From Lagopus muta (Eukaryota; Chordata; Aves; Galliformes; Phasianidae): 64,000 bases of DNA. Shown piece by piece: positions 1 to 64,000 of the stretch. The first letter of the stretch is position 1, and each line of letters begins with the position of its first letter. The stretch lies in assembly GCF_023343835.1 (NCBI RefSeq), contig NC_064435.1:40634603-40698602 (forward strand), written 5' to 3'. A program made the position numbers and the translations under genes. Under the pieces are notes generated by a model. It searched no databases. It saw nothing but the letters and a program-made list of their open reading frames with translations, and was not told the DNA's origin.

Positions 1-128
1 CCTTAAATAAAATGTAATGGAATATTGGCAAGAAGGTTCAACCTCTACTGCCATACCCCCAACATCTACCTCTGATGTCATGGACCAACATAATAAAATA
101 AGAGGCATTACTTTCAGAGTACTCGTCA
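1..128 (-). mobile_element. mariner (Galluhop-like) terminal fragment, cut by window start
   Basis: Bases 10-128 align by eye with 42817-42934, sharing the run that ends in AGAGGCATTAC and the terminal region ending in TCA. This is the transposase-5' end of the mariner element, seen in reverse orientation. The terminal bases differ (TACTCGTCA where the 42934 end has AGCCCTCA), so it is an old copy. The rest of the element lies before the window. Confidence 0.7.
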
Positions 129-1870
129 TTCGTAGTGTTCCACCACTAAAGAGGAATGCATTTTTTAATAGTATTTGAAATTATGATGTGTCATTAAAAT
201 GCAAGGGATGATTTCACATTCAAAATAGAAGACAGACTAAAAAGTAAGAGTTTTGTTGCTGAGTAATGTTGGTTCCTGAGTATTCATCAAAAAGACTCTG
301 TGGAGATGAGACACTGGCTTAACTAGCATTTTCTTTTGATTTTTGTCTTGGATGTATGATTTCTTTCTGGCCTGCACAACCAAGGACAGACTTTGGTGCT
401 GCATAGTTACTTTGCATCTCAGTCATACGTTGATATACTGGTATCTATGTAAAGAACAGAAAAGGAATCTTTTAATAGTTTAGAAAGGGAAGATAAAGCT
501 CTGATGCATTAGGTAACCGGTAAACTTGAAAACAATCAGAAGTCTTCAATCCCAGTAAAAAAGCCACTAGTTGTGCTTTGATTAAATATTCTAATGAGAC
601 CCAGGAGTGACCTTGGAGATTTGCCTACCCTTCTCTGGTTTCTTTTGGTAGACAATCCAGTTGTATGGCAGCAAGTGACTTTGACACAGACATTCCGGCA
701 TGGATGAAGGTGCAGTACAGGGGAACTCCATAAAATGCCTTCCTGACCAACATTTTGCATGTAGTACTCTTGTCACCTGCTAGTATAGAAAACAGGATCA
801 GAGAAAAGAGGATCTTCTAAAACTCAAATATACTTGTGGACTTCTGCATGTGGTAATGAATAAATAACTGTTCAGTAGCTCTGATTTAAATCAGGAAAAG
901 GTTTTATGTAGAGAGATTTCTAGCATCTGTATGTCACTTGAACTGTTGAGTCAGTTCCTGAATGAGGCTAAAAAATTTAATAATAATACTGCGTAAATAT
1001 AAGAAAGTGGATGAGAGCAGGAAGGGCTATATTTAGAAAGGTTATGGTGTTGGGTTTTTTTGTTTTTATTTTTGTTTTGGTTTTGATTTTTAAACTGATG
1101 AATTACTGATTCCTTGTGTACAACATATAAAGTTAATCGCTGTTGTCTTCTTGCAATTTCATTGTTGTTCCTGCAAATAGCATTACCTACCAACGCAGTT
1201 GTGTTTTAGGAAGGACTTTCTTATAAACCGAGTCAACAATCAGAACTCCTACAGAAGCTACTTTAAGAGAAATTGAAAGGTATCTCCTGAAAACTTTTAG
1301 CAATAGATTAGAGATAATCAGGTCAGTCTACAAGCATGGAAATGAAAGTTCTTAGGTATCAAACATAGTCATATGGCTGTTCTCCAGTTCAGAAAGCAAT
1401 GCAATATGCTCCCATAGAGTGCAATAAATTGATCTCGGGATTATTCAGATTGTTAATACTGAGGAACAAAGTGTTCCTTTGTTTGTTCTACACTTCAAAA
1501 GTGCTTATAATTGAGAATAGTAGTACCCATAGAGACCTTTGGAAGCAAGTTAGTGAATTACAGCTCTCTGTTGGTAATAGAAATGTAAAGTTTGCTTTTT
1601 CTTATACTGACAAGCTCTAAGTTTTGGGGTATTCTATTGAAAATTTGGAATAATTTTACTGTTTGTAGTAAGATTGTTTTTTGTAAGATTGCAATTCCAC
1701 CAAGTAGACATGCAAAAAGTAAAACATTTGAGTTACATTTAGTTAATATTATTCTTATTCCTAGACCAAATAGTAACTCAAATACTTATTTTCATTACAT
1801 CAATTTTTGCTTTGTCAGATGGATAAAACAAAGAAGAAATGTGAAACATCCAGCTGAAATTAATATCTGT
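129..1870. other. unique AT-rich DNA, no gene seen
   Basis: Only short open frames with no recognisable product, plus a T/G-rich patch at about 1050-1100. Confidence 0.7.
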
Positions 1871-1913
1871 CTGTTCCAACCTGAGCAATTCTATAATTCT
1901 ATGGTTCTATGTT
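1871..1913 (+). mobile_element. CR1 3' tail remnant
   Basis: CCAACCTGAGCAATTCTATA followed by ATTCTATGG and TTCTATG is the typical end of a plus-strand CR1. Only the last 40 bases are recognisable. Confidence 0.55.
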
Positions 1914-4329
1914 CTTTTCTTGAAACTTATTCAACTAATACACATTTCCCTGCCACCTACATTATGCATCCCACAGAGTTATTCCCCTCCTGTTGAGCAG
2001 CTGGTATTTAGCTGCTGCTTCTCATTGAGGCTACATAAATGGAAGGGAGTGGATTTATTTCTCATTATGTTTTTGTAAAACTTTAACCAGAAGACAGCTA
2101 GAATACTTATTTGACTTGGTTAGCCTCTTTTTCATTATTATTTAGATCTATTTACAGCTGTTGATAAAGAATTACATTTTATAGCCTGGACAGTGTAATA
2201 GCTTTTTATTGATAGAAGTGTTCGCCAGCATTCATTGCTATGCAAACAAAGGTGAGACAAATGTGAGACACAGGTATGTTTGGTACATTATTCATTCTAA
2301 AACACATCATAGCAGTTAAGTCTGACACTCCAGGAAACAGCTCTCATTTTAATACTATAACTTATAAATTATACAGAATGTCCCATAAACAGAGTTTCCA
2401 AATTGATGCAGTTTCAACCAATCATTTGTTTACAGTTTTATCTGGGAATATGATAAACCAGAATCAAATGTGTGTTGTGATACTTGGAATTAAGGATCTG
2501 AGTTCTTCTCAGAGACAATTGGTTGAATTGATATTCATATACCTAAAGGCTGCATAACAGTAGAACTGATTTTTAATTAAATGAAAATCATTCTAGGAGG
2601 CATTTTTGGTAGTGACAGTTTTAAGAGATGCCTGAAAATGTCTGCAGTTTTTTCCCATTAAGAAAAACAATTTTATTTTTTCTTTCAGAGGGAATTATAG
2701 GATTCTTACTGTTGACAAACACAGCCTAAGACTTGTACAAATTTTGATGCATAAACTTCGATATTTTCTATACAGTAGTCCCTTCTGTTTTTATGCTGTA
2801 TTTCTAAATCCACATAATGTTGAACTCTGGAGCCTGAATCATTTTCTCAGTCTCATCAGTATGAATCCAAGCTACCGACTTCATTGCTTCTAGTGAATAT
2901 ACTAACCTTATGCTAAAACAAAGTATGACTTTAAATCTTTATAAATAATGTCCCCTTCCCTGCTCTTCTCTGTCTACTTAGTACACAAAAAAAATTAGCT
3001 TATTTACTTCCTTCTCCCAAGTCTTCTCTCTCTCTATTAGAATCCCAGGCTGATATGCTACATTGATCAACTCTAGTAATTGCTCACATTTAATTGTTTT
3101 CTTACTCTGGAATCACATTAACAGAATACTAAGAGGTTTTTTGGTAGTTGGATCTTCACCTTGTCTTATGCAAGAATAAAATTCTAAGCATCTGTTAAGT
3201 ATCCAGGACAGTTACTAAGCACAGTGAGATCTATGTCTGAGAGATAAGTTGAGTAGTAGTTGAGTTTGTAGTTGAGTTATGCAGTGGGTTGTAGGATCTT
3301 ACTTTTTCATTTCTTCTTCTTATATTGAAATTACTGTTAGCAACACATGGCACTTTTCTAGTGACATCTGCTCTATCTGCCTTAGCCCCTTTGTCAGATA
3401 GATCTCTTATTCAGAGTCCTCACTGGCATCTTTATCCTTTTCTCTGGGGGAAGAATACATTTTTTATATTTATACCCTATTCCAGCTTTCCATTTTCTCT
3501 GCCCATACTGGGTATTAATTAAGTACACAATAACAAGGGTAGCCTACAGAATGATGCATGAAACAAGCCATTATACTTTTCTCATTTAAAACTAAGTAAT
3601 AGTAAGTAAAAACTTACTAATCTAGTTTCCCTATTGGCTTCATTTTGGCCATAAAAGCAAAGATTAGTGAGATGTTCTAATTAGTATGCCAGCTATTCAT
3701 TCTGCAGTGTCAGATAACAAATGTACCTTCAGCTAATAAGTATGCTGTTCTGTAGCTTCATTTACATGAGCAATCCATCCCTCCCCTCCAATGTGAAGAG
3801 ATTGTCATTTGTAACTGAAAAATTCAAATGATTCTCTGGGCACTCTTAGAAGAGACACAGTAGAATGGATGACTGTGCAAAAATCTGGCATTAAGAGATG
3901 CTATGCCCACTTTTTACTTTCTGCATTTTGTATAGTTCAAGAATTATTTTTAAGGCCCATCTATGAGTATATTTCATAGCACTGATCTGATGAGGATTTA
4001 TAGCAAGTGATTTCATAATGCAGATAGATCGCTAATAAAAACTAATTAAAGTGACTGTGTAGTGTTGACCTACTCCTGGAAAAAAATACAAAGAAGAAAT
4101 TTAATAACAGGCCTAGGAGAAGATTCTGAGACAATGGAGATGCTAAAGAATGACTTAATTTTATATTTTATGACATACACAGATGAGGTGCTACTGACCA
4201 GAAGGGACAAGAACATAATAAGCAGCAAGCTGGCTGGGCTCATCACAAGTTTTAAGCTAGATTTGATGAGGGAAGGAGACACGCTTCTGAGTGAAAGAGA
4301 AGAGCTAAAGAACACTTTCACTTAAAGAA
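1914..4329. other. unique AT-rich DNA, no gene seen
   Basis: No repeat or exon recognised. At 4060-4325 both strands are open for over 80 codons, but neither product is known; this part may be the worn 5' end of the CR1 that follows. Confidence 0.6.
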
Positions 4330-5107
4330 GCAGCAGGAAAAAAACTCAGATTTGTGCCAGGGAAATTTGGGAGGGCTTCTCCAAGAACGTAATACAGCTG
4401 ACAGCCCAGCTAAGTATCTCCACACCCTTTAATGACACCTTTCTGATAGCACAAAAGCTCTCCATCCCTCCGCATAAGAAAACAAGCGTTGGTCAGAAGA
4501 GACAAGGGAGTGTACTCCATTTATAAATGGGAAGGGAGAACTGGCAACAACAGACATGGAGAAGGCTGAGATATTCAATGAGTTCTTTGTCTCACTCTTC
4601 ACTGGCAGTCAGATTTCTCATGCCTCATATGTTCCTGAGCCTCTTGGCACAGGTCATATGAACAAAATACCTCCACTGTAAAAGCAGGGCAAGTCAGGAA
4701 TCACCTCATAGGGCTAACTGCATAGAAGTCCATGGGGCCAGATGACATGCATTCCAGGGAAGTGAAGGAATAGGCTGATGTGGTCGCCAAGTTTCCATCA
4801 AGTTTGAAAAGTTGTGGCTGTCAGGCAAAGTCCCTGATGACTGGAAAATGAAAACATCACTCCTATTTTTAAGAAAGGGAGAAAGGAAGATCCAGGAAAT
4901 TACAGGCTGGTGAACCTCACCTCTGTGCCTGGAAAGATTGTGGAGCAGATCCTACTGGAAGATATTTTAAGGCACATAATATATGAGGAGGTTATCCGAG
5001 ATAGCCAGTATGGCTTTACCGAGGGCAGATCATTCCTGGCCAATTTGGTGACCTATGATGGAGTGATGTCATCAGTGGACAAAGGAAGGGCAGCTGATGT
5101 AATCAAC
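4330..5107 (+). mobile_element. old CR1 LINE, plus strand, left part
   Basis: The plus strand encodes fragments of CR1 ORF2: an Asp-Met-Glu-Lys-Ala-Glu segment and a Phe-Thr-Gly-Ser near 4550-4610, a GPDDMH motif near 4735, and at 4910-5107 the reverse transcriptase stretch Leu-Thr-Ser-Val-Pro-Gly-Lys-Ile then Arg-Asp-Ser-Gln-Tyr-Gly-Phe. Stops and shifts occur before 4910, so it is a pseudogene. The copy is interrupted at about 5108 by another CR1 and resumes at about 5850. The left boundary is uncertain; DNA at 4060-4330 may or may not belong to it. Confidence 0.8.
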
Positions 5108-5849
5108 ATAGAATCACAGAATCACCTAGGTCGGAAAAGACCTACAAGACCATCCAGCCCAACCATCCACCTATCACCAATAGTTCTCACTAAACCATGT
5201 CCCTCAACACAAAATCCAAATGTTCCTTGAACACCTCCAGGGTTGGTGAATCCACCACCTCCCCAGGCAGCCCATTCCAGTGCCTGACCACTCTTTTAGA
5301 AAAGTAGTATTTCCTAACATCCAGCCTAAATCTCCCCTGGCACAGCTTGAAGTCATTCCCTCTAGTTCTATCACTAGTTACACAAGAGAAGAGGCCGACC
5401 CCCAGCTCACTACAACCTCCCTTCAGGAAGTTATAGAGAGTAATAAGATCTCCCCCGAGCCTCCTCTTCTCCAGACTGAACAATCCCAGCTCCTTCAGCT
5501 GCTCCTCATAAGGCCTGTGCTCCAGACCCCTCACCAGATTTCTTGCCCTTCTTTGAACCTGCTCCAGGGCCTCAATGTCTTTCTTGCAGCGAGGGGCCCA
5601 AAACTGGACACAGTACTTGAGGTACGGCCTCACTAGAGCTGAGTACAGGGGACAATCACTTCCCTTTTCCTGCTGGCAACACCATTCCTGATGCAAGTGA
5701 GGATGCCATTGGCCTTCTTGGCCACCCAGGCACACTGCTGGCTCATGTTCAGCCAAGCAACAGTCAATACCCCCAGGTCCATTTCCTCTACATAGTCTTC
5801 CAGCCACTCCACCCCAAGTATACAGCATTGCCTGGGGGTTATTGTGGCC
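5108..5849 (-). mobile_element. nested younger CR1 LINE, minus strand, 5' truncated
   Basis: Reading on the minus strand, this copy carries the C-terminal part of CR1 ORF2 downstream of the reverse transcriptase core and ends with the CR1 3' tail at 5108 (GATTCTGTGATTCTATG in that orientation). It sits inside the older plus-strand CR1. It belongs to the same subfamily as 43401-43665, sharing the run with CACTAAACCATGTCCCTCAA. The 5' end is truncated at about 5849. Confidence 0.88.
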
Positions 5850-5851
5850 AA
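5190..5851 (-). pseudogene. CR1 ORF2 C-terminal remnant with one frameshift
   Basis: Two overlapping minus-strand frames together cover the end of CR1 ORF2. The upstream one (to about 5640) holds Asn-Met-Ser-Gln-Gln-Cys-Ala and Lys-Lys-Ala-Asn-Gly-Ile; the downstream one holds Leu-Tyr-Ser-Ala-Leu-Val-Arg-Pro, Glu-Lys-Arg-Arg-Leu and His-Trp-Asn-Gly-Leu-Pro, with its stop just below 5193. A single missing base in the C-rich run near 5643-5655 explains the frame change. The endonuclease and catalytic reverse transcriptase regions are absent. Confidence 0.82.
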
Positions 5852-6206
5852 ATTAAAAAAAACATGGACTTATGTAAGGTCTTTGACATAGTCCCACACC
5901 ACATCTTTATCTCATTATGGTCTTCCAGTACTTGATGGGACACAGGGAAATGGCTTTGAGCTAAAAGAGTGGAAATGTAGATGTTAGGAAGAAATTAATT
6001 ACTCTGAGTGTGGTGAGGCACAGGATTGAGTTGCCCAGAGAAGTTGTGAATGTCCCATTCCTGCAGGTACTTAAAATAAGTTTAGATGGGACCCTGGGCA
6101 GCCTGATCCCATGTTGATCCCATGAGTTGGCAACCATGCCCATGGCAGGGAGCTGGAAAAAGATTGTCTTTAAAGTCCCTTTCAACACAAGGCATTCTGT
6201 GATTCT
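5850..6206 (+). mobile_element. old CR1 LINE, plus strand, right part
   Basis: This continues the element interrupted at 5107. GGACTTATGTAAGGTCTTTG at about 5863 encodes Asp-Leu-Cys-Lys-Val-Phe-Asp followed by Val-Pro-His-His, the next reverse transcriptase motif after the Val-Asp-Lys-Gly-Arg-Ala seen before the insertion. The sequence then jumps to the 3' end of ORF2 (Leu-Pro-Arg-Glu-Val-Val near 6030), so an internal deletion lies at about 5940-5970. It ends with the CR1 tail ATTCTGTGATTCTG. Confidence 0.78.
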
Positions 6207-7497
6207 GTTATTCCATAAGCGATAGCTGGCAGTGCAGCTTTATTTTCATGTCAAAGCCAGTTTAATTGCAAGGTGTCCTGGAATTTTTGATTTCTAGGTC
6301 TGCTAAACCAGGCAAAATAGCCTCCAGCATAGTTCTGGCATAAACATCACTTTAATTTTTTATATGCAATCCTTTCCTCCTCCATTCCTGTTGCAACTTG
6401 GAAAGATGACCTCCAAAGGGACAGTATTCCTGGGCCTGAAGATGAATAAAGCAAAAATTTTTTGTTCTTTTTAAGTAACTAGATTGAATTTCCTCTTGTT
6501 ATGTGGGCTGTTTTGCAAAGCATGTTGTACAATTTAAATTTTTGTGAAATTATAGAACTTTGTTTGTTAGAGTATGGACTAAAGCAGTGATTATATTAAT
6601 AGTAAATCTAGAGAACACATTTTCTGTTAAAACACTAGCCACATGCTACAGCAATTCAGGTTACTTGAAAGTTTAAATTACCATGACACCTGCTAAAAAT
6701 GAGGATTTTGAAGACTAGCCTTCTTATGTATTTCCCACTGCCAGGTGCAATTAGTTGTTCAAAGCACAATCATTAGTTCATCCAAGTCATAGTGCCAATT
6801 TTCTCCTCCAGGAATATAGGAATAGGAATATCGGAATATAGGAGCCATAAATCTGAAATGCACCTTCCATAGGCAATGAAACATATACCATTGCTTAAAT
6901 AAAGAGTAACTCTTGTAACTTTATAAATAAGAGATGGGTCACAGAATCACTTAAGTTATATCAATGTAACTGAGGAGAGAAACAGCTCTAAAATAAGTAA
7001 ATATATATGTCTATTTCCTATTTCATCTGATCTCAAAAAAACAATTGTAGCTTTTGGTTTAAGGCGGTTAATGACAACAGTTTATAGCCTTAAGGAAATG
7101 GATTTGTTCATTACCTGGAAAGTATTCTCATTATTTGTTAAAATATATATCTTACCTCTTCAGCACTGATTTCAGATGCTTCCACATTTTTCTTTTAGTG
7201 AACATAGGTTTTGTGCTTCTCAGTGGCTTTATTGATCTCTTTGAAAAACTTTTTTGCAAGAAGTTGTTGAAAATGTGTTTGACTATAAAAATCTATCTCA
7301 ACTTTGTTCTAGGATCAGACATTGGGATTCACAGCCATACAGATGCTGGACAGATCTCTGATTCAGAGATAACTGGACAGAAATGGACTGACCATGACCT
7401 CATGATGTTTAATAAAAGCAAATGCAAGATATATCTGTGATAAATTTGGGAGCTTAACCCTAACCAGCAGCCAAATATCTAAGCAGATGTTTGCTCA

Positions 7498-7600
7498 TTC
7501 CCCACGTGTATCCCTCCCTCGCTTCCTCCCTCTCTCCCTTCCTTCCATCACTTTCTCTTTCCTTCTCTCATTCTCTCCTCCTCTCCTTTTCTTTCTTAGT
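7498..7600 (+). repeat. polypyrimidine tract
   Basis: About 100 bases almost wholly C and T (CTCCC, CTTCC, CTTTC units), the longest such tract in the window. Such purine/pyrimidine asymmetry can form triplex DNA. Confidence 0.85.
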
Positions 7601-10600
7601 TGCATTTATTCTTAACTTCTTGAGATTATCCAGATGCAAAACTGAAAAAACTGATTAATCTTAATTTTTGTGATGTGACAATAACATTGTGGTTTTTCTG
7701 GTTTGCTTTTATACTTCCCTTTTAAAAGAGTAAATCTTTTCTTTTTGGTCAAAAGGCACCATATTAATCTATTTGGTATATTGAAATAGAATTACTTCCA
7801 GCTTGTCAGCTTTTGTGTTTGTGTGCGTATGTGTCTTCGTGTGTAATGCAATGGCAACCGTGAAAAGAAAAAGAGAGTCCTGGAATGAGAAGGTAAAATT
7901 TATGTGCCTCTTTCTAAATGTTGTTTTTTAAACCTATTGTTTTCCCTCTGCAGTATTTCTTTTACAGTTGGCAAACAGTGGCAAATGTAAAACTGATATT
8001 TTTACAACAAATATTTGTTGTATTCCAGCTTCTGCATATTCAAATTACATCAAAGCAACAGAAGAAAAGCAAGCACAAGATTATACTTACAGAGAATCTG
8101 TACTAAACTGTGTTTTCAACATGCCCCACAATTGGTATGGAAACATGGTGTTGGACGGGAGGCTTCCACCCCCCAGAAACTGAAACTTTGATGGTAAACA
8201 ACATATGAAAGTAGGTAACATCGTCCAGGAGACAGCATGAGTGCAAGGAAATCTTAAGTATGCTTGCTAGGTCTGACCAGATTCAGCATTAAAGCCGCGT
8301 CAGTATCAAAAGCAAAAGGACCATGAACAAATTCCTCCCATTTCCCTGGCAAGGCAAATAACTAAGACAACCACAATTAGGTTAGCAAGGGAAGATGGGA
8401 GTGGCAGTGGGCTTTTCAATCTTGTTGAGCAGTGCTGAGGATTGTATGGTTACATATTTCTGTTTTAAAAGACCTTGCTCACACACTTATTTCTTGTTGT
8501 TTGCTACTGACTCATGATAAATATTCATATATTTTTTACTGTGAAAATAAGTGGAATCAAAAGTTGTTAATGTCTCCAGTAAGTCATCATGGTACGACCC
8601 AATGGAATGTCTCCTCCAACCAGTCTCAGCAGCATGGCAAGTCTGTAGTGGCACTGCCACAAGCACCCATCTTCCATGTGCCCATCTACCTGCATGCCCA
8701 TGGTCTGTCTAGATTCTACTGCTGGGGCTATTCAAAGCCACGTGTAAGAATCAGACACCACCATGATAGTCCATGGTGATACAATGGTATATTTGTCCAG
8801 CACTTTTTGCCTTTGGTCTCCTATTCAGAAGCTGGTTATCCTGCTGCTGGTTTGCAGCATAGCTCACCAGGGTCAGTTGCTTTGTTTTGTACTCAGGTTA
8901 TAGCCAAATGAGGCTGAAGTATACTTTTCCCTCAAGCGCTTTATGCTATGAAGACTTGAGGATCTGAAATTTCCATTCTACTGTCACCATTCTCTCCTCA
9001 GCCTGCCTGATTTTTTAACAAGCTTAAGGAAAGAGACTAAACACTGCAACCCCAAGTCATTCTTTTAATCCTCTGTGGGCTGAGTTCTGCAGGCGCCAAA
9101 GCCTTTGAACACTCCTGAACACTTTCAATCCATTTTAAGAATTCATTAATGTTATTTGCAGTGATTCTTCTTCCACAGCAGTACAGTACACTTTGTTTTA
9201 ACCATTTTAATTTAGATTGGCTTATTTTTGTCTGTTGAAATGTTTCATTTCAGTTTTTAATTTAAATACAGACACTCCACCCATATAGAATAGTAGAAAA
9301 AAAATAATAATGTGCAGCTTTACTCCACACTTCCTAAATGGAAAATAGTTATTGTGTTTGTCTCAAGCTCTGATGAGCATGCAGGATCATTAAAATATGC
9401 CTCCCCGTTTTTCACAAGATCAATATATAATTTCTAGAGATAAGCTGAATTAATTGTATTTGCCTAGCAAGATAAAAATGTGCATGAATGTGTATGAGTA
9501 TGTGAGCAATTTTTTGTATGTTTTATTTAAAGCAATTTGTATCAGTTGCTAATTTTCAATTTTCGTATTCTGTTTTATACTGCACAACACTTTTGGCTGG
9601 CATATTTTTATATTTGAAGTCTGGGATACATTCTACATTCATCAAAATGTCAATCATTCACTATGAAAATCTCCCCTTTTTTTATCAGTTTCTTATATTA
9701 GGATGCAGGTGCAAGTACATTTAGCACTGCCATTTGTGTGTACATGATCTGCCATACTCCTTGATAGATCTAATACTTTCATGGGCATTGATGTAAACCA
9801 GTGCACAGAAGTAGAATTAAATTATAATCTGTTGGAAAATCTACACTGGCAAGCATTGACACTCCTGGCACTTGCTTGACATTCTTGTACTGGAAAAAGT
9901 AACAGCTGCTTATCAATGATGTATTAGAGATGGGCACAAACCAACTGGTGTGCACATTCACACAGCAAGGAAAAAACAGCCATTGGTTAAGTTATCCCTT
10001 GTCTCATACTCCATGCATGGCTTGCACCTGTGTCTTCGGTGGTTACTGACATTGATTTCAGACTCAAGGTCATACTGTTTGAAAGTATTTCCACTAGAAG
10101 TAGCATTGCAATCACCCAGGCCATTAGGTTCCATTTGTTTGAAGCAACACCACAGAGCACAAACAAATGTTTAGAGCCACTGCTACTGTAGAGGTGGATA
10201 TCTCCAGAATGGCTATGTGAGAGGGTCATGCTCTTAAAGGACAGCTCCTGAAAGAGCCCTAGTCCACCACAGATATGAAGAAGAGAGAATGAGCACATAT
10301 CAGGAAGTAGCGATTTTCAACATTTGCTTGTGAACTCCAAGTTATAAAACAGCCTCTGAAAGGGCAGAAGCTTCTTTATGATTCTTGTGCATGTGTATGT
10401 GTGTGTGTAAAAGAGACTAAGTGCCAGGTGTGCCTAGAAGTAGTACAACAGTGAAGAGAAACATTTGAGAGTAGAAAAAAAAAACGTTACCAGTGAGAAA
10501 TGGTCTGCTGCACATTTCAGGTATGCCACAGATTTTATAAAGTCACTGCCCAGAACTGTTTCATCTGTTGCAAGGACACAGTAAATGTGTGAAGTGGCCC

Positions 10601-10791
10601 CGAGGGCAAGGTTGATAAATCTTAGCACAAACATGCTTGATCTGCAGGGTTTCTCTCTTTCCTTTCAGATCTGTTTTCATGTTTGCTTTTTGTTTGTTTG
10701 GGCTTTGTTCAGCCCCATAGTAAAGACGTTACGCGCGGCCATTTGCAGGGAAAACGGCATTTTCAAAATAGAAAACATGAAATCTTAAAAT

Positions 10792-10793
<2 letters not shown>

Positions 10794-10833
<40 letters not shown>
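10794..10833 (+). repeat. poly(A) run of 40
   Basis: Forty uninterrupted A after TTAAAATGC, the longest homopolymer in the window. No AATAAA is seen in the preceding 50 bases and no flanking target duplication was found. Confidence 0.95.
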
Positions 10834-10835
<2 letters not shown>

Positions 10836-13800
10836 AACTAACAAACAAGGAAAGGGAATTGTTACAGAAAGAAAATGGAACTGTCAGTTGAAACTAACTT
10901 AATAAGGGTTCAAACTGACCATTTTTGCTTTCTCAGCCAAGTTTTAAACATCTTCAGGAAAAGCTTTGTGCTTAGGCTTAGAGGAATCAGATGAAGCTGA
11001 CTTTTGAGAGATATGTATTATCTTTAATAAATAAGACATACAAGATAAAAGAACAATGTTTCAGCCTGACTACCACTTTAGCCTTGCTTTGTCTACAGGT
11101 TCACTGAACGTTTCTTGTACTGGTTCACACAATGAGGCATATAATATTTCCATGGTTTTGTACAACAAATCTGACAAACAAGAAAAAGTGGTATTGCTTT
11201 ATATTCTTTTAAATGTAATTTAGTTATAGTTAGTTAGAGAAATAGCTGACTTCACTGAAGGTCACAGTACTTCAGCACTGATAGGTTCAGCAGACAATGT
11301 GTTTCCTTTTTGGGAGATTCAAGGAACAACAAGATGCATCACACTGTATCTGAAATCCTTCCTAAAGAAGGTCAAGAGATAGGCAGCAAGGGGACATTGG
11401 CTCACTAAATCCTATTTACCTGTTACTGGTTATTATTCTCTTCATCAGCATTTGATTACTTCTAATCAGTCACTAACCAGATATTCTGTGGCTCCTGAAG
11501 CATCTCTAGGAGCAATCTGAGTAGAGGCATTGTTCAGATTGCACTGTAGGATGCCATTTTTCTCCCTATTCATAGGTCCAACGTCATGTGGAAAAGGAAA
11601 AAGTTTGGCAGAAGATAAAACCCTTGCAATCAAGCTTGTCCTCAGAGATCAGAGGGTTGAGGATTGGCTGTGCTTACATTTTGAGTGATGCCGAGTCCAG
11701 TCACATTCAATATATGAACTATCACGATTATGGATTCACAAATTTCACACTGCCCAATACATCTAGTCACAACCACCCTTAAGGAGTTTGGTTGCATTCA
11801 ATGAGTACACTCACGGCCACATTAGTGAATAGTGCACTTTGTTAAAGCAACAGATTACAGATTATTTTGATTTGTTTGATGATAAATACACTGTCTGCAA
11901 AGCATAAGAAGTTAACGAAGAACATGAATAATACAGCCAACCACAAACAAATTAAATTATGGAATAATTCTTCAGAAATTTCTAAGTTTCCTGGGGAAGT
12001 GCTCAGTGCAACTGAGTATGTGAATCTTACCTAATAGGCATCCCCATTGGAGGGAAGAGAGGCTCAGCCCATTGACTAGTTCCAGAAGCCAGCCAAGACC
12101 TCCCAGCTTGTCTGTGATGGTATCTTCCCCAAAAAATCCTTCTGTCTTCAGTATTTGTATACTATTTTCATACTGTAAGGTGAAGCTTGAGTGACTCTAG
12201 TTACACATATTTTTGTTTTGCAATGCTTACTCAGAGAATGTTTTGGAAAGAAAGGGTATAAATCCGCTTGCTTAGAGCTGGGTCAGGAAAACAAGAAAAC
12301 TCTGCCATCTAGGTGGACATAACTGACATTTGCTTCATACATTGATTTACACAAAAAACATTCTTGGTCTTCAAAATTTCAGACATAAATATTATAATTT
12401 TACTATATTAACAGTAAAAGACTACTGGATTGGTATGCTTGCACACCTACTCTGACCAACGAGTGCTGAGCTACAGCTGCAGTTCTCCCAGTTTCTCCTA
12501 GGATCTGCAAGCCCCAAACCCAAATTTGAAGATTCCCTACATCCCTTCTCTGGAGTTTTGTAGCAAGCCTGGGATATGGGTAAGCTTTCTACTTTCTATC
12601 CAGTCACTTTTTGTCATTATAATCTCCTTTGCCAAACTCTCTTGTTTCGTAATTATAGCATCTTTATATTCAATGACTATACAGATATTTAGACTAGAGC
12701 TTGGTTGAGATTGCAGACAGAAGATTGCCTGTAGGAGTCCATTTTTTATTAATGGCATTGCTGTGTATGTATCTCCACATGAAGCACTTACAGAAGTAGT
12801 CAAGCATTTTAAAATAACTCTCACATTATATTTTATTCAAATTGATATTCAAATGCAAATGTAATTCTACCATGATGATTGTGAACAATGAATTACTTAA
12901 AGCACTTAAATACACATTAAGAACATTATGCTTTTATTCAGTTTACACCTGTTTATGAGAAATTTGCAATCATTCTTAACAGAAGATCTTTATTAATGAT
13001 GTTTAATGAAAGCTCACTACTGACTATTAGACTAAAAAAAAAAACACAGCAGTGTGTGAGACTTTGAAATTCAGTTTATATTACTTCTTAAATCCTTGAA
13101 GTAAATCTGTACTGTCTGTGGACAGTTCTTTGAAAAGAAGAATAAAGAAACCTTAATGATGGTATCAAACTTCCAAGGTGAATCACATCATAGAAATATA
13201 ATTACAGAAGACTTTGAAATTAGTTTTAGACAGTATGTCAGGCAACATTTAGTTTTAAAAATGCCTGAGAAAGACTTTTGAGTAGCTTTTACTCCTGCAG
13301 TTATAGATGATGTATAGAACTTACAGAAACCATAGTTAGAATTTGAATTCTTTACGACTTAGAATGCATGCCATCTACAGCAGAACTTCTTTTTGCATCT
13401 GCAGTGTAAGATTTTCATTAAAGATGTAAAGCAAAATTTTGTTTTTTTCACTAAAAAAAAAAAAGTGAAAGTTGTAACAGAGAAAGTAAATGTGAATGCA
13501 TAGCAAAATATCTTCCTATGACCTATATCTCATCTGCACTTGAAAAAAATCAGATAATACAAGAAAAAGATTCACATGCAGTTGTAGAAGACTGATTTGT
13601 CTATGTCAGTACACTACGTGAAGCCTGGCTACTAAATGATATTATGGGGCATGTGCCCAAGCCTGCTACAGGCATAAAGCAAGCTGGAAGGGGATGGGAA
13701 GTGGAGAGAACTGGAGATGGCAAATCCACATTGATGACAGCAGAGTGAGGCACAGGTAACAGCAGGTATTTCTACTGAGTTATAGCAGCCTCAACATGAA

Positions 13801-15506
13801 GTTGTATCATACATGTGAAGGAAGTCCCACTACTAGTAAGTGTGCTCATAGACTAAATATTAATCCAGAGACAAAGAGGCACATAAATGCTACTGATTCC
13901 TGATCTTACATCTTGATTTGCACTGCACAATGGCTTAGTAAAGGTATATTATATTGAAGAAAATCTGGAATTAAATTATGGTTGATGAGATTTGTTTTGG
14001 CATATTTTGCCATTCTGATGTGACTTGAAATTACTATTAGAGCATAGCAACTAAAGTGAGTTGTCTCGTGATTTTGATAGTTATTAGAAGTGTTATTAAG
14101 CTCATATGATTATTCTTCCAAGTAAAGCTAAATAATAGGCAGTAGGTATCTGCAGCCAGAGGTAGTTACTTCTTGTTTTAATAAATTTTTACTGTGTGCT
14201 TAGTTAAGCATTTTAAATTCTTTCATTGTTCTTTGAGATGCTGATTGATTGTGACATGGCTCTTGGGTCAGTACTGCTGTGGCACATCAAACTGTTGCCA
14301 CTGTAAGCTGTGTGACTGCTTTATAGAAAGCAATCTGTCACTTTTCCCTGTGTTCTCCAGGTATGCTAGTTCAGCAGTTTTCTCTGTGCTAAGTGTTTCC
14401 TCTAAGAGTGCTATCCATGGATATGTAAACTGCTTTCATTGGCATATTTTTCTTTTCTGAATGTGATAACTTCATGAACAAAATACAACCAGCATCAAAA
14501 TGGAAACCAGTAATTTGTTTTATAACAGTCTTTAGCAAATAGAAAAGGGTTATCTGGTTTCAGGATATATTATTACATTTTTGCTTGAGCTTCAGCTATG
14601 GAATACTGACTACTGCTAACCAAGTTCATAACCATAGCTTAACAAAACGGGCTTAGAGAAGAGATCCTGTGGTTTCTCACTTTCTTTTTTCTCAAGTCTC
14701 ATCATTTACCACTCTTAAAAGCTTCAGAAAATAACAGTACTTCACACTTGTAACAAGTAAGGAAGGGCCTGAAGTTTTGCATTTTACCTGTGGGAAGAAA
14801 TTTGTACTTTAAAAGCTTTGTGAGAGTCAGCTAGCAACCAGAAAACAGTTGCACTCATGCTATTTAGCATAGTTACTTGTGCATACTGTTTTCTGTCTGT
14901 TTTCTATCAGCTATGGAGCTCATATCTTCCTGGACTGCCGTATCATCAGAATAAGAAGGAATAAATCTACACAATTATTGCTGAGTCTTGATCAGTAATT
15001 TGTAGGGTGGAATGTATCTCCTGGCTAATATCAGAAAGTATACAATGCTTTATTAAAACTCAAGATCACAGACAAGTTAAAAACAAGCATTTGCTGTGGG
15101 TAGTTTTCAACTGGACTTCACTGTATACAACAGAAGGTAAAAAAAGAGTGGAGCTTATGTACAGCAGCATCTGTGCTGTCAAGTTAGTCTTAATTTCTAA
15201 CTACCATATTCTGCTAACTTACTGGTATTCTGAAAGCATTTATCTTTTGGCCTCTGTCTTTTCTGAAATGATGGTCTGAAATACACCTTAAATAGAAAAG
15301 TATGTGGCTATGGCTACTTATTGTTTTCTACCCATTCTTTTGCTGTGATAAAACAGAAAATTAAAAGTACTAGTTTTTGATTGTAACGGACTAAAATTGC
15401 TCCTTTGCAATGGTACCTACATACTATAATTACATATAGTCAAGAAAAAAATTGCAGTCATTATGTGTCCCTGTATTGCTAGCAGTACTTGACAGTCATG
15501 CAAAAG

Positions 15507-15528
15507 AAAAAAAAAAAAAAAAAAAAAA
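15507..15528 (+). repeat. poly(A) run of 22
   Basis: Twenty-two A after CAAAAG, in unique AT-rich DNA. Confidence 0.95.
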
Positions 15529-18279
15529 GATTACTTAGAAAAGCTCTATCCAGTAACTGCTTCAAAAGAGGAGCTATGCAAAATTTCACACTCACAAAAG
15601 CAGTAATTTATGGGTTTTTAATTTAATGAGACTTCTAAAGGAAAAATTCTCATACTTCTATCATTAATTGCTTTTCTTTTTTTCAAATAAGAGAAAACTA
15701 GTGTTTCAAATAACAGTATAAGCTCTTGTAATAAGCAAGAGCTAGTTGGGTATGCTTATTTCTTTAAACACTCAGATGCTTCGAAGAACACAACCTTTTA
15801 CCAGTCCAGATCAATTCAGAAGATGCTAAATTTAGACCCTTGAAATTTGAACATGAAATGACTGGGTTTTTTTTAGAGTTAACTTGTTACTGAATTCCTA
15901 CTGCAGCCTTCATTTTTCTTTAGCAAAATTTTCACTTTGAGCACTGTGAAGATAATTTTTGTCATAGATTTAGAATGCAAAACAATTACATTTATCAATA
16001 TTGTTGGATTTTTTGTTTTGTTTTTGTTTTCTTTTTGGAAGAAGTGGTACAAAATAAGGGAGGGTGAAAATACATATTAAACCTGAAGCCATTCTAATTT
16101 GTTTCATCTTGCATGCCCAACCCCATAGAAGATGTGTTAGATACCTATTTTTACTCCTAAAGATTCTGCTCAGAATCACCCAGAAGTTACCAACAACATT
16201 GGAAAGTTCTGGATAACTTTTACTTGCCTGGTGTTGCACAGGTTGAGAACAGTTTTTCCTGCTGGATAAGCAGCTCCTAATGAAGTCAGCCAAATTTTGT
16301 CAGCTCATCACAGGTCAAGATTGGAAAGTGTCTTGTTAATTCTTGTGCATGGGTACAAATTGGAGAAAGCACAGGAACACTTCCTATTTTCATATTTTAA
16401 TTGTTGTGTGGACTCTCAATAAAAGAAATCCAAAAGCTTTTCAAATTTCTGAGCATATGCAAATATCCATACCTCCTCCTACAAGTAGATCCCACTGAAG
16501 GGTAAAGAATAATCAAGATCTCTCCAGTAGTCTTTTTTTTAACACATCGCTACTCCCTACACTCTGGCAATTGATGAGAGAAAAGGTAGCAATAGTCACC
16601 CTGAGTTCAATGGCAACATATGTTATCCAGGTAGATGAAAGCTGAGGCTTCTATCCTTTCTGTGGCCTGGACTTCTGTCTCCTGTGATAAGAGACAAATG
16701 TAGATCATGAGAAAAAGGTAGGTTGGATGGATTCACTTCCCACTTTAAGCTGTAGAGATTTTAGCTTTCATGACATGAGATTACATAGATGGGTGAAGAG
16801 AAGTTGAAGGCAAATTTGGTTCATAATAGCTAATATTCCAGTGCTCCCAAAGCTCATTTAAAGAGCTAAGCATTTCTTCACCGCAGTTGATTATAGTGTT
16901 TGAGCACTCCACAGAAACAATTTCTCACTGATTTGTAGGAGGAGATGTTATTGACATTACTTTTATTTAACCTTCAGTAGTACCTAAATTGTGATTTTCA
17001 GTTGCAAAGAGATCACAAGAGAGAACTCTCTGGAACAACAAATGTTAACACTTATTTTTCAAAATTCTATTTTGGCAAATAAATAACTGCCATGAATTTT
17101 AAGATGTCTGGGTTAAAGTATTCAAAGGCAGAACAGATAGCTGTTCTGCACCATAACTGTATCCAAATTTTGGATACACTATTCTGGAACTGCATTTACC
17201 TTAAAGATCTCAAACCTAGTTTAAAGCCTTGCCAATTTCCCCCAAGGACCTTTTTCCACCTTTGAGAAAAGCGAAACCTATCTGGTGCCTGCAGGCCCAG
17301 TACCACATAGGCCATTCAGTTGTCAAAAAACCCAAAGTTTGGGCAGCGGCACCAGTCATACAGACAAGCATTTACAATTAGACACTGTTGCTGTTTTTTC
17401 AGTGTCTCTATCCTAATTTCTGATCTATAGGTAGATCAAAAGAGTTATTTGGGAAAGCATATCCTTCATAGCCTTTGCCAGCTGCTCTGAACAGCTGCCC
17501 AGCAGCTTCCAGTGGCATTTGGGGTGGCAGGAAGCTACTGTCCCTAAAGGGTGTATGGTAAGAATCTGTCTTTTCATCACCTCACAGCCTGATTGTGTCA
17601 GAGATTAATTTCACATCCCTTCTGCTTCTTCCTACTAAACAGCTTTGATGTTCACATGCACTCACTGATCCATATACTGAGGAATTTTTCCTATGGCTAA
17701 TTCATACACCTGTGGATGAAATGTGATCTGTATAAATTCAATAACAGTGATTTGCTGCTTCTAGAGAGTTTCTGAACTTAGAAGTGTTAATTGTGGTTAT
17801 CCATTGTCCAGACGTGTTTCTTGATACTTTCTATGAAGTTATAATTCAGTAGGTCATCGTCCAAGCATTAATCTGTGGATTTATTGCTCACATACTTTAT
17901 TCCGCCATCTGGATAAAGACATTAAACTTAATAGTTTGTTTATATTAGTTCAGTATGTTTCCTACCTCAATTATGATCTAACTGCATTAAATTAGATCAA
18001 CAGTTTTATCTAACCCTCACAGACGGTCATTTTATTGGGGTTTTTTGTTTGTCCGTTCATTTGTTTGATTGATTGGATTTTCTTATTGTTTGTTTGTTGC
18101 CAATTTGGATTTTTCCTTACAGAAATCTATAAGTATTCTGTACTGCGATTATAAAAGCATGGGATATAAAAGAAAAAAAATCTGTTTTACTTAGGTGATG
18201 GTTATTGTTTCAGAAGTATTGAAGACAATTTTTGTCTCAATGTGTCTGTATTGTATCCGTCTGTTAGATGCACACAAAG

Positions 18280-18340
18280 TTGTATGTTAGATCTTGAAAG
18301 TCTTTTCCAACTGAGCTGATTCTATGATTCTATGAAACTG
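18280..18340 (+). mobile_element. CR1 3' tail remnant
   Basis: A run with TTAGATCTTGAAAGTCTTTT, CCAACTGAGCTG, then two ATTCTATG units. This is the extreme 3' end of a plus-strand CR1, with nothing recognisable upstream. Confidence 0.65.
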
Positions 18341-19787
18341 TTTAAACTCTTGTTTGTTGTCTTACTTATGAGTTCATAAGAAGTGGGAAGAGGATAGACT
18401 TCAAAGCCAATACTATAGAACAGCCCCAAAATGTTCCAAAAAACAGCCTTCTGGACCTTCAAAGAGTCAGTTTGTTTCAATTACATATTTCTAATATCTG
18501 TAGATATAATTTTGGGTTCTGCATAAACAACAAAATTTTGAATGGATCAGAGGACACAGTTTTCTCTTCAATTATTTAATTCTTTTAAAGGGATGTTCAA
18601 GTACTGTTTTTGACTCTTCTAATAAATTTTGTGATCCTATGGAAAATTAACTTTTTTCAGTTCATTCATGCCTAGTAATTTCTTCTAGTTAGAGCTGATG
18701 CTTGTCATGTCTGACAAACAATGGATATTGCTGTTTTTCAGATTTAGAGATTTCATTCAGGTTTGTGTATAACTCTGAAGGCTGGACTCTGACCTAAGAG
18801 GAGAAAAATTTAAATGATTGTCAGAATTATTATTGAAAATATACTTGATTAGTTCTTATCTGACTATCCAGTTTACCTGTGAGTCAATTTGTAAAAAGCA
18901 AAGTCATCATAATTTCATTAGAAACATAGCACATGGATAGCTCTTTTATTGTGTAATCTATAAGCACTCTGAATAATATCAATTAACTTCAATTAGAAAA
19001 ACACAATAGTAAATTATAAATATTTCTTTAAAAAGTATGGTCTCATATGGTCTCAGTCTGGTAAAGTTGTCAGAACTAATTGTGGAAAAGCAACGAATTG
19101 TAGGCCTGAACATCCTTAAATAAAAGTGAGAAGAAATAAAAAAAAATATTTCTAAAGCCAAAAGTGGAATCAAAATATTGTTTTTCAGAAGGAAGATGTA
19201 AGTTTTACAGATCTTCAGGTTTTCAAGTATCCAGAAAACAATGAACTATTTGGGGCTTCACATCCTGAACACAAGGAAGTCACGGACCAAAGATGGACTT
19301 GTTTTTGTTTTCTTCTTAAACTAAACTTTTGCCTAGGAGGTGAGAGGATATGACATTTTTAAAATTCATCTATTTTTCATTAGGAGCAGCACAAAACCTC
19401 TGGAAAGCTTTTCCAAAAATAGAGAAACTGATAAAGGAAGAAAAAGGAAACTTTAACAAAGTTCAGTTGTCTTCGTGATGTATCATAACTTTTGGAACTA
19501 CATGGGTAGTCATTGAATGGAGAAAAGCAGTGAAAGGAAAGGTCTGGTCCAATGTACAATTTCTAATTAGAATAAGAGAGGCTAATTAAGGATATGAAAT
19601 GTTAAACTTAGATGTGAGAAACCTAATGATTGAAAATTCTACTAGAATGGATTTTAACAAAAAAAAAGTTTCAACTCACATTTTCCAAAAAAGGAAAAAA
19701 GTTGAATCAACTTTTGTATATACAAAAATGGCTTGTATTCCATATTTTCCCATACATTTTTTTTTTTTAAAGAAAGCTCTTGTGACA

Positions 19788-20215
19788 TGATGCTGTTGGA
19801 GCAGATCCAGAGGAGGATCACAAAGACAATCAGAGGGCTGGAGCACTTACCCTATGAGGACAGGCTGAGAGAGCTGGGGCTTTTCAGCCTGTAGAAGAAG
19901 AGGTTCCGGGAGTTCCTTAGAGAAACCTTCCAATAGTTGAAGGAGGCCCACAGGAAAGCTGGGGAGGGAAAATAGATATAAATTGGAGAAGGGTAGATTC
20001 AGACATATCAGGAAGAAGTTCCTTACTGTGAGGTTGATGAGACACCGGAACAGGTTGCTCAAAGAGGCTGTGGATGTTCCCTCAATGGAAGTGCTCAAGG
20101 GCAGGCTGGATGAGGCTTTGAGGAGCCTGATCTAGAGGGAGATGTCCCTGCCTATAGCAGGAGGGTTAGAACTAGATGATCTTAAAAGGTCCCTTCCAAC
20201 CATACGTTAACAGTC
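19788..20215 (+). mobile_element. CR1 LINE fragment, plus strand
   Basis: Plus-strand 3' portion of CR1. Its start (GAGCAGATCCAGAGGAGGAT) and the segments for Arg-Gly-Leu-Glu-His, Tyr-Glu-Asp-Arg-Leu and Glu-Leu-Gly-Leu-Phe-Ser-Leu match the end of ORF2, followed by the GTGCTCAAGGGCAGGCTGGA region and the 3' UTR ending in CTTCCAACC. Stops (for example TAG after Ser-Leu) break the frame. The terminal octamers are eroded. Confidence 0.85.
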
Positions 20216-20689
20216 TTATCATCTAACATGCTAGCATCAAACAGGAGGCACTGTGATTTTAGCCTTTTTTTTTTTTTTTTCCAAACTTGCAAGAAATTAT
20301 CTAAAAAGTTCAAAGAGTAATTTCACCACATTGCATGTAGAATATTTATCACACATCTTGGTAATACTGTTTCTCTGACTACTCAATGGGGTATGGGGTT
20401 TACTCAATGGCTATGGGGTTTATGTTGGATGCAGTTATACAGCTGAAAATAAAGTTTGCTCTTATCACCATAATGTATCCGGGTACAGACATTGTGCCTA
20501 TATGCATGGTCAGTGTACTCAGTACAAAGTGTACACAGTAATTCCTTGAAAGGATCGGGAACTCCTTAGCCAGTTCACATGCATAGGTGAGATAAAGAAT
20601 CAGCCTGAGGCAGTGGACCAGCTTTAAAATTAACTGAGCATTCACATTTAAATATTTGACTGATGATTACAGGAGCCTCCCAGGTGTGA

Positions 20690-20870
20690 ATTTCAAATGG
20701 TTGCAGAAATTCCCCGGAGGCAACTCCTGTTGTGTCTAGGCCAATTTGCATGCCTAAATGTGTTGATTAACAGCCTGGGTGGAGTGTCCTGAAGTGTAAT
20801 TACTGCAGCAGTATCAGATTATGCATAGATAAGACATCTGTGAAAGTCAACAGAAACTGTTCCTGCAGAA
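20690..20870. other. possible conserved noncoding element
   Basis: A repeat-free stretch with an octamer-type ATTTGCAT and homeodomain-type TAATTAC and GATTA sites close together. No open frame explains it. The suggestion is by feel only; conservation cannot be judged from one sequence. Confidence 0.2.
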
Positions 20871-22464
20871 ATGATGACAAGGATAGTCTTCTGTACGCGG
20901 TCCTTAACAGATGCCTGTACATGTTTATTTATTGCTGTTGATACATCTTAATGTAATTGCTGGAGTGGTTACATAGGACCAGCTGGATTGTATGAACTGA
21001 GTAGAATTGGGAGATTCCTCAAGTTATTTATCTCAGTGTTCTTCCACTGGGACCCTGGCAATTAACACTTGTGATGCCACCAGCCATGTACCAGAAAATC
21101 TATATGAAAGATTTGATTTGCATGCGAATTCTTATCCTTCAGCAAGATTACAGCAAACAGCCTCAATTTTGTTGTTTTCCTTTTAAGAAAAATTTTGTCT
21201 TAAACCTGTACACGGTCATAATTGAATGGAAAATAGTACAGCAAGAAATTAGATTGAGTTTCTTAATTTCTGCAGGTCTTTTGTGTATTGCCTCGAGCTT
21301 CTTCCTTCTAGTGAAGAGAATAATATTTCTCCCATTTCCAAGTGACTCCTTTTAAAAGAGCACACAAGGGCTCATGAAAATAAGTATTTTCACTTTGTGT
21401 TAAATTATGCATCTGGTATAGAAATAGTTCTGCAGCAATTACAATAATCCTTAACAATTTTACGACTTAATGTTTTTGTGACAAACTTTTCTTGCAAATA
21501 TGAAAACAAGTTACTTAATACTTCTCCATTTTGTTATATTGCTAAAGCATTTCAGTTTAATCAAAGTTATGAAGGAACTTCTAAACAGTTTTCAGTGCTG
21601 CTGTGATACAATAAAATTGCATTTTGAAGTTGGATACAAAATAATTTCAACATAGATTTCCATTTTGAAAATACTCCTGACAGCATGTTGTACAAAAGTA
21701 GCCCAGTCAGACCATGGGTACCACATTCAAGTATCTCCAATTACAGAACTGATCTCTTTAAGAGATAGGCAGGGCAACAGATTTTAACTATGTTTGAAGT
21801 CAATGGCAGAATCTGATTATCTAGCCAAAAACACTAATCTAAAATATATGCTTAAATTTGGGTCATAGAGGTGAGTGCATGCTATTGTACACTGAGTATG
21901 CAAAAATGACATAGAAAAGATGAAGTCCTTCAGTGTGACTTTTAATATATCATCTTCCTACTTTAACTTTTTCCTAACTCATAATCCCCATAAGAAAAAT
22001 TATGAAATAAAACATCCCACTGTGTTGAAACAGGTTTGAGTAATTGTGCACATGATTTATAACTATCAAAATTCAAGAAATGTGGGAGCCACCTTGAGGT
22101 GCTGTGTGAACAACACTGAGTTTTTATCAGAAGGTGAACCTTTCACTTTTCTTGTGTTAATCATTCACAATCATAGCTGTTTCATCCAGATGTGCCTTGA
22201 CTGATCTATGAAATGTGAGCAATAAAAGAGAAGTGTGGATTTCTCTGTTGCTATTTGACTTTGAGTTCATCCCTTATTAAGTGACTTTCACAAGTGGACT
22301 ACTGAATCCTTAAATACAATTAAGGTAATGCATGTTAATTTTGTGGAAAATATTTGTGGTTACTATTCTGAAGAAGCCTGGAAAAATCCTCCATCAAAGG
22401 GCAAAATGTAAAGGATCTTTCTGATTAAAAGGTAATTTGATTTGCATTTGAGTAATAGAACAAG

Positions 22465-22675
22465 AGAATAACAGAATGACTTATGTTGGAAAGGAATCCA
22501 AGGATCAAGCTCCAACCCCACTGCCACAGGCAGGGCTGCCAACCTCCACATTTAATACTAGATCAGGTTGCTCAGGGTCCCACCCAACCTGGTCTTGAAC
22601 ATACCCAGGGACAACATCCACTACAGCTTCAGGCAGCCTAGATAAAGAGTGCTCACCTACGCTCTGAGCAAAAAA
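22465..22675 (-). mobile_element. CR1 LINE fragment, minus strand
   Basis: Begins AATAACAGAATGACTTATGT, then the CCAACCCCACTGCCA and GATCAGGTTGCTCAG runs, and CACCCAACCTGGTCTTGAAC. This is the reverse complement of a CR1 3' end, of a different subfamily from the 5108 and 43401 copies. Confidence 0.82.
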
Positions 22676-23847
22676 TCTGCTCACATACTCTCCAGTGACA
22701 GTTCAGTGAGACCAAATTTCACAAACATGTCTTTGTCCAGTATAAGAAAGTGGTAAATGCAAAAAATAATAAATGCTGATTCAGAGACAGTATGGAGACC
22801 CAGGAAATAAACCACAGCCACTATTGAAAGCTTGAGGTAATGAATAAAACCAAAATTATGGACAAGAGATGTGTTGATATTTAGACTCATTAGTCTCTTA
22901 ATGTTCTTTTGAAGGAAAAAGGTGGAGAAGTGGGGAAAGAGGCAACTACTGCAGTTTTTCCTGAATAAAAAAGTCATACTTTAATCAACACAGACACTCT
23001 ATGTTGAACAAAGTTGAAACCTAATCTGGCATACACCAACATAAATCCTAATAGAAAGGCTTTAAGAAAAGAAAGTTATTTTTTATATTATTTTTTCCCC
23101 AGCAGCATCAAGGTTCCTGGCCTTCATGTCATGGACCATGAGCTCATTGCTCTTTGGAGTAGGATTTCAAGAGTTTGGAGTGCAAATTATACTCATACAT
23201 GTGTAATACATGTGTAAACTATTAGGAAATGTCTGGCATTTTTAGATGGCTGTCTAGAAAACCACATTATTCAGCTCATCAGGACAAGTGAGGGTATGAA
23301 ATTGCTGTAAGTGTCAACTTTCAGAAAGGTTATAGAACACTCAGTTATCAGAAGGTCATGTTGCATTTTTTGCTGACGTAATACAGAGGTCCAAAAATGA
23401 AAACTATTCCAAGGATTTGGGGCAAAGGTTTTGTTCCCCCCCCCCCTTTCTGTTATTGCTGTTGCCTAAGCCTTTTCACAAACATCCTGCCTCCTGATGT
23501 CCAACATTGAGGAGTAAGGAGCAGTCACATCTTGCACAGCTCTGATCACACTATTGGTATCTAGCATATAGCAAAAAATGTAAATCAGTGACCATAACTA
23601 ATAAACAGCAGGCAATTTTGTTTGCTTGTTTACTAAAATCATAATCAGGTGGTAGTATCCTACAACTTTATTGCCTCTGGTCACTTTTGAAGAAGTCATA
23701 TTTAATAAAGATCACTGCAGCATTTTAAAGAAAACACACTCAGATACTCATGTGAAGAATGACAAAGCTCTAAACAAAATACACATTTTCTCATTGGATT
23801 CTGCTTAATAGGACACACACGAGACCTGTATATATCATATAAATATA

Positions 23848-24068
23848 ATCATAGGATCAGCAATGTTGGAAAAGCACTCCAAGGTCATCTTGTCCATCCT
23901 TCTACCTATCACCAATATTTCCCCCCTAAACCATATCCCTCGTTACAACATCTTAATGTTTCCTGAACACCTGCAGGGACATTGACTTCACTACTTCCCC
24001 GAGCAGCCTATTCCAGCACATTGAATGGTCTTTCAGAAAAGAAATTTTTCCTAGGTGTCCAACCTATT
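23848..24068 (-). mobile_element. CR1 LINE fragment, minus strand
   Basis: Begins AATCATAGGATCAGCAATGT and continues through CTACCTATCACCAATATTTC, CTAAACCATATCCCTCGTTA and TTTCCTGAACACCTGCAGGG, the reverse complement of a CR1 3' end. It breaks off at about 24068, where the sequence becomes AT-rich. Confidence 0.82.
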
Positions 24069-24903
24069 AATAATATATTACTATTAAAAATACAAGAATA
24101 TTGACACAATGGCATTATGAATAAATATACAATAACATACTATACTGATCAGTGTATCTCAGAGACTGCTGTTCTACTCAGTTTCCTGTTGATCCTTTCT
24201 ACTTTTGAACAGCTTTTAGAATCAGCAGATGAAAGTCTTGGGCCTCAGATCCACCAAAAACAGAAAATCATATTCAAGATTTGTAGCAACATTCAGTGCC
24301 TTTGTAATATCACTGACTTTCATTTTTGGTGAATTACCCTAAACATGATGATTATATGAGAAGGAAATATATATATTTTCAAGGTAAATATAAAGACAAA
24401 TACATTCAAGCATAAATATATGTTTAAGGCACAGAATTCTCAAAATTAGCTTTTATGTATGATCACAGCAAATCAATTTGTCTTTTCCACAAGACAAATT
24501 TCTCCATAAAGACAAATTTATCTTTCTCTAGGAAGGCTAACCTCTCAAAATAGCCTAGAAGTGTGGGCTTTATTATTGTTATTACTGTGATCATCATCTC
24601 TATTTTACTGGAAATAAAATCCTATCTTGAGGAAAGAACAAGATGTCCACAAAACAAAGCTTTGTCAATTGAGACTTACAATGCTTTTAAGATTCAGATT
24701 ATTGTCACCAGACAAAAGAATCAAAGGACCCCAGTAGCAATGATACCAGTGGCTTCTGCAGACAACAGTTTTTCCAAAATGATTAGATTATGAATTGAAA
24801 TCATTACTCTTTCTGCAGGTGGCACTGCAGATTTTAATGAGGTGTTCAGTGCATGTTTTAGCAAAGAGTCATAGGAACACTTCTGGAATTAACCTTTCTA
24901 CTT

Positions 24904-24929
24904 GATTTACTGAGCGATCTCAGTAAATC
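24904..24929. repeat. perfect 11-bp inverted repeat, 4-base loop
   Basis: Arm GATTTACTGAG pairs fully with its reverse complement around a CGAT loop. No T run or gene end accompanies it, so no function is implied. Confidence 0.9.
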
Positions 24930-25171
24930 TGAGCTCATTGCTGCATTCTTCATCTACACTGGAATCAGAAATAAACTTCAAACATGAAAGAAGTATAACA
25001 TAACCTATGCACAGTTCCACCTGATAAATCATGAAAAATTAAAACATGCCTTCAATAGAAAAACAATCTGACAAGCTAAGATTCATCATTCTAACTCCAG
25101 TGGGTCTGTGAAGGCATCTCCCATAACATAGGCTAAGAAAATTCACACAATAAATAAGGACATTTAATATA

Positions 25172-25600
25172 TGATGACTGCTCCAGAAGTAATGCCTCCT
25201 AATTTATTCTGTTGGCCCACAATATCAAAGGCAGATATCAGTAGTATGACAGTAGAAGCTGAATGTTCCCACCAATTTTGTTACATTTTGTTATAGTGTG
25301 ACAGATGGCAACAGAGGTGCAGTCTGACAAAATGGCATCTGACATGGAAATGTATATGAAGAAAAGGCATGGAATTGAATTCCTCCATGTGGAAAAAAAA
25401 ATTGCACCCTTTAATATTCATTAATATTCCCTGAACGTTTATGGAGACTAAACAATGGATGTGAGCACAGTGAGAGGTGAGTGGTGCATTTCAGCAGTAG
25501 CAAGAATGACACGAAAGACAAGCCATGTTCTGCATGGTCACATGCAGCTATTACACCACAAAATGAAGAGCATCTTGATCAGCTCATCCACATGAATTGA
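25172..25600 (+). mobile_element. mariner (Galluhop-like) 5' part, 3' truncated
   Basis: It starts with a TGATGACTGCTCC terminal repeat next to a TA (25170-25171), then GTAATGCCTCCTAATTTATT, matching the ends of the elements at 1-128 and 42492-42934. It carries the 5' UTR and the transposase N-terminal region. No second terminal repeat is visible downstream, so the copy is 3' truncated at about 25600. The family name is from memory of chicken repeats; mariner itself is supported by the TA target and the protein. Confidence 0.75.
25332..25600 (+). pseudogene. broken mariner transposase N-terminal fragment
   Basis: From the ATG at 25332 a reading frame resembles the N-terminal DNA-binding domain of mariner transposases: an MASDMEM start, a Gly-Ile-Glu-Phe-Leu-His segment, an Asn-Val-Tyr-Gly-Asp segment and a Val-Ser-Thr-Val-Arg helix. 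Two in-frame TAA stops interrupt it, and one base appears lost near 25475. After that shift the frame continues through a linker (Lys-Asp-Lys-Pro-Cys) to Gln-Asn-Glu-Glu-His-Leu-Asp-Gln-Leu-Ile, typical of the second helix-turn-helix, and stops at TGA 25598-25600. The catalytic DDD domain is absent. It cannot be functional. Confidence 0.7.
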
Positions 25601-26985
25601 TTAACAGTAGTAAATATGTTCAGAGAGAGTCCTTTATAACTGAGAATTTGCAGCCATGAAAATAAATAGAAGGCATTAATTTCAGAGTCTCTGTCATACC
25701 ATGCAATCAAGAAAACAAAAGGTGCTTTTTCATGCATTTTCAGGTGGCATAGTAGCAGCAACTACCAAAACTATGGTGCCTGACAGATGAATAACATGTG
25801 ATATTATTCAAGGTAAAGTTTTATTCCAGTCTGAAACTCGGCTTACATGAAACAGTATTTTAATACTTCATAAGAATTATATTCATTGATTCTTATTTTT
25901 GATATTATCACTGATTTTAACAACAGAGTATTTAAAATGCACAAAGTAAGACCATTCCTAAGTTTTTCCTGTACAGGGTAAAAATATGCAGGATAGCTTA
26001 TCTTGTTGTAAGAATGAACCAGTTAAGGAAAAAAACCTGCTCTATAAGAATTTTGTATGCAGAGGCTGTTCTCCCTGCAGAAATGCAAGCACCATTACAA
26101 AGCATTCTTGATCATAAACTTATTATAGTACAGGCCTCACTAGTTATGCAAAGGGATCATTACTGGTTCTGTGGTAGTTCAATGTGAGACTGAAGACAGA
26201 ACTAGGAGATGAAATAGATTGCTTTATGAAATGCATGCATTACTCCTATCACATGAAAGAAAGGAATCAATGTTAATAGAGTTTTAAGATTACATAGTCA
26301 AAAATGTTAGTACATGCAAATAAAAGTTTGTGTGGAAATGCTAACAAGTGTGTTGCATATAACAATATAGAAAATGCTAATTTTGAGGTAGGGATTGTAT
26401 TTCAATAAGTACATATCACTGTTTAATAAGCATTAGGAAGTACACGTGCATAAATCTGCTAAATTAGTTTCAGAAATTGAAATTTTTGCATTTGGTGCAG
26501 CAAATTGTGACTTTGCCCTTGCATTAACTCAGGCTCTGCAATAACATCCTTCCTTTTGTTGAAATGAAATACTTGTGCTTGTTAACATTAGGTTTTAGAT
26601 TCTGACTTCCATACACTGTATGTTAAAAAACACTAGTGTTAATTCCTGCTCAAGTTAGAAATTTGACTGGCATAAGTAGTAAAAACATGGTAGAAATCAA
26701 TTCAGTAACAAATGGCCATTTTAGCTTTTTCAGAAATGAGCAGAAGAAAGAAGTCAAAGTTAAAGAGTTTGTGTTCCACCTTCCCTTCTCCTAGCCATCT
26801 TCTCTCAAACCTTTCTGGCTTCCTGTTTCCTTAAATACCAAGTGTGTAGGTTTCTGTGCTTTAAAGCTTTTCGTGTACAGCTCATAAAGCAGACCGACAC
26901 TCTTTGCGTACCCATTTCATGCTATGTCAGAAAAACATTAGAAAATGCTGAAGGAAATCCAGGGAAGTCTCAAAAGAACAATCTC

Positions 26986-27002
26986 AAAAAAAAAAAAAAA
27001 AA
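26986..27002 (+). repeat. poly(A) run of 17
   Basis: Seventeen A in a row, with nothing recognisable on either side. Confidence 0.9.
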
Positions 27003-28173
27003 TTGCTTTTAGTGCTCAAGTTGTGTCTGCACTTAGTGACAGCCCAAAAATTGCACTGTTCAATAAATGCCAAATAAATGCTTTCTAGCCTTCTCTCCCA
27101 TGTATCTTTATACACATTACTGTAGGAGGATCGTAAACATGAAGCATCAGGGATAAGGGCCTTTATTTAGCTAAGGCATAATAATTTAATATAAATGTAA
27201 TGGACATAGTGCACTGACTTGCAGACAGGATACTTTAAGATCTCAAAATGCATATTTGCAATAAAACAGTATTTTAAGAACATTTTTTTAAACTAACACA
27301 TTCAATGCTTGTATTCTTTATCTATTCATGAATCTGCCTCTCTTTCATGTACTTGAAATTAACGTTGATTTGCCCTCTAATTACAGAACAGTGCTCGCCA
27401 ATCCTCTGGTATCCTGGGTGACCTTCTATAACACCAAAGACACACAAACTTCTTGGAAATAAAGAGCTATATGAGATGAACTCTTCATACTATATTTGTG
27501 GTACAGTATTTGAGAAGACAAATGTAAGCAGTGCTGTTTCTAGGATATTACCTTGCATGAGGGAAATAAAAGTGAGGTTTATTAACTGAAGTTTACTTTC
27601 AGCCAAATGGTCTTTTCCTGAAAGGACACCATCAAATATCCTTTCTTTGTTCAGTCTGAAAATGTATCCTTTTCATCGACTAAATGGTTTACAAGGTAGC
27701 CGTAATCCCTCTAAAAATGTGCCCTTACATATATTTTGCAATAAACTGCATCGTCACCTTCATATTGTAAGCAACATAAATCAAAAGTAATTTCAGTTGA
27801 TGAATTTGTATTATTTTAAACAAAAGTATATAAAAATAATTCTAGTAAATGTAGATACATTTCAGGGAGCCATTCTCAGGAGCTAAAAATTAACACCTCA
27901 CTGTCTTGGCACACATTTGTGCAAGAATGTTCAGTTCTTCAGGAATTCCACTGTAGCTGAAGCATTTGTAAGATTAAAAAGAGGTCTTTTACTGTAAAAT
28001 AGTGAGCAATTTCAACTAGATCAGTGTCAAAACATTTGTCTCTATAGGTCTAGAGACCCCCAAAAACTGCGGATTTACTGTCTGATAATCTGTAGCAGAC
28101 TGTGAGAATTTGGTTCACTTGTTCTGCTAACTTCCACTCAGCTTGCTGATCTGGTGACTCTGGTCTACTGAGA

Positions 28174-28194
28174 GACATCACTGATAGTGATGTC
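28174..28194. repeat. perfect 9-bp inverted repeat, 3-base loop
   Basis: Arm GACATCACT pairs fully with its reverse complement around a GAT loop. No neighbouring feature explains it. Confidence 0.9.
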
Positions 28195-29389
28195 CCATGG
28201 AAAGTCTGGGAGGAACAGCTTAGTTACAGAGATTAGTTTTGCCTTCTAAGAGAAGAGTAAAACCCCTAAGATATTGCAGGTTAATATTAGATTCATCTCA
28301 TTCCTCACTCTTTATTTCCTTATAGCTATCATAATTATAGTCAGACAAGTTTGATGTAATGTTTTTGTTCATTCACTGAAATAACAGATTAAAACCTAAG
28401 GTAAGTTTCAGCTGAAATTCACAGTGTTTGGAACTGAATACATCCATGAGGAACCTCTCAGAAAATATTTTCTTGGCTGCAGCACATCATCACGTACCTC
28501 ATGAGGACTTAATTCACTTTAATGTGACATGTGCATAACATCTGGGGGAAAACAAAGTACTTCCTGCAGACTAGTCCATAAAAGAGCTCATAACCAGAAT
28601 TCCCACTAGCTACCTCAGGAGTATACCTTGTCAACATATTTCAGGGATGATGTTTGTTTTATTTTTTTTCCCCCCACCCAAAAATACAAGACTTGCTTGA
28701 GGTAAAAGATTTTGCTGTAATTCCATCTGCTTTTTCATAGAAAGACTATAGACTTTTAATTTATATTTCTTACTTGAGAGTTGACTCAATACAAAGATAA
28801 CCAGGCAGTGCCTAGTTGTCTGGAATTTCTAGTATTGTCCTGGTAATTCACTGGCTGCAGAAAGTGATTTCTTCTTCATTTTATTTTTTAACTTTTAGTT
28901 GGAGATGAAAAGGTGCATGTCTTGGAGATGGACTGCCCAGTCCAGCATTATGCAGAGGCTGCTGGCTGTCCTTTCTAATACCTCCACATTATTGTGTTGC
29001 AGATACAGAAAAGTAGTTCTTTTTTAACTAGTGCAGAGAGTAACTGGAAGAGAGCAGATAAAATGAGTAAGCATTGACATAGAATTAAATATTAAATACA
29101 TATGACTCTGTAGGAGAACTGTGAGGTCACTGTTGAACTGGTGATTGAGCACCTAGTGAAGGGCCATGGGCAGCCTAGGGGAGCATGGTCAAGTTGTTTG
29201 CACCTGTGCTGCCTAGTTGACCAAAAGGAGTGGACACAGGGTAGAAGCACCCTAGGCTCGCGTAAGGGCTAGCCATCTAAACTACTTCCTGAAAAGAAAT
29301 GCTTTACAGCCAGAGATCCCCTCTGTATTGCCAGTGAATATACAGGTGTTATAATTAAGAAACATACAAGAGAACTTACCTAAGCAGGT

Positions 29390-29690
29390 CATTCCAGCAA
29401 AAAGAATAGATAAAGGGCTTACCCTTGTCCTGGGCTTGCTGGAAAACTCCAAAAGGAGGGATGTCCAAAAAGAGATCCTTCCCCACTGCTAGTCAGCTCT
29501 TAAATGGGTCTAGGAGAGGTGGAGCCAAGCTCTAACTCTTCCAGCAGCATAGGTGAATTGCCTTCACCTGTGCTCCCAGGGCTGACTCATTGCTTGCCTC
29601 AGGTGATCAATCAGAGGTTCAGGCCCTGATTCAGCAATTCCCATACATTCTCACTAGGTGGGTGAGTTCAACTCTTCTGTCTCTATACAG
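29390..29690. repeat. possible LTR-like interspersed repeat, copy A
   Basis: GC is moderately raised. By eye it shares blocks, in the same order, with 31270-31530: a TTAAATG block followed by a block containing CTCCAA or GAGCCAAGCTC, then a CAGGTG-TCA-TCA-TTCAGG block ending in CATTTCC or CAATTCC. I recognise no viral coding sequence, primer-binding site or polypurine tract. It could be an old solo LTR or chance similarity. Confidence 0.3.
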
Positions 29691-31269
29691 CAATTGGTCT
29701 ACTTGCAAATACTTAGCCTGGCATTGCCAAGACCCTGCCAGAAGCAGTCCTGCTCCTTCGTGAACAGCCAAGACTCTGAACCTGGTGATCCCAGTTTTTG
29801 TTTATAATTAGGATTCTAGATAGGCTGGAGTGACTACTATGATGGTTTCACTTTTAAAACTCTCAATTCGTATTAATCACCAAAGAGTTTCCATGTGTTT
29901 CTTTCAAAAAGCACTTTCATCTCAGTGTATTTCAGCAGTAAACAAAAATGAAGTTATTTTCAATTTTAAAAAAAGTTTAAATGACTTTCTTATAGACTGA
30001 AAGAAATGCCATGAGTGTGAGCAAGTTTAAATATACAGAGGATATATTATTTAAACTGGTATTTTACTGAAAGCCTGTCCTCAGCTGAAAAATGTTTTGG
30101 CCAGTAGATTGTAGCCCTTACTCGTGACATGCCTAGTTTAAATATATCATAAATACTGTAGGTCCTTTAATGTCCAAGAAGAAGTGAAAGGATATCTATA
30201 TTGAAAACTAGTCGTAAAGCCTTGTATGTAATACTATAGTGCCTAGCAGCTGACAGCTGGCAACTTTCAAGACAGTTAATTGCAAAACACAGAATAAAGA
30301 CCAGCCCTTAGGTGGAAGGGTCTGGTGAAGGAGATGAAGGCTGAAGCTGAGTTACTTGATCAGCAGAGTGCTGCTGCAGAGGTGTACAGAATTTTAGAAA
30401 GCATTCATACCATGAAGCTTCCCAATCTGGATTACACTACCGTTACATTCACAGAAGGAAACAGATAAACAGAGAACAAGCAACTTCCCCTCTAAACACA
30501 TTAAGCAAGACTCACAGAAGATTAATGAAAGACAATAATTATGACAACCAGGAAAAATAAGGAGTGAAAGTAGTAATCTGTTTCCTTAATGCCTTACAGC
30601 TTGTCACTCTCTTGCTATGAAACCAGAAATACAAAGCAACTAATGTTTCACCTGGGAATATATGTTTCTGCAAAGCACAGAATGAGAATATTTTTGTTTT
30701 AAAATTGACTGTGTATTTTGCAGGCAGGTATTTTATTGTGACAGAACAAGAAGGAATACATACATAGCATGTATGTTTATGTTGCCTTTTATATTCAAGG
30801 CTTTACTCAGTCTGCTAATGTCATGGGGAAATTGCCTGGTGCATTCAACATCTTGTTTATGCGATTCAATAGTAATGCTAGATTACACCTGAATTTAAAC
30901 ATACAAGGAGACAAAAGCAGAGTCACAATAGAATTAAACCTGGTTAAAATATAATGGGCAAACATCTATTCAAAGCAATATCTTATTGTTTATTTTACTC
31001 CTAGTATTATCCTTTTACTTTACATTACTATGACACAGGGAAAATGGCCATTCATATGTTCTTGGATTACATGTAAAATAGGCTTACTTAAGGACCTGCT
31101 CTAGGTTCCAAAGCTTTCTTCAAAACTTAGAATACTATCTCCATCTCAAAGAAAGTGCTATTTATATATACTGTGTCAATGGAATCAAATGAAAAAATGC
31201 ATAACAGGACTGACATAATGCTGTAACAATCGAAAGTGCAGCAATGACAACAGAGTAGCAAAGTCCCAG

Positions 31270-31530
31270 GTTGCAGTAAGTGAGGGCTTGCTCAAATACA
31301 ACAGGCAGAGAAACAAAGGAAAGAAGCTCCTTCCTTCAGCAGGACACAGGAATCTCCAACAAAACCTCCATGGCCAAACCTTAAATGAGATGGGGTGATC
31401 CTGGCTCCAACCCTTCTGGTCACTCAGTTCATTGCACCCACATGAGCTCTCTTGGGTTGATCCTGCCTTCTCAGCAGGTGCTCAGTCACTAGTTCAGGCT
31501 GTGGCTTAGCATTTCCACTACAATGTGTAA
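31270..31530. repeat. possible LTR-like interspersed repeat, copy B
   Basis: Counterpart of 29390-29690 in the same orientation about 1.9 kb downstream. It includes a GGTGCTCAGTCACTAGTTCA run aligned with GGTGATCAATCAGAGGTTCA in the other copy, 15 of 20 positions identical. The DNA between them shows no coding remains. Confidence 0.3.
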
Positions 31531-32766
31531 TCCAAAAGTGATTACAAATTACTGTAAAATGAAATTAAAAATATTTTGAATGTACATGTTTGCAGTGTGT
31601 ATACAAGTAGTTGGCTGCAATGAGTAGGGCTTTTTAAATACATTAAGATTTGTGATACTCAGCAACCTCTTCATTGATTTCAATTATCCAGAGAATTGTG
31701 ATATAGAGTGCGGTTTAGGGTCCAAGATTTCAAACTCTCCAATGCTTTTGTATTACTGTAATACTACACTATAACCTTCTTCCTTCTCATTTAGCTTTTT
31801 TGGCAGTGGCTTGTATGTACTCACTGTTTCTAAAATAGGAAAACTGCAGATGGGAAGAAAACTCTAAAAGCTTGGCTTTTAGCTTTCACCCACAGAAGCA
31901 AAAGCTTCCATCTATTGATCTTCTCCCATTGTGCTGAAATACCTCCTGAAGTAAGTATAGCTGGGGATTAAATAAAATGATATAACCTCTTCTGAAATCA
32001 CTGTTGTGAACCTTGAAGAGGTGATGGAATCAGCACTTTCAAACTTTCTTGTTTGTTACTTGAGTGCTGCATTCATGACTAATCTCTGAATCGCTGTTCA
32101 AGGAAAAATTCAAGTTGGTAAAAAATGGGGAAGATCTGCAAAGGTGAGAGTGATCAACTATTGAACATTTTTGCTAGTGTTTGTGGACTTTCTACTGCTG
32201 ACTAATTCAAAGTCAGTTTAAGAAGTTTTCTTGCTTTTCTTTTTGCAAAAAGGGCAACAGAAAGTAATAATAATAGCTGAATAAATGTGTTGTTTTTTTT
32301 TTTAAACTTCTTCAGAGTACTGCCGTGTTTTTCCATGATCTCAGCCTCTACAATCTCAAGTAGTGAGACTGACATCCTGCCAGTCCTGTTATGGTAGAGG
32401 CTGTCCTACAGTGTACCCCATTGTGAGAAAAATAATGTTTGTCTTGCATCCAATACTGCTACCTCAGCTAAGGAAGTAAAGTGAGATTACAGGATCAGCT
32501 TTATGAGTATAACTGAAAATAAATTCCCTTGAAGCTGAAGATGGCAAAGATTTAAGGAGATGGATTGCCTGACAGCTGAGAAAAGCAACATCTTATTGAG
32601 ATTACAAGCCTTTCTTCTTCCTGTTATGAGTCGATCTAATAAAAGTATTGTTTCTCTCTTCTTTTCACTTTTATAGCTCTTCTTTCAAGAAAAAGTGTGA
32701 CTCTGAACACAGTAACTGGGAACTGAATCTCTGACTCTTCTCTCTTGGCATAAAAAGAAACAGTGA

Positions 32767-32814
32767 TTTTCTTTCTTCTTTCTTTCTTTCTTTTTTTTTT
32801 TTTTTTTTTTTTTT
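32767..32814 (+). repeat. (CTTT)n microsatellite with T24 tail
   Basis: TTTCTTTC-type units followed by 24 uninterrupted T. Simple repeat; on the other strand it gives a lysine-rich spurious open frame. Confidence 0.95.
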
Positions 32815-33860
32815 AAGAGTTTCAGGTGGATAGAAGTGGGTGGGCAGGGGGAATTAAAAATGTGTTGTTCTTTTTTCCCCTGGCTTTCTGTCAGTATAGT
32901 GATCTGATATTCTTCTCTGTTGGCGATAGTCATTTCCTATTACAAAGTCACATCTTCCATGGGTTGTATATAGTAAGTTTCACATCTGCTATTGCAAGAA
33001 CAGCTTAAAATGACATATGACAGAGTGTATAGCAAGAGAAATCTGACAGAGTTCCTCCATAATTTAAGAGACTTTGAACATGGTCATGGTCTAAAGTTTT
33101 CACAGTCACCTGCAGTGCCAAGAGATGCTTTGCAAACTATATTAATTCTGATAAAAACGACTGAAAGAATCTTGCTTACCTTTCCCTTTACAGAATACTT
33201 GAGAAACGGGGTTAAAATCAAGTCTGTTTTCATAACGAAATAGTGAATGTTTAGTTAACAAATAAATAAAATTAAAAAAAGGTTTTGTAACTATTTTAAA
33301 ACTTCAAGAATCTGTGATGTCACAAAGAGGAATAAAAATTTTAAGGAAAGTACAAGTGAATGCTAAACTGCATTGTTTATTTGAGTTGTAATTGCTGCAC
33401 GTGTTAGAAAAAATATCTATTTGAGACAACTCAAATTGAACTTGATTTGATGGTCTTTCTTTTATTGAAAATCTGTTCCTTAAGTGAATTTATTTATTAT
33501 TATGGCTTCTAAAAAACTGGCTACTATACAAAAAAAAAAACCCTCTCATTTCTCAGAAATAGCTGTAGTCCTTAGTGTTGTCCATATGCTCTATATAGTG
33601 TGACAGTATTTAACATGATGCTTTCATAAATTCTGCTTAGCTCATATCAAGTGAGAAAATTCTTAACATGAAAACACAGTTTTTATGATATTTCTTCTAA
33701 ATTTTAGCCACTTTGATACTGCAAAATGGAATCTGTAAACCATCACTCTAGTATAAACACTCCTTTACGTTTTGTCCTAACAGAATTCAAATTTTCCAAA
33801 TACTTAGAAACAATATTCTATAGTTTCTAAGTACTAAGTTTCTAAAACAGTTTATATGTC

Positions 33861-33877
33861 TGTGTGTGTGTGTGTGT
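33861..33877 (+). repeat. (TG)8 microsatellite
   Basis: Eight TG units, then TACATG. Confidence 0.95.
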
Positions 33878-34931
33878 ACATGCACATACAAGAAACAAAA
33901 TCTCATTAACAGACAGAGAAGGTTTCTATCACGAATCAGCCTTCAATGGGGACTGAATAACTATTTGTCAAGAAGCCAGAATATTACTTTTATAAGATAG
34001 AATTAGTAAGAACATAAATGTGAGGAATTGATACAGGGTAATGAGTTTATGCCTCTAAATGTGCTCAACAGGAAGTTTTCATCTTTCATGATCTGAAACA
34101 AAACACTTAATAGGATCTGTCTTGTATTTTGGCTATGAAAATATGCTACTAGATTACAATTTATGTTTTCCTTTTGGAAAAGAAATGAAATCCCATTATT
34201 GACTACCACCACTGTAATTCCATTTGGGCAAAATTGTCTTTTTCAGGTTCACCTCTGTGTTCCTAAGTCTGTGATGAGATTTGGGTCAAACTTACTAGTT
34301 ACACACTGCCACTGTTGCTTATTTTTTTCCAGGTGAAGCATAAATTCATCAAAACAAAATTGCCTATAGACCTCTTAACAGCAGAAAAACATTTTTTCTG
34401 TTACAAATAATTCTTGATCTAACATTTGTATGTCTTACCCTGATAAGGTATTCAAATAACTTTATTCTTTTCTCATTTTCCTTATTCTAAGCTGGACTTA
34501 GGTTATATGAGTGTAATTTCCCCATTATATTTCTTTCTTTTCTGACTTATCTTTAAATCATTTAAGTTTTGGTTTTGTTCTCCCACAGAATTACATAATA
34601 TTTGCATTTCATTCAAGAAAACTGACATTTCTTTGTTACTGTGATATAACGAAATGCAGTGGTTTTACAGCAAACACTTTATTGTATTTGTTTTCCATAT
34701 CCTCTTTGCAATTTGTCATTAAGCAACATGGCACATTATTATTAATTACAGTTGATCCATTGAAGGGTAACTGCACTTTGAAGAACTGGCACTAATAACT
34801 AGAAAGTGGCAGTGGTACCACTTCAAAGCTGAGCTGATCACAGCAGATGATGAAGATGCCAAGAGGACACTACTCCAGAGTAGGATTTTCCATCATTATG
34901 GTACCATTACACCAACAGTCCTTCATAGAAG

Positions 34932-35182
34932 CTTAAGCAGATGAATTCAGACATAGGACAAGGGGAATGGTTTTAAACTGAGAGGGGAGGTTTAGGTAAG
35001 ATATTTGGAAGAAGTTTTTCACAGAGGTGGTGACACCCTCCATCCATGGAGGCAATCAAGGCTAGGCTGGATGTGGCTCTGAGCAGTCTGGTCTAGCGGT
35101 TAGTGACCCTGCACATAGCAGGGGGGTCGGAACAAGATGATTGGTCCTTTTCTATCCAGACCATTCTATGATTCTCTGATCT
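34932..35182 (+). mobile_element. CR1 LINE fragment, plus strand
   Basis: Plus-strand CR1 3' end with AGGACAAGGGGAATGGTTTT, the GGCTAGGCTGGATGTGGCTC run, the AGCAGGGGGGTCGGAAC run and a final CATTCTATGATTCTC tail. The ORF2 C-terminus is broken. Confidence 0.85.
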
Positions 35183-35738
35183 CTCGTTTCTCCAACTTTC
35201 CCATAAAAAACAAAAGGGGAGCTTGGTTGGTTTTGGCCTTTACACTTTCAGTGCATTTGCACCTTACTTTCTGACAAGATTAGGACAGAAAAAGTTTAAG
35301 CTCAGAGAGCAATATGGAAACTTGTCACTGCACTTTTCACATCTTTGTTTCTGAATCCTATATTACTCATGAAAACAAAGGATGCAGCATTTCTCTCCTC
35401 TGTGGCTTCAAGCATCTTCAGAAAGAGCCACAATCACCCTTCTGAAACCAGTAGTATGAGATTGCTCATCCCTTCCTTTAAAATGTGTCATTATAGAAAA
35501 ATGTCTTTCAGCTAGCTCATGTTCCATCCCTCTGGTCTTCATCTCACATTGAAGTTTAAAGTGGTTGAAGGAAGACAGGCACTCCATTAAGTTTTAAATG
35601 GGAATTCTGAATTGTCCCACTTCACATCATGAAAATGAGTCAGAAAACTACCACGGAGCAAAACACAAGCACTGAATACCATTTGTATTAGAGGCTCAAA
35701 ATAAGCCAAATTAAGTACTGATTAAATCTTTACTTATT

Positions 35739-35764
35739 AAAACAAAACAAAACAAAACAAAAAA
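35739..35764 (+). repeat. (AAAAC)n microsatellite
   Basis: Four perfect AAAAC units ending in an A run before CCCC. Confidence 0.95.
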
Positions 35765-37521
35765 CCCCACAAAATTAGTTTATTCTGTACGCTTAGAGAA
35801 AGGACAATGATGAAATTGAACAATGGTGATAGGGGAAAAAGGTATAACAAAGTGGCTTGAGGATTCCTGAAACCATATTTCCATCATTGCATTTTTTTGT
35901 TGTCATGGGGCAAACATTTATTGCCTACACCAAAACCAAAGCAGTCACTTGATACACTTCAGAGTTCTAAGCATTACCATGACAACCACTAATCTATAAT
36001 TATTTTAAAAATTACACTTACATTGATAATGTTTGCTATTGTTGCTTCATCCAGTGATGGACAAAGGCCAGGTAGATTTACTGATGGTACATTAAAAAAA
36101 AAGATAAATGCGTGGAAATGATGTCATCCAGCCAAACACATTATTTTCTATGACCTTTGATCCATTTTGGCCATCCCAGTAGAACAAACAATCACTGCTT
36201 TGCACTGCTGAAGACCAAACGAAAACGTATGACAGTATATTTCAATGGCATGTATCCTGACAAAGACAGACTTTGTTATTAACATTAATGTTATCACTTT
36301 GAGTTGAATACTTTGCCAGCTCTTACACCTTTCAAACTAAACTGATGGACAGCAGTGAATGCTGATAGGATTAGTCACTTGAAAAGAAGCAGGTCTTTCA
36401 AATGCAGCAAAGAAGATGAGGGTAATTTGAAAGGAAAACAGAGCTGTGAATATCAACCCTGATTAAGATTACTCATCTGCTTGGAAGACATCAGTGTCCA
36501 TCAGAATTACCCCCTCTCTGCTATTCTGTCCTCAAGTAAGAACGTGCATAGATGTGAATGAAAAGTGTATTTATGTATTTGTGGTTGATGTCTACAAATG
36601 CAGCTGGAACACAGCAAACAGATTATTGCTTTTCTGTGTGTAATTGGGCTTTCCAAAAGCAAAGCTATTAGCAAACAACTTTGTAACTCTGATGCCTATA
36701 ACTGATACAGAACAGCAGGTAGAAAATATACACAATAGAGTAGGACTGATCTGTTTGTGATGCGTTTACAGCAGTGAATGTCTACAGAATTGATATCTTA
36801 ATAGGTAAAACTTCATGCAGTATCACCTATTGCAAAGTCATTCCATAACATACTTTTAAACCTATACTATCTTACTGTTGTTTATTCGGTTTTTTGTTTC
36901 TTTTCTTTTTTTAGTATCCAAATAAGTCATCAGGATATTTAACCCAAGTAACTTTCATTAGAGTCATCTAAACTTATAGCAACTCCATAATGAAGAAGGT
37001 AAGCCATCGACATCTCCATTATACAATAGTTTTTAAGCTCCTGACATCTTTTGAAAGTACACCTTTCATCCCTCCTAAAGGTTTTGTTTTCCTCTTGCAG
37101 CTGAACCCAGACACTCAGAAGATCCCAAGCCTCTTGGAAAAAATAAGTCCGTGCGCATTATCTCAGACAGTAATCCAGCTTGCTTTCATATTCAACTGTT
37201 GGTACTGCAGAAATATAGATTCAAGAAGGTTAGGAGTAGGGTTATTATATTTTTTGCAGAGGTATTTATCTGCAGAAGTTTTAGTTTCATTCATATTAAC
37301 TTTTTAATAAATAAAGTTATAATTAAAGATATAAAAGTTATAAAGTTTTAATAATAAAGTTAAGTGGAAATGCATAAACAGGAGTACAAGTGCAGTGGGT
37401 CAAGGATTAAATAACCATTGCTATAAATGACAGTAATAGTCCCTAACATAACATATAGTGTGTGTTCAGCTTTTAAAATGTAAACATGGGGAGCTTCTAA
37501 GGCCATACATTTGCAGAATCT

Positions 37522-37527
37522 TTTATT
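37522..37527 (-). promoter_or_regulatory. candidate poly(A) signal for PPDPFL
   Basis: A canonical AATAAA on the minus strand, about 125 bases beyond the exon 3 end and the read-through TGA. It is the nearest such hexamer downstream, so it fits a short 3' UTR. In AT-rich DNA the hexamer is common by chance, and a more distant last exon would make another site relevant. Confidence 0.4.
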
Positions 37528-37649
37528 TAAGTCATCAAAATAGCACTGTGCCTCCGTACCGTTTTAGCCGATTATGACTTGTTTAGTAATAGTTTTACCA
37601 AAGGAAAAATGGAATGAGTCAATTGCCCCCATCACTGCAAAACCAGGAC

Positions 37650-38847
37650 TCACCTGCTTGCTGATAGTGCTTTTCTGCCAACAGTTGGCGGAGATGGTTC
37701 ACAATGGAAAAAACTTTTTATCCACCAGCATTTATCAAGTAATTCAGGTAACCCTGCCAAAAGAGATGTAGCCCTCACCATTAGACACTCACAGAATAAC
37801 AAACAGGTGAAACTGAGAAGACTGTTTGAAAGCATATAGCATTACCATGAAATGTTTTGTCCTGTTCTGCAACACTCACAGGATCGGAACAGCAGGAGGA
37901 GCTGGAAGAAACGCTGGATTCCGAGTTCTGCCTTGCTGTTCATGGAAAAGAAGGACACATTTAATGAAAAAGATGGATAAATTTCCACGCCAATAATTTC
38001 TCAGACTTGCTGCTACCTCAGAGGAAGCAATCTAAAAGATAAGATAAGCTTAGCAACAAATAGTTAGCTACAATGTGACTTAAATATGTTTTGTACCATT
38101 TTGCTATGGTTGTTTAGTTGAAACCTTTCACCTACATTGATCTCTCATCACCTGAAAGCACACTGAGATCTCCTTGTCCAACTTTCACTGAAATCAGTGA
38201 TGTGCCTTATGATGATCACGTATACACTGTACAGTAATCAAGTGCAAAGAAAAATAATAATAATAAAAAAAGAGAGAAAATTCTGTGCTTTCCATTGTGA
38301 TACAATTAAGAGTACCATCCTTGCACTACTGGATAGCGAGCTATCTAAGGGATCTTAACCAGACCGGGTGCATTCTCAAAGTGTTTCATGTATACAGAAA
38401 CAAGAATGTGTGTTGATTATGCATTCTGTCTAAGCCTGCAAAGGCAAAATAAAGTACAGCTTGAAGCCAGGATTTGTTGATCTAATGCTTTGTCAATGTC
38501 ATGTTTTATAATAAAAAGATTGATACTGCAAAGCCTTAATGAACAATTCTACAGGCAAAAAAGTGTATATGAATAACCAGAAGCAAATACTCATTAAAAC
38601 TGCAGTTCCTTTATGGAACAAAAACAAATATATCCCCAAGCAAATAATAATAAAATAAAAATAACAGCAAAACATATGAATATAGCAAAATCCCACTCTT
38701 GCCTCCAGCTCATTCACCTGAAAAACTTTCTAACCTTCTCATAATGCAACAAACTCGGAGCCTGATGGGGCTGCCGGTCCCTGAGCACTTACTGCGGTAG
38801 TACTGGTTCTTGGCCAGGAGGCATCCGGCGGAGGGTACCGAGGCCAT
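37650..38847 (-). CDS. PPDPFL: PPDPFL, spliced gene of three recognised coding exons
   Basis: Minus-strand gene for a small PPDPF-family protein; family members are linked to exocrine pancreas progenitor growth, with no known enzymatic activity. Seen here: exon 1 38847-38793, exon 2 37935-37846 and exon 3 37753-37654, joined by GT-AG introns of 857 and 92 bases (phases 1 and 1). The joined product has residues 1-18 starting MASVPSAG and ending in QYYR, a Ser/Cys-rich stretch at about 23-35, an acidic DK motif near 44-45, then GLPE and WWIKSFF at about 58-64. These match, in order, the PPDPF/PPDPFL proteins I recall; the MASVPS start and the DK-GLPE-WW-SFF spacing favour PPDPFL over PPDPF. The ATG is in strong Kozak context (CTGCCATGG). 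The end is uncertain: reading past exon 3 gives Arg then TGA at 37652-37650, but that point is also a strong donor (CAG/GTGAGT), so a short fourth coding exon may exist. Human length is about 84 residues from memory, against 81-82 here. No frameshift or internal stop was seen. Confidence 0.88.
37654..37753 (-). CDS. PPDPFL: PPDPFL coding exon 3
   Basis: One hundred bases, preceded by an acceptor CATCTCTTTTGGCAG and followed by the strong donor CAG/GTGAGT. It carries the most diagnostic part of the family: GLPE (the Gly codon is shared with exon 2), the two tryptophans, Ile-Lys-Ser-Phe-Phe-His and a Cys-Glu-Pro. The last complete codon is Ser, with two bases (AG) left over. Reading straight through the donor gives AGG TGA, so this could also be the last coding exon. 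Confidence 0.86.
37846..37935 (-). CDS. PPDPFL: PPDPFL coding exon 2
   Basis: Ninety bases, entered through a pyrimidine-rich acceptor (TCCTTCTTTTCCATGAACAG) and left at CATG/GTAATG. It completes a Thr codon with exon 1 and starts a Gly codon finished by exon 3. It encodes a Ser/Cys-rich run and then the acidic segment before GLPE. An internal GTGAGT after the Asp-Pro codons looks like a stronger donor, but using it would put exon 3 out of frame and lose the conserved acidic DK segment, so the downstream GTAATG donor is preferred. Confidence 0.82.
37936..38792 (-). other. PPDPFL: PPDPFL intron 1
   Basis: 857 bases from donor GTAAGT to the acceptor before exon 2. AT-rich, with an A/T-rich patch at 38245-38280 and no repeat recognised. 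Confidence 0.75.
38793..38847 (-). CDS. PPDPFL: PPDPFL coding exon 1
   Basis: Fifty-five coding bases: 18 codons plus one base, ending at a CGCA/GTAAGT donor (consensus). It encodes the conserved N-terminus up to the Gln-Tyr-Tyr-Arg motif shared by PPDPF and PPDPFL. The start codon at 38847-38845 lies in the CpG island and has near-ideal Kozak context. An upstream in-frame start was not needed to explain the homology. Confidence 0.88.
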
Positions 38848-38958
38848 GGCAGCGAGTAGAATGCTTCTCTCGGACTAAAAGATAAACACGGGGCCGCTCA
38901 CTCCGCAGCGAGTGCCGGCCCGGGTCTCGATCCTCTCCTATATGAGTCCCGTGGCAGA

Positions 38959-39016
38959 GGGACGGCACAGGATGGGACGGCACAGGATGGGACGGGACGG
39001 GACGGGACGGGAGGGG
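38959..39016 (+). repeat. GC-rich tandem repeat and G-quadruplex motif
   Basis: Two perfect copies of the 15-mer GGGACGGCACAGGAT (38959-38973 and 38974-38988) run directly into five GGGAC-type units and a final GGGG (38989-39016). The second part has six G runs of three or more separated by one- or two-base loops, which meets the usual G-quadruplex pattern. It lies just upstream of the presumed PPDPFL start, with the G-rich strand opposite to the coding strand. Confidence 0.85.
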
Positions 39017-39289
39017 TCATCCCGCCCCATTGCCGCCAGCCCCGTGCCGGGCCCCGCCCGCATCCCCGCAGTGCCAGGGACAGACCCGCAGCACGGACCG
39101 AGGGTGTGAGTGGAACACAGTACAGCTTGGGGGGGTGAGGAGTGCCCTGTACCTCCAAGCACTTTTCTGCAGTGTATAAAAAATATTTGCTTTTTTCTTC
39201 CCATAAATAAAGGCACAACTATTTTGTTGTATTTGTCAACCCTATCCCATGGCAAAATCTGCCCTACATTATGCTACCTCATCTGATGG

Positions 39290-39417
39290 TTAAGGTCAGG
39301 CTGGAAGGGGCTCTGAGCAACCTGATGTAGCTGTGGATGTTCCAGCTCATTGCTGGGAAGTTGGGCTGGGTAACCTTTGAAGATCCTTCCCAGCTCCATG
39401 ATCCTATGATTCTTTCA
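39290..39417 (+). mobile_element. CR1 3' fragment, plus strand
   Basis: GGTCAGGCTGGAAGGGGCTC, GAGCAACCTGATGTAGCTGT and the ending CCATGATCCTATGATTCTTT identify a CR1 3' end. It lies only about 180 bases upstream of the PPDPFL CpG island. Confidence 0.75.
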
Positions 39418-42400
39418 GAGTGGTGAACTGTGAATCTGAACTCTTTGAATTGCTCCTGATCCACAAGGAAGCATTGCATCACTTTTTTTTTTTACTTTTT
39501 TTTTTTTTGTAACATGAGTTGTGGGTAAGGACACAGCCGTGGGCGGCGTGTGATCCCATGTTACTGTGACTCATTTGACTGCCTGAGCGCTGTGCCTTAT
39601 CTCAGATGATAAGGTCATAGTTCACAGCAGCTCCTCACCTGTTTGTAAGGAGAATAAGCGTGCTGCTGGGAGGCTGCCTGTAGGATCAGACTCATACAGC
39701 AGGCATGCCAGGTGAGCATACGGCACCATATGCTTTCCTGGGCCTTTCCATCAACCTCCTGTCAGAAACCAGGCTTTCCTAAGTAAAGCCTGAAGGATTA
39801 CCTTTGTCAAAACTGCAATATTGAAACAGAAAATGATTTGCAGCTTAGCTGGTAACAAGCATACGTGAGAATTACCTCTTATGTTTATTTTGTTATGTGA
39901 AAAATCTCCAAAAGAGCAGAACATTTTACAGGTGCTTTGATACACTATTCAAAGCATATGTCCCTACCTGTTGTTGCAGTTCCTTTTATTCTGAATGTCT
40001 GAAAGTAGCTCAGCTCTCAACTTATTCTATCAGTCACCTCTTTTTCTGTCTTATTATGAATTCCCACTTTGAGGTTTGTTTTATTTGTGGGCAATAAACT
40101 CCTGTGCCACATCACCAACAATCACCAGCTCTGTGAATTTTTGCTTGCTTCATGGATGGATGTGTATAATTTTTCTACAGAATGCTCACATGGAAATGAT
40201 TGGGAGGAACTACTTTCAGGGCAACCTACATATTTTTTTAAGCTAAGAAGTGGGAATTCTGAGATTCAAAGGAGTGAAAAGAATCCACAAAGATTTGGTG
40301 TCTCATTTGAGAGAAGCCTAGGACTTGATTTTCTGTAACAATTTAGTTCTATGCCACACTTCATTTACCTGCTTACAGCTCTCACTGACTTCAGATCCAG
40401 ATTTAAGTACTCAGTACATCAATAAATTAGATTCTTACCAGACTTAAAAAATTGGTTAGGGGCCATCTATGATAAATATATTGTAAGTGACACACATAGC
40501 ATCAATTACAAACTCAGGGGCAAGGATATAATTTAGCTTTCAGGACAGCAGTCAGTTGCTTTAAACACTGACCTGTTCTTTTCTCCTTTGGAAGCCTTTG
40601 CTGCAGTCACTACTGGCTCTTCAGCTTCTGTCATGAACACTGTAGAAGTCCTACTGAATGTCCTTTTAGATTTCTCTAGCTTCACAAGTTTCAGTTTGTA
40701 TCCACATTTTGTGCCTAAAGAGGCAGAGACCCTGTGAAACCAAAGGTATGTAATCACAAGCTTTCTAAAAATGGATTTATAGAAGGAGTATTTTCGTCAT
40801 TTGACTAATACTGTGACCTTAAAAACTGTTCCTTTAACATTTGTGTGTGCATAATTATAAAATAAACCTAACGCTGAATTATATATTATCCTATGAATCA
40901 TGGATTCTTTGAAATGTATAACTTGGATCTAAAAATTAAATTAACTGAATAAATCTCCCACCTAATCCCACACATTACCTGGTATGACCTGTTCTTAGAC
41001 ATCTCAGCCACAACAACAAAAACTAAAGAACAGTCTATTTTGAGCTTTACCTTGAAGCTGACCTGTAAATTATTTGCTAGAAAAGGTTTATCTAATAAAC
41101 ATCTCTTTCAGTTCTTGCAATACATGAGCACAAAGCCCATCTTTTTCAGGAACTTGTTTTTGGATGTTCTATTCTATTCACTTCTGTGGCCATTTTTTAA
41201 AATTTTCCTTATTACTTAACCTTGTGGAAGAGTAGTGTAACATCTGAGATCGTTCAGCATTACTTCAAAGCAGTACTCAGCTAAGCTGAGTGACTGTAGA
41301 GGTAATGGCTTTACTGTTTGGAGAGGACTGAACAATTTCAGTGAAAGTGTCCTTCCACACAAATATAAAGAAAGGTGTATTTTTTGTCAAATGAAGTAGA
41401 GCATTCCCTTCTCCCCTGCTCTTCTTCTGGAAGATCAGATTTTACACATCTTAATTGTCCAGTCTCATTGCCTGCCCACAACTACCTTTTCAATCAGATT
41501 TGTACTGAAATTTTAAATCACTTTTATTTGAAGGGAATTGGATTTTAATTTAATGGTATGAGAATCCATGAGAAGAATGGATTTCCCTGTACAGGACTGT
41601 GTAGTACATGCATTAACATTTTCAGATCATGTCTTTTGCACATCTTTCAATAACAAGTTATTCACTGTCTCAACAATTTCTTTTGCATGCTACTATTGAC
41701 AGATATTGAAAAGACTGGAGATGAGGAGAATTGCATTAAAGAAATGAAGTTGTTCCGTTATGTAAAGAACGTTTGCAGTGCTAAAACTAATTATCAAAAC
41801 CTGTTGGATTTGTTAGCTGTTTCCAAGGAGCAGGGCCACCATTTACCTTTTCCTTCATTTGTTTTACTCTTCAAATATCCTGGAAAGCCAAACAGGAAAT
41901 GTAGCTTATCAAAAACATGACAGTTTGAGGAGCTGATAAAGAATTAAATGGCAGTCTGTGAGGTAGCAAGGGAATGAATTTTTTTATCATATTTAACCTA
42001 CAGAAGAGACACAGAGACATAGAGTTGCTGATGAGAGACTGAGAACAGAAGTGCTAAAGCAGAATCTGCAGTGGGTGGCACCTCTGCAAATCGTCAGCTC
42101 TCTACTAACAATTAAGTCATGAAGAAGTTGTTCGCTGGCAGTTTTGGCACTTTTCAAAAAAATTATTTTTAATCCTTAATTTTCTAGTTATTACAATTAA
42201 TATTAAGCAAAAAATACTTAATCAAAGGAAAATTGTTTTTCTGAGATGATTTTATTTCTCTTCATGCAAAATATCAAAGTTTTCGTCTTATTTTGTTGCT
42301 GTTTTTTTTCTAAGAAACCACAGCATTCTCCTCGTAAGTTAATACATCCCTTGAGATGATACCAAAAGAGCAAATAGTAAAGTTTAGACTCCATGCAGCA

Positions 42401-42489
42401 AACTTTTGAATTATGCATGTTGGCTGTAGTGCCAACAAAAGTAAGAAAGACACATCTTTTGACCTGTAAATGGAATTGCCAAAATAATT
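39418..42489. other. intergenic DNA upstream of PPDPFL
   Basis: Contains T11 and T13 runs at 39483-39508 and the weak exon candidate at 40574-40714; otherwise unique AT-rich DNA. Confidence 0.55.
40574..40714 (-). other. weak candidate exon upstream of PPDPFL
   Basis: The minus strand is open from 40757 to 40533. Inside it, 141 bases are bounded by an acceptor-like CTGCCTCTTTAG and a donor-like AACAG/GTCAGT. The encoded 47 residues are Lys/Ser/Thr-rich and do not match any protein I know. A second acceptor-like CACAG lies at 40732-40733. With no homology and no partner exon this is only a candidate, possibly noncoding. Confidence 0.15.
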
Positions 42490-42491
42490 TA

Positions 42492-42934
42492 TGCTAGGTT
42501 GCTACAAAAATAATGCCTCCTATTTATTTCCATGGAGACTACAACAGATGCTAAGAGCATAATAACACTGTTTGATAGAGCATATTCTCAGCTACAAAGC
42601 ACTATTTTTCAACAATAGTCATCATCATTAGCTATGCATTTTCAACAGTGATTTAAAAAGCATGCTGGGCTCCTAAAAGCCTGCACCATCAATAACTGTG
42701 AGTGGGTGTGGGTGCCATTTTTTCAGCATGAAGGAATTCAGTGTCGCACCTTTGCTTCATATGCACGTCCATTCTGTCAGACTGCCCCTCTGCTACCATC
42801 TGTCACAAGGCAACAACATGTAATGGAATACTGGTGGGAAGGTTCAACCTCTACTGCCATACCACCAACGTCTGCCTCTGATGTCATGGGCAAGTATAAT
42901 AAAATGGGAGGCATTGTTTTTGGAGCAGCCCTCA
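42492..42934 (-). mobile_element. internally deleted mariner (Galluhop-like), both ends present
   Basis: A 443-base element bounded by TA on both sides (42490-42491 and 42935-42936). The left end TGCTAGGTTGCTACAAAAAT and the inverted right end TGAGGGCTGCTCCAAAAACA form imperfect terminal inverted repeats, each followed by AATGCCTCC. The right half matches the transposase 5' region of the 25172 copy in reverse, so the element lies on the minus strand. Complete mariners are about 1.2-1.3 kb, so roughly two thirds of the interior is missing. No transposase could be made from it. Confidence 0.82.
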
Positions 42935-43400
42935 TATGTTGCTGAACTGTTGATAAATCTTTGTGCTCTTACAGATAAATATATCAAGTTTTCAAAACTG
43001 TTATACGTTTGTCTTCTTTCTGTTCTCTATTCAATGAATGCTATATTCGTAAGAAAACCAACACATTTTAATGTGTCATTTTAGCTTTATTTTAGCATTT
43101 AATTAAAATATGTTTTTCTTTAGATCCAGATAAAACAAGCTGCAAAAGCTTGATTAATTCTTCCAGCAAGCTACATTTTCAAGGCCTCATATGAATTATT
43201 CATCTCTCAAGTATTCCAAAGAAAAAACTGTAAGGTCCCAGCATCACTAGAAGGGGGGAGAATGGGGGGGTTAATTATATTCTTCAGAAATAGAATATGC
43301 AAGTAAATAGAATGTAATTGAATGAAGTGAATTTGAATCATAGGTATGTTAATATACCCCTACAATACATCCCTGAGGATTTTAGTATCTTTGTTTATTT

Positions 43401-43665
43401 TCATAGAATCATAGAATCACCAAGGTTGGAAAAACCCACAGGATCACCCAGTCCAACCATCCACTGATCACCAATAGTTCTCACTAAACCATGTCCCTCA
43501 ACAGAAAATCCAAACATTCCTTGAACACCTCCAGGGTCAGCAATTCCACCACCTCCCTGGGCAGCCCATTCCAGTGCCTGACCACTCTTTCAGAAAAGCA
43601 GTATTTCCTAATGTCCAGCCTGAATCTCCTCTGGCACAGCTTGAAGCCATTCCTTCTAGTCCTAA
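43401..43665 (-). mobile_element. CR1 LINE fragment, minus strand
   Basis: Starts TCATAGAATCATAGAATCAC, the reverse of the CR1 tail, and continues through CTAAACCATGTCCCTCAACA. On the minus strand it encodes the last 55 or so residues of ORF2 (Arg-Phe-Arg-Leu-Asp, [10 protein letters not shown]) up to a stop near 43484. Same subfamily as 5108-5849 but more strongly 5' truncated. Confidence 0.88.
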
Positions 43666-44679
43666 AATTTTGGTTCAAATATATATTCTGTTGCATTTAT
43701 TTTATCTACTTTTTCTGATTGCTGTAAACAGTACTGAACAAATATATTAACTAAGTTCACTTTAACTATTACGGATTTTATCTTCTTTTATAGACACACA
43801 GCAGTGCAACATGAAATGTATCTTTCAGAGAAGATGCAGTAAAACAATGTTAGGAAGCACTTTGTCATTAATTTAAGAGTGTGTGAAAATGCAATTAGGA
43901 GGACTATACAAATTCTGGAATTCACTGCATCTCAGTCAGTTCTTAAAAATTAAAATATGCATTTGAGCTGCACATCAATTTTTTGTTGAAGACTGTTCCC
44001 CACAGCTCTCGGCGTCTTCTGATATTACAGCTGTCTCCATATACAAGATATATTGATATTTTTCTGATTTTGCTCTCAAGTCCCATACCATTGACTGCTT
44101 CTAAAACATGGAGTACACAGAGGTTCTGCTATGATTTATTTCTTTACTTATTCTCTTTCTGTCCTTGCAAGTAGCATGGCCTCAGCCTCACCGCATTGGA
44201 CACAATCTGACACCTCCACTGCTCTGCAAAGACATCTTAGAAGGTGCTTATAGCCTATCATTTACCATAACATAGTGACACCATTCCTCAGCACTGAGAT
44301 ATGATACTTTTGGCATGCCCATTTCTTGGCTAGTTTCTTTGTCACCAAGCCAAATTCTCAGAAGAGAGCAGTGTGAGGTGCAAAAGAAAAAAAACCAACC
44401 TCAAGGATCTTGTGAACAAGGAGCACATACTCACAATTTTGCAGCTGGAAAATTTCCCATTCATCTAGCAACAGAGCTGGCCAAACCAAGAACTGTTACA
44501 GATTTAAGAAGCCAAAAATAGTATACATGTATGTTTAGGTTAGAACAAACTATCAGGAAAGACTATGTTATGAAATTCCTATATGGTGAGGCAGTTATGC
44601 CATGTTGTCAGATGATTGTGGCCTTTTTGATGCTGATGGTGGTGACAAGTTCCCTTGCCCCAGCTCTATCTCCAGAACA

Positions 44680-44905
44680 CAGAATCACAGAAATGTAGGT
44701 GTTGGAGGGGACCTCTGGAGATCATCTAGCCCAACCTTTGCTAAAGTAGGTTCTCTACCGTAGGTTACACATGGAAGTGTCCAGGTAGGTTTTGAGTATC
44801 TGCAGTGAAGGAGACTCCACCTCTCCAGACAGCCTGTTCCAGTGCTCTGTCACTTTGAAAGCAAAGAAGTTTTCTTCTCATGTTCACAAAGAACTCCTGA
44901 GCTAA
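44680..44905 (-). mobile_element. CR1 LINE fragment, minus strand
   Basis: Starts CACAGAATCACAGAAATGTA and contains GGACCTCTGGAGATCATCTA, the AAGTAGGTTCTCTA run, GTGTCCAGGTAGGTTTTGAG and CCTGTTCCAGTGCTCTGTCA, the reverse complement of a CR1 3' end from another subfamily. The right boundary is approximate. Confidence 0.82.
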
Positions 44906-47472
44906 CATCATTCTGAGACCAGTGAGGGTGGTTAGAGTGCTCGAGAGATTTCTTCCTGCTTGGAGCATAGGTAACCTAAGAAAAAACTTCAACCCAGCCC
45001 ATACAATTGTCCTGCAAGTGTTTAAATTGTTCACACGCTGGCTTTTGGGAAGCTTTAAATCATACACTGTGAATGCCATGTTATCAGGAGGACCTGGAAG
45101 CCTTATTCAGGCAGCTCATTTTTCTATCATGATGCTTCTTCTCCATACTATTTTACTCTTCTCTAACAGGTAAGAAATGGAATTCCCTGCTGACCACATT
45201 TTAGAGTTTCCTGAGAAGGAAAACAACTGATGCCACACAATGGCAAAGAAGGAAGCTGTGTAGCATCACAGTGCAATGAAGCATGATCTTGTCCCGCTTA
45301 CTTCAAGTCTCATCAGTCCTTTAGAGCACTCCAGTCATCAGAAGTCAATTTGTATATTTGATACTGATACATCACATCAGGGCTCGTACAATTTCAAATT
45401 GTGCACAGTGTGCTCTGAAAACAAAAGCACTGCGCAGCTCCATAACCAGTACCTCCAACAACACAGCTGTTTACTGCATTCTCATGTTACTGTTTCCATC
45501 TCTACAGTTAGTGGGAGGACTTTTGCACAGGCTCCTGAAAAGCTGCGTCAGCAATCTCAGTGCCAAGTCTTCTAGCACAGCAAAAGCTGGTACACAGTCC
45601 CATTCAGACAAGCAGTGGTGTTTTGCCTGAAATACCCAGCATATCAGCATTAAAAAATGTAGAAAATAATCACTGCCAATTCCTACTTTTGTGACAACAC
45701 CACCCCTAGGAGCAAAATAGTGAAAAGAGCCAAAGTAGGAGTTTCTTTGAGAGTCTTTTAGTTCTCGTCTTAGTCCTACTTGAAAATATTGCCAAGACAT
45801 GACCTACAGATATTATACTTCAAGTTGCCCCCATGAAAATTCAAATGGAGACAAGCTGAATACTTCCAAAGTAAGAAATGAGTAAGAATGCCAACTACCA
45901 ATGCATCAACAGTAATGAAGGAACAGTTGACAGCATTTACTGGATCTGAGGAAAGAAGATGAGAGCCTTCCTCAGGTTCCCTCACTTATGCATCTACATG
46001 TTTATGCTTGAGAAATCTTTTTTATATGGTTTGTGTGTTACTTGCTTTATCATGTTATGTTGGCTATATACTGTGTATCTTATCTGCATGCTGTTTTTTC
46101 CTATCTTATTGTGCTTGGGTTTGGTCTTTGACCTAGTTTTCCATTGTCCTGTTTGAATAAACATGTTTGAACTGTTGAAGGCATGATGATCTCTCTTGTT
46201 TTTATGATTAATTTTGGGACTCCAAAGACTTTATCTCCTTGCATGATCTGAGGCTGCAAGGCACCACAGGCAGCTCCTGGGGAGTTCAGGGTCCGAATCT
46301 AAAAATCAGCATGAAGAGCAGAGAGGAACTCCAAAAGGATAAGAAAGGCTTTCAGAAAGAGAAAACAGTGTGGTGCCAAGTTGACATTATGTTTATGAAC
46401 CTGAAATTTTGCTTAGGCAATATAGACTATATAACACTGCAAAGAGGCACTCTTCTCAGTCATGCCAGGCCCCAAGATCACAAGGCCTTTGGTTAGACAG
46501 GAGGGAGAATGATTCTGTTCAAGGCAGAGAAACATTTTGATTTCTCCTTGATGAAATGTGCTTGAGGGAGATGAAACAGTTTACTCATTAATCTTGGGTT
46601 ACCTAACACTTTCATCATGTTTATCTGAAACTGAATCATACCAAATGACATGACAGTGTCTAATGCCATTTAATCATATCAAATATGATGTAGAATCAAC
46701 AAACTAGTTGTTTAGACAGATGTGCTTCTAGTGGAAGTTATCTGAGAGGCTCATACTATAGATCTCTCTTCTCCAAATGATTAAACTCTGTTTAATAATA
46801 ATTTAATGCAGAAGACTACATACACCTACTTGATTCAAAACATCTGTCTCCTTGCCTGCCTTGCAGAAGTTTCTTACATTTTTCCCTGACAAATGAGAAC
46901 TTAGGTCTGCATGGAGGACTGTTATGTCAGAAACACAAGTATACTTGTATTAGAATTTTACTGATCAGGTTCATAGTAGGTTTTCTTACCCAAAATGGAA
47001 AACAAAAAATTTGACAAGGGTCAACAAAATACAATCAGTAGTATAGGCGAAGTATAACACAACTAAATTACATTTTCCTTTTTACCCTCATTTGATCAGG
47101 TGTTTTTTTTGTTGTCGTTGTTTTTGTTTCTTTTTGTATTCCTTGTTACAATATCTTGTACAAAGTGTTATGTTTAGCCACTAGTTTACCAGTAAAATGA
47201 ACAATAGGCATTTTGTCATTTATCTTCATACTGATGAACTACAGCATTTGTTAAATGATTTTTACAAGGATTAGCCTCATCTACAAGGAGTCTAATCTGA
47301 CCAGATGGGCAGTGCTCATTTCCCTCACTCTGCTTAAGTGAAATCTTTTTTCCATTTTGCTTGTGATGTATTTAAATTAGCTGCAACTTACTGGAGTGAG
47401 TTCAAATCCAACAGATCTGTTATAAATTTGGAAATGGAAAGCATTTCATACTCTGTGCAGAAATTGACATTT

Positions 47473-47506
47473 GGCAGAAAACTGGAATTGGCAGAAAACT
47501 GGAATT
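47473..47506 (+). repeat. 17-base perfect tandem duplication
   Basis: GGCAGAAAACTGGAATT occurs twice back to back, followed by a partial third unit GGCA. Confidence 0.95.
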
Positions 47507-50500
47507 GGCAGTAACTGAAAAGGTACAGCAAATTCTTATGCATGAGATCACAGATTAGGATTAACACTGATTTGTTCCCTCTATCTCTCCTCCTATTTCC
47601 CATCTTCTCATATTTGTGAAAATCAAGTCTATTCCCTTTGAAAATTTTGTTGCCAAAACCACCAAAATCATTGAAGATCACTGAAGCCATTAATGTGCAA
47701 TAGCTACTAAATATAGAACATTTCAAACTTCCTAGTGGATTGGAGAAACAAGGTGAAACTCTCATTCTGATAAGAGCAAAAACAATTACCTGATTGTTAA
47801 ACACTTGGTAATGTCCTGGAGGATATAATATAGGACATATGTCTATCTTTGTCTATCAACATTTGGAAGATCAAAATTAATAACTGTCTCAAAGTATTAG
47901 ACATAGCAAATGCAATGGAGTTGGTAGTGAAAGTCATGCAGATTTGCATTCAGAGCTCAGAGAATCAACCCAATGTATGAATTCTGGTTTTTTGAAAGCC
48001 TCTATATCTTATAGACTGTTCTTTCTGCAAAGAAATTGAGTTACAAGCCCATGACTGAGAAGTCTCACAGTATCATAGATGCCTCCTTTGGAGACTCTTA
48101 GCCAGAAAATGAAAATATAAGTATTGAATAAACATCTGGGTTGAAAATCTGAGGCTTATTGTCTTGAGCAGGAAAATGTTACAAAAAGAACAAGATTACT
48201 GTTAAACCTATTTCAGTTTCCTGACACCACTCAATTTTAAATGACCTGAAATAGAATGATTCTTCAAAGAAGACAAAGGAAATAACGGAAGGAAACTTGG
48301 AGAAATTGACTGAACTGACAAGCTGAACAACCCTTCAAATTGTGATAGGCAGCAGCAAAGCCCAGTGACAGAGAATTTGTGAATTAATCTATTCCTTCAT
48401 ATAGAGAAGATAAGCAACCAAAGCAAAAACAAAGAAAAAAATAAAATGGTTACCATGCCAGAGAACTAAACCAGGAGACTTTCTCAAAGTGATTACTAAG
48501 TTTTCTATGCTTGCTTGCTAAAATGGTTTCCAATTCTAGACTGCAACAGAGTAGATCATTGTTGGATCATCCCCACATGTCGAGTGAAATATCAGTTGGG
48601 CAACATTTCCCATTTTTTTTAATGGTCATCTGGAGGGATCAAGGCTAACCTCTAACACAGTTCCACTAAAACTTCATTAGCTGAGTGTATCCATAGAATT
48701 TCTGAAGAGAGCTCCCCAGATTTTCAATGTTATATCATAATTTTAAACTACAAAGAGAAAGTTCACAATGTGAACAGTATGATTACAAAAAATAGATGTT
48801 ATCCAAACCAAAGAAAACTCAAACCCAAGATGACGTAAGGTGGACTAAGACTGTCCTTTTTCACGATCTGAGTTAGTATAGAGCAATTTTATTTTCTTAT
48901 TCTGCTTACAGGATAGAAAACAGAATAGAGGTGATCCCTTCTGTACCACAAAGAAAGCTTGATAATCTGTTCTATTACAGGAGCCACTGTAACATGTGAA
49001 CTTTGCCAAATGCACAGAAACCTAGATAATTTTGAGGAAATGAAAGTGATCTTTTCTGCATGTAAGATGCGATGATGTTACAGTTCTACCAGTTTATATA
49101 GACATGAAAATCAAACCAAATTTAAAAGAAAAAGCTGACTGAATAAGTGGTTTAAGAATAATTAATCACTCAGTGTTCATAAGCAAAACTGTACAAAATT
49201 GTCATTTTCAGTTTCAGTTTCATTTTGCATACTAACCGTGTGCAGTAATGTTTCTATAATGGAATTATGGTGTTCACCAAACACAATGTTTTCTGAAATC
49301 TCTTACATGTTTGGGGAACTGTTATTTCAGAGTTTGCCAAAATAAAATTCTTTCTTAAAAAATATTATTTAAACATGTCAGTACAACACTATGAGGTTTT
49401 CCTTCACATGGCTCTCTCTAAAACTTAACACAGTTTATCACGGCCAAAAATGTACAAAGCTGTATTTGAAACTGTGTAATCTATAAACTATGCAATGCAC
49501 AGCAACAACAATGCACACATCTTGTGATCCTGACTCCTTAGGAACTTTGCTGTGGAAGTGTATCATCTGCAATATGGACATCAGGCACAAGAAAATCAAG
49601 GATTTCAAGGGCGCTGACTTTTTACACATACATTTCATTATTTCCTTGAGCAAAAACAAAATACTGAACAAAAATACTTAATAACACAATACTACTACTG
49701 CGGTTGATAATGGAATGAAAATTGTTCCCTACAGATTGCCAGCTCAAAAGAAGTTATGGATTTGTTGCCGTTGATCAAGAGTTACAATTTGCTATGATAA
49801 TAATGACTATATTGAATGATTACTTGTTATTATAGTAAATGAGTCAGTCATTGATCTTTCTATGTAAAATGGATGATTGAGTGGGACCATAGATAAAATG
49901 CAACTGTACGGAAAATGCTACCAGTTACTATCGTTAACTGGATCCATCATTGACAGCCTGAGCAAATGACTAAAGACTAAAGAAATTAGAAGATACTACC
50001 CTTTCACATCTAGTCCTACTTCTCATGAAAAAGTATGTAAGATAGGAAATTTGCACAGTGAGTGTACACTTGTTTTAAATATGAAAATAAGACCATCTAG
50101 CAAACTTATTTGGCGATGGAAATTCATTTTTAAAACACTTTCTTTACTACCTGTAATTATGTACAAGTCCAATTAAATGCTTAAAGATCTAATTACCATC
50201 CACAAATGAGATATGTAGAGTCTTAAACTACTCTGTGCTTGTAGAAGCAAAGCTTTATTCAGGGCAGAATCAAATGCTCAATTATCTGATAAATTCCACA
50301 TATCCTCAGTAAATAAAAAGTGTAAAGCTGTAAGAAATAACCAAGGCTTCATGTCTGTGTCATTACTGATTATGTTTTGCTACTCTTTACATAACTAATA
50401 AATATGCTCTGATTGCTTGTGTGATCAAAGAAAGTTGGAAGGAAAAAATCTTTCTGTATATCTGTCTCAGTACAGATGTAGAAAATTGGGTATATGAATT

Positions 50501-53500
50501 CAGAGAGTCTAGAAATATCTATAGCTGGGTTATGCAACCTGGAAATTTCACCTCTGCTTGGCTCATCTCACTTCTCTTTAGATTTTCCAGCACTCAGCTC
50601 TTCCAAATCAGCCAGGAGTGAAGAGCTTATAATCGGATACAAGGGCTCATATTCACTCCTTCACCTTGGAGAAAATGAACTGCTGTCAGCAATTGAAGTT
50701 GGTTATCAATTCCCTGGGTAAAGTACAGTCCTGCAGCCACTAATCACAGGTTGTCCTCACTTGTTAATGCAACAGCTGCTGCCAACCTGAGAGGGTGAAC
50801 TGCTGCCACATGATATTTGACCAACCCACTTGAAACCCTTTCAGGTCTGTCAGAAAGATACTGGGCCAAAATTTTAAGAGGTAATTTTTAAAAAGAACAG
50901 CTTTTCATTATACCTTCATTTTTCTTATAAGCCACCTTTGGAGACAGGTATCTCTGCATATCAGAAAATGAATGTAACAGAGAGAGGTAAAAGTTAGGTG
51001 AGCTTTCAGAATGAAGAAGTTTTGTTCAGCACTTGCTTCAGTCTTCTATAACTTGCAAGCTTAATACTGTTGGCCTTTAGAAGTGTTTGGACAGGAACAG
51101 TTTGGCAGTGTTTCTAAATAATTCTGAGGATTTGGTTACAGGTTTGCTTCAGTTTATCAATACACCCCTACCTCTATAGACACATTTGAGAGGCCTAAGG
51201 ACACCAAACCCCTGATAGTAAAGATATTTTTTTAAATATTCTTGAAAAGATATCTTAAAAAAATATATTTTTATATTAACTTTTGATAGCTGTAGCTATA
51301 TAATAAAGTGCTGATTTCTGACTAGCTTATTAAATAAAGCATTCCCAAGTAATAGCAGTTCAAATTCAATTGTTTGAATCTTTGTGCAGGTACAGTGTAT
51401 AATATGCAGAATTTCTGGCAAATGTACACAATATGGTTGTGCCTCTATCACAAGAGCACATCAAGCAGGGTTGGCAAGTCAGAGATAAATTAAAAGCCAG
51501 CAAGTAAGAGTGAATTCTACACTCACTTGGCTTCATGCAGATAATTACTGTGATTTTGTCTATATATCATGGATAGTTTTAGATTTTCTGCTTCATCTGA
51601 AAGTGGAGTACTTGTGATAGCAACATAAAATATCATCTGAACCAAACAGTATTTCTGGATATGGAAGCAGTGATTCAGACACAGTTCATTGACGTCATTC
51701 ATTTTAATCATAATCCAATCCAAAAATTATATGCCTTTTTATTAAACTATAATGACTCATCTAATTTGCCAGGAGCACAAAGAGTGAACAAAAATCTTGC
51801 TGCAAAATTTTGCAATTTTTTTTTTTTTAAACAAAGTATGATTTCAAAATGTAGTTCTAACAGTTGCTTGTATTAAAGTGCTACTCATTTTATGGTTCTG
51901 AAACTGGTAGGAACTTTGACAGTTCTGAAAAAAATAGTCTTTGTTAAAGCACTGTTTCTTTTCCCTTAATTAATTTATTTAGAGCAGCTCTCTGGAGCTG
52001 TTAAATCTCCAGCATCTATACTCTGTCAAACATTTCATAGTTAAGTAAACTTAGAAATTATGAACTTATGGTGTAATTTAGTCCTGCCACACCTCACTGT
52101 AGGCAGAAGGATGCGTACAAACACTTGAGCTCAAAAACGGAAGACAGCACAGTTCCTGCCTTGCAAGGGCAAGCTGGATGACACCAGCAGCACCTCAGAA
52201 GCACAACAGGGTCTGTGCAGCAGCAGTGTTCTCACAGAGAATTTCTCTCCTTGTGGTGTCCCTGCTGTACTAAATGGCGTCTAGGTACTAAATGGAGTCT
52301 GGCTCACCTTCCTCTCTGCACTAGCAGTTGGCTCAGCTTGGAAAGAAGCCTCCCTTGGCTGCCTTATGGCTCCAAATTTTATCTCCTGCGAATTTGCAGC
52401 ATCTTGCCAAAGGATCATTAGAGTCATTTTTGTCACTTTTGGGCCTTTTGGAGGTAAATGGCATAATCTTAACACCTACCTAAAATTCTCACGTTTTTCG
52501 CAGATTTCAAAGCAAGTTTTTATACCTTAAGAAGTCTGTAATAAGGATTGGAAATGCTTCATTAGCACTGATTCTTTATATGTACTGAATTATGAAGATT
52601 TCTTACACGTAGGTGTTAGCTTGTTCATCTCTTTCTTTCTTCCAAGGACCTGCAATACTGCAAGTAGGGAAGAAGAATTAGGCCATGTCTGCACTGTTCC
52701 CATGACCACCATAAGAAGGCTCCATGCTGTTTGCTTTGTTTGTATCTACCCCAAAATCCTTGCAGTTCTTTATCAAGGATGAAGTGCTTAAGGTTAGGAC
52801 CAGAATAATGCAGACTCATATCTACCTGGAAAAGTGTCTCTTACTCCTTCGCAGACTGTGGAACCTGTAGGACCGCAGCCTGCTATCACCTTACAATATC
52901 TGTGTATTACAACAAGCTGTAATTTGTGTGGTTGACAAAGGATAACAGAGAAAGCAAAAGGCTCTGGGTAGCTCCAGACTCAAAGACAGTAAATCCTATC
53001 AACCTGGATAGTTTCTGGATGGCTTCTAGATCTTCTAGATCTCACTCTCGTAATGTTGTACCAGCATCAGCTGAATCTCTGCTGTTTTCTGATACGCTAA
53101 TAGCATGGCAGATGCCACCATCAAATTCAGTTTTGCCAAGTCTTAATAGTTCTGGGCATGGATCACAGACCCTCCTGATGATTTACATTTATATATGGCT
53201 AATTTTTGAGCACAAAAGATTAAATTCATGGATCAGTCTCTCAGAAACTGAACTATGCTTGTGACACATCACACCTCTTTTTATGTCCCATTTCCCAGCT
53301 TAAAAATGTATGGGCATTTCTCCTTGGAAGCTGCTCCTGCCAGGCTCCTACAGATACATGGCACAGCACACTGGTGTTAGTAAATCTGTTGTGGCTTAGA
53401 TGAAATGAAAGTCAGTAGGCCATCATCATGTGCTCCTTTCCTGTCTGGTAAAAATCTACACCATTCTGGACATTTTTGCTACATTCAAGTGGAACAGTAT

Positions 53501-56500
53501 GCGCAACTGTGCTAGGATGTCATCATGACATATTTTCCTCGATGGTGCCCCCTGGGTGGGACCAGTACTTACCCACTATCAATCCATCAAATTCCACAGT
53601 TGCTGAGAACCCACAGGCAATTCACATACGCAAGAGTGATCCATGTGCACATCTACTTCAGGTTTCATCTCAAAAAGAGAGAGCACACTCATCTCAGTAA
53701 AATTGATCTCCATTATGTGTATGTGCTCAGGCACAAGGTATAAATGGTATATCTTCTTCTTCCGGCTTTATGCAACGCTGTCCACATGACTTTAGTGTCC
53801 ATGGGAGTTTAGCTACATACCTAAATCTGAATGGCAATTGAGGTTCTTACAAGCCTGATATGCCCTTCCTTTTAAATTCCCTTTCCATGAAATCAGCTCA
53901 GTGATAGGTCTGGAAAATGCTGTCATATCCACTGTGATTTAATGAGTGCTCTTGAGTTTGTGCTATTAAGATAAGGATCTCTTTTCTAGCCTAAGTGGCT
54001 GCAGAACTAGAAATATTTAGCTAGTTCTTTTGCAGATCCTGATCATAAATTTGCAGGTTCATCTCCTCTCATTATACAGCCTTATCCAGGAGCATTCTTT
54101 AGTTCACCTATAACTCAGTTGGACTCTCTTGTTAGCAGTCTTCAAATACATTTCTATGTCATGAGCATTTTAAGTCCAGGTGGTGAGATATTCAGATTTT
54201 GTGTAAGAGTGCCTCCAGAGTTTTCTCCTCCAGCGGGAGCACTCAGTTCACCCTCAGGAGCATTTCACAGATTGTGCAACATGGAAAATTACGTTTTGTC
54301 CTCTAGAGTGCTGCAAGAGGTAGAATTTTGTAAATACAAGCAGATGTCTGCCCAGTAGTGTAGAACTCTTCCTGTTGTGAAGCTCAGTGTTTGTAGTATT
54401 GCTGTGACTCAAAGAGAATGCAATAGAAGTGCTTCTGATCAGTGACTGAGAAACTGTTATTATTCAGTGGCTTCTCTTATTGTGCCAGGCCACAGCCCTC
54501 TAAGCTGTACCAGTTTACAGAGACTGTTTGACATGTCAGGAATAGTTTTCTTCTCATTTTGATACTCAGCTCAGTGCTTAATGTATCCACTTTCGTGATG
54601 CGTTTGATTTGCAACTTCTACATTTTGCAAGACAAAGAAAAATGTGCTCAGTACAATAAATTGTTTTCTTAAGGTTGGATTTTCAGATGTTTCTCAGGCT
54701 TCCATCTGTTGATCTGCATTACCTACAATTACCTTGATCCTCCATCTGGTGGCTGGATTTTCCTGCTCAAACATTCTTCATGCTCTTCAACAAATGCTTG
54801 GAGAAGAATTGTAACTCCACGCAGATTTTCACCTTGATTTTCAAATTGTTTTTTCTTGATTATTTTTTTTTCATATGCACTAAATCATAGCTCTGGCAAC
54901 TTTCAGATTTCAAATTTGAAAACCGCCAAAAAGTTTCATAAGACTTTTCTTGGACTCCAAAACCAAAATCAGGGTGAAAATCATAGTTTAAAAATGAGTG
55001 TTACATACTTTATTTTCTTTTTTTTTTTTCCCTTGCTTCTCAGTTATGCATACATTTAAAAAATCAACTGTGTTTGTTTCTGTACATTCTATTTAATTCC
55101 TTGACCAAAACTTCAGCTGTAACGGGGAATAATAACACTTTTCAAAGTTTTTTAATACAGTCTGACAGGTAAGACTACTAAAGCAGCAGTTCATTATTTT
55201 ATATTTATCAATCAAGCTGAGATTCTACAATATCCTGTTCTAACCTGATCTATTGTTGTACTCTTATTTCCTGCTCCTGCTATCTGACTGCTGCTGGAAA
55301 TTTTGCCGATAGGTGCTGATGTGTTGCCTTTGAATATAATCATGTATTGCTCACTGTTCACTCAGTTTGATTCATTTGGGGTGATAAATGAACATCTTGA
55401 GGCAGTCATCAGACTTTAATTTGACTGTAGAGATCATATCTGAAAATGACAATTTTCCTAGGATGCCATTGGAGAGAAGCAGTGATTTCACATTTAGCTA
55501 TACATTGTTGGCTGTTTATCAGTTTCTACTACAGTGATTTTTCTGGTACTTATGGCACTATTCACATATATTACGTACTACCAGTGCTTCATAAGCTACT
55601 GAGAAAAACACAGAAATTCAACACTACAATCTGTATACCTCAAGCAATAAAATGAGTTGCTTTATACACTATTAAGACTAAAAACTCCTTTATGAGTGTT
55701 TTTCTTCTAGCATTTTTCCCCTAAGACTCCGGAGAGCCTCAAATTTGAGAAGCTTTATATTTTCCCTTGCAAGGCTTTTCAACACAGTTATATATAGGTT
55801 TTGTTCTGCTGTTACACTGATGTAAAAATTGTCACCAAGACTTCACTTCTGATTTATAAGATCGGAAATGTTCCATCTCTTTCCTTTTCTTATTACTCTG
55901 CTTGGTCTTTGCTTTCCCTTGCTCCTCTTTCAGTTTATAAAACTCATCCTGATTGAGCCTTCCTGTTCTGCTTCATAGATTTGCTGGGTTTAAGGCCTGG
56001 AAAAAAAGGCCATCCAAGCTTCTGTACAATAGAGGCCACAGGGTACTGGACTCTACTGAGCCCAATATCCCTCATCTTGCTGAAATATACCTCTTAGAAA
56101 GTACAGGAAATCTGAAATTTCTACCATTCTTATGAAGGGTTTGAGCTCTAAAAAGTTGAGTTTTTGAAATTTGACCTGCAGAGTACAGTTTCTAGTACTA
56201 CAGTCCTCAAAAGTCAAAATTCTTTCCTAGTTCCACTCTACAGTACATGATGCTTTACGTAGTCTTTCATTCATCTACTTATGAACCATTTTTCTGTTAA
56301 AAAAATTTGTTGTTACAGATGCAAGAGGAACTTCTACTATTTTGTAATGCATTCTTAGGAATGTTCTTTACAACAAATATTTTTTTTAGTTTTTGTGTAT
56401 GATACCACACTCTGAAGAAAACCTTGGAACACCCAAAATCTATAAACTTCTCGATATCCACTAAATTAACTTTAAACCAACTAACTAAATACATAAATAA

Positions 56501-59500
56501 ATAAACAAACCAATTTGCTGACCTGCTGCCACAAGTAGGCAGATCTTCAGAGAAAGACATCCATTGCCATGCCCTTTGAAAAAAATTTGCAGTCCTGTTG
56601 GAAATTTTCACTACTCATGCTTGCATGTCAGGAAAGCAAGGTAAAAAGAATAAATAACCAGGTACTGTAGGCATTACAAGCTTTTTTAGGTAAATAACTG
56701 TCAAAGATACATATAGAACAAAGTTTCTGTTGAAAACATGTTAAAAATATTTTGTAAAAGTCTTGTAATATTGTATGACCTTTGTGAAATGTGGACTATC
56801 TTTCACAGCCGTTCAGGCTGCAATCCCTTCTGCAGTTGTCTTGTTAGATGGGGTGACTGAATAGTGCATAAGGTAGTTATAAGAAATTCTGGAATAAAGA
56901 CTGACTCTCCATGCAGCTGGACATGTGAAAAAAATCCCTCTGCTAACTTGTTATAACGTGTTCTTATAAAACTACCTCATATATGGTAGGACAAAATATT
57001 CATTTTATATTTCTTACATCTTCTTGTGCAAAATATTTGTATTTTATTTGGATCAAAAGCTCAAACACTAGTTCTGCTGTATGAAGGACTGCTGATGTCA
57101 GCCACTGGCAGTCAAAGTGAGACTGGACTGGTGAGAAAATTCCAGAACATTGTTCCATCTTCCAAAACTGTGTTCAAAACAACATCATGTGCTTTTCAGC
57201 TGCAACCTTTCCTACCTTTCTTCCCAGTGTCAGGGATAAAAACGGTTTTGGAAGAACCAGAGCAAATATTCACTGGAGCTCCTGATAGCTCAGCATATGC
57301 CAAGTTACATACTGCACTGGTAAAAGTCCACTGATGTTCTGAGAAATAGGAAACAACGCTAACTTTACCTCTGTTCTTTGGAGGTAAACAAAGATTAACT
57401 AGGTATCTGTGAGCAATATATACTTAGTACTTTTAAGGAAATCTAAGCCTGACTTAAATACTGCCTCCAGTGAATATCGGTCCGGGAATGAGACACTTTC
57501 CCTTGTGTTACTGTAATTTCTTGTATTATTCACTTGCAGTGAATTTCCTCACCCCACAGACTTAGCACGAACTGGGCTGCTGGGCTCACACCTGCCTCAA
57601 GCCTGGTTTGTGCGGTAGGCAGAAGAAGAGGCTTACTCTTGTGGTGAGATGCTCAGGACTGAAGGCCTGTCTGGGCAGCAGGATTAGCCCAGAGCACAAG
57701 ACCAGCTCACTGCCTAACTGAATATTCAGCCACATTGGTAAAGTCTTCCAGTTCAAACTGAGCCATACTGAAGGCAAAGCTTACACTGTCAGACTGAGGA
57801 ACAGTTTGCAAACTCAGTGCTGCTGATGCCAGTATGGAATGGGAAAATTCATCAAGCCCCACTGCTAATAGAGACACTTTCTCTACTCCAGTTTTGCCCA
57901 TCTCTCTCTCTGCTGGTTTGTTAAATCCTATGGATATTGTTCAAGTGCAGTAATATAAGCTAGCCAGTGCAGTGAAGTTAACACCTAAAAGAATATAACC
58001 CAACTTCTGAACCATGTTTATGAGGAACACAGCAACAACAGTAAATGTGTTCGTCCTACTTTATGTTTCCATCAACTGCCTTGATACGTAATAGCTTGAA
58101 AGTGAATTTCATTCACTGAAATGTAATGCTTGAGCTGTCTTCAAAAGATCTGTGTCAGCAGCTCCTTGTTTCAAGCCATCCTATTAAAAAACGTTATGAA
58201 TGCAATTTAATGCTTGTATGTTCAAGCCAAGCATTTTATGGTGTTTAAACATTAATGTGAATTGAAATGCCTTTGATAGTGCAAACCTCAGCATTCTGGA
58301 TTTCCTTTTTCACTCCTTCACACGCACTGCCAAAATATTTGTTAACCAGCTGCAACCTTTACCCTAGTTTCACTGGGTACTAAAATAGTCTGTTGTGTGC
58401 AGACATGTTTCTCTGCTTTTAATTTGCTGTTCACGTAGAGTATAGCATGTAGTAACCAATAGATTTTTGTGGGGCAAAGGTAACCTGTGGTCTACAGCGA
58501 AAACAGCACAAGGAAAATGTTGAGCTCTTAATCCTGGGTATAAGCAACCTCCTCCGACATTTAAGCAAACGTGACTTCAAAGGTTGGAACAATTTCTTAT
58601 CATTAGTAATATATGAAGCTTTTTCTGTCCAATCTACTTGTATTCCCTATAAACTCTCCATACTCTCATTTAATGTATAAGCAAGTAATTTTAATGTGTC
58701 TTAAGCTAAAATGCTTCAGGCCCTCCACATAGGTATGAGAAAATGAATTATTCTGATTTTAACTTTGTTAGTGCCACTTGGAACTTTCAAAATCCTTCCA
58801 AAAAGAAGAAAAATGAGGTAGAATAATGTTCATACTGTTCATTAAAAACAATGATCAGGACAAACACTAATCCAAGTAAAATCCTACTGAACAGGCAAAC
58901 TGAGAAAGAAAGACTTCAGGACTTAATTCTGTGACTGTAATTTGCAGTATGCAGCATCTTTTGTTTAAGGCTTTCATAAATATTAAAAGCTGGACTGTAA
59001 CGGTCTTTGTGGATTAGAGGAAAAGAAGGACTTCTATACCTTCATATAGTGAGTCAAGGTCACAGTCAGAGTTTCAGAATTCTGGACAATTCCTGTATTC
59101 AACTGCCATGTCCCAAAAGATCAGTAAGAAAAAAGAGCAATTGCAGTCAGGACAAGGTTGGCCAAAGGAAACAAAAATAGGCTACAGAATAAGAGATCTG
59201 CACCATCCTGATTAGCTTGTAGATTTGGAAAGGCATTGAGCTTCAGTGTATAGGAAATTCCTAATGACATTGTGTGCAAGGCTATTTGTGGCTGATAACC
59301 ATATTCTAGGATTTTTGTTTCAGCCTTTTGTATCTATGTTTCATAGAAAAGAAAGATAGGAAATGTCTCCAAGCATATTATTTTAAGCATGTTCCTGCAT
59401 TCCTAGCAAAGTGAAGAATCCCAAACCTCTGTGGATTTTAATGGCTTAACCAAGTCTGTTGATACTGGATTTAAACCTGAGACAGAACATGTCTCTGCTG

Positions 59501-60275
59501 CTAGAAGCACTGAAAGAGATCTGTTCTTAATATTTTCTATTGTACTAAATCTCTCATTTCCTTCGTCCTTATATGCATGTGTCTTTTAAAAATACAGTGT
59601 AATACAGAAAATTATTTCTCTTGATCTATGCCCTCTGTGTTTACATATTCAAACACATACATTCCACTTTAAAATTAAATGAATACTCATATATAACAAT
59701 TATTAGTAATAAAAGTAATATTTTAAAGCTTTGCTGTACGTCTGAATTCAGCAGGTTGCCAAAGGAAAGCAAAACACAGAAAGTGAAAAAACCTTATTTT
59801 CCATCCTTATACCTAGATGTCAAAGAAAAGAAAGATAGATTTCAGGTGAGCTTTTATTATGTGCATTTTCTTAGGTATAGACATGGCAATCATCTACATT
59901 TGTAGAATGTGTGTGCTTCAAGGGAAATAATCTTTTTAGACTGATAAAATAATTTGCAAAATTTTGAAGTTCTTCAAATAATGATTTGGACTGCTTTTGA
60001 GAACAGAAGCCATGTTCTGCTGTTATATAGCAGTCTATTAATACAGATTTATTTTCAGATTTTTTCAAGAACAGAAATACAGAATCCTTAGTCAAAACAC
60101 AATATGCTATTGTGTTATTTCCAATTTCCCTAATTTCATTAAGAACATTTAGAATTCTGTAAACTGTCAATTTATTTTTGTTATCATGTCATGTATTTGC
60201 AGTACTATTGTATGCATTAGAAATAAAGGAAATACTGTAAAGGGTTCTTAAAGAAAATACTGCTTATATATAAGC

Positions 60276-60292
60276 ATATATATATATATATA
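60276..60292 (+). repeat. short (TA)n run
   Basis: About eight AT units in AT-rich DNA. Confidence 0.9.
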
Positions 60293-61626
60293 CATTTCTC
60301 ACAGTTCTCTCTAGTTTATTAGGTGTTCAGTTGGTGGAGAAGGGGATTTGGGCAGAATTTGTGAACTTTTGTCATTTTCTAGTTGATCTTTAGTGTCAGG
60401 GAAAGGTAAAAGCTGTCTAATTTCAGTGATACGGGAAAGCTGCTGAATTCTTATCTGACTTCAAGCAAAGTAGTTAAGAGTCACTTAGAAATACAGTGGA
60501 AAGAGCAGAACTGAGGAAAGTGAAAATGCCAGGTGAAAGACAACCATGTTTGAGCTAAATTCTGCTTTTACCTGTATGGACGTACATATATGGAGAGATA
60601 TATAAAAGTAGTGAGCCAGAATGTGAATCTGTCATTTTCCATTTCCTCCATATCGTACATTAAGAATGAGTTAATTTGTTCAGTTCTGGATACCAACTGA
60701 GCTACACTACACAGAAATGCCTTCAGGGCTAATGTATAGGAATGTGTGAAATAAGAGCGCATCATCTTCCCTGCAGCGAGATGTTCACACATCCTACTAT
60801 CAATGGTCCTGTCTTTCATGGGTCCACTCATGCACTGACCTACCAATCAACTGCACCTTATATACAAGATCCAGAAATGTAAAAAATGCTTATTTCTCTT
60901 CAGGAGCCAAGGGCAGTGGCCTTACCCTCATGCCTTAGGCCATGCCTCTTCAGCATCACATTGTAGGTGGGCTCCTGCTGCATCACTGAAGGCACGTTGC
61001 ATATTGACTTCCATTGTGTTATTCAGGGTACAGAAAATCATGTATTGGGTCAGCAAAAGGAGTGATCTTTTAATTAGTCGCTCTGCCTTGCCTTTGGTCT
61101 TGGTGATCCATGTACGCTTCCTACATAGATATTTTGGAGCAACTAGTGCTTGGAAGCCTCTGTGTCCTGGCTCAATGCACAGTCAGCTCTCTGGACAGGC
61201 AGTCATTTAAGACTAAAAAAGACAGCTCTAGAGAGGTGTGAGCTTACTCTGATTGCTTTCTGAACTGAACCAGAGACAAGCAGGCTTAATAACCATGTCC
61301 TGCTATCATGATTGATCACACTAAGCTCACGAACTCCTGGTCTGAAGCCAGGGTAGAATGAGTACAGGGTGCCTGCACAAGTCCTGTATACACAGCTTAA
61401 AATAACCACTGGGAACAGTGATGGAGAGTCACTAGTAAAATTTAAATTGGCACTTCAACTTTCTGTTCAGTAGCATATATAGGTAGGTAATTCCTGAATA
61501 GGGACACTTCACTAAAATTGGGATAAGAATATGGCCCATATCGCAGTTTCTATATGTGGAGCAATTCTCTTCAGTATTCTGCTGTGTTGTAGTATATGCT
61601 TGCTGCAAAGAGAAAGGAAATAGGAC

Positions 61627-61644
61627 TTTTTTTTTTTTTTTTTT
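61627..61644 (+). repeat. poly(T) run of 18
   Basis: Eighteen T after GGAC, 140 bases before the CR1 remnant at 61785. Confidence 0.9.
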
Positions 61645-61784
61645 GTCTATTAAAAGTGCCTAGAAAAGAAGTAGGGACTTACACTGAAGCAATGAATAAG
61701 CTTTCTCATGGTGAGATAGCTGGGTAAACTGCCCAGGGAGCTATAGTGTCTCCTTCACTGGTGTTTTTTTATCAGGACATGTCA

Positions 61785-61895
61785 CAGCTGTCTGTCAGGA
61801 ATGATTTATATATAGCTTATCCTGCCTTGGAGCAGAAGCAGACTGACTGACCTTCTCGGATCCCTTCCAGACCTGTTTTCTGTGACTCTCCAGCC
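61785..61895 (+). mobile_element. diverged CR1 3' remnant, plus strand
   Basis: The order CAGGAATGATTTATATATAG, ATCCTGCCTTGGAGCAGA, ACCTTCTCGGATCCCTTCCA and TTTTCTGTGACTCT follows the end of older CR1 copies. It is well diverged, so the call rests on order and spacing. Confidence 0.55.
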
Positions 61896-62434
61896 TAAGA
61901 ACTATAGATATGAAGTAAGCTATTACATACTATGTTCCTTTGTATTCTAGGGGCACAACCCCTACTTCCTATAATTTTAACTTCTTTGTGAGAACAGTTC
62001 TGTTTCATTAAATATAGTGACAGTTTAATGCACATTTCTTTAACCTAGTTACAGTATTCTCATTCATCTATTACTCTGCTGTGCTGGGACAGAGAGTCAC
62101 CCTCAGTTTTCTTTTTTATCTGCAGTTCAAAGTTCTGCCAGAGTCCAGGGTCAGGACTCCGACCATCAATAAGGTAAAGGTGAAAGGTAGAACTGATCAC
62201 CTAACAGTGACGGCTGTTCACATGTTGTTAATTGAGATTGGAAGCTAAAGACAAGTCAAAACGTAAGAAAAAGCCATAGCACAGCCAAATGGGAAAGAAG
62301 CAAAGCACAAAATGTTTTCTGCAACATCTGAATGACGCACTGCTGTTAAGGAGTTCAGCACCATTGACAATCCTGTCAATATAGCCCTGTTTTCCTCATA
62401 CACAACAGTGTAAGACTAAACCCAGTGATTCAAC

Positions 62435-62495
62435 ATTATTTATTATTATTATTGTTGTCGTTGTTGTTGCTGTTGTTTATTTATTTATTATTATG
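62435..62495 (+). repeat. (TTA)n/(GTT)n/(TTTA)n compound microsatellite
   Basis: ATT units change into GTT units, then into TTTA and TTA units, over about 60 bases. Confidence 0.9.
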
Positions 62496-63580
62496 CTTCT
62501 TCCATTATTTGCCCTCTACAAACTGCACTGGGTGATAGGCAAAGACAGACTACTTGAAGATGGTATATTCTAATGTTGCCAAAGATCTCTTGAAAGTAAA
62601 CATAAATTGTGGTATATGGTGCCACAAGCAGTACTTCCAGTTTATTACTTATGTCTGGTTCTTACTGTTTCCAAAGAACATAAATTTGTTTGTTGTTTTT
62701 ATAATTATCAGTTCCACTGAGTGTTTAAAAAGCTGTACCAGCTTTTCCCCAATGTTTGCAGCTTAGCTTATGTAAGACATTTAATGCACTCTTTTCTGTT
62801 ACTCTGCTCATTGTCTGAACATCTATTTCAAACAAAACGAGTAAGAATTAGATTTTACGTGCTATTCATGTACTGTTATATAAACTGGATATCCTGGCAG
62901 ATCCTTGTGTGCCCCTGAAATTGTTCTACTGTGTTGGCAAATTAATTAATACCACTATAACAGAATGCTTTCTGTTCAAAATCTTATCACTGCTATGCAC
63001 ATCAATTATGTTTGTATGCTTTCTATTAAGAGATGTAAACAAATAAATTATCCTTCACCATAAGCCAGTCCTAACTGCATTTTTGTGTTGTTTTTTTAAG
63101 TTTGCAGATTATCTGTGAGATGTTTATGAAAGAGTAACGCAGGGATTATTATGGTCAGAGTCATGATGACTGGAATGAGGCCATTGTGGACCAAGTATTT
63201 TCAGGTCTTTGAGACACACTTGAATTGCTGAGTTTGGCAACAGTCCTCCCACCACAGAGCTGACAACATTAGAGTTAGAGCATCTTCATCAGTGCTTGCT
63301 TTTACTTCTCCTTCTGCCTAAGTTTGTATCAGGTCCTCAATTCCTGTTCTCAAATGCTTGTAAGTTTTGATAACAAGTGGGAGAGAAGAGTGATCCATTG
63401 AAAAGTGCATGTTATTTAAGGTCAGCTTCCACCTGCCACAGGAGCTATAGTGGGGGCACAGGCTATGTGTATATCTCCAAATAGAATAGACCAGAGTGTT
63501 TTCTCGGAAGAAGCATGGCTTGTTTTATAAACATACAGTCATACTATCTTCTTCTCAGCAGGTTGCTTCATTTGCACTGT

Positions 63581-63584
<4 letters not shown>

Positions 63585-63631
<47 letters not shown>
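63585..63631 (+). repeat. (TA)23 microsatellite
   Basis: Twenty-three uninterrupted TA units after TGTG. The longest dinucleotide repeat in the window and likely length-polymorphic. Confidence 0.97.
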
Positions 63632-63634
<3 letters not shown>

Positions 63635-64000
63635 TTGGTCTGTTCATGTCCCTACACTACATCCAGGTGAAAGTGTGGAAAAACTATGTCCTGGGCTAAA
63701 GCCATATCAGGAAGCATGCTAACAATTACATAATTACTGTTAATTATTTAATTCAATGACATGAGTTAGTTACCTGACAATTTTTGTGTTAGCTTCCTGG
63801 TCCTTTGTCATCAATTTGCATAGGTATAGATTCAGTTTCTGCATAACGCACAAATGATATGAGTGGCACAAAATTTTGGATTGAAAGCATTTTAAAAAGG
63901 AACTGTATTCCTCCATCATAATAACAGAAGCAACCCTTTTGCTACTGTTTTCCGTCACGGGCAGTGTTTCCTCTGGATCCATATCAACACTATGGTAGTT

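Follow-up and report, generated by a model that had tools for sequence, protein, structure and literature searches.

The window, a 64-kb stretch of the Lagopus muta genome (C3:40634603-40698602), possesses a small multi-exon gene on its minus strand, which lies at 40.672-40.673 Mb of contig C3 and is designated below as the window gene. Joining the minus-strand segments 38847-38793, 37935-37846 and 37753-37654 (55 + 90 + 100 nt) gives one frame of 81 codons without a stop, and stops occur in each of the remaining two frames. Both introns have GT-AG borders, and the third exon is followed by a GT donor. These coordinates, together with the strand, the junctions and the frame, had been given in a preliminary description of the sequence and proved exact. 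The features at the locus are as follows, in window positions.

38701..39100, no strand: CpG-rich, promoter-like stretch spanning the first coding exon and the sequence upstream
38793..38847, minus strand: coding exon 1, 55 nt, MASVPSAGCLLAKNQYYR + 1 nt, ATG context GCCATGG
37846..37935, minus strand: coding exon 2, 90 nt, Ser-rich stretch, phase 1 end in the G codon of GLPE
37654..37753, minus strand: coding exon 3, 100 nt, GLPE...WWIKSFF core, phase 2 end at the donor CAG/GTGAGT
37650..37652, minus strand: TGA inside the exon 3 donor, reached on read-through (...SASR, then stop); it sets the lower end of the gene as first described
37522..37527, minus strand: AATAAA, 126 nt past the end of exon 3, which would serve a putative short form
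34961..35173, minus strand: CR1-like repeat with the candidate acceptor 35108, which was rejected as exon 4

Exon structure and family match of the window gene

Splice sites were ranked with weight matrices of approximate values, so that the ranks are rough. The exon 3 donor CAG/GTGAGT ranks first among the 3307 GT sites of the minus strand, donors 1 and 2 are moderate (ranks 140 and 288 of 3307), and acceptors 2 and 3 occupy ranks 52 and 21 of 4453. The start of the gene is CpG-rich: the 300 nt from 38801 contain 29 CpG, the highest value of all 300-nt steps in the window (median 1), and the CpG observed/expected ratio is 0.76 in 38701-39000. An imperfect GGGAC-type tandem repeat lies inside this stretch at 38959-39016.

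The joined product matched the Pfam family PF15060 (PPDFL) at 38.1 bits (E 2e-9), which is above the cut-off of 27, and the reversed protein gave no match at E up to 10. The match places residues 1-71 of the product on positions 1-66 of the 110 profile positions, leaving positions 67-110 uncovered by the 81 residues, whereas the PPDPF protein encoded on contig C19 of the same genome covers positions 1-106. As a stop-to-stop frame, exon 1 alone reached 19.0 bits (E 0.0017), a sub-cut-off score for which about one chance occurrence is expected among the 729 fragments scanned in the window, and exons 2 and 3 as separate stop-to-stop frames had no PF15060 match. The gene is thus recognized with confidence only when its pieces are joined, and it was fair to say that no single open frame reveals it. 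A genome search with the 81-aa product (E<=0.001) recovered the three window exons and nothing else (3 matches, 8 candidates scored). A PDB sequence search with the product gave no relative, nor was there one among the 40 pattern matches on viral contigs, and Rfam at gathering thresholds found nothing in the window.

Comparison with PPDPF and the 3' end of the gene

The paralog on contig C19 provides an internal reference for the exon structure. At C19:4929719-4930992, four coding exons of 55, 78, 97 and 112 nt were read out with their splice sites and encode a protein of 113 aa that scores 171.6 bits to PF15060. We named this locus PPDPF because of this score and its MYT1-family neighbor; in humans, PPDPF is reported on chromosome 20 (PMC8144412) and MYT1 at 20q13.33 (PMC6585022). 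BLASTP aligned the window product to the C19 protein with 26 of 64 residues identical (41%, E 1e-7), and when it was globally aligned to PPDPF residues 1-83 the score was 100, whereas 1000 shuffles reached 42 at most. Together with the PF15060 match, this identity bears out the earlier assignment to the PPDPF/PPDPFL family. The window gene shares with PPDPF (also called exdpf or C20orf149) the places and phases of its introns, a MAS-PS-G-L N-terminus, a Ser-rich stretch, and the GLP, WW and FF motifs, but the 41% identity extends over those 64 residues only. The two proteins also differ at the Ser6/7 pair of PPDPF, which is S6-S7 in the C19 protein and Ser6 followed by Ala7 in the window protein.

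The exon borders of the two genes correspond one by one. The first coding exon is 55 nt long and ends at codon 19 in phase 1 in both genes, a border with which a human PPDPF deletion allele, as reported, is consistent (PMC12037078). Exon 2 ends in phase 1 in the Gly codon of GLPE in the window gene and of GLPK in PPDPF (exon of 78 nt), and exon 3 ends in phase 2 in both, the 97-nt exon of PPDPF stopping before GTGAG. Both junctions proposed earlier, 38793/37935 and 37846/37753, thus agree with those of PPDPF in place and phase, and the shared borders support them at the level of sequence comparison.

The 3' end is the part of the proposed gene model that probably does not stand. Exons 1-3 with their junctions, frame and name were sustained, and the joined sequence itself lacks a stop codon. 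Because exon 3 ends at the top-ranking donor, in the phase in which PPDPF continues to a fourth exon (112 nt, a split codon and 36 further residues), we infer a further exon with a stop codon downstream of exon 3; the model as drawn would represent three of probably four coding exons.

It could instead be that the gene is complete as drawn, with exon 3 as the terminal exon, a product of 82 aa (...SASR, TGA 37652-37650) and polyadenylation after the AATAAA at 37527, or that such a short alternative form occurs beside the full one. An in-frame TGA does stand directly after exon 3, the AATAAA follows 126 nt further on, and the window offers no convincing exon 4. However, any phase-2 donor of the AG/GTGA type automatically yields R-TGA on read-through, so that the TGA carries no weight as evidence for termination in exon 3; C19 PPDPF gives the same R-stop when its exon 3 donor is read through. 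In addition, the next 5 kb contain 11 AATAAA/ATTAAA, and one near exon 3 is therefore unremarkable. Given also the first-ranking donor at the end of exon 3 and the splicing of PPDPF in the same phase to its fourth coding exon, we regard termination in exon 3 as rather improbable. The TGA at 37652-37650 is probably intronic and could at most end a short alternative form.

Candidates for the expected fourth exon were sought among the in-phase acceptors downstream of 37654 (55 over 8 kb, and across the remainder of the window 355 that have tails of at least 5 residues), and none within the window was convincing. Acceptor 35108 (tail RVTNR, rank 17 of 4453, polyA signal at 34683) was rejected because it lies inside a CR1-like repeat: a genome search with the region around it gave at least 43 other rows (about 39 places), a lower bound because the best 40 of 2258 candidates were scored, and all of these rows matched only query positions 1-188, the part that contains 35108. 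Acceptor 36256, with a tail of 36 residues, raised the PF15060 score to 38.9 bits from 38.1 without it, which is no better than decoys, since 3 of 10 other longer in-phase tails reached 39.0-39.9 bits; this tail ranked 42nd of 355 against the PPDPF exon 4 peptide and is not supported. Two further in-phase tails gave 38.3 and 37.0 bits. A tblastn search of the window with the PPDPF exon 4 peptide revealed no clear relative (best E 0.17).

We also searched the whole genome (1.03 Gb, 165 contigs) with the PF15060 profile, scoring exons singly at E<=10, and obtained 9 rows. Three are PPDPF exons on C19, two of them above the cut-off and the first exon at 26.2 bits, and the above-cut-off rows occur only there. 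The window gene appeared through exon 1 only, at a sub-cut-off 16.2 bits, and the remaining five rows are weak and sub-cut-off (one each on C7, C59 and C17, two on C2; E 0.63-7.9). Because exons were scored singly and exons 2 and 3 of the window gene were themselves missed, this search could miss another divergent copy. Two of the weak PF15060-like stretches, at C7:48941980 (L007 1501-1602, E 0.63) and C2:77215281 (L010 1444-1605, E 6), contain internal stops; the latter reached E 1.9e-4 in a two-locus tblastn, which has little meaning at genome scale. Both are perhaps decayed copies, and chance is the more likely explanation.

Genomic neighborhood and the rest of the window

Neighboring genes were named from their Pfam family and position. 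PF08474 (MYT1 family) gave 12 rows at three places, C3:39.607-39.625, C19:4.830-4.835 and C2:17.989-17.999 Mb; PF08163 (DNA-PKcs) gave 7 rows, at C3:41.189-41.198 Mb only; and PF01135 (PCMT) gave 10 rows on four contigs, including one on C3 (39.722 Mb) and one on C19 (4.862 Mb). The order on C3 is therefore ST18-like (39.607-39.625), PCMTD1-like (39.722), the window gene (40.672-40.673) and PRKDC (41.189-41.198 Mb), and that on C19 is MYT1-like, PCMTD2-like and PPDPF. The reported cattle order is PRKDC (21.04), EFCAB1, PPDPFL (21.618-21.622), SNTG1, PCMTD1 (22.669) and ST18 (22.815 Mb) (PMC6913038). The neighborhood of the window gene, with PRKDC on one side and PCMTD1 and ST18 on the other, agrees with the cattle PPDPFL order, and the two genes have in common the succession PRKDC - gene - PCMTD1 - ST18. 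The window gene also resembles PPDPFL (C8orf22), a vertebrate gene, in its gene-poor surroundings and in the N-terminal part of PF15060, but its C-terminal exon was not found in the window.

In contrast, PPDPF lies on another chromosome, C19, beside the MYT1-like and PCMTD2-like loci. Since the order on C3 is that of cattle PPDPFL and PPDPF is present separately on C19, the window gene is PPDPFL by position and by sequence, and the name given to it in the preliminary description, PPDPFL rather than PPDPF, is upheld by the same neighbors. An alternative reading, that the locus is PPDPF itself or has decayed into a pseudogene of the family, would fit the low family-profile score of its product, a weak PF15060 member at 38 bits versus 172 for PPDPF. 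However, an open four-exon PPDPF frame exists on C19, and the window copy retains introns, GT-AG sites, an open frame, a good ATG context and a CpG-rich start amid PPDPFL-type neighbors, so this reading is very improbable. The locus combines an open spliced frame with a match to the family, agrees with PPDPF in the places and phases of its introns, and lies in a conserved neighborhood. The three segments are almost certainly coding exons 1-3 of the PPDPFL ortholog, which lies on the minus strand, encodes a small protein in several exons and has a CpG-rich, promoter-like start.

A parallel order of paralogs, MYT1 family - PCMT family - PPDPF/PPDPFL, is seen at C19:4830342-4930992 and C3:39607144-40673449. 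In humans, MYT1L (2p25.3), ST18 (8q11.23) and MYT1 (20q13.33) are described as one family on a paralogy block, and the same report argues against a whole-genome-duplication origin of that block (PMC6585022). The parallel order suggests that PPDPF and PPDPFL are old duplicates that arose or moved with their neighbor block. Near the third MYT1-family locus (C2:17.989-17.999 Mb), no above-cut-off PF15060 row was found in the single-exon search, which a divergent copy could escape.

The rest of the window was scanned against Pfam (E<=0.01) as 729 stop-to-stop fragments of at least 40 aa from both strands, a scope that covers exons with 40 or more open codons. Six families were returned: RVT_1 (4e-6), DUF5470 (4.6e-4), PPDFL (0.0017), Mtf2 (0.0032), Archease (0.0057) and OAF_C (0.0064). 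The PPDFL row is exon 1 of the window gene, and the DUF5470 row, which is below the DUF5470 cut-off, has the identical value to the Ser-rich exon 2 frame. Only RVT_1 clearly stands out, because 729 scans should yield about 7 matches by chance, and the RVT_1 match is a transposon remnant. The claim that the window gene is the only recognizable protein-coding gene in the 64 kb therefore holds at the Pfam level for fragments of at least 40 aa, the reverse-transcriptase remnant aside. It is to be expected that the rest of the 64 kb is empty, because cattle PPDPFL is reported to lie far from both EFCAB1 (about 153 kb) and SNTG1 (about 590 kb) (PMC6913038).

Several other elements were observed in the window. 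The reverse-transcriptase remnant was placed at 4841-5852; this placement is interpretation, and 1 of the 146 fragments of one alignment matches RVT_1 (E 4e-6). The remnant is presumably CR1-like. A direct repeat of 235 nt, 89% identical, occurs at 5136-5370 and 43430-43664 beside CR1-like motifs, and CR1-like stretches flank the gene on the minus strand at 34961-35173 and from 39411 downwards. Glucocorticoid-response-element-like sites with at most 2 mismatches number 14 in the whole window, against 7.15 expected, a mild excess that 1 of 100 shuffles reached; one of them, at 38275-38289, lies in intron 1.

Possible function of PPDPFL

In the available parts of the literature, PPDPFL itself is represented by expression, marker or association data, with no demonstrated mechanism. 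In birds, it is reported in the second wave of zygotic activation in chicken (PMC6242549), among the differentially expressed genes of duck pectoral muscle (PMC12162291), and as upregulated in the breast muscle of cold-treated turkey poults (log2 fold change 5.94), where FBXO32, TRIM63, PDK4 and SESN1 are also up (PMC12491267). In mammals, PPDPFL is reported to rise in one human mitochondrial myopathy group and fall in another (PMC3937154), to be lower in the nasal polyps of patients responding to glucocorticoids (PMC8793737), and to occur in a muscle gene list from a testosterone trial (PMC11924803). In cattle, it is listed as a predicted miRNA target in muscle (PMC7348786) and has missense or association variants (PMC6913038; PMC10606632). 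Its level is also reported to be lower in the heart of rapamycin-treated cats (PMC10603660), a result that speaks neither for nor against a role of PPDPFL in mTORC1 signaling.

More is reported for PPDPF. Its residues 51-64 are described as binding Raptor, interfering with Raptor ubiquitination by CUL4B-DDB1 and lowering mTORC1 activity (PMC8144412), and Ser6/7 is reported to bind GTP in the activation of SOS1 (PMC9839844). Zebrafish exdpf is described as a regulator of the exocrine pancreas (PMC2586380); the title of another report denies PPDPF a key regulatory role in the development of the human pancreas (PMC12037078).

Because human PPDPF and the C19 protein share R19 and I40, the human residue numbering can be applied to the latter. 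Segment 51-64 is then PGQWWASFFFGKTN in C19 PPDPF, and its counterpart in the window protein is DKCWWIKSFFHCEP at 55-68. By analogy with the paralog, PPDPFL may be a small cytoplasmic adaptor whose WW-x-x-SFF segment would correspond to PPDPF residues 51-64. Only 4 of the 14 residues of this segment agree without gaps between the two proteins (by eye), which makes shared Raptor binding speculative, and we consider Raptor binding by PPDPFL possible but doubtful. It is less likely still that PPDPFL would serve as a second, stress-induced brake on mTORC1, with WW-x-x-SFF binding Raptor in the manner of PPDPF 51-64 and acting in muscle during catabolic stress.

The significance of the locus lies mostly in annotation: three pieces of a tiny, divergent, multi-exon gene were correctly recognized in the bare sequence, and the paralog of the same genome both backs the exon borders and points to a terminal exon that is probably absent from the model. 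Judged from its sequence and position, the window gene is an ordinary, already named vertebrate gene, PPDPFL. For this member of the family, an adaptor role related to that of PPDPF, in muscle among other tissues, would be the most likely function by analogy.
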